From positions 229,495 through 293,494 of the forward strand of contig BPIC01000006.1 of the NCBI GenBank assembly GCA_026003895.1: a stretch of 64,000 nucleotides of DNA, in the 5' to 3' direction. Both the position numbers and the translations under genes were made by a program. Shown piece by piece: positions 1-64,000 of this stretch. The DNA comes from Dehalococcoidia bacterium. Its GTDB lineage: Bacteria; Chloroflexota; Dehalococcoidia; SpSt-223. The notes beneath the pieces are model-generated. The model was not told the DNA's origin and ran no database searches. It worked only from the letters and a program-made list of their open reading frames with translations. The stretch's first letter is position 1; each line of letters starts with the position of its first letter.

Positions 1-49
1 CGCGTCCGGCGGGCAGTCCACCAGCGGCTTCGCCAACGGCGGGGACACG

Positions 50-1543
50 GTGATGCGGCGCATCGCGCTGGCGGCGCTCCTCGCGCTGCTCGTTCCGCTC
101 TCCTCGGCCTCAGCGCAAGAACTCTTCGAATATTTCTCAGAGACGGGCCACTACGTTCAAGGCGACTACCTCGCGTGGTATCGAGCCAAGGGTGGGGCGG
201 AGGTGCTGGGCTTTCCGCGAACGCCCGATTTCCGGGAGCGCGACCGGCTGGTCCAATATTTTCAGACCATCCGCCTCGAATGGGACTGCGGCCCGGACGG
301 ACGCGACCCCTGCCGGCTGCGCCCCGGCACGCTCGGTGAGGAGATCTACGGGAAGAAGGTCGACCTCCCACCAGACCGGCAAACGCCCGGCATCTCAACC
401 GGCGAGTCAACCTTCTTTGGCGAGACGAATACGGTCGTCGAAGGGGCGTTCTGGCGCGTCTTCCGCCAACTCGGTGGGCTGGAGTTCTTCGGCTATCCGC
501 TCACCAATCAAGTCAATGAAGCTGGACAGACGGTCCAGTGGTTCCAGCGGGCGCGGCTGCAGCTCGACGGCGACGGTGTCGTCCGGCTGTCGGCCCTCGG
601 CGATTATTGGATCGACACACTGCGTCGCGTGCCAGCGCCCTATCTCGTGCGGCGTCCCGCCCCCGCGCCGGTTCCGGCGGTGCCGATCACAGGACGACAG
701 CCGGTTGGCCGCTTCTACTTCCAAACTGCCGCCGGGCAGATCGTCGCGGTGAACGCTGACGGCACCGACGAGCGCGTGGTGACCACGGGAAGCGAGCCGT
801 CCGTTTCGCCCGATGGCACGCAGCTCGCCTTGAGCCGTAGCGGGCCGGACAGCATCTGGATCCGTGACTTGCGCAGCGGCGAGGAGCGACAAGTCGTCGC
901 GTTGCCGGGCGTTCGGAGCCCGGTTTGGTCACCGGACGGCACGCGCCTCGCGATATTGAAGGGAAAGGAAGATCCGGTGTTGCGGCTCGACCCGGCGACC
1001 CGCCGGCCCCGCTGGATGCTCGAGGAGCATTACGCGATCGCGGTCGTCGATGTGGCGAGCGGCACGGTGCAAGACATCCCAAGCCAAACGTTCAGCGCCT
1101 ATCCGAGCTGGTCGCCGGATGGCCGGCAGATCGTCTTCGATGGCAACACCGGCCTCTACATCGTCGAGCCGACCGGCGCCGGCGAGCCACGGGTGATCCC
1201 CGGCACGAACAATCAATACACGATGCCGGCGTGGTCCCCAGATGGGAGCGTGATTGCTTTCGCGCTTCGCCGTGCAGACCATTATGACATCGCCCTCATC
1301 CGGCCAGACGGCGGCGGAGTCCGTTTGCTCACCGAGAGCCCATCACTCCTTCGAGCGAGCAACAATGTCGCGCCGGCGTGGTCGCCGGATGGCCGGCAGA
1401 TCGTCTTTCTGTCGGACCGCGACGGGTCGTGGCAGCTCTACACTGTGGACGTGGATGGCCGAAACCTGCGGCCGGTCTTCGCGGGAGACCGAGTCTTCAC
1501 GTTCAGCTACGGCGACGAGCGACTGGTGGCCTGGGGACGCTAA
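50..1543 (+). CDS. Secreted protein: N-terminal LGFP-like tandem modules plus C-terminal TolB/PD40-type beta-propeller
   Basis: Signal peptide-like N-terminus; GGAEVLGFPRTPDF / LEFFGYPLTNQV modules; repeated WSPDGRQIVF / SPDGT motifs. Confidence 0.85.
   Translation: MMRRIALAALLALLVPLSSASAQELFEYFSETGHYVQGDYLAWYRAKGGAEVLGFPRTPDFRERDRLVQYFQTIRLEWDCGPDGRDPCRLRPGTLGEEIYGKKVDLPPDRQTPGISTGESTFFGETNTVVEGAFWRVFRQLGGLEFFGYPLTNQVNEAGQTVQWFQRARLQLDGDGVVRLSALGDYWIDTLRRVPAPYLVRRPAPAPVPAVPITGRQPVGRFYFQTAAGQIVAVNADGTDERVVTTGSEPSVSPDGTQLALSRSGPDSIWIRDLRSGEERQVVALPGVRSPVWSPDGTRLAILKGKEDPVLRLDPATRRPRWMLEEHYAIAVVDVASGTVQDIPSQTFSAYPSWSPDGRQIVFDGNTGLYIVEPTGAGEPRVIPGTNNQYTMPAWSPDGSVIAFALRRADHYDIALIRPDGGGVRLLTESPSLLRASNNVAPAWSPDGRQIVFLSDRDGSWQLYTVDVDGRNLRPVFAGDRVFTFSYGDERLVAWGR
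1109..1137 (+). repeat. 29-bp exact direct repeat, copy 1 (TGGTCGCCGGATGGCCGGCAGATCGTCTT)
   Basis: Identical 29-mer at 1379-1407, encoding WSPDGRQIV(F) in two propeller blades. Confidence 0.9.
1379..1407 (+). repeat. 29-bp exact direct repeat, copy 2
   Basis: Identical to 1109-1137, 270 bp (90 codons) apart. Confidence 0.9.
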
Positions 1544-1914
1544 TGGACCGCTCACGCTACAGCGCCGAAGCCCAGCGAATTCTCGACTATGCCGACGAGG
1601 AAGCGCGGGCGCTCCGGCACGGTCAGATCGGCACTCACCATTTTCTGATTGCGCTTGTTCGCGCCGGTGCGTTTCCCGGCGACGAACGTGAAGCGCGCCT
1701 CTACGTCCGGGAAGCAACCTTTGAGCTCGAACCACGCCTCGATCAGTTGCCGGAGTCCCTGCCCTATTCGTACGGTAGTCAGCGCTTTCTTGAACGTGCC
1801 GAGCAGTACGCCGGTGCGTCATTGGTCACGCCCGAACATCTTGCCGAATCGCTCAAACACCAGAGCGGCCATGTCGTCAGCGTGCTTCACCGAATGGGCA
1901 TCTTCCTCTACTGA
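1543..1914 (+). CDS. Stand-alone Clp N-terminal (Clp repeat) domain protein
   Basis: MDRSRYSAEAQRILDYADEEARALRHGQIGTHHFLIALVRAG matches the ClpA/C N-domain pattern; ATG overlaps the upstream TAA (TAATG). Confidence 0.8.
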   Translation: MDRSRYSAEAQRILDYADEEARALRHGQIGTHHFLIALVRAGAFPGDEREARLYVREATFELEPRLDQLPESLPYSYGSQRFLERAEQYAGASLVTPEHLAESLKHQSGHVVSVLHRMGIFLY

Positions 1915-1993
1915 GGACCCGACGACTGCGGATACGTGCGCCCGTCCAAGCGCTCGGCAGCCCATCGCATCTCGCTGACTCACCCCGCTCGGC

Positions 1994-2800
1994 TCAGCGC
2001 CAGGCCGTGAATCCGCCGTCCAGCACAAGATTCTGCCCGGTGATGTACGCCGAAGCGTCGGAGACGAGAAAAATCGCCGGCCCTTTGATGTCGACGCCAT
2101 CTCGGCCCATCCTGCCAAGCGGCGTACGATCCGCATAGGCCCGAATAAAGGCCGCTGGCTGCTGGCGGGCAAATCCACCGGGCGAGATTGCATTCACCCG
2201 AATTCCCAGCGGGCCGAGTGCGGCCGCAAGATCGCGCGTTAGCGCAATGACCCCGCCCTTCGCCGCCGCATAATCGACCGGTTGCTCGGCCATCGCGCTC
2301 TGCCAATACATCCGCCGATCGCGCCCGACGAGACCAGCGATCGACGCGATGTTGAGGATGACACCGGACCGCTGCACAGCCATAACGCGCACCGCCGCTT
2401 GGCTACAAAAGAGCGTACCAAGCAGATTGACGGCGATAAGGTCGGTCATCGCCGCCGGCGGGCGATCGAGGAACGGGCGCGGCTCGTCGGGAGCCGTGCC
2501 GCCGGCGTTGTTGACGAGAATGTCGAGCCGGCCACCCCAGTCGACCACGGTCCGGACGGCGCGAGCGCAGGCGTCGGCATCACGGACGTCAAGAACGAGC
2601 GGCAGGACCGCCGCCCCGGTGGCCTCGTGCAAGCGCTGCGCCGCCAGTTCGGCACGCTCCGCCTCGCGCGAGGCAATCGCGACCTTGGCGCCCGCGCTAG
2701 CAAGCGCGTCGGCAATGTCGAAGCCGAGGTCCCGAGCGCCCCCGGTCACGAGGGCGATGCGGCCATCGAGCCGAAAGCGGTCCAGCGCCGAGGTCACCAC
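1994..2800 (-). CDS. SDR family oxidoreductase
   Basis: VTGGARDLGFDIADALASAGAKV, NNAG, YAAAKGG motifs. Confidence 0.92.
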   Translation of the reverse strand: MVTSALDRFRLDGRIALVTGGARDLGFDIADALASAGAKVAIASREAERAELAAQRLHEATGAAVLPLVLDVRDADACARAVRTVVDWGGRLDILVNNAGGTAPDEPRPFLDRPPAAMTDLIAVNLLGTLFCSQAAVRVMAVQRSGVILNIASIAGLVGRDRRMYWQSAMAEQPVDYAAAKGGVIALTRDLAAALGPLGIRVNAISPGGFARQQPAAFIRAYADRTPLGRMGRDGVDIKGPAIFLVSDASAYITGQNLVLDGGFTAWR

Positions 2801-3741
2801 CCAGCCTCGTCACCCTCGGCCGAGATTACCACCGAATCCAGATACAGGAAGCACCGTTTGTCACGGGCAGCTTCAATCCCGAAGATGGTTGCCACGAGGC
2901 CGGGGCACCGCTCCGTGCTGGCGCGGAAGCCGGTTAAGGGCGGGTCGAAGACGTGACGTTTTCCCGCGACGGCAAACTCCTTGCCGTAGCAATGAAAGTC
3001 CACGTAGCAGTGGGTGGTGAGGTCGATGGTGAGCCGGAGATAGTGCCACTGATATTTGGTCGGCGAACGGTTGAAGCCAAGGTCTTGGCGGCCGTCAGGA
3101 AGATCATCCCACGGCCCATCGAGGACCCCTTCCGAACCGTGGAGCATCATCTGCCAGCGCCCCCCTGCCGGGTCGTTCACATAGCGCACCGCTGGCCACC
3201 AGCGAAGCGGCTCCTCACCACGCTCGCGGAGGTGATGAGGATCCATCACATCGCAGGCGAGGAACACGGCGCGCACGTCGTGCTCGCCGAGACGAAAGTC
3301 GGACGGCTCCGCCTTATAACAAAAGTACGTCTCAAAGCGAAGCTTGCCGCGCTCCGGAAGCGTCAGCCGCTTGACCGCCAAGCCTTTCTCTCCGGCGATC
3401 GGGAGGGTCGGGATCTTGAGCGCGTAAGTCCCGTCCCACGTTCCTTGGCTGCCAATGTCCCACGAGGTAAGGCTACTGAGCATGGGCATCGCGCGGCGGC
3501 CGAGTGGGATGCGCCGGTCGATGCGGAGGCCCGGATCGGCACGTGAGAGGGCGACGATTTCCGGCACCGTTGGCACCGGCGCGTAGCGCTCCGGATAGTC
3601 CTCCCAGCCATCATAGTCGGGGAACAGCCCTTGCCAACCGTTCATGCCGTGGTCGAAGTCGTCGACGACAAGGAGCCGTTCCAGCGGCTGGTAGCGACCG
3701 AGCAAGCGATCTGACCGTCGGAGCGCCCGCGCGAGGTCCAT
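2794..3741 (-). CDS. Conserved hypothetical protein in sugar-catabolic locus
   Basis: Long ORF; start chosen at MDLARALRRSDRLLGRYQPLERLLVVDDFDHGMNGWQG; no family assigned confidently. Confidence 0.7.
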   Translation of the reverse strand: MDLARALRRSDRLLGRYQPLERLLVVDDFDHGMNGWQGLFPDYDGWEDYPERYAPVPTVPEIVALSRADPGLRIDRRIPLGRRAMPMLSSLTSWDIGSQGTWDGTYALKIPTLPIAGEKGLAVKRLTLPERGKLRFETYFCYKAEPSDFRLGEHDVRAVFLACDVMDPHHLRERGEEPLRWWPAVRYVNDPAGGRWQMMLHGSEGVLDGPWDDLPDGRQDLGFNRSPTKYQWHYLRLTIDLTTHCYVDFHCYGKEFAVAGKRHVFDPPLTGFRASTERCPGLVATIFGIEAARDKRCFLYLDSVVISAEGDEAGW

Positions 3742-3743
3742 GC

Positions 3744-4091
3744 TTACTCCTTGAACACCCAATAGATGTCGACGATGGCCGCCGGCCCGCTCGACGGCCC
3801 TCCCGAAACGGCGCCGACCAACCGCAGCCAATTGCCGAAGTGCGTGAGCCGGAGCAAAGCCCCTCCGGGCGCTGTCTGCGGCGGAAAGGCGGCCCCAAGG
3901 TCGACCCAGCGCTGGCCATCCGCTGATCCTTGTGCCCGCAGTTCGAGGCGAGGATCCGGTCCCGCGACCTCACGCACGTAGACGAAGGCGATCGCTTCCG
4001 ATGCCCACCCAGCTTCGTAGGGCTCACTTTCATACGGGCCGTTGGCAAGGCTGGCAAACAACTCGATCGGGACAGTGTGGCTGCGACGCAT
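3744..4091 (-). CDS. Hypothetical protein, probable small beta-rich domain
   Basis: 115-aa ORF tightly packed between neighbours on the same strand. Confidence 0.65.
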   Translation of the reverse strand: MRRSHTVPIELFASLANGPYESEPYEAGWASEAIAFVYVREVAGPDPRLELRAQGSADGQRWVDLGAAFPPQTAPGGALLRLTHFGNWLRLVGAVSGGPSSGPAAIVDIYWVFKE

Positions 4092-5534
4092 CAGTGGCTG
4101 ACTCCGGCGGGCGCGGGGTTGCTCGGAATTGCCCCGATCCGCTCAATCAGCGCTTCGTCCGGCTGACCGAGCGCTTGGCGCAGCTCTGCTCCCTGCTCGA
4201 TGAGGCGAGCTTGCAGGCGATCAATGGGCACGTCGCGCGGGCTCTTCCCCAACTCCACCGCCAGTGCCGCAGCCGTCCCGACTGCCTGCCCCTCGGCCAT
4301 ACAAATGGGGATCACTCGCGTGCTCGCGATCGCCTCGTGGGTGGCGGAAATGCACTTGCCCGCCATCAGCAAGTTCTCCACGCCCCCGCGCCACCAGCGA
4401 TCGAAAGGGAATGTCGTATGGCTGCACATTGCGGCTCTCGACCCACCGGCCATCGGGTTGGTGAATATCGATGTGATACCCCCCCATCGCGACGACGTCC
4501 GGGAAGACTCGGCCTGCCATCACGTCCTCGCCCGTCAAGACGTAGTCCCCCAGAATGCGACGGCTCTCGCGCGTGCCGATCATCGGCGCAATCTCGAGGA
4601 GGTAAGAGTGCTCGAAGCCGGGAAGGTAGGTTCGGAAGAAGCGCAGGAGCGGCGGAATCTGGGCGTAGGCATCGAGATAGGCTCGGGTAAGGACGTCGAC
4701 ATCGGTGGGGTCGAAGGCGACCACTTTGGTCGTGACGGCGATAAATTGGTCCGGCTGATGCGGTTTGACCCCAACCACCCGTGAGGGCGGCACATCGAGA
4801 TCGCCGGCCCGTCGCGCCTCCTCCATCAGGTGGTGGTAGCCGCCGACGATGATGACCGGCTGGTCCGGCAAACGAGCAAGAAACTTGGTAAGCGCATCGG
4901 GATAGGGCGCCAGCATCTCCCGGAAGCGACCACCAAGACGTTGCGCCCCTCGGACGAAGGCTTCGCGATCGACGCCACCGACGCGGAAGACGAGCGTGGG
5001 TGCTTGGATGAGTCCATCGCCCGACCGTCCTTTCTCCCAAGGAACACCCCCGCGAGCGGCCACGTCGCCATCGCCCGAGCAGTCGATCACGACATCCGCC
5101 TCGATCACCTCGCGGCCGCTCTTGTGCTCGACGACGACCCCCGCAATGCGGTCGCGTTCTCGAATGACGTCGACCACGTGGGTCTGGAGCATCACTCGAG
5201 CCCCGGCTTCGCCCAACAATTCGAGAGCGAGCACCTTGTAGCGGTGGCCATCGAGGCTCATCGCCGAACTGCACACCGGGTCGAGGACGATCGGACTTGC
5301 TGCGCCGATCGCACGGAGCCGCTCGGCGAGTTCGAGCGCGATCCCCCGGACGACCAACCGGTAGTCCCGAGAATGAAAGCCCAGCCACGGCAGGATCGCC
5401 GAGTTGCCGCCGACGAACCCCTGCGACTCGACCAGCAGCGTGTCCGCGCCGTTGCGAGCTGCGGCGAGCGCCGCGGCGACCCCCGCGGCGCCACTGCCGA
5501 CCACGAGCACCCGCGCTCGACGAGCGCGGATCAC
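4091..5534 (-). pseudogene. FAD-dependent oxidoreductase (FAD_oxidored type) with a single frameshift
   Basis: ORF 4221..5534 carries VLVVGSGAAGVAAALAAARNGADTLLVE; the C-terminal part (GVENLLMAGKCISATHEAIASTRVIPICMAEGQAVGTAAALA) is in another frame (ORF 4091..4453); switch at C-run 4383-4387. Confidence 0.85.
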
Positions 5535-6307
5535 CGGGCCACTCCCGCGGTTAGCTCACGGAATCGGCGAACACTCGCCACCGCTGCCGATTGAAGGTAG
5601 GCGAGATCGCCGCTGGTCCAGATCATCGCCGCCCCTCGCTCAATCCAATACGCAGCCTCGCGCTCGTCGGCGGCATGCAGCGCTGCCGGTATGCCGAGGC
5701 GAACCGCCGTTGCCAACACGTGCTCGACCGCCTCTTCAACGCGCGGATTCCGCCAGTCCGGCGCGAGCCCCATCGAGCCGGTGAGATCGGCTCGGCCGAT
5801 CAGCGCGACGTCAACGCCCGGTGTCGTCAAGATTTCCTCGGCATGCTCCACGGCGTCGATGTGCTCAATTTGGACGATCACCATCACTCGCTCGTTGGCA
5901 TCCAGAAGATAGCGGTCCCCCTCACCCTGCGCGTTGGCTCGCCGTGGGTTGATCCCCCGCACCCCACGGGGGGGAAATTTGCAGAGCCGGACCGCTCGCT
6001 CGGCTTCCTCCCGCGAGTTGATCATTGGCAGCATGATTGCTTCGGCGCCAATATCAAGGACGACCTTCGTCGAGGTGATATCGTTCCACGGCACGCGCAC
6101 GATCGGCACACAATCCAGCCCTTTGAAGACCATCAGCATGGCCTCGAGCCGTTCGAGAGAGATCGGGGCATGCTCGAGGTCAAAAATCAGCCAGTCGAAC
6201 CCCGCATAGGCCATCGTTTCGGCGACGGTGACATCATAGGAGACAATCCACGAGCCGAATGTCGGTTGGCGCGACTGGAGCTTCTGCTTAAGCGGGAGAC
6301 TTCGCAT
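5531..6307 (-). CDS. HpcH/HpaI aldolase/citrate lyase family protein
   Basis: YAGFDWLIFDLEHAPIS, VRVPWND, GAEAIMLPMINSREEAERAV, GRADLTGSMG; start at MRSLPLKQKL. Confidence 0.92.
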   Translation of the reverse strand: MRSLPLKQKLQSRQPTFGSWIVSYDVTVAETMAYAGFDWLIFDLEHAPISLERLEAMLMVFKGLDCVPIVRVPWNDITSTKVVLDIGAEAIMLPMINSREEAERAVRLCKFPPRGVRGINPRRANAQGEGDRYLLDANERVMVIVQIEHIDAVEHAEEILTTPGVDVALIGRADLTGSMGLAPDWRNPRVEEAVEHVLATAVRLGIPAALHAADEREAAYWIERGAAMIWTSGDLAYLQSAAVASVRRFRELTAGVAR

Positions 6308-6324
6308 CAAATTTCCTTCTTGCG

Positions 6325-7170
6325 CTATTGCTTCACCGCGCCACTCGTTAGACCCGCGATGAATTGGCGCTGCATCAGGATCAAGCACACAATGAGCGGG
6401 ACGACAGAGAGGGTGGCGCCGACGGTAATCGGACCCCAAACCGATCGGTCTGTGCCCGAAGCGGCAGCAACCGAACTGTAGAAGTATTGAAGTCCGAGTG
6501 AGATGGGCAAGTTATCCCGCGTTCGCACCATCACGAGCGGCAGGAGATAGGCATTCCATGCCGTCAGAAACATCAGCAGGCCAGCAGCACCGAGGCCCGG
6601 ACGGATGAGCGGAAGCGCAATCTGCCAATACAGTCGGAACTCGCCCGCGCCATCGATCCGCGCCGCGTCGAACAGCTCTTCCGGAAGCTGTTTCAAGTAT
6701 TGGCGAAGCAGGAACAGCGGGAGAACCGCCGCAGCAAGGGGGATTATCACGGCAAATGGCGTGTTGACGAGGCCAAGCAACCGCGCGACGACGAACGAGG
6801 GTATCAACGTCACGTAATCAGGGATCGCCAACGACGCGAGGAGCAAGCCGAACAACACATCTCGACCGCGGAAGTGATAGCGAGCGAAGGCAAACGCTGC
6901 CATCGACGTGACCGGCAGGCCAATCAACAGGGTACCCACCGCGATCACGGCAGTGTTCAGAAGAAACCGCGGCACTGGTGTTTCGGTAAGTGCATACACG
7001 TAGTTTTCAAGCGTCAGCCGCGCTGGAATGAGCGACGGGTCAGAAACGATGTCCGACGCCGGCTTGAACGACGAGATCGCCAACCAATAGAAGGGAATGA
7101 GCGTCACCACGCCCATCAGCACGAGGAAGGCATAGACCAAGACGAGGTCCGGAGCAACCAGTCTACGCAT
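6325..7170 (-). CDS. Carbohydrate ABC transporter permease (MalG/UgpE-like)
   Basis: Multi-TM protein with EELFDAARIDGAGEFRLYWQIALPLIRPGL EAA loop. Confidence 0.93.
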   Translation of the reverse strand: MRRLVAPDLVLVYAFLVLMGVVTLIPFYWLAISSFKPASDIVSDPSLIPARLTLENYVYALTETPVPRFLLNTAVIAVGTLLIGLPVTSMAAFAFARYHFRGRDVLFGLLLASLAIPDYVTLIPSFVVARLLGLVNTPFAVIIPLAAAVLPLFLLRQYLKQLPEELFDAARIDGAGEFRLYWQIALPLIRPGLGAAGLLMFLTAWNAYLLPLVMVRTRDNLPISLGLQYFYSSVAAASGTDRSVWGPITVGATLSVVPLIVCLILMQRQFIAGLTSGAVKQ

Positions 7171-8134
7171 CGTGGTCTCCGCGCAGGAAGCGCACCTGAA
7201 GAATGGTGACCGCAATGATCGCGACCGCCAAAATTGCTGCCGCCGCCGCCCCGCGGCCGAGGTCGAAACTCAGGAACGCTTGACGGTAGATGTACATCAC
7301 CGCCGTGAGCGTGGACCGCGCCGGACCGCCTTCGGTGAGGACGTAGGGCTCCGCAAACAGCTCCCACGCGGCAATCGACGCCGCGACGATGACGAACAGC
7401 GTCACCGGACGAAGCAGCGGCAACGTAATGTGCCGGAAGCGCTGAAGGCCGTTCGCGCCGTCGATAGCCGCAGCCTCATAGAGCTCGCTGGGTATCGACT
7501 GGAGGCCGGCATAGAGAATGACTGCGTAATACCCGACGACACGCCAGACGCGCAGAGCGATGATCGACCACGGCGCGACCGACGGGTCCTCCAACCACCG
7601 GATTCGCGGCCCGCCGATCCAGGTAAGGAAGGCGTTCAGGACGCCGGCTCGCTCGTCGTACAGCAGGTCAAACACCATCGCCACGACGATGAGCGACATC
7701 GTGATTGGTAAGAAGTAGACGACCTGAAAGGTCCGCCGGCAGGCGAGATTCGGACGATTCAGCGCGACGGCGATCACCATCGCCAGCGGGACGAGGATGA
7801 CGATGTAGCCGAGGAACATCCGCAAGGTGTTCCAAAGCGCGATTTGGAAGACGCTGTCTCGCAAGACGAAGGTGAAGTTCTGCAGCCCGACGAACTCGAT
7901 ATCGCCACCGATCTCCCAATAGACGAAACCGATGGCGACGGCGCCGAGCACCGTCGCAGCGCCAAACGGGATGAAGATGACGAAGAACGGAACGAGAAAG
8001 AGGTATGGCGTCCAGGCCGAATAGAGCGTCCGCTTGCGTGTCCGGACGGGTGGCACAAGGGCAATCGGCGAAGCGGCAACCCTGGCCACCGGATTACCGG
8101 CGCTCGCTCGCGATTTTCTCCAGCGCCTTGACAC
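7163..8134 (-). CDS. Sugar ABC transporter permease (MalF/UgpA-like); exact start uncertain
   Basis: Multi-TM protein with SELYEAAAIDGANGLQRFRHITLPLLRPV EAA loop. Confidence 0.92.
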   Translation of the reverse strand: MSRRWRKSRASAGNPVARVAASPIALVPPVRTRKRTLYSAWTPYLFLVPFFVIFIPFGAATVLGAVAIGFVYWEIGGDIEFVGLQNFTFVLRDSVFQIALWNTLRMFLGYIVILVPLAMVIAVALNRPNLACRRTFQVVYFLPITMSLIVVAMVFDLLYDERAGVLNAFLTWIGGPRIRWLEDPSVAPWSIIALRVWRVVGYYAVILYAGLQSIPSELYEAAAIDGANGLQRFRHITLPLLRPVTLFVIVAASIAAWELFAEPYVLTEGGPARSTLTAVMYIYRQAFLSFDLGRGAAAAAILAVAIIAVTILQVRFLRGDHDA

Positions 8135-9416
8135 TCAGGTCGACCGCCTGAGCAGCCGTGACTTGTCCGGCGGCGGCTTGCTCGACAATCGGGCCGATCT
8201 CGGACTCCATTTTGTCCCAGTCCCAGTAGTTGAACGGAGGATACGGGACCCGGCTCATGTCGAGTTGCACCTTCTGCCCTCCGAAGAAGGGGCGGCCTTC
8301 TTGGTAGATCGGAAGCTCGGTCGCCGGCTTGTAGTTGCTAATCCCCCAGACCTTGATCTGCTCCTCCATGCCCTTCTCGAGCCAGAAGGTCATGAAGGCG
8401 CGCGCCGCGTCCAGATTCTTTGCGTTCTTGAGCACGGCGTAGAAGACCCCGCCAAAGGCGCCAGTTTGGTTTGGCGCGTTTGGGCCCCATTTCGGCCACG
8501 TGACCATGCGCCACTGCCCGCTCTGCTCGGGCAGGTTCTGGACGGTGTTATTCGCACCAACGGCGAAGTTCATCTGATAGCCGAGGTTCTTGCCCTCTCT
8601 CGCGGCCTGCCAAAACGTCGGCGGTACCCAATCGTTTTCGTAGGCGATGCCAGCGCGCTTGAGGTCGATCCAAAACTGGAAGACCTCCTGCAGAGTCTGC
8701 AAGTTCCTGCCATCCTTATACGGTTGGCCATCCTCAGTCCACCAGTTGCCACTGCGCGAGTGAAAGAAGGTATTGAACGTATTGAAGCCGATGGCGCGCA
8801 ACGGCTGGATCAGGAACGTCTTCTGGCCGCCGGAATCGCGAGCCAGTTTCTTGGCAGCCTCGATGGTGGCATCCCACGTCGTGAACGTCGCGATGTCGAT
8901 GCCGTTCTGGCGCAGTTGCTCGGCGTTCACCCACAGCGCGACGTTCCCGGGACCCTGAACATAGCTATAGATGCGGCCGCGATGGCGGACGATCGCCGAC
9001 GGCGAGTCGAACCGCGATTCATACGGCTTGAGCAGATCATCCATCTCGAGGAACTGATTGGTGCGCAGGTAAATTGCGGCGCGCCGCGCGATCACCCACG
9101 TGATGTCCGGGAGATCGGTCTGGGTAGCAAGGGCGACGAGCAATTTCTCCTGGAGGTCATTGCCGCCGAAGTCGACGAGGTTCACCTTCAAATTGGGATA
9201 GGCCGCTTGAAAGGTTTGCTTGATCGCGTTGGTCATCTGGCTCGAGCCGTTCCAGATCGTCAGCTCGCCGGTGATGTCGGCGGGCGCCTTGGTTGGGGCG
9301 GGAGCGGGAGCCGAAGCACCACCGGTCGTTGGGCCAGCCGGATTACAGCCGGCGAGAGCGGCGCCGCCGAGCGCGGCTGAGGCGACAAGGAACGAACGCC
9401 GGGAGATCTGGTCCAC
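8094..9416 (-). CDS. Extracellular sugar-binding lipoprotein (SBP_bac_1 type), Tat/lipobox leader
   Basis: GTG start; SRRSFLVASAALGGAALAGC leader; ITGELTIWNGSSQMTNAIKQTFQAAYPNLKV. Confidence 0.92.
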   Translation of the reverse strand: MDQISRRSFLVASAALGGAALAGCNPAGPTTGGASAPAPAPTKAPADITGELTIWNGSSQMTNAIKQTFQAAYPNLKVNLVDFGGNDLQEKLLVALATQTDLPDITWVIARRAAIYLRTNQFLEMDDLLKPYESRFDSPSAIVRHRGRIYSYVQGPGNVALWVNAEQLRQNGIDIATFTTWDATIEAAKKLARDSGGQKTFLIQPLRAIGFNTFNTFFHSRSGNWWTEDGQPYKDGRNLQTLQEVFQFWIDLKRAGIAYENDWVPPTFWQAAREGKNLGYQMNFAVGANNTVQNLPEQSGQWRMVTWPKWGPNAPNQTGAFGGVFYAVLKNAKNLDAARAFMTFWLEKGMEEQIKVWGISNYKPATELPIYQEGRPFFGGQKVQLDMSRVPYPPFNYWDWDKMESEIGPIVEQAAAGQVTAAQAVDLSVKALEKIASERR

Positions 9417-9444
9417 ACACCCTCCTTGTTGAACGGTTCACGAG

Positions 9445-9463
9445 TCAGATATCAGATATCTGA
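9445..9463. promoter_or_regulatory. Putative GntR operator (TCAGATATcagaTATCTGA, contains perfect palindrome TCAGATATCTGA)
   Basis: Same 12-bp palindrome recurs at 10309-10320; lies just downstream of a -10-like TATACT (minus strand 9477-9472) of the SBP gene. Confidence 0.75.
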
Positions 9464-9597
9464 GGAACTACAGTATAGATCATCGGAGTACGGGATGAAA
9501 GATTTTGTCTTCCGCACACCGGCCTAGGCGTAGCCCTCCAATCCCGATCACCCCGGCAAGCGCGACCGGCCGGGAACCCCATCCGCCGAGCGGGCCG

Positions 9598-10296
9598 TTA
9601 GCGCGTGAAATCCTCCGGCAGCACGCCCCGAATCCGCGCCCAGACTGGATCAAAGTGACGGCGCATCGCGTCGGTTGCCGCGCCCACGTCACCCGAGCGC
9701 AGGGCAGCGACGATCGCCCGGTGCAGCGCGACAACCCGATCGAGATCGCGCTCGAAGGGAACGACGTTGCCCTCCAAGCGGTGGTAGGTCTCCCAGAACA
9801 CCTCGATCAATCGCAGAACGATCGGGTTATTGAGCGGCGCGAACAGCCGCTGATGGAACGCTCGGTCGAGGTCCTCAAATCCGACCCCGGTCGAGGCGCG
9901 CGCGGCCATTCCGTCGACCAACGTGTCCAACTGATCAAAGTCCTCGGTCGACATCTTTGCCATCGCCATCGCGAGCAGCCCTTCTTCAAGCGCTTCGCGA
10001 ACTTGCAACACATCGCCGAGCGACTTGCCGTCGACGAACAAACTGTAGGGGAGATTGTCCAAAATTGGCGTGAACGAGAATGCTTTGACGTAGACACCGT
10101 TGCCCTGACGCGCCTCGACGATGCCAAGCGCTTCCAAGCTCTTCATCGCCTCTCGCATCGACAGTCGGCTGATCCCCAACTGCTCGGCAAGGACGCCCTC
10201 CGGCGGAAGCGGGTCGCCGGGTCGCAGGTGGTGCGTCTCGATATAGCGTTTGACCTGGGCCTGCGCCTCGCGGTACATCGGCACGCGTCTCGCCAT
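9598..10296 (-). CDS. GntR/FadR-family (FCD domain) transcriptional regulator
   Basis: IETHHLRPGDPLPPEGVLAEQLGISRLSMREAMKSLEALGIVEARQGNGVYV wHTH plus C-terminal FCD helices. Confidence 0.95.
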   Translation of the reverse strand: MARRVPMYREAQAQVKRYIETHHLRPGDPLPPEGVLAEQLGISRLSMREAMKSLEALGIVEARQGNGVYVKAFSFTPILDNLPYSLFVDGKSLGDVLQVREALEEGLLAMAMAKMSTEDFDQLDTLVDGMAARASTGVGFEDLDRAFHQRLFAPLNNPIVLRLIEVFWETYHRLEGNVVPFERDLDRVVALHRAIVAALRSGDVGAATDAMRRHFDPVWARIRGVLPEDFTR

Positions 10297-10308
10297 CGCA
10301 CACCCCAG

Positions 10309-10320
10309 TCAGATATCTGA
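10309..10320. promoter_or_regulatory. Putative GntR operator, perfect palindrome TCAGATATCTGA
   Basis: Located in the divergent gntR / Gfo-Idh intergenic region; shared with 9452-9463. Confidence 0.75.
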
Positions 10321-10380
10321 TGTCTTCGACGTTAATGTCGTAGTATAACGCTCATCCTCGACGGTCTGGCGGAGGTTCGC

Positions 10381-11406
10381 GTGGAGCCGGTTCGATTCGC
10401 AATCGTCTCTCCCGCACGGTGGGGGCGCTTGCTCCTCGACGCGGCGCGCGAGACGCCAATGCTCTCCTTCGCTGGAGTCGCGTCCGGAACCCGGTCGAAC
10501 GCGGACGCGGTCGCCCACGACTATGGCGGCCGCGTCTATCCGAGCTACGAGGCGCTGCTGGCTGATCCCACCATCGAGGCCATCCTTCTGCCGACGCCGC
10601 ATCACCTTCACTATCCGCAGGCGATGGCCGCCTTTGCCGCCGGCAAACATGTCTTCGTCGAGAAGCCGATCGCGGTCACCATCGCTGAGGCGGAAACAAT
10701 GCAGCAGGAAAGCGAGCGCCGGGGCTTGGTATTGGCCGTCGATCACCCGGGCCGACGCACGGGCGGCGCACGCCTCGCCAAGCGGCTGATCGACGAGGGC
10801 CGGCTCGGCGCAATCGTCTCGGCGGTCGCCATTCACGGCGCACCGCTTGAGCCCCGCAGCAACGAAGACTGGAAGTTTTCGGCGGAGGTCGTCCCGGGCG
10901 GACCGCTCGATCAACTCGGCCCGCACTATGCCGATCTGATGCACTACCTCCTCGGGCCAATTCGCAACGTGAGCAGTTACGTGCGCGACGACGTGACCCC
11001 ATTTTCCGCGCCCGATGCCGCCATCGCCAGCTTTCGGTTCGCCAGTGGCGTGATCGGCGTGTACGTCACCCATCAGGTCGCCGGCTACGTTAGCTCGCTG
11101 ACGATCTTCGGCGTCGCCGGCGCTCTTCGGATCGAGCGCTTTGGCCAAGAACTGTTCTGGCAGGATCGCACGCCAACCCAAGCTGCCCAAGCCGGAGAGG
11201 GTGGCTGGCGGCCAATCCCGGTTGCGGGGCCCGCGCCGTCCACCACCGCGTTGACTGAAGCGCTCGATGAATTTGCCCGCTGCATTCGCACGGGAGCTCG
11301 CGCGGAGGTCGGAGCGGCCGAAGGGATCGCAGCCTTGCGCGTGATGCGGGCTGCGCTCGACTCTGCTCAGATCGGCCGCGTTATTGAGCTGGCGGTGGAG
11401 CAGTGA
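10381..11406 (+). CDS. Gfo/Idh/MocA family oxidoreductase
   Basis: YPSYEALLADPTIEAILLPTPHHLHYPQAMAAFAAGKHVFVEKPIAV. Confidence 0.95.
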   Translation: MEPVRFAIVSPARWGRLLLDAARETPMLSFAGVASGTRSNADAVAHDYGGRVYPSYEALLADPTIEAILLPTPHHLHYPQAMAAFAAGKHVFVEKPIAVTIAEAETMQQESERRGLVLAVDHPGRRTGGARLAKRLIDEGRLGAIVSAVAIHGAPLEPRSNEDWKFSAEVVPGGPLDQLGPHYADLMHYLLGPIRNVSSYVRDDVTPFSAPDAAIASFRFASGVIGVYVTHQVAGYVSSLTIFGVAGALRIERFGQELFWQDRTPTQAAQAGEGGWRPIPVAGPAPSTTALTEALDEFARCIRTGARAEVGAAEGIAALRVMRAALDSAQIGRVIELAVEQ

Positions 11407-11714
11407 CGATGTGCCGCAGGATCAACCCGTGCAGCTCTCGAGGGGCCAGTGGCGTCGAGATCGCCACTGCGCCGGACCGCCCAGGCGGAGCGTGCCCATC
11501 GCCAGCCAGCGCCGGCATCCTCGGCTCGGCACGTGGACGGCATACCACGCACACCGCTGCCCCGCCGATCCGGCCACCTTGGATTGCCAATCACGAGGGA
11601 ACTCGGCAGGCCCGTCCGCCGCGCGACGGCCGAGGGCTGTCCATCGACGGATCTCGGGCTTGGCTGGCGACTTTCCGCATAACGGCCACCGCCGGGCGGG
11701 GCTAGGAGCACGCC

Positions 11715-12737
11715 ATGCCGGTCGTCTCTGCCAACGAACTCGAGCGCCTCGCAGCGGCCATTCTCCACCGGCTCGGGGCGCCGGGGGATATCGCGGGCAT
11801 CGTTGCCGAGAGCCTCGTCGAGGCCAACCTCCTTGGGCACGACTCGCACGGTGTCATCCAACTGCTGCGCTATGCCAGCAAGGTAGCGGAGGGATCGCTG
11901 CAGCCAGCGGCGCGGGCGACCGTCCGACGACGACAGGGAGCGACGGCCACCGTCGATGGCGGCTGGGGCTTCGGGCACCCGGCTGCCCATCTGGCGGTAG
12001 CGACGGCGGCACCGCTGGCAGCCGAATTCGGGATCGCCGCGGTCGTCGTGGAACGGGTCAACCACGTCGGCCGGCTCGGCGAGTACGTCGAGGCGCTCGC
12101 CGCCGCCGGGCAAATTGGAATTGCCACCGCAGCCGGCGCAGGTCGAGGAGGCAGTGTCGCTCCGTTCGGGGGCCGCGAGCGAATCTTTGGCACCAACCCG
12201 ATCGCCATCGCTGTTCCCGTGCCATCGCATCGGCCACCCCTCGTGATCGACTTCGCGACGGCCGCGATTGCCGCTGGGAAGATCGACATAGCCCTTGCCG
12301 AGGGCAAGCCACTGCCAGAAGGAGTGCTGCTCGATGCCGCAGGAGTGCCGACGACCGACCCGGCAGCATTTGCCGCGGGAGGCGCGTTGCTGCCCTTCGG
12401 CGGCCACAAAGGCTCGGGGCTTATGCTGATGATCGAGCTTGTCACCAGCGTCCTCGCCGGCTTCGCGCCGGCCTCGTCCACCGAGTGGCAGCCTGGCAAC
12501 CCAGCCTTGCTCATTGCTCTTGCGGTCGATGCCTTCACCAGCCGCGAGCGGTTTGCGCGATTGACGGAAGAACTGCTGCACCGCGTCGAGTCTTCGGCTC
12601 CCGCCGAGGGCGTTGCCGAGGTCTTGCTCCCAGGCGCTCTGGAGGCGCGCACTCGTGCGAAACGCGAGCGCGAGGGGATTCCCGTGCCGGAACCAACATG
12701 GCGTCAACTCATCGCACTGCGGGACGGCGACCGGTGA
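11715..12737 (+). CDS. Ldh family (malate/L-lactate/ureidoglycolate-type) NAD(P)-dependent oxidoreductase
   Basis: GHDSHGVIQLLRY, VVVERVNHVGRLGEY, FGTNPIAIAVP, LPFGGHKGSGL. Confidence 0.93.
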   Translation: MPVVSANELERLAAAILHRLGAPGDIAGIVAESLVEANLLGHDSHGVIQLLRYASKVAEGSLQPAARATVRRRQGATATVDGGWGFGHPAAHLAVATAAPLAAEFGIAAVVVERVNHVGRLGEYVEALAAAGQIGIATAAGAGRGGSVAPFGGRERIFGTNPIAIAVPVPSHRPPLVIDFATAAIAAGKIDIALAEGKPLPEGVLLDAAGVPTTDPAAFAAGGALLPFGGHKGSGLMLMIELVTSVLAGFAPASSTEWQPGNPALLIALAVDAFTSRERFARLTEELLHRVESSAPAEGVAEVLLPGALEARTRAKREREGIPVPEPTWRQLIALRDGDR

Positions 12738-13705
12738 GATTTCGGGTGTGGGTGGACGTCGCGCCGCATCCCGCGACCTACCCGGTGCTGGACGGGCAGG
12801 CCGACCTGATCGGGCCGCTGGTCGACCGGTCGGAGGACCCGCTTCACGACATCGAGCGGGCCGATGCTGTGCTGGCCAGTGGGCGGTTTCCAGGGACGGC
12901 AGCCACCTTCGACCGCGCCAGCCGTCTGCGAGCGGTGGCGCGCTTTGGCGCCGGCTATGAGACGATCGATCTCGAAGCTGCGACAGCGCGGGGAATCTGC
13001 GTCATGAACACGCCGGACGCCCCGACGATCGCCACCGCCGAGTTCACCATCATGCTGATGATCGCGGTCATGCGCCGCCTGCTGCCGGGCATTCGCGCCC
13101 TCGAGGCAGGTGGATGGCCACCGCTCGGTGATGTCCTCGGTCACGACCTCTCCGGCAAGACGCTTGGAATCATCGGCCTCGGTCGGATCGGCAGCCGAGT
13201 TGCTCGGCTGGCGACCGCGTTTGACATGAAGGTCGTCGCCGTTGACCCCTTCGTGACGGCAGAGCGGGCCACGGCCGCCGGCGCAACCCTGCTTCCAGCG
13301 CTCGATCAGTTGTTGGGCATCGCCGACATCGTTTCCTTGCACGTTCCAGCGAGCGCGGCGACGCATCACTTGCTCGACCGTGCGGCCATCGCCCGTCTCA
13401 AGCCGAGCGCCGTCGTGATCAACGTCGCGCGCGGAACCGTCGTCGACGAGGTCGCACTCGCCGAAGCGCTCCGCGCTGGGCGGATAGCCGGCGCTGCGAT
13501 CGACGTTTGGAACCCCGAACCACCAGCGCCCAACCATCCGCTCTTGGGACTTCCGAATGTCGTCGCAACGCCACATCAGGCGGGGCTCTCGAACGAAGGG
13601 CGGGAACGCAGTAATACGGAGGCCGCGCGGCAGGCGCTGATGGTCCTGCGCGGCGAGCGGCCACCGCACTTGCTCAATCCGGAAGTTTGGGATCGCCGGC
13701 GCTAG
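12734..13705 (+). CDS. D-2-hydroxyacid dehydrogenase
   Basis: GTG start overlapping upstream TGA; GKTLGIIGLGRIGSRVARLATAFDMKV, VINVARGTVVDE, NVVATPHQAG. Confidence 0.93.
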   Translation: MRFRVWVDVAPHPATYPVLDGQADLIGPLVDRSEDPLHDIERADAVLASGRFPGTAATFDRASRLRAVARFGAGYETIDLEAATARGICVMNTPDAPTIATAEFTIMLMIAVMRRLLPGIRALEAGGWPPLGDVLGHDLSGKTLGIIGLGRIGSRVARLATAFDMKVVAVDPFVTAERATAAGATLLPALDQLLGIADIVSLHVPASAATHHLLDRAAIARLKPSAVVINVARGTVVDEVALAEALRAGRIAGAAIDVWNPEPPAPNHPLLGLPNVVATPHQAGLSNEGRERSNTEAARQALMVLRGERPPHLLNPEVWDRRR

Positions 13706-13722
13706 CCGGGTCGGAGGCACGC

Positions 13723-14817
<1,095 letters not shown>

Positions 14818-14890
14818 ACGGTGGTGGTCGGCGCCAGCCTCAGGCGCCACCGAGGTCTCGCTGCCGGTCGGATGCCGGACAGCCAGCCGC

Positions 14891-14967
14891 TGGTGGGCGG
14901 TGAGGGGCTCGAACCCCCGGCCTTCTGGGTGTAAACCAGACGCTCTGACCGACTGAGCTAACCGCCC
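14891..14967 (-). tRNA. tRNA-Val (anticodon TAC), 3' CCA encoded
   Basis: Reverse strand GGGCGGTTAGCTCAGTCGGTCAGAGCGTCTGGTTTACACCCAGAAGGCCGGGGGTTCGAGCCCCTCACCGCCCACCA folds as a cloverleaf; anticodon loop TTTACAC. Confidence 0.96.
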
Positions 14968-15025
14968 GACCTCCCAATAATAGGGCACGCGGGCGCACAC
15001 CACCTCGACGCTGGCCGACGTGCCC

Positions 15026-15421
15026 TCAGCTTCCCGAGAGCGCATCGTCGCACGCCCGCTCGACCGTCGACACCAGCTCGTCGATCTCGAATGGCTTGTG
15101 CAGCCAAGCTGACGCTCCCACCTGCTGCGCTTTGTCTGGGGCACGGGCGTCGGCAGTGAGAAGGATGATCGGAATGGCGACAGCAGGCTTGCGGCCAGCG
15201 AGGGATTCGGCAAACTGATAACCGTTCATCCTCGGCATCATCAGGTCGAGCAGGATGACGTTTGGCTCTTCGCGATCGAGCAGATCTAATCCGTCCACAC
15301 CGTCAGCAGCCGTCAGAACGCGATAGCCCTCGAGCTCCAGCACGTCTCGGATGGTCTGCCGCAAGGACGCGTCGTCTTCGACAAGGAGAACAGTACACTC
15401 CACGAGCTTACCCCGCTGCAT
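15026..15421 (-). CDS. Response regulator, single receiver domain
   Basis: CTVLLVEDDASLRQTIRDVLELEGYRV, VILLDLMMPRMNG, LLTADA, HKPFEIDEL. Confidence 0.93.
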   Translation of the reverse strand: MQRGKLVECTVLLVEDDASLRQTIRDVLELEGYRVLTAADGVDGLDLLDREEPNVILLDLMMPRMNGYQFAESLAGRKPAVAIPIILLTADARAPDKAQQVGASAWLHKPFEIDELVSTVERACDDALSGS

Positions 15422-17111
15422 CGGCAGCGGGCAGCACCACGGTAACCGTGGTGCCGGCGCCTTCGACGCTTTCCACACGTAGCGTTCCGCCGTGCGCTTC
15501 GACGATGGCACGGCTCAAGTACAGGCCCAGTCCGATTCCAGGGTAGGCATCGGCCGCGGCATTCGAGCCACGAAAAAACGGCGTACCGAGGTGCGGCAGG
15601 TCCTGCTCCGGAATGCCGATGCCGGAGTCGCGGACGCGCAGCACCGCGCCGCCGGCATCACGCACGATCTGCAATGTCACCTGCTGGCCGGCCGGCGAAT
15701 ATTTCCGGGCATTCGAGAGCAGATTGTCCACCACCTGCTGCAGGCGCTGGCGGTCGCCATTCACCCAGACCGGCGTCGGCGGCACGAGAGTCTCCAGCGG
15801 CGGATTGGGCCGATCGCTCCGTTCCGCTTGGCGGGCGGCTTCGGCGGCCAGCTCGCGAATATCGAGTCGCTCCAGATTGAGGCGGAGCGCCCCCTCCTGC
15901 ACCCGCGCGGTGTCAATCAGGTCCATGCCGAATGCCGTCAACCGGTCGGTCTCGCGCAGAATAATCTCGACCCATTGCGCGATTCGGTCGGGCGCGATCC
16001 CCTCGGGCCGCCTGCTCGCGCGTTGCAGGAGCTCGGCGCTAGCCCGGATTGCCGCAAGCGGCGTTCGCATTTCATGGGAGGCGGCCGCGAGCAAGTGCTC
16101 TTTGATGCGAGCCGCCTGGCGTTGTTCGGTCACGTCGTGGAAAATGAGAATGGCCCCGCTCAGCCGGCCATGGTCCCCGCGAATGGGGCCAGCGTTGAGG
16201 ACGACCTCACGATACCCGCCCGTGCGGTGGCGTAAGCGAACATGTTCGCCGACCGCCCGCGTCCCGGCTAGCGCTCCGGCGACCGCGGCCGCCAGCCGCG
16301 GCTGGTCTTCGGGCGTGGTCAACCGGTCAAGGGACCCGCCCACCAGCTCGCCGGGTTCGACACCGAGCATTTCACGCCAGCTCGGATTAGCGTAGCTGAC
16401 CGCGCCGTCTGGACCGACGAGCGCGATCGCCTCGACCGCGCCGCGGACCACCTCCTCCCAGCGCGACTCGTTTTGGACCAGCGCCCGCCGGAGCTCCCGG
16501 ACACGGTCCATCAGATGGAGCTGTGCCGCGATGTCCGGGCTCGCCTGTTCGACGTCCGGCGCGTACTCCTTGCCGACCGCTGCTTCCGCCTCGGGCGTGC
16601 GCCGGAGATACACGGTCACCAGACACCCCGGGTCCCCGAGCGCAATCCGTTTATGGAGAACGACTTTGGCGTAGCCAAAGTTCCGCGCCGCGATTCCACC
16701 AAAGACCGAACTCGTCATGAAGCACAGCGACGGCGCACGCTGGACGAGGCGGTCAAAGGGACAACTCGTGGTCTGAACGACGACCTTGTCCGGGTCAGCG
16801 GAGACCAGTGAGAAATTGCCTCGGATCTTCTGTTTCAAGTCGACGATAACATGGGCATATTCCTCGAGCGTAAAGGGACGGTCGATTCCCCAAAACGCCT
16901 TGTATTGTTCCTCGATTGCGGCGCCCATCGATAGCCCGGTGTTCATCACGTAGGCGCCAGCGAGATCGCTGCCCAGAATGCCTTCGTTGAGATAACTCAG
17001 ACTCGTAATGAGTTGACGCATGAAGACGTCGCGATCGAGAGCGATCGGCGTATCGAAGGACGAACGAGGCCTCATGTCGTTCGTTTCCACTGCGATCCTC
17101 GCTTTGTGCAA
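15408..17111 (-). CDS. PAS-domain sensor histidine kinase with N-terminal methanogen-output-like (MetOD1) domain
   Basis: Cys motif VVVQTTSCPFDRLVQRAPSLCFMTSSVFGGIAARNFGYAKVVLH; PAS; AASHEMRTPLAAIR H-box; HATPase N/G boxes. Confidence 0.88.
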   Translation of the reverse strand: MHKARIAVETNDMRPRSSFDTPIALDRDVFMRQLITSLSYLNEGILGSDLAGAYVMNTGLSMGAAIEEQYKAFWGIDRPFTLEEYAHVIVDLKQKIRGNFSLVSADPDKVVVQTTSCPFDRLVQRAPSLCFMTSSVFGGIAARNFGYAKVVLHKRIALGDPGCLVTVYLRRTPEAEAAVGKEYAPDVEQASPDIAAQLHLMDRVRELRRALVQNESRWEEVVRGAVEAIALVGPDGAVSYANPSWREMLGVEPGELVGGSLDRLTTPEDQPRLAAAVAGALAGTRAVGEHVRLRHRTGGYREVVLNAGPIRGDHGRLSGAILIFHDVTEQRQAARIKEHLLAAASHEMRTPLAAIRASAELLQRASRRPEGIAPDRIAQWVEIILRETDRLTAFGMDLIDTARVQEGALRLNLERLDIRELAAEAARQAERSDRPNPPLETLVPPTPVWVNGDRQRLQQVVDNLLSNARKYSPAGQQVTLQIVRDAGGAVLRVRDSGIGIPEQDLPHLGTPFFRGSNAAADAYPGIGLGLYLSRAIVEAHGGTLRVESVEGAGTTVTVVLPAADAAG

Positions 17112-17201
17112 TTCGAAAAACGAACGTCTCCGATGATTGGCGGTCCAGCGCCCTCCTACTGTACCAAATCGGCAGCAGCGAGGCCGCGATTGAGAGAAGA
17201 G

Positions 17202-17600
17202 TCATGAACGTTTCGGGAATTGAAGCTCGCGCCGCAGCACCGATTTCTTGCTTTGCCCGAGTTCTTCAAGGTCAAACGGCTTGCTGCCGTCGGCGACGGC
17301 GTTCAGCCGCCCCGATTCCTCGATTACCTTGGGGCTGGCAGAAAGGACCGGCACTGGCACGTCGGCCGTATCGGGTCCAGTCGGTTGGTGATCTCGAAAT
17401 CGGCGGTCATCCCACACCGGCGTCATCACGTTCACGACCATGCGAGAAATCCCCATCTTTCCAGTAGGTCGAGGGCCGGGGCGCCATGGCGCCCGGCCCG
17501 AATCTGATAGCCTTCGTCTTCGAGCACGTCGGCACGCAAGAATGAAGCAGACCGTCGGTTCGTCGTCGAGCACGAGGATACGGCGCTTGCCTGCCACCAT
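17202..17600 (-). pseudogene. Degraded response regulator (receiver domain)
   Basis: RRILVLDDEPTVCFIL in one frame, ADVLEDEGYQIRAGRHGAPALDLLE in a second (ORF 17432..17692), VVNVMTPVWD...VLSASPKVIEESGRL..SKPFDLEEL back in the first. Confidence 0.85.
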
Positions 17601-17746
17601 GCCTCCGGGCAAATCGAGCAGAGCGGCGTGGCCGCGGCGAACCGCGGTGTGGCCGGGTGCCGCACGGTTTCGCGGCCGCGGCGGCCGGGCATTGTGCGCT
17701 GCTGCTATCCTAGAAAGCGCACCCCGCGGCCAGAGAGGGAGACGCC

Positions 17747-19431
17747 TGTGCCCTCGGTGACCATTCTCCATGTCGACGACCGGCCAGAGGACCGCGCCCG
17801 CGTGGCACGGGAGATCGCTCGCGACCTCCCGGACGCTCGGGTACTGCCGATCGCGGGCGCTGCCGCCTTGCAGGATGCACTCAGCCAGCCGGTCGATCTC
17901 GTCATCACCGACCATCAGTTAGATTGGACCGACGGTCTGGGCGTCCTCGCCTGCGTCAACGCGGAGCAGCCTGGCATTCCCGTCATCATGCTCACCGCCA
18001 ACGGCAACGAAGAAGTCGCCGTTGCCGGCCTCAAGGCTGGGCTGGACGATTATCTCCCCAAGTCGGCGCTCCATCGGCTCGGCGGCGCAATCCGCACCGC
18101 ACTTGATCGCGCTGAGTCGCGACGGCGCGCTGCCACCGCGGACGCTGCAACTCGCCGCGCGTTCGAGCGGCAGCGCGTCGTCGCCGAGGCAGCACGCGAC
18201 TTTGCCGCCGCTCGCCACGACGTCGCAACCATCGCCGACCGGCTCGCCCGCATCGCGGCGACGACGATCGGCGATTTGGCAACGGTTCAGATCCGATTGC
18301 AGGAGGACATCTCGCTGGCGCTGCTCGCCGCCCACCATCCGGACCCGGCGATAGAGGCGCGCATGCGCGCCCACTATGAGGCTGCGCCAATCCAGCGTGG
18401 CGAAGGGCTCACCGGCAGGATCTTGGAGACGGGCGAACCTGTCGTCTTGAACGGCAAATCGACGGCGGAGATCCAAGGTCAGCTGAAGCCCGAATACCGG
18501 AGCTTCGTCGAAGAGCTTGGTCTGACGGCCGTGCTCGCCGTGCCCCTGCAAGCAACCGGGCAAGTGCTCGGCGTCGTCGCTTGCGCTCGTTACGACCCGA
18601 ACCGACCCTACAGCGCGGACGACCTGCTCGTCCTCGAGGAACTGGCGGGATGCGCGGCGCTCGCGCTCGAGAGCGCGGTCCTCTACCTCAGCGCCCAAGA
18701 AGCGCTGCGCGCCCGCGATCGGGTGCTCTCGATGGCGACCTCATGAACTGCAGACGCCGCTTGCCGCGATTAAAGGTCTTGCTCAGCTGCTCCTGCGCCT
18801 CGAGGCGAGCAACCGCCTCGACCCCGATCGCTTGCGCCAAGGGCTGCGCTCGATTGACGAATCGACCGACCGGCTTACCCGACTCGTCCACGATCTCCTC
18901 GAGGTCTCGCGCATTCGGCTCGGCCGGCTGTCCCTCGCGCTCGAGGCGGTCGAACTCTCTTCGCTGATCCAGCGGATCGCGGCAAGGTATGCCAGCGCTG
19001 GCGTGACGTTCCAGTACGGTGGTGGCCCAGCGCACGTGCGTGCCGACCCGGCTCGCTTCGAACAAGTCTTGACCAATGTCCTCGACAATGCCGTCAAATA
19101 CTCCTCACCCGGCACACCGATCGAGGTTGCCCTCAGCCGGGACGGCGCAGGTTTCCTCGTGACCGTGACCGATGACGGGATCGGGCTGCCCAGCGGGGCG
19201 GCGGCGGCGATTTTCGAGCCGTTCAGTCGAGCCGCCAACGCCGCCAGATCGCAGCGTCCCGGCTTGGGGTTGGGCCTGTTCATCGCGCGCCAGATCGTTG
19301 AGTTGCACGCGGGCACGATTTCGGCCGAGAGCCCCGGCGAGGACCAAGGCACGACGATTCGGATTTGGCTCCCTGCCGCGCCGGCGGATTCGCTACCGGC
19401 GACCGACCCACTGCGTGAGCACCCCTCGTAG
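17747..19431 (+). pseudogene. Receiver-GAF-histidine kinase split by a frameshift at the H-box
   Basis: 17747..18746 (REC+GAF, ends ...SMATS*) then HELQTPLAAIKGLAQLLLRLEASNRLDPDRLRQGLRS continues into ORF 18832..19431 (HATPase_c). Confidence 0.88.
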
Positions 19432-19788
19432 CAGAGCCTCGAGGGCGTCGAAGCCGATTGGCTTGACCACGTAGTCATTCGCTCCGAGCGCCGCCGCGCG
19501 ACTGCGGTCCTCCTCGCGGTCCGACATCGAAAGCATGATCACGGGTGTCGCCTGCCAGCCGGGCGTCGACCGAATCGCGGCCAGCACGTCGAAGCCCGAT
19601 GCGCCAGGCAGCCGAACATCCAGTACGACGAGATCCGGGGGAGCGCCGTCGAGGGCAGCAACCACGTCCCGGCCATCGGCGACGGTTCGCACCTCGATTG
19701 GCTCACCAGGAGGAGCGACCTCCCGAAAGGCGAATTCGGTGAGCGTGGCGTGGGCAGGATCGTCCTCGGCCAGCAGCACACGGATCAC
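19393..19788 (-). CDS. Response regulator, single receiver domain
   Basis: VIRVLLAEDDPAHATLTEFAF, LVVLDVRLPGASGFDVL, NDYVVKPIGFDAL. Confidence 0.9.
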   Translation of the reverse strand: MIRVLLAEDDPAHATLTEFAFREVAPPGEPIEVRTVADGRDVVAALDGAPPDLVVLDVRLPGASGFDVLAAIRSTPGWQATPVIMLSMSDREEDRSRAAALGANDYVVKPIGFDALEALLRGVLTQWVGRR

Positions 19789-19816
19789 GGAGTCCGGACC
19801 TACGTCAGGCCGCCGC

Positions 19817-20596
19817 TCACCGCACGACGCGGAAGCGCCACGGCGCAAGCTCGATCGGATCGGCATCGCGGGGTGGCTCGTCCTCGGCGCGGAGTCCGGA
19901 CAGCGCCTCGGCGCGCAGACGCTCGAGGGTATCCAACCCGCGTTTCGTGTCGGCCGCCACCTTCACCCGGTGAGTCTGGCGCAACCGGTACTTGAACCGC
20001 CAATACGTAAATCGCTTCCAATCGAGGTACGACATCCGTTCGCCGCCGGAGACGGCGGTTTCCTCGCGAAACCGGGCCAGCAATTCGGAGAGCGGCAAGC
20101 CATAGATACGCTCGGCGGTCTCCTCTGGCAATCTGCGATGAGGCGTCAGTCCGGTGATATAGCCTTTGGCCACCTCCTCTTCGACTGAGCGCCAAAGGGC
20201 CTCCTCCACCACCACGCCGTAGTGATAGTTCAGCACTGTGCGATATTTCGCCGGACCGATGGCGTTTTGAAACGTTGCCTCATCCAGTCCGCCGGGCGGC
20301 GCCCCGCAAAAGAGCAGTGGCTCCAACTCGTCAAGCGGAAAGAGCGGTCCGAGCTCGGCGACGAACCGCTCGACGAGGGCGAGCCAGTCAAACGCCTCGC
20401 CGTCGATCAGAAAGAGGTACCGACGACCGTCATACTCGTCTTCAACGCGGTCCCAGCGGCGAATGGCGGCGAGCAGCGCGGGCCACCACGGCTCGCCGCG
20501 CTCAAGCGCGGCCCGGAGCCGCTCGATGGCCTGCCCTTCCCCAGCCCAAACGAGGGCCTCGTCGGCGGTCACAATCGTCTCGGGCAAGCCGCTCAT
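19817..20596 (-). CDS. Conserved hypothetical protein
   Basis: 259-aa ORF from MSGLPETIVTADEALVWAGEG; coding-like composition, no family assigned. Confidence 0.7.
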   Translation of the reverse strand: MSGLPETIVTADEALVWAGEGQAIERLRAALERGEPWWPALLAAIRRWDRVEDEYDGRRYLFLIDGEAFDWLALVERFVAELGPLFPLDELEPLLFCGAPPGGLDEATFQNAIGPAKYRTVLNYHYGVVVEEALWRSVEEEVAKGYITGLTPHRRLPEETAERIYGLPLSELLARFREETAVSGGERMSYLDWKRFTYWRFKYRLRQTHRVKVAADTKRGLDTLERLRAEALSGLRAEDEPPRDADPIELAPWRFRVVR

Positions 20597-22300
20597 CGCG
20601 CCTTCTCCCGCAGTCGCCGCAGAAATTGCTCGGTCGGCAGCGTGTTGATCACGGCTTCCGGCCCGAGCCAAGCCCGGCGGGCAATCCCGACGCCAAAGGT
20701 AGCAAGGCCGAAGTGGTCGGCGCTGTGAGCGTCGGTGTTGATCACGAGCGGAACGCCCAACTCGTGAGCGAGACGCGCGTGCTCTTCACGCAGGTCCAGC
20801 CGCGCTGGGTGCGCGTTGATTTCCGCCCACGTGCCCGCCTCAGCGCAGGCACGCAATACGGCTTCGACGTCCACTTCGACGGGATCGCGCCGGCCGATCA
20901 GGCGGCCGGTCAGATGACCTATCGCTGTCACGGCCGGGTGCCGCGCCGCCGCCACCAATCGTGCCGTCATCTTCTCTCGGGGCTGGTCCATCGCCGAGTG
21001 AACCGAGGCGATCACCACGTCGAGCAGGCGCAGCACCTCGTCGGGATAGTCGAGTGTTCCGTCGGCGCGGATGTCGACTTCGCTGCCAGCGAGAAGCAAC
21101 GGCCCATCAGGGTGGGACTCATTGAACCGGCGCACCCGGGCAATCTGGTCGTGCAACCGTTCGATACTGAGCCCATTCGCGACAGCGCGCCCGCCGGAAT
21201 GGTCCGTGATCGCGAGATACGCATAGGCCGCGGGCCAGCGCGCCGGCCACCATCTGTTCGAGCGGCTCAGCGCCGTCCGACCAGTCGGTATGGACATGGA
21301 GGTCGCCCCGAAGGTCCGTGATACAGATGAGACGGGGCAGTTGCCCCGTGGCAGCAGATGCGATCTCGCCGCGATCTTCGCGCAGCTCCGGCGGAATCCA
21401 AGCCAAGCCGAGCGCAGCGTAGAGGGTCTCTTCGTCCGGGAAACCATCGCGATCCGGGGGGGCAATACCAAATGGTCCGATACGCAACCCGCGTCCGCGC
21501 GCCAGCGCCGCCAACGCGTCGTTGTGCGCAGCACTGCCCGTCCACCATTGCCAGAGCGAGCCAAACGCCGACGGTGGCGCGAAGCGGACCGCAATCGTCA
21601 GGCCGTGGAGTGGAAAGCGCACACCGAAGGGATCAAACGGCGCCGTGTCCGGAACGCGCATGGCAAGCTCGGCACACGCTGCCCCGGCATCGTCGGCAGC
21701 GGCAGCGAGGTTGACGTCGCCGACGCGCTCCGCCGACCGACGAACGCTGCCAGCCGGCTCCACGCGCCGAACGCCCGGCAGTCCAGCGACAATCTCCAGC
21801 GCCGTCGCGGTCGCCGCGGCCGCCCGCAACAGGTCGAACCGGTCGCTTTGTGGCTCGACTGCCACAAGGCCGCGGGCGATTCGCTCCGCCGCCGCCTTCC
21901 CGACCGTGGCGGCGAGCCGGCCATCAGCGAGCGCCGCCTGCACGTCGTGGCGCGAGACGATGCCGGCCCCGATCAGCTTGCGAGCGGTCTTCGGTCCAAT
22001 CCCCGGCACGCGAATCAATTCGCGCACGGTCTCGGGCACTTCGTCGTGCAACCGGTCGAGAAAGGCGAGCGCACCGGTCTCGCGCCGCTCGACGATCTTG
22101 GCGGCGATCGCTTCACCGATGCCGGGAAGCGCTCGCAACGCGGCCTCATCGAGCTCGGCGGCTGGTGTCGTCAGCTTATCGAGCGCCTCGGCGGCGCGCC
22201 GGTAGGCGCGGACTTTAAAGGGGTTTTCACCGCGAATCTCGAGCAGATCGGCGATCTCCTCGAACATCGCGGCAAGTTCGGCATTACTGGTATGTGCCAC
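20593..22300 (-). pseudogene. polX: DNA polymerase/3'-5' exonuclease PolX (Pol X + PHP) with a single frameshift
   Basis: ELAAMFEEIADLLEIRGENPFKVRAYRRAAEAL..., GDLHVHTDWSDGAEPLEQMVAGALARG then frame switch to AYAYLAITDHSGGRAVANGLSIERL (ORF 20593..21594). Confidence 0.88.
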
Positions 22301-22587
22301 GTTGCTGCAATCCGCCGCTCCCTCGGCGATTTCGAAGGGGAGCGTCCGCTGATTATAACGGCTCTCCTGACGCCCTCCGGGCACGGAGATCTGGCTCGAC
22401 ACCCGTCAGCATGCGAGGCGCCATGATGTCGCTCTCGTCACCAGCCGCGACACCGCGGAGCGCATACCTCGCGACCGGTGCCCGGAGGTAGCATCGGCCA
22501 GAGCTTGTTTTATCAGGCCGCAGCCGGCCGGTTTGAGCTGACGCGCCGGCCTCGCCGATCGCAGCGAGAATGCCTCGGGGGTCCCCG

Positions 22588-23229
22588 CTACCAGCCCGGC
22601 AGCGCCGCAACCGCCCGGGTCGCCTCGTCGAGGGCGCGCAGCCGGCGCTCCGCCTTTTCGAGCTCGCGCGAATTGACGTGCGAGAGCGTGAGTTGGGCGA
22701 GGCTCTCGCGCGCTTGGCGAATCGCCACGATAAGATTGGTGAGCTTCTCGATCTCAGGGTCGAGCGCCGGCGCGAGCAACCGCGCATCGACCCGCTGGGC
22801 AGCCGCAGCAGTCACGCGGTCGGCGATCCGCCAGACGGCGTCGCTTGCCTCGACCGCTTCCTCGTGGATCGGACGAATAATGCCGAGCGGAACACCCGCC
22901 GCGAGCGCCGCGGCAGCACCGGCGCGCAGGTCGGCCAGTTCGCCGGCAGCATCGACGAGCTTGCTACTGATCGGCCACGCCGGCAATGACCGGCGCAGCA
23001 CGAGCTGGACCGCGCGGCGGTTGGCGACGCCCCAGAACTCACGCATGCCGTCGGAAACCCGCCCCGGCCGAATCATCGGCAGAAAGCGTCGCTGAACCCG
23101 GCGCACCGCTCGGCGGATGAGCACGACCGGAAGCACGACCAACAGCCCAATGACCGCCAGATTGGCGATGACGATCGCCGCCAGCACCAGAATCGCCGTG
23201 GCAAGCAGACCAAGAACGTCACCCATCAT
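22588..23229 (-). CDS. Hypothetical membrane-anchored protein (N-terminal TM, helical remainder)
   Basis: MMGDVLGLLATAILVLAAIVIANLAVIGLLVVLPVVLIRRAV hydrophobic N-terminus. Confidence 0.7.
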   Translation of the reverse strand: MMGDVLGLLATAILVLAAIVIANLAVIGLLVVLPVVLIRRAVRRVQRRFLPMIRPGRVSDGMREFWGVANRRAVQLVLRRSLPAWPISSKLVDAAGELADLRAGAAAALAAGVPLGIIRPIHEEAVEASDAVWRIADRVTAAAAQRVDARLLAPALDPEIEKLTNLIVAIRQARESLAQLTLSHVNSRELEKAERRLRALDEATRAVAALPGW

Positions 23230-23284
23230 TGGCGCCCTTTCCCGTGGGAGTGCCGGGCCGGGCATCCCGGCCGGCACAGCGATT

Positions 23285-24571
23285 CTACCCGGCGGCTGGC
23301 TGAACGACGACGATGGTGCGTCCCGCCCCAAGATAGCGCTCGGCCACACGCTGGACGTCGTCGGCGGTCACGCGCCGGACGTTCTCGGCGAACGATTCGG
23401 CCGATTCGTAGCTCCCGAGCGCAGTCAGCGAAGCGATCTGGTTCGCCTGGGCGGCGCTCGTCTCTTCCGCCATGATCCGTCGGCCGGCGAGCTGACCAGC
23501 AGCCGCTCCCAATTCTTCGGCCGTCAACGGCCTCTCGATCAACCGGCGCAGCTCACTGCTGATCAGCTCGATCACTCGTTCAACGTTCCCCGGCTCCGTT
23601 CCCGCCTGGGCGTAGAACAGGCCCGCATCACTCATGAGGCTGAGGCCGGAACCTGCCACGTAGGCCAGCGCCCGGTTGGTCCGAATTTCAGCAAATAGCC
23701 GCCCAGACGGCGAGCCGAGGACGGCATCCAGCACGGCCAAGGCATAGCGGTCGGGATCGCGCCGCCCGGGAATGGGGAGGCCGACGAGGACGATTGCCTG
23801 CCGCTGGCCAGCGAACCGCCCGATACGTTCATCGCCGGCTCGAGGCGGAAGGGGGTGCGGCGTCCGATCGGCAGGCGCCCCGGCAGGAAGCGAACCAAGC
23901 ACGTTGGTCAATTCGGCAAAGGCGCGCTCCGCCGTGATCTGACCGACCACCGCGACCGTGAGGTTGGCACCGACGACCGCACGCTGGCGCAGTTCGAGAA
24001 GCCGGTCGCGGTCGATCCGTTCCACGGTCTCTGCCCGGCCAAGCACCGAATGTCCGCCGGGGTGGTCGCGCCACACCGTCTCAAGCAGGGTATCGAAGGC
24101 GAGCGGCGCCGGATCAGCACTCCGCCGGCGAATGTCGAGCAGGACAAGATTTCGGTCGCGAATGATTTGGTCAGCGTCGAAGCGCGGCGCGTTCAGGACG
24201 TCGGCGAGCACCTCGAAGGCAAGCTGCTGCTCAGCGACCGGGACGGTAACCGAGATGGTCGTCAACTCTTGGGAGGCCGAAACTCCGATGCCGCCGCCGG
24301 TGGCACCGATCGCTCGACGCAACTGATCTTCGGTTGGCCAACGCGCCGTGCCGAGCAAATGCGCCCGGGCGAGCAAGTTCCGGGCGCCCGCATCATCAGC
24401 GGACTCGTCGCGCGCCCCGGAGCGAAGAGCAACCGTGATTGCGACGACTCCGGAGGTCGGCCGCTCTTTCACGAGGAGCAGGGCACCGTTCGGCAACGTC
24501 TGGCGAGCAATGGCGGTCTCCGACGGCAGAGGCGGTGCGCCGGCAGCGGTTCGGCGATCCCCGGTGCTCAA
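23285..24571 (-). CDS. M16-family peptidase homolog lacking the HXXEH zinc motif
   Basis: LPNGALLLVKERPTSGVVAITVALRSGARDE...; motif position reads LARAHLLG; M16 C-terminal domain present; probable TTG start overlapping upstream stop. Confidence 0.85.
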   Translation of the reverse strand: MSTGDRRTAAGAPPLPSETAIARQTLPNGALLLVKERPTSGVVAITVALRSGARDESADDAGARNLLARAHLLGTARWPTEDQLRRAIGATGGGIGVSASQELTTISVTVPVAEQQLAFEVLADVLNAPRFDADQIIRDRNLVLLDIRRRSADPAPLAFDTLLETVWRDHPGGHSVLGRAETVERIDRDRLLELRQRAVVGANLTVAVVGQITAERAFAELTNVLGSLPAGAPADRTPHPLPPRAGDERIGRFAGQRQAIVLVGLPIPGRRDPDRYALAVLDAVLGSPSGRLFAEIRTNRALAYVAGSGLSLMSDAGLFYAQAGTEPGNVERVIELISSELRRLIERPLTAEELGAAAGQLAGRRIMAEETSAAQANQIASLTALGSYESAESFAENVRRVTADDVQRVAERYLGAGRTIVVVQPAAG

Positions 24572-26184
24572 AACGTCACCACTACGGTTGTGAGATGGTC
24601 GAGGTCGAGGTAGGCGCGGGCAACGCGCTGGACGTCCTCTGGCGTTACGCGGTCCAACCGTTCTAGCCACACCTCCCACGGCTCGAGCAGACCAAGCGCT
24701 GCATCGCGCGCCAAACGCCGGGCCTGACCGAGGTTTCGCTCCTCGCTAATCTGGCGGCTGCCGCGGATACTCCGAACGGCATCGTCGATCTCTTGTCGGG
24801 AAACGGGTTCGTCCCGCACGCGCCGCAGCTCCGCCACGATTAGCGCTTTCACCTCCTCGAGCTTGTCGGGCGTGGTCACCGCTGAAGCGGCCCACGCGCC
24901 AGTGTCGGTGAGGCCGAAATAGGAGGTGCCAACCGAGGTTGCGAGTCCCCGTTTGTCGCGGATCTCACTTGCCAGCCGCCGACCGGGATGATCAAGAATG
25001 GCATCGAGGACGATGAAGGCCTCGCGATCCTCGCTCGTTGCTGAAGGGGCGATGCCCCCGAGCATCAGGTGTGCCTGACGATCGCCGAGGGAGACGCGGA
25101 CTTCCCGTGCTTCCTCCGGAGCGGGCTCGACCACGACTGGTCGGTGGATCCAATTGCCGCCGGGCAGCCGAGCGAATGCCGCTTCAACCGCCGCCACCGC
25201 CTCCTCATGGCGGACCCGGCCGGCGACGCCGATCGTCATGTTGCCGGCAACATAGCGCTGCTCACGGTAAGCAAGAATGGTCTCGAGGGGGATGTTTTGG
25301 ACGCTCTCGATCGTCCCGCCAATCAGCCGGCGCGCCGGATGAATCCGGAAAACGTTGCTGTAGAAGAGGTCCCCTGCGAGCGCACCAGGGGTGTTCTGCC
25401 GCCGGTTCAGTTCTTCGAAGACCACCCGGCGTTCGCGGTTAAAGTTCTCTTCAGGGAAGGTGCTGTCCAGCAACATGTCGGCCAACACGTCAAGCGCGAG
25501 GCGAAACTCATCGGCCGGCGCTGCAATGAAATAGTCGGTCAGCTCCCAACTGGTGGTTGCGTTGATCTCGCCGCCTACGGCTTCGACGGCGCCAAAGACG
25601 GCCTGATTGTTCGGCCGGCGTGACGTGCCAAGGAAGTGAGCATGCTCGAGCCAGTGCGATCCGCCGCTCGTCTCATCGTCTTCGTCGCGCGAGCCGGCGC
25701 GGACCGCGACGACGACCGCAACGGTGTTGGAGTCGAGGCGCTCCTTGGACAGGACGAGCAAGCCGCTTGGCAGGAGCGTGGCCCGCTCGGTCGGCTCCGA
25801 GACGATGCCACCGACGGGCAGTTCGCCGGTCGTCGTAACGCCGCCCTCCGGACCCTCGACAACGATTGAGGCTTGAACGGCGGCACGGCCGGCCGGCAAT
25901 CGCAGCCGAACCCCGTACGGTCCGGCTTGCTCGCCGCTCCATTCGACCACGCCAGCGTGGATCTCTCCCGCTGGCCCGCCGGGAGCGCCGGCCCATGACG
26001 TTTCCACGGTCGCGTTCTCCGGAACGCGAATTCGGACCGTGCGCCGCCCGCTTTCGATGCCGCGAGGCTCGGCCACCACATCGACCCCGCCGGCAACTCC
26101 TTGCGCCCAGAGCACCAGCGCCGGTCCTCCCACTGCCGTCTCGACGATTTCTGCAGTTACCACAGTACCAAGTTTCTGGGACAT
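24568..26184 (-). CDS. M16-family zinc peptidase with extra N-terminal domain
   Basis: SGGSHWLEHAHFLGT contains intact HXXEH; ~130-aa N-terminal extension before LPSGLLVLSKERLDSNTVAVVVAVRAGSRDE. Confidence 0.88.
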   Translation of the reverse strand: MSQKLGTVVTAEIVETAVGGPALVLWAQGVAGGVDVVAEPRGIESGRRTVRIRVPENATVETSWAGAPGGPAGEIHAGVVEWSGEQAGPYGVRLRLPAGRAAVQASIVVEGPEGGVTTTGELPVGGIVSEPTERATLLPSGLLVLSKERLDSNTVAVVVAVRAGSRDEDDETSGGSHWLEHAHFLGTSRRPNNQAVFGAVEAVGGEINATTSWELTDYFIAAPADEFRLALDVLADMLLDSTFPEENFNRERRVVFEELNRRQNTPGALAGDLFYSNVFRIHPARRLIGGTIESVQNIPLETILAYREQRYVAGNMTIGVAGRVRHEEAVAAVEAAFARLPGGNWIHRPVVVEPAPEEAREVRVSLGDRQAHLMLGGIAPSATSEDREAFIVLDAILDHPGRRLASEIRDKRGLATSVGTSYFGLTDTGAWAASAVTTPDKLEEVKALIVAELRRVRDEPVSRQEIDDAVRSIRGSRQISEERNLGQARRLARDAALGLLEPWEVWLERLDRVTPEDVQRVARAYLDLDHLTTVVVTF

Positions 26185-26238
26185 GCCATCCCGTTGGGGG
26201 TGTCTGGCTATTGACTGTACGAACGAACCTGGCGGCTG

Positions 26239-27504
26239 TCAACCAACCGGCGCTGACTGGGGCGCCGAGGCTGTCAGACGCGTGGGCGGCTTCGGCTTGG
26301 CGGCCAATCCGAAAAAGAGACACCCAAGCAGGGATAACACGGCCAAAATGGTGAACCCCAGTCGATAGTTGCCCGTTTGGTCGGCAAAATAGCCGGCGAT
26401 CAACGGACCGCTCACACTCCCGACCATCACAATCATGTTCGAGACCCCGAGGATCTTGCCAAAGGCAAGCCGGCCGAAGTAGTCGGCACGAATCGCGGCC
26501 ATCAGCGGACCTCGCACCCCCCACGCCCCGCCATGCAGCACCGCAAACAGCACCACCATCCAGAACTCAGTGGCATAGGCAAGCACCAGCAGACCGGCAG
26601 CATGCCCAAGCATCGCCACGGCGCAGATGGCCCGCTTACTGAAGCGGTCACCCAAATACCCGCCGATCAACTGCCCAGTGAACGACATCACCGTCATGAT
26701 CGTGACGGCGCTCGCCGCCACTTCGAGCGGCACCCCGATGGACTGGCTGACCGCGGGAACGAGGTGGACCGACATCGAGGCGACGATCAGCAAGGCCGAT
26801 GCCTGGCCGAGCGAGATGTACCAAAACGCCGGCGCTCGGATCGCTTGGCGCAGCGTGAAGTCGGGGCCAGCAGGGGAGCGGCGGGGCGTGGTGCCAGCCG
26901 CCGGCGCAGGATCGCCATCGGGGCGCAGTCCATGCTTCTCAGGTGAACTGTCCAACAGCTGGGCAAGCGGCAACCCGACCACAAGAACCACGAACGCCGA
27001 CGCGAGGGCCGTCGCTCGCCAGCCGACGGTCGTCAGCCCCCACGCGACGACAAGCACCAATACGCCGCCAATGCTGATGCCGGTTGAGATGATCGCCAAT
27101 GCCGTCGCGCGCCGCCGCTCAAACCAGTTGACGACCGCGGTCGTGATGCTGACGAAGCCGGCAAGCGTTGCACCAATGGACGCGATGAGGAAGGAACCGT
27201 AGAGCCACGGAATCGAATTGGTGAAACTGAGCAGCGCGAGACCAAGTGCAGTGACGAGCAATCCGGCGCGAACGACAACACGGACACCGTATCGGTCCAG
27301 CAGCCAGCCCTGGAGCGGCCCGGTGATACCGGTTTCCACCTGCGACAACGAGGTAACACCGGCGAAAATCGTCCGGCTCCAGCCGAACTCGGCGGTCATC
27401 GGCACGACGTAGGCGGTGTAGGACTGATAGAGCACGCCGGCGAGCGTGGCCTGAATGCCGACGCCGCCCAGAACGACCCACCAGCCGCGGAAGACCCGCG
27501 GCAC
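26239..27504 (-). CDS. MFS transporter
   Basis: 12-TM pattern, GWSRTIFAGVTSLSQVETGITGPLQGWLLDRYG. Confidence 0.92.
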   Translation of the reverse strand: MPRVFRGWWVVLGGVGIQATLAGVLYQSYTAYVVPMTAEFGWSRTIFAGVTSLSQVETGITGPLQGWLLDRYGVRVVVRAGLLVTALGLALLSFTNSIPWLYGSFLIASIGATLAGFVSITTAVVNWFERRRATALAIISTGISIGGVLVLVVAWGLTTVGWRATALASAFVVLVVGLPLAQLLDSSPEKHGLRPDGDPAPAAGTTPRRSPAGPDFTLRQAIRAPAFWYISLGQASALLIVASMSVHLVPAVSQSIGVPLEVAASAVTIMTVMSFTGQLIGGYLGDRFSKRAICAVAMLGHAAGLLVLAYATEFWMVVLFAVLHGGAWGVRGPLMAAIRADYFGRLAFGKILGVSNMIVMVGSVSGPLIAGYFADQTGNYRLGFTILAVLSLLGCLFFGLAAKPKPPTRLTASAPQSAPVG

Positions 27505-27707
27505 TACAGCAGTGCCCGCAGCACCAGCGCCGCACCGACGACGATCAGCGGTACACCGGCCATCGCGCCCACCACCGAAAGCGACAGCATGACGCCGATG
27601 ACGATCAAGACGACGCCGGCCAGCCCGAGCAACAGCCGACCGACGATCCCGAGAAGCGCCGTCAGGAGGCCCCAGATCCAGCGAAACGGCGCAAGCAGAC
27701 AGCCCAT
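27504..27707 (-). CDS. Small hydrophobic membrane protein (67 aa)
   Basis: MGCLLAPFRWIWGLLTALLGIVGRLLLGLAGVVLIVIGVMLSLSVVGAMAGVPLIVVGAALVLRALL. Confidence 0.7.
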   Translation of the reverse strand: MGCLLAPFRWIWGLLTALLGIVGRLLLGLAGVVLIVIGVMLSLSVVGAMAGVPLIVVGAALVLRALL

Positions 27708-27772
27708 TGACACCCTTCCGTATACAGCCGCTTCTCCGATGGTAGGCCGGCCGCCGGAAGGAGTCAAACCAA

Positions 27773-27907
27773 TCAGGGGTCCGAGCAGTCGCGCGTGAAA
27801 CCGCAGCGCGGGCAAACGAGCTTGCAGTGCCGATCGATCATCGGCGTATCGCAGAGATCGCAGCGAACCGGGGACGGTGGCGCTTGCCGGGCAGGCGGTC
27901 GATCCAT
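27773..27907 (-). CDS. 44-aa zinc-ribbon-like microprotein
   Basis: MDRPPARQAPPSPVRCDLCDTPMIDRHCKLVCPRCGFTRDCSDP, two CxxC pairs plus extra Cys. Confidence 0.65.
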   Translation of the reverse strand: MDRPPARQAPPSPVRCDLCDTPMIDRHCKLVCPRCGFTRDCSDP

Positions 27908-27911
27908 GGCG

Positions 27912-29393
27912 TCATTGTACGCTTGAGAACCCGGCCGGCGCATCGCCATCCCGGGCCGGATAGTCCGCGAACAGCGCCCGCAGTGCTGCCTTATCGACCT
28001 TGCCACCGCTGTTGCGAGGGAGTGCATCGACGATAGCGATCTGTTTCGGGCGCTTCGGGCCGGCGAGGCGGCGGCGCAAGGCCTCGGAGATGGCAGCGGC
28101 GTCGAGCGCCGCGCCGGGCATCGCGACGACAACGGCGACCACTCGTTCGCCCCAATCGGGATCGGGCACCCCCAGCACGGCAGCGTCGGCGATCGACGGC
28201 AGTTCACGCAACGCCGCCTCAACCTCCGCCGGGTAGACGTTCACCCCGCCGCTGATGATCATCTCCTTGCTGCGCCCAACCAGATACAGAAAGCCATCTT
28301 CGTCAAACCGGCCGAGATCGCCGGTGCGATACCAGCCGTCACTGAACGCCTCACCGAGAGGCACCCCGAGATACCCGGAGATCATCCCCGGCGAGCGATA
28401 CCAAATCTCGCCGACCTCACCCGGCCGCACCGCCCCTTCCAGCCGGACCTCCGTTCCCCACATTGGTCGGCCGACCGACCCCGGCTTGGCCGAGTGCTCG
28501 CCGGGGCCGAGCGTTGTTACTCCGCCCGCTTCGACCGAGGCATAGTAGTCATAGAGGTTCGGCGTCAGCCGCGCGAGGACAGCGTCGCGGTCCACCGCTG
28601 GGAGCGCTGCGCCGCTACTGATCAGCGCCCGCATCGTCGGCCATGGCCCCCCGCCCGCTGCCACGATTCGGTGGAGCATGGTCGGGACAACGCAGGCAGT
28701 GGTAATCCCTGCCTCACGGACAATTCGGTCCGCGGCTGCCGCGTCGAATTTGCCCGGCAGCCACACAGTCGCGCCGAGATAGAGATGTGAAAGGGTGAAG
28801 CTGCGCCCCCCACCGGTATGGAGCGGCATGAGGTTCAAGTAGCGATCCTCGGCACTGAAGCGAAAGGTGACGACTTGGGCAAGAAATCGAAAGGCCATCG
28901 CCGCGTGGCTGACGACCGCGCCTTTCGGCTTGCCGGTAGTGCCAGACGAGAGCATCACGAAACAGGGGTCATCGCTCGCCGGTGCCCGGTCGGCGTCACC
29001 ACCGGCGATCAGCGCGTCGAACGCGCCGTCCTCGAGGGCAACGAGAAGCCGCCCGGCCGGCCACCCGTCAGATTCGCGCTCGGCGAGGAGCGCCGCCGGC
29101 GAGAAGCGATCGGCAACGTCGGCGATCTCTTCGGGTGTCGAGGCGACATCGATTGGCAAGGCGGCTGCGCCGAGGCGCGTCACAGCAAGGATCGCCTCGA
29201 CATGTTCGCGGCGATTGCCGATGGCGATGGCGACCCGATCACCGGGCCTGATGCCCCGCCGAGCAAGTCCAGCGGCCAGGCCGCTGATGCGATCGGCAAG
29301 CTCGCGGAAGGTCGTTGTCCGGGCTGGCTCGACGATCGCTGGCCGGTCGGGAGCTCGCCGGGCCACGGCGTGGACAGCGTTACAGAGATTCAT
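27912..29393 (-). CDS. AMP-dependent acyl-CoA synthetase/ligase
   Basis: VMLSSGTTGKPKGAV, GWYRTGDLGRFDEDGFLYLVGRSKEMIISGGVNVYPAEVE. Confidence 0.95.
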   Translation of the reverse strand: MNLCNAVHAVARRAPDRPAIVEPARTTTFRELADRISGLAAGLARRGIRPGDRVAIAIGNRREHVEAILAVTRLGAAALPIDVASTPEEIADVADRFSPAALLAERESDGWPAGRLLVALEDGAFDALIAGGDADRAPASDDPCFVMLSSGTTGKPKGAVVSHAAMAFRFLAQVVTFRFSAEDRYLNLMPLHTGGGRSFTLSHLYLGATVWLPGKFDAAAADRIVREAGITTACVVPTMLHRIVAAGGGPWPTMRALISSGAALPAVDRDAVLARLTPNLYDYYASVEAGGVTTLGPGEHSAKPGSVGRPMWGTEVRLEGAVRPGEVGEIWYRSPGMISGYLGVPLGEAFSDGWYRTGDLGRFDEDGFLYLVGRSKEMIISGGVNVYPAEVEAALRELPSIADAAVLGVPDPDWGERVVAVVVAMPGAALDAAAISEALRRRLAGPKRPKQIAIVDALPRNSGGKVDKAALRALFADYPARDGDAPAGFSSVQ

Positions 29394-29424
29394 GGGGCAG
29401 CTCGGCCTCCTGCCGGCGGGGATC

Positions 29425-29454
29425 GAAAAAGGGGCAGACGGCTGCCTGCCCCTT
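29425..29454 (-). terminator. Rho-independent terminator downstream of the acyl-CoA dehydrogenase
   Basis: Minus strand AAGGGGCAG-GCAGCCGT-CTGCCCCTTTTT: 9-bp stem followed by T-run. Confidence 0.85.
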
Positions 29455-29472
29455 GGTCCTCGCCGTCGATCC

Positions 29473-30654
29473 TTAGCGCGGGAGGCCGAGCACCCGCAGC
29501 GCGACGGTGTTCAGCGCGTTCTCCGGTGTTCCGCCGTTGTGGGCGCCGGCAATCGAGCCCATGTAGCGCCGTTCCCAGCGCGCCGCGAGCGGCGCGAACT
29601 TCGGCGAGTAGTGGCCAACCTGGCTGCCCATCCCGATCACGTCGCAGGCGAACTTGACATGGAGCTGGCCATAGGTCTTCGTCCACACCTGACGCACCGC
29701 GGTCTCGCGGTCCGGCGCCGGGCCGCCGTTTTCCAGCATCGAGGCAACTCGGTAGGCGAGCAATCTCGAAATCTGATTGTGGATCATGAATTCGGCCAGA
29801 CCATTCTGGACCCAATCGTCTTCGATGAGCGGACGCCCGTTGACCTTCGTCTCCTTGGCATACAGCACGAGGTCTTCGAGGTCGCGCCGCGTCTCGGTCC
29901 AGCCGCCAAGGCCAGCCGATCGCATCGTGTTGAGCGTCATGGCGAGGTGATAGAACCCGCGGTTCAGCTCGCCCAGCACGGCATCTGCCGGGACGCGAAC
30001 ATCCTCGAAGTATACTTGGTTGACCCGGTAGCCATCCATCGTCCAGAGCGGCAGCATCTGGATGCCCGGTGTCTTCATGTCGAGCACCATGATCGAGATT
30101 CCCCGGTGGCGCTCAGCACTGGGGTCAGTCCGCACGAGGACCCAGTAGTAATCCGAATCCTGCAGGTGCTCGGTGTACATCTTGTTGCCGTTGATCACCC
30201 ACTCGTCGCCGTCGCGGACGGCGCGAGTCTCGATCGAGGCGAGATCGGTACCGGCGTTCGCCTCCGTCATGCCGACGGACCAGGTCGATTCACCGCGGGC
30301 GATCGGCGGGAGGTATTTCTTTTTTTGCTCTTCCGTACCGTAGTGAATGAGAGCCGGGCCGACGAAGTTGGCGGCAACCTGATGAGCGGCGACCGGTGCG
30401 TGGGCCGCCGCCATCTCCTCGTCAAAGACGAGCCGGTGCCAGACATCCATCCCCATGCCGCCATATTCCTTCGGCCAGGTGAGCGTCAGCCAGCCCTTCT
30501 GTCCGAGCTTGCGCGTGAACGCTTTGTTAAAGCCGTGGGGATAGTCCGTGCAGTGCGCGTACTCGTCCCGGATCTCGGGAGTCAGTTCCCGTTTTAGGAA
30601 CTCGCGGACTTCCAATCGGAACTTTTCGGCTGCTTCGGGGAAGGTGAAGTCCAT
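29473..30654 (-). CDS. Acyl-CoA dehydrogenase
   Basis: MDFTFPEAAEKFRLEVREFLKREL, WSVGMTEANAGTDLASIETRAVRDGDEWVINGNKMYT. Confidence 0.95.
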   Translation of the reverse strand: MDFTFPEAAEKFRLEVREFLKRELTPEIRDEYAHCTDYPHGFNKAFTRKLGQKGWLTLTWPKEYGGMGMDVWHRLVFDEEMAAAHAPVAAHQVAANFVGPALIHYGTEEQKKKYLPPIARGESTWSVGMTEANAGTDLASIETRAVRDGDEWVINGNKMYTEHLQDSDYYWVLVRTDPSAERHRGISIMVLDMKTPGIQMLPLWTMDGYRVNQVYFEDVRVPADAVLGELNRGFYHLAMTLNTMRSAGLGGWTETRRDLEDLVLYAKETKVNGRPLIEDDWVQNGLAEFMIHNQISRLLAYRVASMLENGGPAPDRETAVRQVWTKTYGQLHVKFACDVIGMGSQVGHYSPKFAPLAARWERRYMGSIAGAHNGGTPENALNTVALRVLGLPR

Positions 30655-30668
30655 GTCCTCTCCTCGTC

Positions 30669-31811
30669 CTAGTGATGCTCTGCCGGTTGCGCCATTTCGG
30701 CCAACAAAGCGGTCACGCGCTTCTTATGCCAGCGAGGATGCCCGAGGATCACCTCGGCACCCTTCGCTTTCCGAAAATACAGCTCCATCTCAGAGCCGCG
30801 AATGAACCCTGCGCCACCGTGGATATGACACCCCTCAATCGACGCATTGGTGTAGGCATCGCTCGCCGCGGCCTTGGCGATCGCCACCTCCAGCCGTGCG
30901 TCCTGCCCGACGGCCAATCGGTAGGCCGCTTCGTAGACACACAACTGAGCCCCGGTGATCTCGGTGACGACGCGTGCCATCTTGTGCTGCAGCGCTTGGA
31001 ACGAGCCAATCGGCCGGCCAAACTGCACCCGCTGCTTGGAATAATCGACCGCGAGCTCGAGACAGCGCTCGGCGGCACCGATGGAGGCGGCGCTATGCAC
31101 CACCGCTGCCTTCGCGAGGACGTCTTGGAAGGCGCTCCATCCGCCGCGTTCTGGTCCGAGCACCGCCTCGGCCTCCGCGCCGTCCAACTCAACGATGTAT
31201 TGATGGTCTTTCCCAATGGTGTCGAGAATCGTCAGTTTGACCCCATTGACTTTCGGGTCGACGAGGAAGAAGGCGATGGCGTCGTCGCCCTCGCCAGAGC
31301 GCGCCGCCACGATCAGCAGGTCGGCCACGTGGGCATAGCTGATGTAGAGCTTGGTGCCCGTCAGCTTCCAGCCGTTGCCACTCCGCTCGGCCCGCGTCTC
31401 GACGCCCCAAGCATCATACGTTCCGGTTGGCTCGGTCAACGCGACGACGAAAATCTTCTCGCCGGAGGCAAGCTTCGGCAAGAGATCACGCTTTTGCTCC
31501 TCGGAGCCGAGCGCGAGAATCGTCAGTGCTGCCTCAACGCCCGAGGCGAAGAGCGGACTCGGCAGGAGCGAGCGCCCGACCTCCTCAAAGAGGATGGCCA
31601 TGTCGCTCACGTCGCCGCCTTGGCCGCCGTACTCTTCTGGGATCATCAGACCAGTCCAACCGAGCTCGCAGACCTGTTTCCAGACGGCGGGATCGAAGCC
31701 GATGCGATCTTCCTCCATTTGACGGACGATTGCCGGATTGACGACCGTCTGTAGGAATTCACGGGCAGTGCGCTTCAAAACCTGTTGTGTTTCGCTCGGA
31801 CCGAGGTCCAT
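30669..31811 (-). CDS. Acyl-CoA dehydrogenase (second, probable partner subunit)
   Basis: [62 protein letters not shown]. Confidence 0.94.
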   Translation of the reverse strand: [380 protein letters not shown]

Positions 31812-31949
31812 CCACCTCTCCTCAAGGACGGCACGCCGACGGACGGCCAACGCTGGTTTCTCGAATGCGCATTGTACTGCCAAGCGGCAAGCGTATACAA
31901 ACCCGACACCCGATGGGAATCACGGAGAACCAACAAAGGAGGACCCCTA

Positions 31950-32332
31950 TGGATGCCGTCACGTTCTGGTCCAGCCTCGCGCCGCTCGGCATCGTTCGGC
32001 TCATCGTTCGCAATGCCGCCGGCTTGATCGAAGTCGATCGCGCGCTCGATGACCCGCGCCTCTCCGATCGATTCGTCAACTTTCCCGGACGTCCGATTGA
32101 CCTTCATTTTTATCGCGCGATGACCTACCAACTCGAGTTCCGCGACGGTCCAAACGATCACACGGGCCGAGTCGAGCACGGGATCATCGCCCGCGACACC
32201 GCAGGAAACGAACTGTTTCAGATCTTCCTCGTACGCCCGGCCGGAAGCGACGAACACGACCCGGCCTGTGTCGAGGCATATCGCGCTCTCCGTGTCCGTG
32301 CGGAGGCGGGTGACCTCACGCAACGCCCGTGA
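31950..32332 (+). CDS. ChuX/HutX heme-utilisation-like domain protein (remote)
   Basis: LAPLGIVRLIVRNAAGLIEV...FVNFPGRPIDLHFYRAMTYQLEFRDG...GNELFQIFLVRP resembles the HutX pattern; ATG at 31950. Confidence 0.55.
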
Positions 32333-32456
32333 TCCGAGACCTCGCGCGTCGGCCACGGCCTGCCGGCCCACACCGCCGATCCACAGGTCAGACGGCTCAT
32401 ACCAGCTCCGTGGGGCAACCCGCACCAGTCCGCATCGGCGACTGAGCGGCGGGCCG

Positions 32457-33995
32457 TTACCACCATCCGAGGATCTGGCGATGGGCCGACCAGACGGTCG
32501 TCTGCGCCCCAAGAAAGAGCGGGCCAAGCGCCCACGCGTCCACCGGCTCCCGGATCACCCACCCCGTCTCCACCTCGGCAATATGCGCACACGGCGCAAA
32601 CTCCAAAATTTCCCGCTGAATTTGCCGGTACATCTCCGGTTGCTCCGCCGCCTCCGCCTGCCGGATAGCGCGGAGCCGATCCGTCCACCGCTTGTCACGG
32701 ATGTTCTTGCCGCCCCACATCCCCAGCGGCGGGTCGTAATCGTGACCAAGGTCATACATCGGTTCATAGAGCGCGTGGCCGCACTCTTCTTTGAACCACA
32801 TCGGCACTTTCGTCCCGAACGGCAAGCTGGTCTGGAGCCGCACCTCAACCACGATCCCGAGCGGTTTGAGCGCCTCACGAACAATCTCCCCAAACCGCAG
32901 CGACTCGCAACTGGGTTGGATGTAGAGCTGCGTCTCAAACCCCGCAGGATAGCCACTCTCCCCCAACAGCCGCTTCGCCTCAGCGAGATCGGTGGCATAG
33001 TGCCAGAACTCGTCGGTGGAGTACTTCGAGACGCTCGGGATGGGCGACTTGGAGAGGCGGCCGTAGCCGTGGTAAACCTGCTCGAGGATGCGCTGGTAGG
33101 GCAGAGCGTAGCAAATGGCTTGGCGAACCCGTTGGTCGTCGAACGGCGGCTCCAGCCAATTGAACTCCAGCGTCGAGTGGTTGGCCCGCACCCGGATGAT
33201 CCGATAGTCCGGCCGCCCCGCGAACCGTGCGAGTTCTTCGGGATACAGCCCAAGCAAGAAGTTCGCCTCACCACGCTCGACCAGCCGCATGCCCTCGTCG
33301 CGGGTCGCGGCTGGTACTTGGGTCACCCGCTCGATGCCCGGCTTCCCGGCCCAGTAGTCGTCCCGCGCCCGGAACTCGAGGACATCGGCCGACTGGCGTT
33401 CGAGCGCAAATGCGCCAAAGCCGGCCACATGATGCGCCAGCCATTCAGTCGCCCACGGATCGTTGGGATCAGCGTGGCGCCGCGCCTCGGTCGAATCGAC
33501 GACGTTGTTCGTGGCGAAGATGAGATACTGCGGAAATTCCGGATTCGGGCCAATCAGGCGAAAGCGGACCGTGAAGCGGTCGAGCGCTTCAACGTCGTCG
33601 GCGCTCTGCACTCCAGCCATCCGTCGTGACCGCCACAGCCCCACGCCCCGCAGCGCGTAGACACGCTGCCACGCCCAGACCACATCTTCGGCGGTCAACT
33701 CGTTGCCAAACTGGCTGCGAACGCCCTCGCGCAGCCGGACCGTCCAGCAGCGGTAACCGTCGGACGGCTCCCACGCAACGGCGAGGCGTGGTTGCAGGTC
33801 TTCCGAGACGGGGTAGCGGACCCCGTCGCTGTCTTCGGCGATACGCGGCGTCGTGAGCGGCTCGTAGGGCAGATGGATCGTGTGATACGGGGCAGGACGG
33901 TGCTCGCGGCCAACGTGGGCGACATCAGGATCCCAAGTCACGTCGATCTGGTGACGGTCGACCGGCCAGACGAGATGCGTAGAGGAAGGGCTCAT
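32457..33995 (-). CDS. SBP_bac_5-type peptide-binding-like protein without a recognisable signal peptide (start 33995 or 34025)
   Basis: LQPRLAVAWEPSDGYRCWTVRLREGVRSQFGNELTAEDVVWAWQRV, VRQAICYALPYQRIL; N-terminus MSPSSTHLVWPVDRHQ is not hydrophobic. Confidence 0.88.
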   Translation of the reverse strand: MSPSSTHLVWPVDRHQIDVTWDPDVAHVGREHRPAPYHTIHLPYEPLTTPRIAEDSDGVRYPVSEDLQPRLAVAWEPSDGYRCWTVRLREGVRSQFGNELTAEDVVWAWQRVYALRGVGLWRSRRMAGVQSADDVEALDRFTVRFRLIGPNPEFPQYLIFATNNVVDSTEARRHADPNDPWATEWLAHHVAGFGAFALERQSADVLEFRARDDYWAGKPGIERVTQVPAATRDEGMRLVERGEANFLLGLYPEELARFAGRPDYRIIRVRANHSTLEFNWLEPPFDDQRVRQAICYALPYQRILEQVYHGYGRLSKSPIPSVSKYSTDEFWHYATDLAEAKRLLGESGYPAGFETQLYIQPSCESLRFGEIVREALKPLGIVVEVRLQTSLPFGTKVPMWFKEECGHALYEPMYDLGHDYDPPLGMWGGKNIRDKRWTDRLRAIRQAEAAEQPEMYRQIQREILEFAPCAHIAEVETGWVIREPVDAWALGPLFLGAQTTVWSAHRQILGWW

Positions 33996-34359
33996 CAGGC
34001 GCTCCAATCGATTGAATGGATGCACTATACCGGGTTCGTTGCGCGCGATCGGCTCAGCACCGTCCTACCCGGAACCCGCGGACCCGCCGCAGTCGCCGCC
34101 GAGCCGCAGGATCGACGCACCCACCGGGAATGGCTCACCCACCGCCTCGGCTTGAGAGTCGCTCCGCCACACCGGCAGTTCCCAACCGGACTCGGTCCCT
34201 GAGACGCGGGGTGGTCAGCCGGTCGCGGATGGCCGGGAGGCTCGGGCAGACGCCGGAGCATCACGAAAAGGGGTGTGCCCTGTCATGGCTGCGCCGGCGT
34301 CAGCACGCCATCCCGCGGGCGGATACGATCGGTGGAACGGACGCGGAGGGAAACGCGCA

Positions 34360-34869
34360 ATGACCGCCCCCTATGACGCGATGGCCGATTGGGAGGTCCC
34401 CCTCTGGAACCAGCAAGCGGGGATCTGGAGCGGACACGTCACCACCCGTGAAATCGACGGCGCTGTAATCGACGAACACGACGTCGTCACCGACGTGGCA
34501 ATCGATCTCGCCGGCAATCGCTATGCTCAGCGAGTCGTGGCTACGCGCGGCGCAGCCTCGGAAGTACGCAGCTTCACGGCGCATTGGGACGGCCGCGACT
34601 TGGTGGTCCAAAACGCTCGCTTTGCAGCGCGGGCGCGCGCAGTCGACGGACGCGTTCTCCTGCTCACCGCTCGGAGCAGCGACGGCCGTGTCGAAACGTT
34701 CGAGACCATCCTCCTGCTGTCAGAGTTGACGCGGGCGAGAACGATTCAGCACGTCGAGGATGGAGTGTTGGCCGCGATTACGATCGTCAGCGACGAGCGC
34801 CGAATCGCGCCCGTACCTGGCATCGATTTTGCTGGTGAACCGCTGCCGCGACTCGACCCCGCGCCTTAG
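34360..34869 (+). CDS. Hypothetical protein, possible lipocalin/calycin-like barrel
   Basis: MTAPYDAMADWEVPLWNQQAGIWSGHVTTREIDGAVIDEHDV; start chosen after low-quality N-terminal stretch. Confidence 0.6.
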   Translation: MTAPYDAMADWEVPLWNQQAGIWSGHVTTREIDGAVIDEHDVVTDVAIDLAGNRYAQRVVATRGAASEVRSFTAHWDGRDLVVQNARFAARARAVDGRVLLLTARSSDGRVETFETILLLSELTRARTIQHVEDGVLAAITIVSDERRIAPVPGIDFAGEPLPRLDPAP

Positions 34870-35291
34870 AGGCGTTGGACGGCAAGCACGACGACCAGCA
34901 CGACAAACGAAGCGACAGCAAGGGCAAGCGCCCAGCGCGACAACCGCGCCGACTGCCACGCGCTCTTGCCTGCAGGTAACCGTCGTGCCACTCGGTTCCG
35001 ACGTCGGATCGTCCGCCGGACCGTTCGCGTGGGGCGCGGACGCTGGGTTACGCTTGGCGGGAGCCAGCTCCGCGGCGGAGCGCCTTCCACTTCGGGCAGG
35101 CGAGCCAGTGCGACGGCGAGCCGCGCGACCTCCTCGACCCGCGCGTCTCCGACTAGGGCATCTTCAGTTGGCCAGACGATCTCACCGCTCGCCGTCAGGA
35201 GCCGCAGCACGCGGGCAATGCCGTCGGTAATCGCCTCATCGAGCTGAGCTTCCAGCCGTCGCGGACCGGCGCGCCAAGTTGTCGTGGTCAC
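34866..35291 (-). CDS. Hypothetical C-tail-anchored membrane protein
   Basis: Probable GTG start VTTTTWRAGPRRLEAQLDEAITDG; C-terminal TM WALALAVASFVVLVVVLAVQRL. Confidence 0.6.
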   Translation of the reverse strand: MTTTTWRAGPRRLEAQLDEAITDGIARVLRLLTASGEIVWPTEDALVGDARVEEVARLAVALARLPEVEGAPPRSWLPPSVTQRPRPTRTVRRTIRRRNRVARRLPAGKSAWQSARLSRWALALAVASFVVLVVVLAVQRL

Positions 35292-35392
35292 GTCGGCGCC
35301 CCCCAGCAAGGTTGGCGAAATCCTACCACCGCCCCTAGGCAAAACTGCAAGCAATTAGCCGTATCGCTCAATTTTGCGAGGCGATTTTCGAC

Positions 35393-35998
35393 TCACCGTT
35401 CCAGCGGCAAACGGAGGCTCTGCCAGAGATACCACGTGGCAATCGAGCGATAGGGACGCCAGCGTTCGCCGAGTGTCATCAGACCTGTCGGAGTCAGGTC
35501 GATTTCGCCGCCGTAAAGGCGGCGAATCGCGGTGCGCAAGCCGAGGTCTCCGACCGGGAGAACATCCTCGCGACCGAGCGCAAAAATCAGGAACATTTCG
35601 GCCGTCCAGCGGCCAATGCCGCGACTCCGCGACAGGTGGGCGACGATCGCCTCGTCGTCCATCTGGTGGAGGTGCTCGATGGCGAGGTCACCGCTCACAG
35701 CGCGCGCCGCCAGTTGGCGCACGGCAATCGCCTTGGCACGCGACAGGCCAGCCGCACGAAGGTCCTCATCGCTCGCCGCGAGGAGCGCCTCCGGCGTCAG
35801 CGCACCGCCGAGAAGGGCCTGCAGCCGGGAGGTGATTGCCTCCGCCGCTCGCGTCGAGATCTGCTGCGCCACAATCGCCGAGACGAGCGCCGCGAAGGTC
35901 GGAGCGCGCCGCGGCGGAGCGTATGGGCCGATCGCATCGATCAGCGCGGCCAAGGTCGGATCCACCGACCGCAGATGCCGGATTGCGTCGCTCGACAT
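35393..35998 (-). CDS. DNA-3-methyladenine glycosylase II-like (HhH-GPD)
   Basis: IVAQQISTRAAEAITSRL, LSRSRGIGRWTAEMFLIFALGREDVLPVGDLGLR. Confidence 0.93.
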   Translation of the reverse strand: MSSDAIRHLRSVDPTLAALIDAIGPYAPPRRAPTFAALVSAIVAQQISTRAAEAITSRLQALLGGALTPEALLAASDEDLRAAGLSRAKAIAVRQLAARAVSGDLAIEHLHQMDDEAIVAHLSRSRGIGRWTAEMFLIFALGREDVLPVGDLGLRTAIRRLYGGEIDLTPTGLMTLGERWRPYRSIATWYLWQSLRLPLER

Positions 35999-36000
35999 TC

Positions 36001-36750
36001 CTACGGCACGCTGTAGCCGCCGTCCACCGTGAGCACCTGCCCGGTGACATAGGATGACGCATCGCTCGCGAGATAGAGGCAAGCGAGCGCGACCTCTTCC
36101 GGCTCCGCGAAGCGCCCAAGCGGGATACGAGCGCGAAACGCGTCGCCCGCATCTTGATTTTCCTCGAGGTAGCGCACCATCGGCGTGCGCGTGACGCCCG
36201 GTGCGACGGCGTTGACTCGCACTCCCCGGCTCGCCCACTCGAGCGCCATCACCTTCGTCAGCCCGATCAGGCCGGCCTTGCTGGCGACGTAAGCGCTGCG
36301 CTCAGGAGCGACGGCGAATGCGAGTTGCGAGGCGACGTTGACGATGCTTCCCGTGCCAGCCGCCAGCATCGCCGGGGCAGCCGCCTGTGAGCAGAGCAGA
36401 GCGCCGCGCAGGTTTATCTTCAAGACCCGATCCCAGTCCTCGACTGTCGTCTCAAGAGTGGGCGATCGGTAGGCAACTCCGGCATTGTTCACGAGCACCG
36501 ACGGTGCGCCGAGCCGTTCGACAATTGCGGCGAATGCTGCGCGAACAGCGTTCGGGTCGCGCACGTCGGCGGCCACGGCGTGGCCATCCTCACCAACCAC
36601 GTCGGCGAATCCGCCCAGCTCAAGGTCGATGCCAGCGACGCGTGCGCCCGCTTCCCGCAGGGCCGCGATCGTAGCTCGGCCGATGCCGCCTCCCGCCCCG
36701 GTCACCACGGCTACCCGCCCGTCCAGCCGCAATCGATCCAGCAGTCCCAC
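36001..36750 (-). CDS. SDR family oxidoreductase
   Basis: VAVVTGAGGGIGRATIAALREAGARV, NNAGVAY, YVASKAGLIGLTKVMALEW. Confidence 0.93.
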   Translation of the reverse strand: MGLLDRLRLDGRVAVVTGAGGGIGRATIAALREAGARVAGIDLELGGFADVVGEDGHAVAADVRDPNAVRAAFAAIVERLGAPSVLVNNAGVAYRSPTLETTVEDWDRVLKINLRGALLCSQAAAPAMLAAGTGSIVNVASQLAFAVAPERSAYVASKAGLIGLTKVMALEWASRGVRVNAVAPGVTRTPMVRYLEENQDAGDAFRARIPLGRFAEPEEVALACLYLASDASSYVTGQVLTVDGGYSVP

Positions 36751-36785
36751 GCCTCCCCTCCGCGCTAGCGTGCCGGAATTGTGGC

Positions 36786-38105
36786 ATGCAGCGGTTGGGC
36801 TGGTATGCTGATGCGGTGAACGCACGGTCGACGGTCGTCGTAGTAGGCGGAGGAATCGCTGGGCTGGCTGCGGCGCGCCGGTTGCACGATGCCGGCATCG
36901 ACACCGTGATTGTTGAAGCGCGCGACCGATTGGGCGGCCGGATTTGGACCGCGCCGCTCGGTGATGGGCTGCACGTCGAATTGGGCGCAACGTGGATCCA
37001 CCGGACAATCGGCAACCCCATCGCCTCGCTCGCCGCTGGCCTACCGACGATCCCGACCGATTATGACAACGGCACCATCTATGGTCCCGACGGTCGCGAG
37101 CTCTCCGACCGACACCAAGAGGCGATCGAGGACGCCTTCGACTCGCTGCTCGAAGGCGTCGCCGCTCTACGGACCCGGCAAGCCGGTGGTCCAGACCAAT
37201 CGCTGCAAGAGGCCATCGACGAGTTGACCGCTGGCAAGGACCGCCAACGGCGGCGCGAGCTTGCCTACGCCGTGAATGTCGAAATCGAGCATGACTATGC
37301 CGCCGACGCCGCCGACCTCTCGCTCTTTTATTGGAACCAGGACGAGGAGTTCGCCGGCCTAGATGTCCTCCTTCCCGGCGGCTACGCAGCGATCATCGAC
37401 CGCCTTGCCGATGGGCTTGCCGTGCGGCGCGGGCGCGTGACACACGTGGTCTCGACTGACGACGGTGTCGCCTTGACGACGGAGACTGGCATCCTGAGCG
37501 CAAGGCTCGCCATCGTCACCGTGCCGCTCGGGGTCCTGAAGGCGGGATCGGTGACGTTCGACCCGCCCTTGCCGCCCCCGCATGTTGCCGCGCTTGGACG
37601 GCTCGGGGTGGGCACGCTCGACCGGGCAGTCTTCCTTTTTCCTGAAGTCTTTTGGGATGAGGACTACGACCTCTTTGGCTGGATCGGACCGGAGCCGGGC
37701 CTGTGGGCCGAGTGGTTCGGCATGCAGCGCGCCAGCGGCGCACCGATTCTCGTCGGCTTCAATGCTGGGAGTATGGCCGACCGGGTCGCGCGGTGGACAG
37801 ACAGCGCCATTGTCAACTCGGCGCTCGCAGCGCTGGAGACCATGCTGGGACGGAAACCGCCGCCACCGCGTGCGGTCGCCCTCACGCGGTGGCGGGCCGA
37901 TCCGTTCGCCGGCGGGGCATATTCTCACATCCCGCCGGGCGCGAGCGGCTCCGACTACGACACCCTCGCGACACCGCCCAGTGAGCGGCTCATCCTCGCC
38001 GGCGAGCACACCAGCCGTGCCTATCCCGGCACCGTCCACGGCGCGTTTCTCAGTGGCGAGCGTGCCGCCCGCGACGCCTTGGCGGCGCTGGAGCGAATCG
38101 GCTAG
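36786..38105 (+). CDS. Flavin-containing monoamine oxidase family protein
   Basis: VVVVGGGIAGLAAARRLHDAGIDTVIVEARDRLGGRIWT, LILAGEHTSRAYPGTVHGAFLSGERAA. Confidence 0.93.
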   Translation: MQRLGWYADAVNARSTVVVVGGGIAGLAAARRLHDAGIDTVIVEARDRLGGRIWTAPLGDGLHVELGATWIHRTIGNPIASLAAGLPTIPTDYDNGTIYGPDGRELSDRHQEAIEDAFDSLLEGVAALRTRQAGGPDQSLQEAIDELTAGKDRQRRRELAYAVNVEIEHDYAADAADLSLFYWNQDEEFAGLDVLLPGGYAAIIDRLADGLAVRRGRVTHVVSTDDGVALTTETGILSARLAIVTVPLGVLKAGSVTFDPPLPPPHVAALGRLGVGTLDRAVFLFPEVFWDEDYDLFGWIGPEPGLWAEWFGMQRASGAPILVGFNAGSMADRVARWTDSAIVNSALAALETMLGRKPPPPRAVALTRWRADPFAGGAYSHIPPGASGSDYDTLATPPSERLILAGEHTSRAYPGTVHGAFLSGERAARDALAALERIG

Positions 38106-38130
38106 CCTGAGGCCATGGACGGGCAGCACG

Positions 38131-38877
38131 ATGGATGACTTCGACGGCCGGCGCTGGATCTGGCTCGCGGTCGCGCTCGGCGTCGCCGCGGTGCTGTGTG
38201 TTTGTGTGAGCGCGGCAGGCTTAGCGCTTGTCCAAGCCGGCGGCCCAGCGCGGCTAGCAGCGCGCCCGACGCCGACCGCCGCTCCCACTCGCGCCCCAGC
38301 GCAGCCGACGCCAATGCCCGTCGTCGAACGCCTGCAGGTCTTGGGAACGCCCTTGGTGACGCGCGGTAGTGGCACCGTTCAGGTCAGTGGTCTCGTCCGC
38401 AACCCGGAATCTGTCGCTCGCTCGGCGGTGCTCACGGCAACACTCTACGACGCCAGCGGCCGCGTGATCGGCACCGCCGTCGGCGCAGTGCTCAACGTCC
38501 AGCCGAACGACACCAAGCCGTACACGCTCTACAGTGAATCGACCGCCGAGAGCGTCGCCCGGGCCCACGTTGCAGTCGCCAGCCGGCTCCCTGCCAACCC
38601 TCGCTCGGGCGAGACCTCGATCTCCTTCACGAACGCCACCGCCCGGTCCGTGGGTGCGGGGTTTCAGATCGAGGCGCAAGCGACCAACGGCGACCGTGTA
38701 CCCCATCGATTCACCGCCGTGGGTGCCCTCCTCGACGCTGCGGGCAACGTGGTCGGCATTGCCCGCGGTGCGGCGAGCGTGCCCGCGGGTGGCTCCACCA
38801 CGGTAACGCTCACCAGCATCGAGCGCCTTCCTTCCTTCCAGTCGATCCGCGTTCAGGTCGACGTATTGGACGAGTAA
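38131..38877 (+). CDS. Membrane-anchored protein with FxLYD-like domains
   Basis: N-terminal TM, Pro/Thr linker, repeated domain VSGLVRNPESVARSAVLTATLYDASGRVIGTAVG. Confidence 0.75.
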   Translation: MDDFDGRRWIWLAVALGVAAVLCVCVSAAGLALVQAGGPARLAARPTPTAAPTRAPAQPTPMPVVERLQVLGTPLVTRGSGTVQVSGLVRNPESVARSAVLTATLYDASGRVIGTAVGAVLNVQPNDTKPYTLYSESTAESVARAHVAVASRLPANPRSGETSISFTNATARSVGAGFQIEAQATNGDRVPHRFTAVGALLDAAGNVVGIARGAASVPAGGSTTVTLTSIERLPSFQSIRVQVDVLDE

Positions 38878-38889
38878 GCGCCCTGTCCC

Positions 38890-40278
38890 CTACCGCTTGC
38901 GCGTTGGGCCGCGGCGTGCCACCGGATGGCGCGGCACAGGCGTGTCGGCCCGATAATCGGGGATGGGGTCCAGCCCAACGTGGTGGGCCAGCTTCTTGTC
39001 GACAAGGCGCGAACTCAGACGCGGCTCGAGGTCTTCCGGGCGACAGTTCGTCGTGAACACGGTGGGCAGCTTGGCGTTGTAGCGATAGTTGACAAGCTGA
39101 TACAGCTTCTCTTCTGCCCACGGGCTCGACGAGTGGGCGCCGAGGTCATCGAGGATGAGGAGCGGAGCCGTGCGCACGGTTTCGAACAAACCGTCGTATC
39201 GCACCGGGCTATCCGGCGCGAATGTCGAGCGCAGGTGATCGAGGAAATCGGGAACAACCGCGAAGTAGACGGGTTTGCCAGCAGCGATGCGCGCATTCGC
39301 GATCGCGGCGGCGAGATGCGTCTTTCCAGTGCCGCAGGGGCCGGTCAACAACAGCCAGCCCTCGGGCTGCTCGGCAAAGCGCTTGGCGCTGGCGAACGCT
39401 GCTTCCAGCCTACTGCGCTGGTCCGCGGTGGAAAGATCGGCCCGGGCGGCATCAAAGCTATCGAACGTCATCTCCCGCAGCAACTCCAACCCCATCGCTC
39501 CGACGCGTTGGAAGAGGGGAGATTGGCTGCCCTCGAGCTCAATGACGGCCGAGACCTCTTCGTCGGTCAGGCGGACGCGCAGCCGCTCCGGCAGAGCATC
39601 GATCGACGTTGCCAGCGTGAACACCGTCGGCAGCCGCGTGTTGTAGCGCCGGTTCACAATCTGGAACAGCTTCTCCTGCGCCCATTCAGAGCTGGTCGTC
39701 GCCCCGAAATCGTCCAAGATGAGCAGCGGCGATTGGCAGACCTGATCGAAGAGTTCGTCGAAGCGGGCCTCGGCGTTGGGCGCAAAGGTCGAGCGTAGGT
39801 AGTCGAGGAGATCAGCGACGACCAAAAAGAGGGCGGGGTCGCCACGGTCGATGGCCGCGTTGGCAATCGCGGCCGCGAGGTGCGTCTTGCCACAGCCGGG
39901 CACACCGGTCAACACCAGCCAGCCGTCAGGACGCTCGGCAAACGCCTTGGCTTGAGCGACGGCGAGCCGGTACTGCTCGGGGAACCGGCCATAGCGGCCT
40001 TCCGGGCGCAGGTTGGCGAACGTCTTCTCGCTGAGAGCGCCGAGCATGGCCTGCTCGCGTAAGATCGCCCGGCGATGGGTAGCGAAGTGCTCTTCTTGGC
40101 ACCGGCAGAGAATTGCGCGGCCAAACTGCGGATGGCCGGGGGGAACATCGAGGCGGACATAGCCTGCGTCAAAGCAGATCGAACAGGCTGGCTCAGCGGG
40201 CTCGGCGGGGGTCGCCGCCGGCCGAGCGGAAATAGCGTTCCCAGCCCTCTGGCGAAGTATCCGCGCCAACGGCTCCAT
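38890..40278 (-). CDS. Tandem AAA+ DnaC/DnaI-like helicase loader with N-terminal Cys cluster
   Basis: Two P-loops GVPGCGKTHLAAAIANA and GPCGTGKTHLAAAIANA; N-terminal CSICFDAGYV...ILCRCQEEH; two Walker B motifs PLLILDDFGA / PLLILDDLGA. Confidence 0.92.
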   Translation of the reverse strand: MEPLARILRQRAGNAISARPAATPAEPAEPACSICFDAGYVRLDVPPGHPQFGRAILCRCQEEHFATHRRAILREQAMLGALSEKTFANLRPEGRYGRFPEQYRLAVAQAKAFAERPDGWLVLTGVPGCGKTHLAAAIANAAIDRGDPALFLVVADLLDYLRSTFAPNAEARFDELFDQVCQSPLLILDDFGATTSSEWAQEKLFQIVNRRYNTRLPTVFTLATSIDALPERLRVRLTDEEVSAVIELEGSQSPLFQRVGAMGLELLREMTFDSFDAARADLSTADQRSRLEAAFASAKRFAEQPEGWLLLTGPCGTGKTHLAAAIANARIAAGKPVYFAVVPDFLDHLRSTFAPDSPVRYDGLFETVRTAPLLILDDLGAHSSSPWAEEKLYQLVNYRYNAKLPTVFTTNCRPEDLEPRLSSRLVDKKLAHHVGLDPIPDYRADTPVPRHPVARRGPTRKR

Positions 40279-40924
40279 CGCTTCTTCCCTCCACCCGCCA
40301 CCGTTCGAGGATGCGCGAAATATAGCGCCAGTTTCGACGGTTCATGGTCACCGCCAGCCGGAAGGCGTCCTCGATCCAGGCGGCAGGAAACTCCTCTTCG
40401 GCAGCACGTAATTCATCGGCCAACAGCGGCGTCAGCAGGCCGATGTTCTGCTCATACAACTGATAGACGTTCGGGCGTGGCGCACTGATTGGCATCTCCT
40501 TCCGCTTGGCGCTCGTCTGGCCGATGTTCAGCTCGCCACGCTCCAGCCGCTCGATCGCCGCCCGGTCGCGCTCACTGTTCAGGAAGATGAGCGTCTCCTC
40601 GCCGCCTTCGCGCCCGACGATCACCTCGATCAGGGTACCGCGCTGCACCGCCAGCCGGAGGGCGCGCCGCAGCTCCTGGAGGGGCGGTCCCGACGCCGCG
40701 AGGCTCGCCAGCAGGACCCGATCGGTATCCAACTCGGATCGAGTGACGAATCGCGGGAAGACTTTCTTTTCGCTGATACGCCAGAGCACGTGCAGCGTCA
40801 GCTTCAGTTCGGCAACGTCGGAAATCGCCGGCGCCAGTTCGCTAAAGAGGGCAACCGGCGTCGGAATCGTCCGAGCGCGGCTCGGAAAGCCGGCAAACGG
40901 CTGGTCACCGGTCGTCACGGACAT
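40193..40924 (-). CDS. DnaD-domain replication initiation protein
   Basis: NVYQLYEQNIGLLTPLLADELRAAEEEFPAAWIEDAFRLAVTMNRRNWRYISRILERW. Confidence 0.9.
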   Translation of the reverse strand: MSVTTGDQPFAGFPSRARTIPTPVALFSELAPAISDVAELKLTLHVLWRISEKKVFPRFVTRSELDTDRVLLASLAASGPPLQELRRALRLAVQRGTLIEVIVGREGGEETLIFLNSERDRAAIERLERGELNIGQTSAKRKEMPISAPRPNVYQLYEQNIGLLTPLLADELRAAEEEFPAAWIEDAFRLAVTMNRRNWRYISRILERWRVEGRSDGAVGADTSPEGWERYFRSAGGDPRRAR

Positions 40925-42278
40925 TCAGGTTGACGAACTTCGTCGTCTTTTCGAACCAGAGCAGACTGATCTGGCCAGTCGGGCCGTTGCGGTGCTTCGC
41001 CACAATGATGTCGACAATCCCGCGCGGATAGGGCTTGGTCGGAAAGCGCTTTTCCCACTCCTTTTCGGTGTAGTAGACATCTTCTCGGTAAATGAACAGG
41101 ACGACATCGGCGTCCTGCTCGATCGAGCCCGACTCGCGGAGGTCGGAGAGCATCGGAATGTGGGGCGAGCGCGATTCCACCGCGCGCGACAGTTGGGAGA
41201 GCGCCAGCACCGGCACGTTCAACTCACGCGCGAGCGCTTTCAGCGAGCGAGAGATTTCGCCGATCTCCTGCACTCGGTTATCGCTCCCCGAGCCATGAAT
41301 GAGCTGCAGGTAATCGACAACGATTAAGTCGAGCGGATGTTCAGCGTGCAGCCGACGGAGCTTGGCACGCAGGTCGGCCATCCGCGCTGCCGGCGTATCG
41401 TCGATAAAGATATTCAAGTCGGAGAGCGTGCCGATCGCCTCCATCAGCCGCGCTTGCTCGGCGTCCGACAGTTGGTCGAGGCGGATTCGGCGCGAGTCAA
41501 TCCCCGACTCGCTGGCGAGCAACCGGTTCGCGAGCTGTTCGCTCGACATCTCGAGCGAGGTGACTGCGACGGTCGCACCCTGCAGACGCGCGGCGTTCAG
41601 CGCAACGTTCAAGGCAAAGCTCGACTTGCCCATTCCGGGCCGCGCCGCGAGGATGATGAGGTCCGAACGCTTCAGTCCGCCGAGCAGCCGATCCAGATCG
41701 ATGAACCCGGTCTTGACTGCCTCGACCAGCGAGTCGGACTCGGGAACGGCGATTGTCCCTTCGAACAGCTCATCAAGAATATCGCGGAGATGGACGAAGC
41801 CTCGGCGCGCCCGGGTAACGCGGAGGCTGTAGACCAGATCCTCGACCTGGGCCATCGCGCCCTCGATGTCCGAACCCGCCTGATAGCCGATAGCAGCGAT
41901 TTGGCCGCCAACGGCAATTATCCGCCGCTGGATCGCCGTTCGCTTCACGATTCCGGCGTAATACTCGGCATGGAGCGAGGTCGGGGTTTCAGCGATCATT
42001 TGGGCGAGGTAGATCGGCCCCCCGGCATCCTCGAGGCGGTTGCGGTCTTCGAGCTCGCGAGCGACCGTAACAAGGTCGATCTTGGCCTGCCGGTCAAACA
42101 GCGCCACGACCGCTTCGTAGATCCAGCGATGTCGGTCGTAAAAGAAGTCTTCGGGGTCGAGAACGGCCTGCAGTCGGGCAAGAATGTCAGGGTCGACGAG
42201 GACGCTGCCAATCACCGCCTGTTCGGCGGCCTGATCATTTGGCGGTAGCCGGTCCACCGCAGAGTCGTTGATTAGCAT
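40905..42278 (-). CDS. dnaB: Replicative DNA helicase DnaB
   Basis: LPPNDQAAEQAVIGSVLVDPD, LIILAARPGMGKSSFALNVALNAA, QLSRAVESRSPHIPMLSDLRESGSIEQDADVV. Confidence 0.97.
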   Translation of the reverse strand: MLINDSAVDRLPPNDQAAEQAVIGSVLVDPDILARLQAVLDPEDFFYDRHRWIYEAVVALFDRQAKIDLVTVARELEDRNRLEDAGGPIYLAQMIAETPTSLHAEYYAGIVKRTAIQRRIIAVGGQIAAIGYQAGSDIEGAMAQVEDLVYSLRVTRARRGFVHLRDILDELFEGTIAVPESDSLVEAVKTGFIDLDRLLGGLKRSDLIILAARPGMGKSSFALNVALNAARLQGATVAVTSLEMSSEQLANRLLASESGIDSRRIRLDQLSDAEQARLMEAIGTLSDLNIFIDDTPAARMADLRAKLRRLHAEHPLDLIVVDYLQLIHGSGSDNRVQEIGEISRSLKALARELNVPVLALSQLSRAVESRSPHIPMLSDLRESGSIEQDADVVLFIYREDVYYTEKEWEKRFPTKPYPRGIVDIIVAKHRNGPTGQISLLWFEKTTKFVNLNVRDDR

Positions 42279-42325
42279 CGTGCTCCTTGTCGCCGACTCC
42301 GTCCAGGACCGGGCCGCCCTCCCAG

Positions 42326-42793
42326 CTAGGCGGAGGCTGCTGCGGTTTCGGGGCTGGCGATCACGACCTTGAGCGTCGGAGTGAGATCGCGTCGCAGCCG
42401 AATGGTGACCTCGTGCTCCCCAACGCGCCGAATTGGCTCCTCGAGGTGCACAAGGCGCCGGTCGATCTCGATACCCTGCTGAGTCTTCAGCGCCTCGGCG
42501 ATGTCGGCGGCGGTGATGGACCCGTAAAGGCGCCCCTCCGAGCCGGCACGAGCGGTGATCGTCACAACCGTCTCGCCCAACCTTCCAGCCAAGGCGCGGA
42601 GTTGCTCGCTTTCCTTCGCCAGCCGTTTCTTCTCCTGCTCGATCGCCGCCTCGTGCTGCTTCAGCATGGCGCTGTTGGCGGCAACCGCGAGCCCTTTCGG
42701 GAGCAGATAGTTCCGCGCAAAGCCGTTCGCCACATCCTTCACGTCACCCGGCTGGGCGACGTTCTCGACTTCTTTCAAAAAAAGCACTTTCAT
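42326..42793 (-). CDS. rplI: 50S ribosomal protein L9
   Basis: MKVLFLKEVENVAQPGDVKDVANGFARNYLLPKGLAVAAN. Confidence 0.97.
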   Translation of the reverse strand: MKVLFLKEVENVAQPGDVKDVANGFARNYLLPKGLAVAANSAMLKQHEAAIEQEKKRLAKESEQLRALAGRLGETVVTITARAGSEGRLYGSITAADIAEALKTQQGIEIDRRLVHLEEPIRRVGEHEVTIRLRRDLTPTLKVVIASPETAAASA

Positions 42794-42943
42794 CGTGTGG
42801 GTCCACCATCGAATGGCCGCGCGGCGCCCGCCGGTCGCGCAGCACGTTGAATGAAGAAGGCCACGCCCCACGGGGCGTCGCAGTATCGCTGGGCTGATTA
42901 TATGGGCGGGCGTCGGAGCCCTACAAGCAGCTAAGCTGCTTGC

Positions 42944-43735
42944 CTAATCGTCATCAGGGATCGGCACGGGAGAGGGCTCGGGAACAGCCGGCTCGCGCGG
43001 TGCCGGCGCTGGAGGCGCTGCGGACGCCGGTGGGAGGCTGACGAGCGGCATCGACCGATCGAGGCCACGCTCGCGGCGGGGCGGCTGAGGAAAGGCATCG
43101 ATCGTCTCGCGGAACGTCTTGACGACGCTGACCCCCTCCTCATCGTCGACCGAGACGCACACCGCCGCAACGCTGGCGTCGCGCAGCGAGACAAGTTGGT
43201 CCGCCGCGAAGTCGGTAGCAACGGTGACGACGAGAGGCCGCGCACTGAGCGCACCCAGCCGCAAATAGTTCAGCAGCTCATCTACCGAGAGACGTTTGCC
43301 GACCGTCTCATCAACCAAGACAATGTCGACAGGGAGCACGGCAATGGCGCGTAAGCTGCCATCTGGTGTGTCGAGCGGCAGTCGCAGCACCTTTGCGCCT
43401 TCCTCGGTCCGCAGCGCGACCGCATCAGCGCCCAGACCGATGACCATGAAGTCAGCCCCGAGCGCCTTGAGGTCGGGAAGATCCTCGGCGTGGTTTCCGG
43501 CTTGGACGCCGACGATCGCGCCGAGCTCGGCAATCGCCTCGGCCGTCGCGTCGCGAGCATCCACGATAATCGCGTCGGCGACGCCCACGAGGTCCTTCGC
43601 CAGACCGAAGTTGCCCCCGACATTGGCGATCAGCCCGATCCCGGGCGCTTTTGGCTTCGGTCCGCCAGCGACAAACCCCATTCTCGGTGGAACGCCGCGC
43701 GCTGCAGCGCGCAGCTTATCGATCAACTTGCTCAT
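42944..43735 (-). CDS. Conserved hypothetical protein (possible TIM-barrel-like), proline-rich C-terminus
   Basis: MSKLIDKLRAAARGVPPRMGFVAGGPKPKAPGIGLIANVGGN. Confidence 0.75.
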   Translation of the reverse strand: MSKLIDKLRAAARGVPPRMGFVAGGPKPKAPGIGLIANVGGNFGLAKDLVGVADAIIVDARDATAEAIAELGAIVGVQAGNHAEDLPDLKALGADFMVIGLGADAVALRTEEGAKVLRLPLDTPDGSLRAIAVLPVDIVLVDETVGKRLSVDELLNYLRLGALSARPLVVTVATDFAADQLVSLRDASVAAVCVSVDDEEGVSVVKTFRETIDAFPQPPRRERGLDRSMPLVSLPPASAAPPAPAPREPAVPEPSPVPIPDDD

Positions 43736-43781
43736 CGTTTCCTGCTTTGCGTGGCCGGATTGATCCGGCCGCGATGGCTTC

Positions 43782-44276
43782 CTATTCGGCGCAGCCGCCG
43801 GGTGCGACGCGCTCCCAAAACGCCGCGAGCTGGCGCAGCTCGTCCTCGCTGAACTTGCTCAGGAAGCGCTCGCGCAGTTGGGCAAGGTGGCTCACTCGCG
43901 CCGCCTCGAGCTTGGCGCGCCCTTTTGGGCTAATGGCAGCATACAGGCCGCGTCCGTCGTGCTCACAATGATGCCGCTCGATCAAACCGTCGTGCGCCAG
44001 CCGATCGACAAGCCGAGTCAGCCCCGACGGCGAAAGAAACACCGTGTGGGCGAGCTCGGTCATGCGCAACCGGCCACCCGGTGCGAGCGCCAGCCGCGAC
44101 AACACTTCGAAGGAGCTGAGCGAAAGGTTGTGTTCCGCGACGAGATCCGTGTCCAACTGGCGAACGATGTTGGCATGCGTGCGCAGAAAACCCAGCCAGG
44201 CGGCGCTTTCCGCGGGGTCAAGATCTTGTGCAACTCCCGCGCACGCGTCTTTTGTCGCAAGGGTATCCATCATCAT
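43782..44276 (-). CDS. MarR family transcriptional regulator
   Basis: LSLSSFEVLSRLALAPGGRLRMTELAHTVFLSPSGLTRLVDRLAHDGLIERHHCEHDGRGLYAAISPKG. Confidence 0.93.
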   Translation of the reverse strand: MMMDTLATKDACAGVAQDLDPAESAAWLGFLRTHANIVRQLDTDLVAEHNLSLSSFEVLSRLALAPGGRLRMTELAHTVFLSPSGLTRLVDRLAHDGLIERHHCEHDGRGLYAAISPKGRAKLEAARVSHLAQLRERFLSKFSEDELRQLAAFWERVAPGGCAE

Positions 44277-44306
44277 CCTGTTGCAGTGTAGCAGGGAAGA
44301 GCCGAA

Positions 44307-44323
44307 TTCGAAAAGCGTTCGAA
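44307..44323. promoter_or_regulatory. Candidate MarR-type operator TTCGAA-N5-TTCGAA
   Basis: Two TTCGAA half-sites spaced 5 bp, ~30 bp upstream of the MarR start. Confidence 0.45.
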
Positions 44324-44620
44324 CACGCCGGCCCGCAAGGAAGAGATCGGCCTCGGTCCCACGATTGGACAGCTTCGCTTCGGAGGCGAAGCGCCCATTC
44401 ATCGCGGTTTGTCGGACCACCGTGCCGTGCGCGGGTCGTTCGCCAGCGAGGATGGCCGAGTTTGCCGGAGCGGCGGCTTCGTCTCAATTCAGGGGGTCGT
44501 CGTATGCGACCTCTGCCGCAGCGCCTCGGCCGGTAGTGTGTGCGAGAACAACTCGAGCGCACGATGGGGCTGGCACCGTGACCCGCGACGTTCAGCCGCC
44601 GCACGACGCGGCTTCGTCAG

Positions 44621-45070
44621 CTATCCGGGTCGGATCAGTGTCGCGTAGATCACGGCCGCGAGGCCGAGGCCGCCGACGATGCCGCCACACAGCCCAACGA
44701 TCATGCCAATGGTGAGCACGCTAGCAACGAGCGGGGCGCGCGATGGCGGTTTGGCGATCACCACGACTGACTCCGGCGGCGGTGCGGTCGCCACGGCCGG
44801 TGCGGGCTGACCGACGACTGCGGCTTCGGCCGGCTGCGCCACGCCGACACCCTCCGGCGCAGCCGGCTGCTCAACGACGACCTGCTGAGGATCACCGACG
44901 TCGACCGGCGGCACAACTCTGCGTTCACCGGTCGTAACGAGCGTCACGACTCCCTTGTCGTGCTCGACGACGTAGCCGAGCTCGCACTGCGGACAGGCAA
45001 AGCCGAGATCGTGTTCATCGAATAAGAGCGGTGTCCGGCAGCCAAAGCACGGGATTCGCATCCGCGCCAT
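44621..45070 (-). CDS. Zinc-ribbon, proline/alanine linker, C-terminal TM protein
   Basis: MARMRIPCFGCRTPLLFDEHDLGFACPQCELGYVVEHD; C-terminal hydrophobic segment. Confidence 0.75.
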   Translation of the reverse strand: MARMRIPCFGCRTPLLFDEHDLGFACPQCELGYVVEHDKGVVTLVTTGERRVVPPVDVGDPQQVVVEQPAAPEGVGVAQPAEAAVVGQPAPAVATAPPPESVVVIAKPPSRAPLVASVLTIGMIVGLCGGIVGGLGLAAVIYATLIRPG

Positions 45071-45193
45071 CGCGTCCTCCGGCACGAACTGTAGCCGATT
45101 GGCAATGCGCCGGGAATCGCTTTGGGTCCGTGCCTCCGGGACGCCGCGGAGCCGATGGTTGCGCAGGAGCAGGGAGCCGCCTACCCTGTCGCC

Positions 45194-45835
45194 ATGCGAG
45201 ACGTTCACCTGACCGCGGAGGACCTTGCGCTCTTGCGGACGTTACGACGCTATCTCGCCTTGGACGACCCGCTTGGGGCGCGAGCGACGGTTCCAAACAT
45301 CGTCCGCTACATCGCGCTCCGCGACTCGGCCGACGAAGCAGCGCAACGAGGCGCAGGCCGACAGGCGGCGGGCTATCGCCTCCAACAGCTCGGCCTCGAG
45401 CGCCAGCATGTCGTGAGCCGGTTTGTCACCGTCGGCGTGGTTCTCCTGCTGCTGACGCTGACGTTGGTCGAAGGGGTGCGGGCTTGGAGCGACTTCAGCC
45501 GAATCGTTCCCGGGCTCCAAGCGGCGCTAGGCGCGGCGACCAGCCCTGATTTTTCGAAGGTCGACGCCAGCTTCCTCGTACCGGATCCCCTGCGCGGGCG
45601 CTTCACGCCTGACCCGGAGCGCGCGTTCGCACCAGTCATCGAAGACTATCGCCAGCGTTCCCAAGCGGGAATCGCCGAGGTGCGCGGCGCGGTGACCGGG
45701 ACGGCAGTTCATCTCTTGCTGGCCGTCGTGCTCGGGGTCGGGGCGCTCGTTTTCGCCGTTCTCCAACCACACGAGCTGGTTCGGCGTTGGCTGCTTCCCC
45801 TGCTCGGTCGGCTGTTGCTCCTGCGAGGGCCCTGA
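45194..45835 (+). CDS. Hypothetical two-TM membrane protein
   Basis: MRDVHLTAEDLALLRTLRRYLALDD; two hydrophobic segments flanking a periplasmic-like domain. Confidence 0.7.
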   Translation: MRDVHLTAEDLALLRTLRRYLALDDPLGARATVPNIVRYIALRDSADEAAQRGAGRQAAGYRLQQLGLERQHVVSRFVTVGVVLLLLTLTLVEGVRAWSDFSRIVPGLQAALGAATSPDFSKVDASFLVPDPLRGRFTPDPERAFAPVIEDYRQRSQAGIAEVRGAVTGTAVHLLLAVVLGVGALVFAVLQPHELVRRWLLPLLGRLLLLRGP

Positions 45836-45889
45836 TCACCGCCGAAGCTCCAACATTGTGAACGGGTCGCGATCAGAGCTTTTACCGAC

Positions 45890-45906
45890 GTTAACGTTGC
45901 GTTCAT
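45890..45906 (+). promoter_or_regulatory. Candidate Pho-box-like direct repeat GTTAACgttgcGTTCAT
   Basis: Two GTTnAy units at 11-bp period, ~70 bp upstream of the phoX-like start. Confidence 0.4.
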
Positions 45907-45975
45907 CTTCCTCGCCTACCGTCCTGGTGATCGGGCAGCGCCCGATCGAGTGTGACTTCGCGAAGGAGATCCAGT

Positions 45976-47961
45976 GTGACCGACCGAGACACGTCAATTG
46001 GCACTCCCGATCACGGCGTCGGCGAGCTGTGGGGCGATGTGCTCGACCGCTTCTTGAGCCGCCGTGGCTTCCTGAAGGCGAGCGCGGCGCTCGGCGCAGC
46101 GACGGCCGCCTCCGGTCTTGCGCTGAATGCCCCGGCAGCGGATGCGGCAGGGCTCGACTTCACGCCTATCCCCGGCGATCCGCCGGACGCCGATCGCCTT
46201 GTGGTCGCACCCGGGTATCGGATGCAAGTGCTGATCCGGTGGGGCGACCCAATCCTCCCGGGCGGCGAGCCGTGGAGCCCGGAGCGGCAGAGCGCCGAAA
46301 TGCAAGAACGCCAATTCGGCTATAACTGCGACTTCGTCGGGTATCTCCCACTCCCGTATGGCTCGAACAACCCGAACCGGGGCCTCCTCGTGGTCAATCA
46401 CGAGTACACCAACCCCGAATTGATGTTTGCCAATTTCTCGCTCAGTCGCCTGACGAGGGAGCAGGCGGACATCCAGATTGCGGCGCATGGGATTTCGGTG
46501 GTCGAGGTCGAGCGCCGGCCGGACGGGACGTGGCGCTACGTGCCCAATTCGCCGTACAACCGGCGAATCACGGCAAATACCCCGATTCAGCTGACCGGTC
46601 CCGCCGCAGGCCATCCCTGGTTGGTCACGAGCCAAGATCCAACCGGCAGTTGGGTGCTCGGCACGTTGAACAACTGCGCCGGCGGCAAGACCCCGTGGGG
46701 CACCGTCCTGTCGGGCGAGGAGAACTTCAACGGCTATTTCGATAACGCAGGTCAGATCCCGACCAGCGACCCACGACGCGCAAGCATGAACCGCTACGGC
46801 ATCCCCACCGGGATGGGACGCTACCAGTGGAGCCGCTATCACGACCGCTTCGACGTCGCCAAGGAGCCAAACGAGAGCTTCAAGCACGGCTGGGTCGTAG
46901 AAATCGACCCCTACGATCCGACCTCGACGCCGAAAAAGCGCACCGCCCTCGGCCGGCGCAAGAACGAAGCTGCGACCTATGCCATCAACCCCGACGGGCG
47001 GCTGGCGATCTACATTGGCGACGATGAGCGCTTCGACTATGCCTACAAGTTCGTGCCAACGGGCCGCTTCAACCCCAACAATCGGGCAGCGAACATGGAT
47101 CTGCTCGACAGCGGCACCCTGTACGTTGCCAAATTCAACGACGACGGCACCGGTCAGTGGCTCCCACTGGTCTGGGGCGAAGGCCCACTGACGCCTGCCA
47201 ACGGCTTTGGTTCGCAGGCAGACATTCTGATCAACACCCGCCAAGCTGCCGATGCCCTTGGCGCGACGAAGATGGACCGGCCGGAAGACTTCGAATGGAA
47301 TCCGGTGAACGGCAAAGTCTATCTCGTGCTGACGAACAACAGTGACCGGGGCGCACCGGGCCGTGCCGGGCCGGATGCCGCCAACCCGCGGCCAAACAAC
47401 CGCGCCGGCCACATCATCGAGATCACCGAAGCGAACAACGACGTTACCGCCACCACGTTCACGTGGAACATTTTCATCCTCGCTGGGCGGCCAAGCGACC
47501 CAACAAGTTGGTATGCCGGGTATCCGAAGGATCGCGTCAGCACCTTGGGCGCCCCGGACAACATCGTCTTCGACCAGTTGGGGAACATGTGGGTGGGCAC
47601 CGATGGCGCAAGCTCGGCGGTGCAACTCAACGATGGCCTGTTTGCCGTCCCCCTCGAGGGAAGCGAGCGCGGCCATCTCCAGCAGTTCTTCAGCGCCGTT
47701 GCCGGTGCGGAGGTCTGCGGGCCGGAGTTCAACACCGACGAGACGACGCTCTTCCTCGCCGTCCAACACCCGGGCGAAGACGGTACGGTCGAAAACCCGA
47801 TCAGCACGTGGCCAGATGGGCTGCCCTACCCGAGGCCGTCCGTCATCACCATCGTTGCCGAAAACGGAGGCCGCATCGGCATGGCAGGCAGCACCGGCCG
47901 ACAAGCTGCCTCACGGCCGACTGGCGGGCTCGGAGACCTGTTCCGCAACCTTCTCCCCTAG
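45976..47961 (+). CDS. PhoX-family (DUF839) alkaline phosphatase, Tat-exported
   Basis: SRRGFLKASAALGAATAASGLAL Tat motif; GLLVVNHEYTNPELMF; MDRPEDFEWNPVNGKVYLVLTNN. Confidence 0.93.
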   Translation: MTDRDTSIGTPDHGVGELWGDVLDRFLSRRGFLKASAALGAATAASGLALNAPAADAAGLDFTPIPGDPPDADRLVVAPGYRMQVLIRWGDPILPGGEPWSPERQSAEMQERQFGYNCDFVGYLPLPYGSNNPNRGLLVVNHEYTNPELMFANFSLSRLTREQADIQIAAHGISVVEVERRPDGTWRYVPNSPYNRRITANTPIQLTGPAAGHPWLVTSQDPTGSWVLGTLNNCAGGKTPWGTVLSGEENFNGYFDNAGQIPTSDPRRASMNRYGIPTGMGRYQWSRYHDRFDVAKEPNESFKHGWVVEIDPYDPTSTPKKRTALGRRKNEAATYAINPDGRLAIYIGDDERFDYAYKFVPTGRFNPNNRAANMDLLDSGTLYVAKFNDDGTGQWLPLVWGEGPLTPANGFGSQADILINTRQAADALGATKMDRPEDFEWNPVNGKVYLVLTNNSDRGAPGRAGPDAANPRPNNRAGHIIEITEANNDVTATTFTWNIFILAGRPSDPTSWYAGYPKDRVSTLGAPDNIVFDQLGNMWVGTDGASSAVQLNDGLFAVPLEGSERGHLQQFFSAVAGAEVCGPEFNTDETTLFLAVQHPGEDGTVENPISTWPDGLPYPRPSVITIVAENGGRIGMAGSTGRQAASRPTGGLGDLFRNLLP

Positions 47962-47999
47962 GCTCGTCCCTCGCGACAGCTGATCCCCCTCGCCCCGGT

Positions 48000-49412
48000 T
48001 TAGCTGCCCGGCTGAACCGGGGCGCTCGGCTTGAGGCCGGGGCTCGCACTCGGCGCGGGCGGCGGTGGCATCCCCGCCGCGCCACCAATCCGGAAGGTGG
48101 CGCGGTTCGCTTTTCCGTCTGGTGGCAAGTCGTGCCACGCGCCGTCCTTTTGATAGACGATGCCGATAACTTTCCATTCGCCGGTGGCGGGGGTCTCCAC
48201 GATGAGGGAAACGACCCGCTCCTCGCCAGCGGGGAGGACAAGCTGACGCTGGAGCTGATCGAAGGGCTTGCCGTCGGGCTTGACCCCGCGGATGCCAATC
48301 GCCTCGAACGTAATCGGCGCGTTGCCGTCGTTCTTGACCGCGAAGGTCACAACGGCGCTCGACCAGCTTCCCCCCGAACCAGAGGTCAGGACAACGAGGT
48401 CGCCGCTTTGCTTCGGCGCAGCCCGGCCGGCGGGCACTGGCGTGCCCGGCGGCGGCGTCGCGGTGGGCGTCGCCGGAGGCTGCCCGCCATTCGTCAGCAC
48501 GCCGTTGCCGCCCAGAATCTCGATTGCTCGGGGGAAGTCGACCAACTCCCGCATCCCCGCGGCAACTTCGCTGGTCTTGTACAGTCGGTCCTTCCCTTTC
48601 GGCGTGCCGTCGGCATACAGGTAGATCGGGTTCCCCTCCCAGTGGTTGGGGTCGTAGACCGTCAGCCACTGGCCATCGGCAGAAATTCCCTTCACGACGA
48701 TCGAGTGCGCCCCCGCGTAGGAGGAGTAGCGCCCCGTGCGCATCTTCGGGGACGACCGGGCTTGGCCAGCGTCTGCCCCGGTTGAGACCGCGCCGAGCAT
48801 CAGCCCCACAATGACGATGTGGCCACGCCGCACCGCCTCGATCACTTGGTCGATGTTGTCGATGTCATTCGTTGGAACGCCCCAGTAGCGGAGCGCTTTT
48901 TTGGCGTCGGCGCTATTGGTCGGCCCGCCGCGTCCGATGACCGCCCGAACATCCTTGACCGGGATGCGTAATCCGCCGCGGACAAACTGGATCGCCATCG
49001 CTGTCGAGGTGACCTCGCAGTTCTGGAGCGCGTCCGGCCCGGAATCCGGCTCGCCCTGATAGCGATACCACTCGAACGGGACGGTGATTTCGGCTGCACC
49101 CGCCGGCTCAGCGTGAAAAGGACCGAACGCGAAGGCGGCCAAGACGAGGCAGAGCGCGAAGATGACCGCGCTGCGTGGCAGGCGGCGGACGCCGCCGATG
49201 CGCCCTTGTCGGCGGATGATCGGGGTGCGCGGCGGCGGAGCCAGCGGCGCATCCTGCTGGGCGAGCCGGCGTACCGTCGCTGGGCGCACGCTCAGACGCG
49301 GCGGCGACGCCAGCGGCAGCGAGCACGTCGCGCCGCGCTCACTCCGATAGGAGACGAGCAAGGTTGGGCGGGCTGGACGACGATCCTGAGACACCGGCAG
49401 CGAGTGTAGCAA
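48000..49412 (-). CDS. C39-like (papain-fold) peptidase domain plus C-terminal beta-sandwich domain, secreted
   Basis: DALQNCEVTSTAMAIQFVR (Cys), AHSIVVKGISADGQWLTVYDPN (His); signal/TM segment; Pro-Thr linker. Confidence 0.8.
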   Translation of the reverse strand: MLHSLPVSQDRRPARPTLLVSYRSERGATCSLPLASPPRLSVRPATVRRLAQQDAPLAPPPRTPIIRRQGRIGGVRRLPRSAVIFALCLVLAAFAFGPFHAEPAGAAEITVPFEWYRYQGEPDSGPDALQNCEVTSTAMAIQFVRGGLRIPVKDVRAVIGRGGPTNSADAKKALRYWGVPTNDIDNIDQVIEAVRRGHIVIVGLMLGAVSTGADAGQARSSPKMRTGRYSSYAGAHSIVVKGISADGQWLTVYDPNHWEGNPIYLYADGTPKGKDRLYKTSEVAAGMRELVDFPRAIEILGGNGVLTNGGQPPATPTATPPPGTPVPAGRAAPKQSGDLVVLTSGSGGSWSSAVVTFAVKNDGNAPITFEAIGIRGVKPDGKPFDQLQRQLVLPAGEERVVSLIVETPATGEWKVIGIVYQKDGAWHDLPPDGKANRATFRIGGAAGMPPPPAPSASPGLKPSAPVQPGS

Positions 49413-49477
49413 GGCAGCCTGCCTGCTTCAGCAGGATAACGAGCGACGCGCGGCGATTCGACTCACAAGACGCGGCG

Positions 49478-52400
49478 TCATTGGTGGGCGGCGCGTGCCT
49501 CGGCGGGAGCAGGCTGCGGCCAGCGCGGGGTCGGTCGGAAAGTGGGGATTGGGAGGGTGCGCCAGTGTCCGCCGCGGCGATGCCAGCCCCGCGCCAGCTC
49601 GGCGAGGAGCCGCGCAAGCAGGCCAAGGCGCCAAAGCAACCAAAGAGCGATCAAACTTAGCGCGGTGCCGAGAGTAATCCGGAACCCGATCCAGAATGAC
49701 TGTGGCTCGAAGCGCAGCTCGACGATGTGCTCACCCGGCGGGACAGCGATACCTCGCATCAGGTAGTTTGCCCGATAGATCGATGCAGGCAGGCCATCGA
49801 TCGTGGCCTTCCATCCCGGATAGTACGTGTCCGCCACGACCAGGTATTGCTCTTCGGGAGTCACGACCCGAATGCGGAGATACATATCCTGGGCCACTTC
49901 GAGCCGCGCTTCGCTCGGCAACGGTGGGCGCACCGTCGACGGAATGTTGGGCGGCGCGGCATCGTGTTCGAAAACCACCTCGCGCCGCGGATCGAACGCG
50001 TTCTCGGCCATGAAGTTCATCACCTCGATCGGCGATTTGCCGGACGGGCGGACAATCGCGTTCGGAACGAGATAGACGCGCGGCATCACCCGCTGGTTTT
50101 CGAGGATGACGACATCCGCATCTTCATACACCCGCTTCCAGCGGCTAGATCGCTCTGCCGTGAGATGACTGAGCGCCCGCGTCGGCTCGTCGACGAGGGA
50201 CATACCGACAATCTGCAGATCGCCAATTGGGCTGATGTTGCGTGCCTCGACCCGCGTGATACGGGCGCGGCGGCCGAGCGACAAGTTAGCGTAGTAGGCA
50301 ACTCCCTCGACGGCCCCGGATGGTGTCTTGTACTCGAAGGCGACCGGCGCCTTTGCGTGCTTCATCAGCGGCCGGACATCCGGCCGGTCGTAGGCATTCT
50401 CGCTCGTGTGAACGCCGGCTAGCAGTCGCAGCGTCTGCACCGCGCCCCGATCGTCGGTGACGCGGATTTCGATCACGGGCGTGCCCTGCGCAAGGTTGTA
50501 GGAGTTGCGCAATCGCGAGATGACCCGAAGATCCGTCGCGGTAAACCCGTCGAGCACGAATTCAATCGCCGCCGAGCCGTTCGCTGCTGACACCGACGAC
50601 AGGAGCGGCCGCGCCGGGTCGAAGGGTGTCGCCTCGAACGACGGCATTGGGATAAACCGGTTCGACGCCACGACGTATCGAACATGAAAGGCATCCAGCA
50701 AGTGCGGATAGCCGAACTCCAAAGCGCCGGTGTACTCCTCATGACGAGTAAAGCTCAGCGAACTATAGCCACCGATCTCGGGCAGGTTGAATGCGGCGAG
50801 CGTATTGGGAGCGGTCGTTGCGCCCGGCCGGCTGTAGATCCGTCCCGGCTCGCCGGCCAGCCGGTTCTGGAGAAACCGCACTGGCGCCGGCGCGGCCTCC
50901 AGCGAGCGCAACGGCGCCGTTGGATGGAACTGCCAGCCCACGAAGACGAGGTCGACCACGGTCAAAGTGACGAGCAGCGTTGCCCAGACGCGCCGCAGCG
51001 GACGCAACGCCAGCCAGAGGAAGAGCACCAGCACCGCCACGAAGAGCAGGACGAGGGTGTAGTTCATCCAGAATCCGGCAGGATCGAGCGCCGCCCTCAG
51101 CCCAGCCCAAACCCGATCGGCCGTCAGCGACTCATCCGGCAAGCGACGCATGCGGGGCGCAGCGAGGTAATCCTCCACCCACTTGACAGCGTCGGGTGAG
51201 CGGGCCGCGACGGCCGCCGCTGCCTCTTCGATCCGGTGAACCAGCTCGATGGCGAGAAGGAAGACGAGCACGAGGCCAGCGTAGGCCGGAACGCGCCATG
51301 GCCCGGCCGGCAGCGGCCGGCGGACGAACAGCGGCCCTGGCCCGCTGGGATGGAAGCTCCAGCCGCTTCGGAGATGGGTCTCAAGGAAGGAGAAGCCGTA
51401 CGACGCGAGCAGCGCGATGGCGAGCGCAAAGATCAGCGCATACCGCCCAGGAGCCCGCATCTGGTTGTAGCCGGGAAGGTGATAAAGCAGCTCGTGGAGA
51501 TTGATGAAGGGCGCGTTGGATGCCAAGCCGATCCAGAGAGCCACCAGCCCAAGAAGTCCGAAGAAGTAGACAAACCGATTGCGGCAGGCGACCAGCCCGA
51601 AGAGCGCCAGCACGAGGGGGACGATCCCCATATAGAGCCGAGTCTCCCACGAGGACCAGAGCCCCCAGTAATAGGCGTCCGGACCGCGAAAGAAATAGGG
51701 AAAGAGCAGCGTGATCAGATTCGCCGGCGTCTGCGGATGCAAGGTGGCGAAGGCGTAATCGACGCCACCCGCGCGGCGAGAGAAGGTGCCGAGCTCATAG
51801 AGTGGCAGCAATTGCACGGCCGCGAGCGCCGTGCCGACCCCACCAACGACAAGACCGCTCCACCCCCACAGCCAGAGGCGGCCGATGACAACGCGGGCCG
51901 CTGCCCAGAGACGGTCCAATTCTTCGAGCGTCAGCCGGCGTATCCAGCCTTGTTGCCAATCGCTATGGCGGACGAGGAGCCGTGGCGGACTGCCGCCAAT
52001 TGGGCAGAGCAACCAGCGAAATGTGCAATAGGCCGCAATCACCAAGGCGCTCATCAAGGGTACTTGCACGTGGACCGCGAGCGCTTGGAAGCCGAACGCC
52101 GCCCCGGCGAACGCGAGGTTGATCTGCCGTGCGCCGCCGCTTGCCCGCGCCGCCCGCTCGATGAAGCACAAGATCAGCGGCAGCCAGACCGCCGAATCGA
52201 GCAGATTTTGGTGGTGAATCTGGGCGACGAGAAAACCGGAGAACATGAAGGTAACGCCGCCAAACACACTCGCCAGCCGGGTAAGGCCGAGCGCCCGGCA
52301 GAAGCAATAGGTAAACACCCCGGCGAAGAAGAAATGGACGACGACGTTCCAGATAAACGCCTGTCCAGCCGGCAGGAAGAACGCCAGCAGGAAGACCGGC

Positions 52401-52651
52401 GGGTAGAACATCCCGGTCTCCCCGTCCGCAAAAATCGGGAAGCCGCCAAAGATTTCAGGCGACCAGAGCGGCAGTTCGAACTGTTTGAGCCGGCCAGCAA
52501 ACCAGACCTGCAACGGAAAGTAAAAGACGCGCGTGTCTCGCTCGACGAAGATCTCGCCGTTGAAGACCGCCTGCTGAAAAAAGAGGACCGCGAGGAGGAA
52601 GAGGAACGCCGTCGCGAGCAGGTCGTACGACAGCAGGACGTACTTTCGCAC
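49478..52651 (-). CDS. YfhO-family large membrane protein
   Basis: 1057 aa, many TM segments, TRVFYFPLQVWFAGRLKQFELPLWSPEIFGGFPIFADGETGMFYPP; DTYYPGWKATIDGLPASIYRANYLMRGIAVPPGEHIVELRF. Confidence 0.9.
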   Translation of the reverse strand: MRKYVLLSYDLLATAFLFLLAVLFFQQAVFNGEIFVERDTRVFYFPLQVWFAGRLKQFELPLWSPEIFGGFPIFADGETGMFYPPVFLLAFFLPAGQAFIWNVVVHFFFAGVFTYCFCRALGLTRLASVFGGVTFMFSGFLVAQIHHQNLLDSAVWLPLILCFIERAARASGGARQINLAFAGAAFGFQALAVHVQVPLMSALVIAAYCTFRWLLCPIGGSPPRLLVRHSDWQQGWIRRLTLEELDRLWAAARVVIGRLWLWGWSGLVVGGVGTALAAVQLLPLYELGTFSRRAGGVDYAFATLHPQTPANLITLLFPYFFRGPDAYYWGLWSSWETRLYMGIVPLVLALFGLVACRNRFVYFFGLLGLVALWIGLASNAPFINLHELLYHLPGYNQMRAPGRYALIFALAIALLASYGFSFLETHLRSGWSFHPSGPGPLFVRRPLPAGPWRVPAYAGLVLVFLLAIELVHRIEEAAAAVAARSPDAVKWVEDYLAAPRMRRLPDESLTADRVWAGLRAALDPAGFWMNYTLVLLFVAVLVLFLWLALRPLRRVWATLLVTLTVVDLVFVGWQFHPTAPLRSLEAAPAPVRFLQNRLAGEPGRIYSRPGATTAPNTLAAFNLPEIGGYSSLSFTRHEEYTGALEFGYPHLLDAFHVRYVVASNRFIPMPSFEATPFDPARPLLSSVSAANGSAAIEFVLDGFTATDLRVISRLRNSYNLAQGTPVIEIRVTDDRGAVQTLRLLAGVHTSENAYDRPDVRPLMKHAKAPVAFEYKTPSGAVEGVAYYANLSLGRRARITRVEARNISPIGDLQIVGMSLVDEPTRALSHLTAERSSRWKRVYEDADVVILENQRVMPRVYLVPNAIVRPSGKSPIEVMNFMAENAFDPRREVVFEHDAAPPNIPSTVRPPLPSEARLEVAQDMYLRIRVVTPEEQYLVVADTYYPGWKATIDGLPASIYRANYLMRGIAVPPGEHIVELRFEPQSFWIGFRITLGTALSLIALWLLWRLGLLARLLAELARGWHRRGGHWRTLPIPTFRPTPRWPQPAPAEARAAHQ

Positions 52652-53304
52652 ACCGCCCCCGGGGTGGTCGTGGCGGAGAGTATAGCAGGGGGCCTATCGG
52701 GCCAAACGGATCCCCTGATGGCCCGGGGTACCTTGGTACGGTCGGCCAAACCCGCGGGGGCCTGCTCGTTACCTCGCGCTTCCCGGCCTTCGGCTGGGAT
52801 CTCGTTCGCAGCCACGCCGACCTTCGTCACACCCGTCATTCGCCCCGCGCGACTTCGGCCATCGATGCGCAGGAACAGCGCCCCGTCTTCGTCTCCGTTG
52901 CCGGAGGCGTAACGGTTGTCGCTGCCCAGTCGGACTGGTGAGCGCCGAAGACGTTCGGCACGGCAAACCGCACGATGGCAGGATCTTCGTGCCGATCCCG
53001 CGAACCTCACGGGAGCGCCACGGTTATCCACTCGAACCTCGTCGGCCGGATCGCCGACTGCGCACTCACCTTCACGCGCCCAGTCCGCTCGCCGCCGTCC
53101 CGCACGGTCCACCTGCCAGCCAAATAGACGAGGCCCAAGCCCTCGCGGGCCGTTGCCGCGGTGTCAATCATGTGAGCGAGGCGAGGCGCTGCTAGGGGTG
53201 GCCGCTCGGCGTCGCGGGCGCCACGCTTTGCGGTGTCGCCACAGTCGAGAAATCCGGCAGCGTGGTCGAGATCCGGCTGTCGGGGGAGCAGATGCCTTGG
53301 CCGT

Positions 53305-54288
53305 TCAATTCCGGCGCGACGCGAGCGCCTCGGGATTGACGATACCGCTTCGGTCGCCGTCGAGGTAGCTCGTGATTCGCTCGACCACTGACTCGACAAA
53401 CCGAGCGGTGTTTTCTGCCGTCACCCAGCCGATGTGCGGTGTGAGGATGACGTTGTCGAGCTGGGTGAAGGGATGATCAACGGGCAGCGGCTCCACGTCA
53501 AACACATCCAGCCCCGCGCCGGCGATCCAGCGCTCGCGCAGCGCCTCGATCAATGCCGCCTCATCGACGATGGGACCGCGCGCGACGTTGATGAGATACG
53601 CCGTCGGACGCATGCTGGCGAGGTGACGCCGGGTGACGAGGCCACGGGTCTCGGGAGTGAGCCGCGGGCAAATGAAGACAGCATCCGCCTGCGGAAAAAG
53701 GTCGTCGAGCGTCACCCACTCGGCGCCGCTTTCGGCGGCGCGGGCTGGCGTGAGCGTCACCCCGGCAGCGATGACGCGCATCCCGAGCGCCGGGCCGATC
53801 CGCGCGAGAGAGCGGCCAAGTCGGCCAAGCCCGACGATTCCCATCGTCCCACCATGAAGCATGGTGGTCGGCGCGACGTTCCAGTGTCCGGCGCGCACGT
53901 GCCGGTCGTGCTCCGGAATGCGCCTCGCGAGCGCGATGAGGAGGCCAAGCGCCAGTTCAGCGACCCCTTCTATGGACGTCGGGAGGCCGGGTGCGCTGGC
54001 CACCGCGACGCCGTGTGCGCTGGCCGCGGCGACGTCGACATTGGAGCCGATGCCACCAGTCTGAACGATCAACTCGAGCGAGGGCAAACGGGCGATCGTC
54101 TCGGCATCCAGCCGTGTCCGCTCGCGGTTGAGCACGACAACGTTCGCCGCGCGCAGCCGCGCGACCAGATCGTCAACATCCGCCGGACGGTCATGCTGCA
54201 CCTCGATTTCAGCCCGGCCGGCAAGCCGCTTGAGCGCCGGTGCGCCGGCAAACAGGTGGTTCCAATCTTCCAGCACGACGATCCGCAT
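53305..54288 (-). CDS. D-2-hydroxyacid dehydrogenase (NAD-dependent)
   Basis: GTMGIVGLGRLGRSLARIGPALGMRVIA, AYLINVARGPIVDEAALIEAL. Confidence 0.94.
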   Translation of the reverse strand: MRIVVLEDWNHLFAGAPALKRLAGRAEIEVQHDRPADVDDLVARLRAANVVVLNRERTRLDAETIARLPSLELIVQTGGIGSNVDVAAASAHGVAVASAPGLPTSIEGVAELALGLLIALARRIPEHDRHVRAGHWNVAPTTMLHGGTMGIVGLGRLGRSLARIGPALGMRVIAAGVTLTPARAAESGAEWVTLDDLFPQADAVFICPRLTPETRGLVTRRHLASMRPTAYLINVARGPIVDEAALIEALRERWIAGAGLDVFDVEPLPVDHPFTQLDNVILTPHIGWVTAENTARFVESVVERITSYLDGDRSGIVNPEALASRRN

Positions 54289-54393
54289 CCGGTTCCCTCC
54301 CGACCGATTACCTTACACTGTCCGTCGGCCCATGATGGGCGCGCCAACCGCACGCACGGCGCACCTGTGCTACTGTGTGTCACGGAGGAAGCG

Positions 54394-55995
54394 ATGGCGC
54401 ATCTCGTCCGGCCGCCGTGCGATGACGCGATCATTCGCGCCGGTGCGGCGGCACGCTCTGTCAAGGGCGCGGAGACTTGGGTGCTGATCGCGGCAATCCT
54501 TGGCTCGAGTATCGCGTTCATCGACGGGACGGTCGTCAACGTCGCCCTTCCGGCACTGCAGGCCGATCTTGGAGCGACCGTCGCCGACGTCCAATGGGTC
54601 GTCGAGTCGTACACGCTGCTGCTCTCAGCCCTGATTCTCGTCGGCGGATCGCTCGGCGATCGCTATGGGCGGCGGCGGATGTTCGGAGCAGGGATCGCGA
54701 TCTTCGCCATCGCCTCGGTCGCCTGCGGTCTTGCGCCAACGCCCCCTACGTTGATTGCCGCCCGCGCCGCGCAGGGCATCGGCGGGGCGCTGCTCGTGCC
54801 GGGATCTCTCGCCATCATTAGCGCCGCCTTCCCCGAGTCGCGACGCGGAAGGGCGATCGGTCTCTGGTCAGGGTTCACGGGGATCACGATGGCGATCGGG
54901 CCAGTGCTCGGCGGATGGCTGATCGAACACCTCTCTTGGCGCTGGGTCTTCTTTCTCAATCTACCGATCGCTGCCGTGGTTATTGCGATTCTGCTCGCCC
55001 GAGTACCGGAGACCCGCGACGAGACAGCAACCGGCCGGCTCGACTGGGCTGGCGCCCTGCTCGTCACCATCGGCCTCGGCGGGCTCGTCTACGGCCTCAT
55101 CACCGCATCGGTAGAAGGGTTGACCACAGTAGGAGTGGTTGTGTCGCTCGCCGGCGGCGCCATCGCGCTCATCGCCTTTCTCAGCGTCGAGGCGCGCGTG
55201 GAACAGCCGATGCTGCCTCTTCGGCTGTTCCGATCGCGCGCGTTCAGCGGGGCGAACCTGCTGACCCTGCTGCTCTATGCCGCGCTGGGGGGATCGCTCT
55301 TCTTCCTCCCGTTCAACCTGATCCAAGTCCAAGGCTACTCGGCGACGGCAGCGGGCGCGGCATTTCTCCCGTTTGTCCTGATCATGTTCGTCCTCTCGCG
55401 TTGGGCCGGTGGCCTGGTCGACCGGTACGGGGCGCGATTGCCGCTCATTGTCGGCCCGGCGATCGCGGCGATCGGTTTCGCGCTCTTCGCCATTCCCGAG
55501 ATCGGTGGCAGCTACTGGACGACCGTCTTCCCGGCCGTTGCGATCCTCGGACTCGGGATGGGAATCACTGTCCCGCCGCTCACCACGGTCGTGATGGACT
55601 CGGTGGATCAGCGGCACGTCGGGACCGCTTCGGGTGTGAACAACGCCGTCGCCCGAACCGCCGGTCTCCTCGCGATTGCCCTTCTTTCGTTGGCGGTCGT
55701 CACCGTGTTCAACAAGGAGCTCGATCGCCGGCTCGATACGCTCCCGCTCGACTCCACGATCCGCGCCGCGATCGACGCGCAGCGATCCAGTCTCGCTGCT
55801 GCCGCCGCTCCCGCTGGCACGCCGGCCGCGGCCACACTCGACCGGGCAATCGACGAGGCGTACGTCGCGGGCTATCGGGTGGCGATGCTGATCGGCGCAG
55901 CGCTTGCGGCGATCAGTGCGATCGTTGCCGCCGTGACGCTGAGCGGAGCGCCGCGAACCACCACGGCGCTGCAGGCAAGCGGAGCTAGGCGATGA
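54394..55995 (+). CDS. DHA2-family (EmrB/QacA) MFS drug transporter
   Basis: AFIDGTVVNVALPALQADLGATVADVQWVVESYTLLLSALILVGGSLGDRYGRRRMF; 14-TM pattern. Confidence 0.95.
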   Translation: MAHLVRPPCDDAIIRAGAAARSVKGAETWVLIAAILGSSIAFIDGTVVNVALPALQADLGATVADVQWVVESYTLLLSALILVGGSLGDRYGRRRMFGAGIAIFAIASVACGLAPTPPTLIAARAAQGIGGALLVPGSLAIISAAFPESRRGRAIGLWSGFTGITMAIGPVLGGWLIEHLSWRWVFFLNLPIAAVVIAILLARVPETRDETATGRLDWAGALLVTIGLGGLVYGLITASVEGLTTVGVVVSLAGGAIALIAFLSVEARVEQPMLPLRLFRSRAFSGANLLTLLLYAALGGSLFFLPFNLIQVQGYSATAAGAAFLPFVLIMFVLSRWAGGLVDRYGARLPLIVGPAIAAIGFALFAIPEIGGSYWTTVFPAVAILGLGMGITVPPLTTVVMDSVDQRHVGTASGVNNAVARTAGLLAIALLSLAVVTVFNKELDRRLDTLPLDSTIRAAIDAQRSSLAAAAAPAGTPAAATLDRAIDEAYVAGYRVAMLIGAALAAISAIVAAVTLSGAPRTTTALQASGARR

Positions 55996-56789
55996 CCGAT
56001 CTGGCGCTGATCACGGGCAGTGCAGTGGGAATCGGCGCGGCGTTTGCCGAACGGTTGGCGAAGGAGGGGTTCCGCCTTGCCCTCGTCGACCGCGATGAAG
56101 GACCATTCGAAGAGACTCGCCGCCGACTCACGGAGGCAGGGGCAACCGTCGAGACGCTGGTTGCCGACCTCGCCAAGGCAGCCGATCTGCGCCGGGTGGA
56201 GGCGTATATCGTCGAGCACGAGGACCTCGCGGTGTTGATCAACAACGCCGGCTTCGCCGACAGTCGGCCGTTTCTCCGACTCCCATCCGAGCGAATCGAC
56301 GAGATGATCGCGGTCCACACCATCGCGCCAGCGCGGCTGGCGCGGGCGGCGCTGCCGGGCATGTTGGCGCGTGACCGCGGCGCGTTGATCACCATGGCTT
56401 CGCCAGCGGCGTTCAACACGGCGCCGAGCGCGGCTTGGGTGGTCTATTGCGCCTGCAAGGCATTCGCCCTCTCGCTTTCACTCGGCTTGGCCGAACAGGT
56501 GAAGGGGACGGGGGTACGGGCCATGGCGCTTTGTCCCGGCTGGGTCCAAACGGGCATCCTGCAGCACGGCGGATTTGACTGGCCGGTACCCGAGGCGAGT
56601 ATGTCGCCTGCCACACTGGTCGACCTCGCGTTGGCGGCGCTTGCCGCCGGTGAGACCGTCTGCCTGCCCAGCGTCGAGGACGTCGGCCTCTTCGAATCGT
56701 ACCTGCAGATCCAGCGCACCCTCTTTGTCGAGGCGCTCAGCCACGGCGAGCCAGCGTCCCGCTACCGGCGACCCGAAGAGCGGGAGTAG
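55992..56789 (+). CDS. SDR family oxidoreductase
   Basis: ALITGSAVGIGAAFAERLAKEGFRLALVDRD, NNAGFAD, YCACKAFALS. Confidence 0.92.
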   Translation: MTDLALITGSAVGIGAAFAERLAKEGFRLALVDRDEGPFEETRRRLTEAGATVETLVADLAKAADLRRVEAYIVEHEDLAVLINNAGFADSRPFLRLPSERIDEMIAVHTIAPARLARAALPGMLARDRGALITMASPAAFNTAPSAAWVVYCACKAFALSLSLGLAEQVKGTGVRAMALCPGWVQTGILQHGGFDWPVPEASMSPATLVDLALAALAAGETVCLPSVEDVGLFESYLQIQRTLFVEALSHGEPASRYRRPEERE

Positions 56790-56797
56790 CGTTCGGC

Positions 56798-57454
56798 TCA
56801 GGTGGCGAGCCAACGCAAGAACCAGTCGCGCGCCAGCACAGCCACTTGCTCCAACGCGCCCGGCTCTTCGAAGAGGTGAGTCGCACCCGGAACGACCTCG
56901 AGCCGCGCCTCGCCGCCGAGGCGAGCAAGCGCCTCGCGATTGAGCGCGAGCACCGGCAAATCGGCGCCGCCAACGATGAGCAGCACCGGAACGCGCACCT
57001 GCGGCAAGTACGGTTCAGCGAGATCTGGCCGCCCGCCGCGCGAGACGACGGCCGCCACGTGAGGACGAGCGACTGCGGTTCGCAGGGCCGCTCCCGCGCC
57101 AGTGCTCGCGCCAAATAGCCCGACGGGCAGCGCCGCGAGCGCTGGATGGCTCGGCATCCAGTCGACGATTCCGGTGAGGCGTTCGGCGAGCAGGACAATG
57201 TCGAAGCGAAGATGGCCTGTTCGAGCATCGACGGCTTCTTCGGCTGGCGTCAGAAGATCCGCGAGCAATGTCGCCAGTCTCGCCTCGTTCAGCACCTGAG
57301 CGACATAGCGATTGCGCGGACTGAAGCGGCTGCTGCCACTGCCATGTGCGAACAGGACGATCCCAACCGGGTCGGCAGGGACAACGAGGCTGCCCACGAG
57401 GCTGACCTGAGGAAGCGGGAGGAGCAGGGCATCGTCTCGAACCTGCGCAACCAT
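56798..57454 (-). CDS. Dienelactone hydrolase-like alpha/beta hydrolase
   Basis: GIVLFAHGSGSSRFSPRNRYVAQVLNEARLATLLADLLTPAEE, LFGASTGAGAALRTA, GATHLFEEPGALEQV. Confidence 0.92.
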   Translation of the reverse strand: MVAQVRDDALLLPLPQVSLVGSLVVPADPVGIVLFAHGSGSSRFSPRNRYVAQVLNEARLATLLADLLTPAEEAVDARTGHLRFDIVLLAERLTGIVDWMPSHPALAALPVGLFGASTGAGAALRTAVARPHVAAVVSRGGRPDLAEPYLPQVRVPVLLIVGGADLPVLALNREALARLGGEARLEVVPGATHLFEEPGALEQVAVLARDWFLRWLAT

Positions 57455-57455
57455 C

Positions 57456-58796
57456 TCAGATCCCCGTCGGGTAGGTTTCGGGTGGCTCCTCCTCTTCGGC
57501 CTCATGCCAGTCACGAGGCGGGTCGAGCGGAACGAGCGCCCGAGTATCATCCAGATGGATGACAGCATCGAACTGCTCGACGAGCCGACAGTGAAAATAG
57601 TGGTTCTGGCGTTCGGTCACCGGCCGGTAGATGACCCCGATCGCTCGCTCAAGGCGCTCGGTCGGCATGTCCGTCACCAGCGGCCGTCCATTCGAGTCGG
57701 TGAGGACTACCAGAAAGTCCCGCAGCCCGATGTCGTGAAACAGCCGTTCGTAGCTCCCAAGCAGCGCGGGGCGGACCGACATTCGCTGCGCCGGTTCGTC
57801 CCAATCGTGCGCTGCGGTCACCGTGCCCTGATACGTCGTGAAGCCGACGAGGACCGCATCGCGCCCAACTCGCTCGCGCACCAGTTGGCCGACATTCAGT
57901 TCACCGTGCCAGCCCATCTCGGTCGCCCGCGCATCACCGAGATGAGAATTGTGGGCCCACACCGCGATCTGGGCGGGTTGTCCGGGCAGCCCAAGATGAT
58001 CCGACAGCGCAAAGAGAGTCTCTGCCATATGGCGGTCGCGGATGTTCCACGAAGACGCTCGGCCACGGAACATCGCACGATAGTAGCGCTCGGCGTTCGC
58101 AACCAGCCGCGCGTTCTGTTCGGCAAAAAACTGGGCATCTGCGGCCCGCCGCCCGTCCCGCCGGAGGTACTCCGCAGCCCGTCGCTGTAGCTCGACGAGC
58201 TGTTCCACGACTGCGTCCTCACAGTCCTCCACGACTCCAATGGCGGCAGCCAAGCCATACTGCTGGGCTGAGCCGCCGAAATGCTCGAAGCAACTGTAGC
58301 GCTCGCGTGCGCGGGCCGCCGCCTCCGGGTCGACGGCGGCCAAATAGGTGAGCACCTCGTGAATCGATCGGTGCAGGCTGTACAGGTCGAGACCATAGAT
58401 GCCGGTCTGCTGCTCCGCCGGACGGCCCGCATTGTAGGCGCGAAGCCATTCGAGGAAGTCGCGGACGACCGAGTTGCGCCACATCCACTTGGGGAACCGC
58501 TCGAACCCGGCAAGGGCCTCCGCAACCGTCTGAGCGGCGCCGAGTCCACGCACGAAGCAATTCAACTCGTAGGTGTCGGGCCAATCCCACTCGATGGCGA
58601 CCGCGCGACAAGCTCCATCGCGGATGAGCTGCTTGGTGATTTCGGCGCGAAGCCAATAGAACTCGTGCGTTCCGTGCGTTGCTTCGCCGAGGAGGACGAA
58701 CTGGGCTTGGCCGATCCGGTCAATGAGCGGTGTCAGATCGGGCGAGGAGCGGGCGAACGGGATGATCGCTTCGACGAGCGTGCCGCGCCCTGGCAT
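57456..58796 (-). CDS. Erythromycin esterase family protein
   Basis: FVLLGEATHGTHEFYWLRAEITKQLIRD, AIEWDWPDTYELN, WAHNSHLGDARATEMG. Confidence 0.94.
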   Translation of the reverse strand: MPGRGTLVEAIIPFARSSPDLTPLIDRIGQAQFVLLGEATHGTHEFYWLRAEITKQLIRDGACRAVAIEWDWPDTYELNCFVRGLGAAQTVAEALAGFERFPKWMWRNSVVRDFLEWLRAYNAGRPAEQQTGIYGLDLYSLHRSIHEVLTYLAAVDPEAAARARERYSCFEHFGGSAQQYGLAAAIGVVEDCEDAVVEQLVELQRRAAEYLRRDGRRAADAQFFAEQNARLVANAERYYRAMFRGRASSWNIRDRHMAETLFALSDHLGLPGQPAQIAVWAHNSHLGDARATEMGWHGELNVGQLVRERVGRDAVLVGFTTYQGTVTAAHDWDEPAQRMSVRPALLGSYERLFHDIGLRDFLVVLTDSNGRPLVTDMPTERLERAIGVIYRPVTERQNHYFHCRLVEQFDAVIHLDDTRALVPLDPPRDWHEAEEEEPPETYPTGI

Positions 58797-58805
58797 GGCG
58801 TCCTC

Positions 58806-59495
58806 CTAAGACGCACGTTTCGCCGGACCGTCATCGGCATCGACCCGAGGCGAGGTGGCCCGGGCAAGCAGGTCGCGCACTTCGTCGTCGGTCGTCTGGC
58901 GAAAGTCGCGATACCACAACCCGACCGCGTACAGGTAGGGCGGCGTTTCGGCGCAGACCACGTCGTCGGCGATTGCGCGGAAGTCGTCACAGACATCAGG
59001 CGAGCCGACCGGCACCGCGACCACGACAGCGGCCGGGTGGAGACGGCGGGCGGCGAGCACCGCCGCCCGCATTGTGCTGCCTGTCGCTAATCCGTCATCG
59101 ACGAGGATGACGGTCTTCCCCGCCAGCGCGAGCGGCGGTCGGCCAGCCCGATACAGAGCCTCACGGCGCGCCAGCTCTCGCTCTTCACGAGCCGCCACCT
59201 GATCGATCACCGCGGGCGGAATGTGGAGCGACCCAACCACGTCGTCGTTGAGAACGCGGACGCCTCCACTTGCCACCGCACCCATCGCCAACTCTTCGTG
59301 GCCGGGCACGCCAAGCTTGCGCACCAAAAAGACGTCCAGCGGGGCGCCAAGTGCGCGCGCCACTTCGTAGGCGACAGGTACACCGCCGCGCGGCAGGCCA
59401 AGCACGATCACGTCCGGTCGGCCGGCGTAGCGGGTGAGCGCCGCCGCTAGGGCCCGTCCGGCGTCCGCTCGATCGGCAAACCGCGCCAGTTCCAC
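58806..59495 (-). CDS. Phosphoribosyltransferase domain protein
   Basis: [68 protein letters not shown] (PRPP loop). Confidence 0.95.
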
Positions 59496-59827
59496 CTTCG
59501 TCTCCAGAACTCAACATCGCGTTGGGCACGGCGATCGGCGAATCAATGCTGTACTAAGAAGACGATTTTCCATTGGAACAAGTTCCGCGCAACAACAGTC
59601 ATTGCCTTGACGAAGATCGATTCGGTGCCGGCCCCAGCCTCGCCACGCCATCGCTCGGGCAGGTTCTGCGCCCAGCCAGGCTCGGATTCTGGGGGCCACG
59701 ATGACAGCAGCGCACAGTTGGGTAACGCACGTGGTGTGACTGGTCGAGGAAAGCGCGATGCGCCCGTCCCTCACCGTGGAGGAAGCCTCCGCCCTGCTGG
59801 ACGCTGCTCTGGCGCGGAGGAGCAGTC

Positions 59828-61025
59828 TTAGGTCGTGTAGACGCTGTTGAGGGTGACGTAGTCCTCGCTCAGGTTGCTGCCCCAGGCGGTCGCCTGCTCG
59901 TCCCCGAGGCCGAGGTCGATGGTGATCAGCACGTCGGCCCCTTTGAGGTGGTCGATCGCCGTCGGGGCGTGATAAGCGATGGGCGCGCCCGCCTCGAAGA
60001 CGCGCACCTCGCCGATGGTGATGGCCAGCCGGTCCGCGTCGATCGGGATGCCGGCGTTTCCGATGGCGCCATAGATTCGGCCCCAGTTTGGATCGTTGCC
60101 GTGCACCGCGGTTGTCACCATGAGCGACGAAGCGACGGTACGCGCGACACCGCGAGCCGCCTCCCGGCTTGGGGCACCCACCACGCGCACCTCGATCAGC
60201 TTGCTCGCCCCTTCGGCGTTGCGGACGATCTCCTTGGCGAGGTGCTCGGCAACCGCGCGGAGGGCGCCTTCGAGGGCATCGCCGGCCGCGCCGCCGGCAA
60301 TCAGCGAGCCACCAGCCTGGCCGTTCGCCAGCACGAGCACGGTGTCGTTCGTGCTCATGTCGCCGTCAACGTCAATCATATTGAAGGTGGCATCCGCCAC
60401 GCGGCGCAGCGCTCCAGCCAGCCAGCCAGACTCCGCCGGGGCGTCAGTCGTCAGAAAGGCGAGCATTGTCGCCAAGTTGGGGTGAATCATGCCCGCGCCC
60501 TTGGCGCAGCCGCCGACCGTCACCGTCCGCCCGTCGATGATGAGACGGACGGCCCGCTCCTTCGGCCACGCGTCGGTCGTCATGATCGCCCGCGCGAAAT
60601 CGTGTCCACCGTCTGGCGAGAGGGGCACGCTGGGAATGGCGGCTCGCAGCAGGTCCATCGGCAGCGGCACACCGATGACGCCCGTGCTCGCCGCGAGCGC
60701 CTCGTCCTCTGGAATCCCGAGGCGAGCGGCCAACAAACGGGCCATCTCCCGGGCATCCGCCAGACCCCGCCGCGCCGGTTGCAGCATTGGCGTTGCCACT
60801 ATTCACCACGACGGCGCGTGCCCGCCCGGCAGCGATTCGCTCGCGACTGAGCATGACAGCCGGAGAGGGAAGGGCGTGAGTAGTGAACACCGCCGCCGCC
60901 GCCGCGGGCGTTTCGCTCGCGAGAATACCGAGGTCAAGGGCGCCGCTCGCCTTGATGCCAGCCGCGATCCCTCCCGCAACGAAGCCGCGGGGGCTTGTGA
61001 CGCTCCCGTCGGGGACGATCTCCAT
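59828..61025 (-). pseudogene. argJ: Bifunctional glutamate N-acetyltransferase/amino-acid acetyltransferase ArgJ with a single frameshift
   Basis: VTSPRGFVAGGIAAGIKASGALDLGILASETPAAAAAVFTT...AVVVNSGNANAATG then frame switch to RRGLADAREMARLLAARLG...STGVIG...DGDMSTNDT. Confidence 0.92.
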
Positions 61026-61051
61026 GCTTCACCTTACGCTTCGCTGAGACG

Positions 61052-61747
61052 CTATTCCGGCTCGGTGCGGACGTCGTGGCCGAGCCGTCGAGCGAGGGAC
61101 TCGGTGGCCGCCTGAATCTGGCGGTGCCACAGCGAGAACAGCGCGAGCAACACTCCGCCAATGGTAAAACCGAACACCCACGCCCATGGCCCAAGCGAAT
61201 CGGTCTCGGCGCCGAAGTAATTTGCGAACATCATGCCCGGAAACCGGCCGATTGCCGCGCCGATGATCAGGGTACGCAGGGTGATGCTGGTCAGCCCTGC
61301 AGCATACAGGAGCGGGTCGCCAATCGGCAGCGCAAAGATGACCGCCCAAATTAGCACCGAGCGCACTTGGTTAAACCGCTGAACCCAGCGGATGACGCGC
61401 TCATCGGCGAACTTATAAACGATGGGCTTGCCGATGAGGCGGCCGAGCAGCAGCGCGGTGACCGACCCGAGCGTGCCGCCGACGAACGTGATCCCAAGCC
61501 CGCCCCAGAAGCCATACAAGTAGCCAGAAACCATGCCGATCGCTTGGGCAGGAATCGGCGCGACGACAATTTGGACGATCTGCAAGCCGATAAGGACGAG
61601 CGGAGCGGCCGGACCGAAGGAGAGCACCCAATTTCGCAAAAACGTCGCATCGGAGAGCGCCAAGCCGATGGTCTCGCGGTTCACGACGAAGAACGCGAGC
61701 AGCAGCAGCGCCGCGAGCGCGAGGGCGATATTGCGGGCAAGTGTCAC
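61052..61747 (-). CDS. TVP38/TMEM64 (SNARE-associated/DedA-like) membrane protein
   Basis: VVAPIPAQAIGMVSGYLYGFWGGLGITFVGGTLGSVTALLLGRLIGKP; GTG start overlaps argC stop. Confidence 0.88.
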   Translation of the reverse strand: MTLARNIALALAALLLLAFFVVNRETIGLALSDATFLRNWVLSFGPAAPLVLIGLQIVQIVVAPIPAQAIGMVSGYLYGFWGGLGITFVGGTLGSVTALLLGRLIGKPIVYKFADERVIRWVQRFNQVRSVLIWAVIFALPIGDPLLYAAGLTSITLRTLIIGAAIGRFPGMMFANYFGAETDSLGPWAWVFGFTIGGVLLALFSLWHRQIQAATESLARRLGHDVRTEPE

Positions 61748-62776
61748 GGGTAGACCGGCAGCCCGTCGAGGCCGAGCGTTTCTGGCCAACCGAGCATGAC
61801 GTTCATGTTCTGGATCGCTTGGCCGGACGCCCCTTTCACGAGGTTATCGATCGCGCCGAAGACCAGCAACCGGCGCCCACGCCCGTCCACCTTCGGGTGG
61901 ACCAGCGCCCGATTGCTCCCGTAGGTCGCCTTCGTCGACGGCGGCGCTTTGGTCACGAAGACGAACGGTTCGCGATCGTACCAATCGTGATAGAGCTCGC
62001 TCACCCGCCGTTCGAGCAGCGCCGGGTCCTCCTCCACCGTGTCGGCGAGCGGCAAATAGCAGCTCGCCAAGATGCCCCGCGTCATGGGAACGAGGTGGGG
62101 AATGAAGGTCACGGTCGGTGTCGCCTCGGTCAACGCCGCCAGCTCTTGGACCATTTCGGGAAGGTGGCGGTGCCCGTTCAAGCCGTAGGGCGTAACGTTC
62201 TCGTTCACCTTCGCTGTAATGGTTTGTCAAAGCAAGGCTGCGCCCGCCGCCCGAGATTCCCGACTTGGCATCAACAATCACATCGGGTTTGGCGATTCCG
62301 GCGGCGACCGCCGGAATGACCGCGAGGAGCGCCGCCGTCGGATAGCAGCCCGGGTTCGCGACCAGCTTAGCGCTGGCAATCTGCTCGCGGCGGATCTCCG
62401 TCAGGCCGTAGACCGAGTGGGCGAGGAGATCAGGGCGGGGCGCGTCTACTCCATACCAACGCTGATACTCTGCGGCGTCGTGGAGGCGGAAGTCGGCGGC
62501 GATGTCCACCACGGGAATCCCGCGGTCGATGAAGGGCAGCAGCGCCTCGGCACTCGCCTTGTGGGGCAGCCCGGAGAAGACAAACTCGACGTCGTCGGGC
62601 AATTCCGAGACGATCGGCACGTCGAGCCCCGTCAGGCTCTGAAAAACGTCCGGGAGCGCTTTCCCAGCCTCGCTCCGGCCCGTAACGGCATGGATGGTCA
62701 CCCGAGGATGGTTGGCGAGCAGGCGCGCTAGCTCAATTCCGGCGTAGCCGGTCACATTCAGGATGCCGACCTTCAC
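61744..62776 (-). pseudogene. argC: N-acetyl-gamma-glutamyl-phosphate reductase ArgC with a single frameshift
   Basis: NVTGYAGIELARLLANHPRV...KLVANPGCYPTAALLAVIPAV...DAKSGISGGGRSLALTNHYSE then frame switch to VNENVTPYGLNGHRHLPEMVQEL. Confidence 0.93.
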
Positions 62777-63558
62777 CGCTGCTCCTTCACGACCGGCTTC
62801 TCGCTACCCCCCCCGATTCTCGGACATCGGGACGCAAGCACGCAGGCCTCGCAGCGTGGGCGGCCGGCGCTGCACGTCTGTCGCCCATGCCGAATCAGGC
62901 TCATATGAAGGTCATACACCTCAGTGGGGGAGATGACTGCCTCAAGCATAGCAGCAATTCGATCGGGGGACGACCGCTCTGGCGCGAGGCCGAGGCGCAC
63001 GGTGACACGCTGAACGTGGGTATCAACGGGCAGTGCCGGCTGGCCGAGGGCGAACAGTAGGACGCAGCTCGCCGTCTTGCCCCCGACTCCGGGCAGGCTC
63101 GCCAGCCAGCGCCGCGCTTCCTCCAGCGGCAGTCCGGCAAGAAAGCTGAGATCAAGGGCGCCACGGGCTGCCAGCACCGCCGAGAGCGCCTGCTGGATTC
63201 GCGCCGCCTTGATCGTCGCCAAGCCGCCCGAGCGGATGGTCGCCGCGAGCTCGTCGGCTGGCGCTGCGAGCACCTTGTCCCACGTCGGAAATCGCTTCTT
63301 CAACGCGGCAAACGCCCGGCCTGAGTTCGCATCCGACGTGTTTTGCGACAGAATTGTCGCCACCAGTTCGTCCAGCGGATCGGCCACGCGACGCGTTGGA
63401 CGGCCGTACTGGTCGAGGAGGCGGTCCAGCACCCAACGGACGCGTTCCTCTAATCCGTTCGGGGCGGTCCCGAGACGACTGAGCTGCGGCGGCGAGGCCT
63501 CACGTTCGGACACTCCGCAGCCGATAGTAGCTCTAGCGAGAATTCCTAGCCAGATCAT
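62773..63558 (-). CDS. nth: Endonuclease III-like DNA glycosylase with C-terminal [4Fe-4S] loop
   Basis: LVATILSQNTSDANSGRAF, LASLPGVGGKTASCVLLFALGQPALPVDTHVQRV, CSAGRPRCEACVLASRC. Confidence 0.93.
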   Translation of the reverse strand: MIWLGILARATIGCGVSEREASPPQLSRLGTAPNGLEERVRWVLDRLLDQYGRPTRRVADPLDELVATILSQNTSDANSGRAFAALKKRFPTWDKVLAAPADELAATIRSGGLATIKAARIQQALSAVLAARGALDLSFLAGLPLEEARRWLASLPGVGGKTASCVLLFALGQPALPVDTHVQRVTVRLGLAPERSSPDRIAAMLEAVISPTEVYDLHMSLIRHGRQTCSAGRPRCEACVLASRCPRIGGGSEKPVVKEQR

Positions 63559-63612
63559 CCTGATCGCCGAGCGGGGTAGCCGGCGCTCGAGAAGGGCGTT
63601 ATCATTGAGTTT

Positions 63613-63685
63613 GCTTCGAGGAGCGCTGCAACGGGCGCCTGCCCGCCAGGCTCGAAGCCTTTGCTACTCTGCAACGGCGCTCACG
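63613..63685 (+). promoter_or_regulatory. S-adenosylhomocysteine (SAH) riboswitch
   Basis: GCTTCGAGGAGCGCTGCAACGGGCGCCTGCCCGCCAGGCTCGAAGC...CAACGGCGCTCA; P1 GCTTCGAG/CTCGAAGC (8 bp), hairpin CGGGC-GCCT-GCCCG, pseudoknot GAGCGC/GCGCTC; immediately upstream of ahcY. Confidence 0.93.
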
Positions 63686-63708
63686 ACCTTTTCTTGGAGG
63701 AGGGCGTG

Positions 63709-64000
63709 ATGCCTACCGCCGTCGTTCCCCAACCCTTCACCGATTTCCGCGTCGCCGACCTCGCGTTGGCCGAGTGGGGCCGCAAAGAGATCGCCATTGC
63801 CGAGACTGAGATGCCCGGTCTGATGGCGATCCGCGAGGAATATGCCGATTTGAAACCGCTGCGCGGCGCGCGGATCGCCGGCAGCCTGCACATGACGATC
63901 CAAACCGCCGTCTTGATTGAGACGCTGCAGGCGCTCGGGGCGGATGTCCGCTGGGCATCGTGCAATATCTTCTCGACGCAGGACCATGCCGCCGCGGCCA
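63709..64000 (+). CDS. ahcY: Adenosylhomocysteinase, truncated by window edge
   Basis: [85 protein letters not shown]. Confidence 0.97.

Follow-up and report, generated by a model that had tools for sequence, protein, structure and literature searches.

The stretch of DNA analysed here, referred to below as the window, comprises 64,000 nt of contig BPIC01000006.1 from a Dehalococcoidia bacterium, and coordinates are positions within it unless another genome is named. On its minus strand lies gntR (9598-10296), which encodes a 232-residue protein of the FadR subfamily, presumed to be a repressor, where an N-terminal GntR winged helix-turn-helix (HTH; PF00392, 63.1 bits, residues 8-70) is followed by a C-terminal FCD domain (PF07729, 94.6 bits, residues 95-216). 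Its relatives of solved structure include LldR (2DI3), with which residues D144, H148, H192 and H214 align by sequence only; these we take to be the Asp/His/His/His metal ligands of the FCD pocket. The two domains, together with the four aligned residues, suggest that the effector of the regulator may be a carboxylate.

The same strand carries, behind the first of two predicted operators (site 1), an operon whose first gene encodes an ABC solute-binding protein (SBP_bac_1, with a Tat-type signal; 8094-9416), followed by two ABC sugar permeases, one UgpA/MalF-like (7163-8134) and one UgpE/MalG-like (6325-7215), by a member of the HpcH/HpaI (GarL-like) 2-keto-3-deoxy-acid aldolase family (5531-6439, start codon uncertain), by an FAD-dependent oxidoreductase (PF12831; 4221-5534) and, probably within the same operon, by a DUF6772 protein (2794-3831, start uncertain) and a gluconate-5-dehydrogenase-like SDR (1994-2800). 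On the plus strand, divergent from gntR, are found a Gfo/Idh/MocA oxidoreductase (10381-11406), a possible target of the second operator (site 2), an Ldh_2 dehydrogenase of the malate/lactate/ureidoglycolate type (11715-12737), a D-2-hydroxyacid dehydrogenase (12734-13705, start uncertain) and a UgpC/MalK-type ABC ATPase (13687-14817), likely the motor of the transporter. Taken together, the cluster looks like one that breaks down a sugar or sugar acid by a non-phosphorylative route; its original description as a sugar-acid locus is a fair guess, the pathway being read from the enzymes only.

Palindromes on either side of gntR

Both copies of the 12-bp palindrome TCAGATATCTGA on which the original prediction was built are present and exact, at 9452-9463 and 10309-10320, within 0.9 kb of each other and on either side of gntR. 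These are the only two exact copies in the assembly (3,983,851 bases, 80.5% complete), while an order-2 Markov model derived from the window gives 0.065 copies as the expectation for a genome of that size; because the sequence is otherwise unique in the assembly and so few copies are expected, the two sites can be regarded as a real and specific feature of the locus, and the genome-wide search proposed earlier finds the palindrome neither common nor scattered. Only three more copies exist assembly-wide if one mismatch is allowed, one overlapping the first site (9445-9456) and two apparently in coding sequence. The overlapping copy corresponds to what had been described as an extra half-site; the whole, at 9445-9463, is in fact a perfect 19-bp palindrome (TCAGATATC-A-GATATCTGA), of which about 1.6e-6 are expected per genome. 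One-mismatch copies in coding DNA can be cited in favour of a chance palindrome or a sequence artefact, but this explanation has to account for two copies within 0.9 kb where 0.065 are expected and is already refuted by the recurrence of the site beside the orthologous regulator of another genome (G680, below), so that it is scarcely credible.

Closer inspection of the two sites suggests a smaller unit. Predicted site 1 (9444-9464, minus strand) is a 21-bp array of three abutting 7-bp cores, reading GTCAGAT, ATCAGAT and ATCTGAG on the plus strand, which encloses both the 19-bp palindrome and the 12-mer; predicted site 2 (10308-10321, minus strand) encloses the other 12-mer and consists of two good cores, GTCAGAT and ATCTGAT on the plus strand, a third at 10322-10328 being poor (4/7). 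The core, RTCWGAY, is itself palindromic around a central A/T, and the 12-bp palindrome arises wherever an A-centred unit precedes a T-centred one. The claim of two identical operators holds for the 12-mers, but not for the sites, which have three units and two good ones, respectively.

As to the promoters, a minus-strand TATACT (9477-9472) lies upstream of the ABC operon, as had been proposed for the -10-like box of the transporter promoter, with 7 nt between its end and core 1 of site 1; a second minus-strand TATACT, absent from the original prediction, is located upstream of gntR (10347-10342), and site 2, inside the gntR leader, has its first good core about 20 nt further on. A generic scan of the region found neither a standard sigma-70 promoter nor an intrinsic terminator at the palindromes; at site 1 no promoter is called because the -35 is weak. 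The gntR-Gfo/Idh intergenic region also contains, between site 2 and the TATACT/TATAAC boxes, a second imperfect palindrome, CGACGTTAATGTCG (10327-10340, 12/14), which could be the site of another regulator or due to chance.

Recurrence of the sites in other genomes

The nearest orthologue of the window regulator (57% identity) is encoded in a Chloroflexi MAG of another class of the phylum (JACQGX010000249.1; G680), whose cluster also contains an oxidoreductase of the PF12831 family. Phylogenetic footprinting, put forward with the original prediction as a check, finds the site there at the orthologue's own promoter, where TTGACG-18-TATGCT-7 is followed by CTCAGAT, ATCAGAT and AGCTGAC (L006:172-192); ahead of a further ABC solute-binding gene of that contig, where TTGACA-18-TACACT-7 is followed by ATCTGAC, ATCAGAT and ATCTGAG (G680:C205:10828-10848, L072); and on another contig, as GTCAGAC, GTCTGAT and ATCTGAT (G680:C359:12623-12643, L073), before a gntR remnant (L073:6658-6867) with 63% identity to the window protein over residues 2-65 and a stop after 69 codons. 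This remnant, a decaying gntR duplicate, keeps a perfect three-core operator in front, which could act as a decoy. Across the window and G680, three units are present in four of the five sites, window site 2 having two and a poor third, and in four of the five promoters the -10-like hexamer is followed by unit 1 at a distance of 7 nt (three promoters) or 8 nt (one), a spacing to be expected if repression acts at the transcription start; site 2 is again the one that deviates. The best reading of all five sites is as FadR-like cores of 7 bp, RTCWGAY, that abut; the proposal of a 12-bp palindromic operator stands as far as the operator reading is concerned, which is well supported, but the recognition element is probably the 7-bp core repeated two or three times.

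A shared site could have been explained by homology of the solute-binding genes; this was rejected, as the solute-binding genes on the orthologue's contig give no tblastn match to those of the window at 1e-8, and so the site follows the regulator. The same observation bears on the reading in which the palindromes are bound by a different regulator and the sites controlled by the adjacent GntR are others: departure of the cores from the textbook TKGT-N3-ACMA in most units would favour it, yet the site accompanies gntR across genomes even beside transporter genes that are not recognisably orthologous, including the decayed gntR copy, it is found nowhere else in the genome, and no second regulator is seen in the cluster, all of which makes this reading improbable.

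The distribution of the site outside these two genomes is narrow. With up to two mismatches, the 19-mer matches only 7 of 400 genomes of the phylum, those of the window and G680 included. In a 21-mer (three-core) scan of the 400 genomes, the match in G631 lies in coding DNA and no GntR was seen near those in G402, G565 and G542; these four were treated as chance, and a reversed-pattern control matches four genomes too. No close orthologue was found beyond G680 among the genomes searched, and spread of the motif through close relatives was rejected, both the GntR (E<=1e-30) and the 12-mer being absent from the two other genomes of the genus (G003, G044). An orthologue in another class and genus relatives devoid of the GntR would fit lateral transfer of the cluster, or else its repeated loss. 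The literature searched contained none of the motif strings.

The 19-mer and three-core scans also returned two GntR genes with an array directly at the start (G495:C25:268062-268089, L077; G440:C221:2046-2066, L097), both arrays containing GTCTGACATCTTA; the G495 gene carries a UTRA (HutC-type) domain according to Pfam and the G440 one looks similar, so that a second GntR subfamily may also have acquired heptad arrays. In G677 (C1:596313-596361; L074:4315-4362), a Gfo/Idh gene is preceded, at a distance of about 25-75 bp, by five to six tandem (TCAGATA)n units, on a contig that encodes no close GntR homologue; these units may represent either an extended operator or a simple tandem repeat.

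Doubled cores in more distant homologues

Homologues at 31-40% identity show, at gntR promoters, the same geometry of doubled cores written in other letters: TTGTAGGAT/ATCCTACAA in G607, TTGTAGGAT/GTCCTACAA in G690, TTGTAGGAC/GACCTACAA in G577 and ATGTCAGAC/ATCCGACAT in G555. The score for doubled cores was chosen after most sites had been seen; TTGTCAGAC/ATCTTACAA in G615 is the case that came from the scoring run without prior inspection. At a shuffle p<0.1, a doubled core was scored in 9/17 homologues lacking Arg at HTH position 28 and in 1/19 of those with Arg28, a comparison that is descriptive only, the score having been made after several sites were seen; Arg28-type homologues were rejected as carriers on this count. 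G680 itself encodes 16 GntR homologues at E<=1e-8, four of them with 45-56% identity to the window protein, and in the promoters of three of these four no recognisable doubled core was found. No convincing one was present in G680 C407, C167 (twice) and C359, nor in G528, G641 and G717.

The letters at the core centre appear to track HTH residue 39. Asn39 is accompanied by A or T after RT in G486, G577, G607, G685, G690 and G700, and Leu, Gly, Pro or Ala by C in the window, G680, G555, G615 and G641, which matches the preference of Asn39 for an A/T pair at that core position described in an analysis of the FadR subfamily (PMC4494728); the link is suggestive only, since four of the six Asn cases come from one family.

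The readings differ in the number of dimers on each site. The regulator and the repression could be as proposed and yet involve one dimer on an even palindrome of 12 to 18 bp, the extra half of site 1 being a dispensable flanking box. FadR-type dimers fit GT-N2/3-AC, and an even palindrome puts the GT/AC pairs much further apart; moreover, three units, not two, recur in four of the five sites, and the units do not share one central A/T pattern (AAT, TAT, ATT). On the other side, the A-then-T core pair TCAGAY/RTCTGA is common to all five sites (with one mismatch in L006), distant homologues keep a two-fold 18-bp palindrome, and FadR-type sites are known to have flanking half-sites at a distance of 7-12 nt (PMC4494728), so that a single dimer must be considered quite possible, although we lean against it. 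The array of cores would, in its most general form, point to a Chloroflexota clade of FadR-type regulators with heptad-array operators, their cores abutted at exactly 7 bp, on which two or three dimers would pack on overlapping DNA without an N-terminal extension of the NanR type, and whose core-centre letters would change with HTH residue 39; this generalization is offered tentatively, with confidence just short of even. Should it be true, the homologues would form a natural series on multi-dimer packing by FadR-type proteins on abutting sites, and would also show how residue 39 sets core specificity.

Proposed regulation and comparison with known systems

Uniqueness in the genome, recurrence at orthologue promoters and conserved promoter geometry give good support to the operator reading for the adjacent GntR. 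With the sequence and the domain make-up, these are the observations from which we infer binding, repression, the inducer and, as in NanR, one dimer per core. It is highly probable that the adjacent FadR-subfamily GntR is an autoregulated local repressor acting on compound operators of abutting 7-bp cores at the transporter promoter and at its own, from which it would be released by a carboxylate. The regulator would bind the three cores of site 1 and the two of site 2; the array of cores suggests several dimers, because one FadR-type dimer recognises one 7-bp core (GT-N2/3-AC). As the site 1 array starts 7 nt after the -10, bound protein would cover the transcription start and block initiation, occlusion of RNA polymerase being the simplest reading of an array placed right there. 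Release would follow upon entry into the metal-containing FCD pocket of a carboxylate, probably a sugar acid or 2-keto-3-deoxy acid of the pathway.

Repression of transporter and oxidoreductase, together with autoregulation, had been predicted. Control of the transporter operon and of gntR by the GntR is well supported, whereas control of the Gfo/Idh operon is plausible: gntR is 18 bp from the centre of site 2 and the Gfo/Idh start 66 bp, and no recognisable promoter of the latter could be tied to the site. Single divergon sites usually lie near the middle of the intergenic region (PMC4494728), and any -35 that goes with the plus-strand TATAAC near 10344-10349 would have site 2 upstream of it, which would suit a site serving gntR only, or activation by the GntR, the Gfo/Idh operon not being repressed; against it speak the enzymes, which as a set fit into one pathway together with the transporter, and the usual role of a single divergon site among FadR-type regulators, which is to serve the operons on both sides (PMC4494728), leaving this a possibility that we rather doubt. 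The repressor model provides a testable operator and a candidate regulon for a little-studied lineage; no part of the findings overturns known biology.

The nearest system in logic is, by analogy, E. coli NanR, likewise a FadR-subfamily GntR repressor in a cluster for sugar-acid uptake and catabolism, and likewise with three short units abutting in its operator, (GGTATA)3, on which three dimers sit side by side at intervals of about half a turn (PMC8012715). NanR is also the best-scoring NCBIfam model for the window regulator (E 4e-25), at 88.7 bits, below the cut-off of 260. The units differ, being 7-bp pseudo-palindromic RTCWGAY in the window and 6-bp GGTATA direct repeats in NanR, and the 32-residue N-terminal extension which drives cooperativity in NanR is missing from the window regulator, with about 7 residues before the GntR domain; dimer-dimer contacts would therefore have to differ.

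LldR (E 6e-15 for 2DI3), PdhR, UxuR and ExuR share with the window regulator the GntR HTH plus FCD architecture, the aligned D/H/H/H and local catabolic targets; its scores stay below the cut-offs of their curated models (74.9 bits against 311, 67.3 against 330, 56.1 against 442 and 45.1 against 396, respectively). Their site is one TKGT-N2/3-ACMA palindrome, as opposed to the abutted RT-CWG-AY cores, and at HTH position 28 the window regulator has Gly for Arg, Arg28 preferring G/C next to GT. Relative to TKGT-N3-ACMA, the window units retain the spacing of a 7-bp core, most of them have AT in place of GT, and the flanking K/M is A/T; more distant homologues keep TTGT...ACAA. The flanking boxes of FadR, HutC and YtrA sites resemble the window sites in adding a half-site a short step away from the main palindrome, at 7-12 nt, but are weaker, with about half the score (PMC4494728), whereas in several window-type sites the third unit equals the others in quality. 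Finally, the VanR-type Atu1419 tetramer is an FCD repressor whose own gene and target genes have several identical short palindromes nearby (PMC7797058), and looping between the two window sites, 857 bp apart, is conceivable by analogy; Atu1419 differs in its single 10-bp palindromes and its VanR group. Set beside these systems, the window regulator is, judged from its sequence and sites, a local catabolic repressor of an ordinary kind, and its compound operator departs only modestly from the FadR type.
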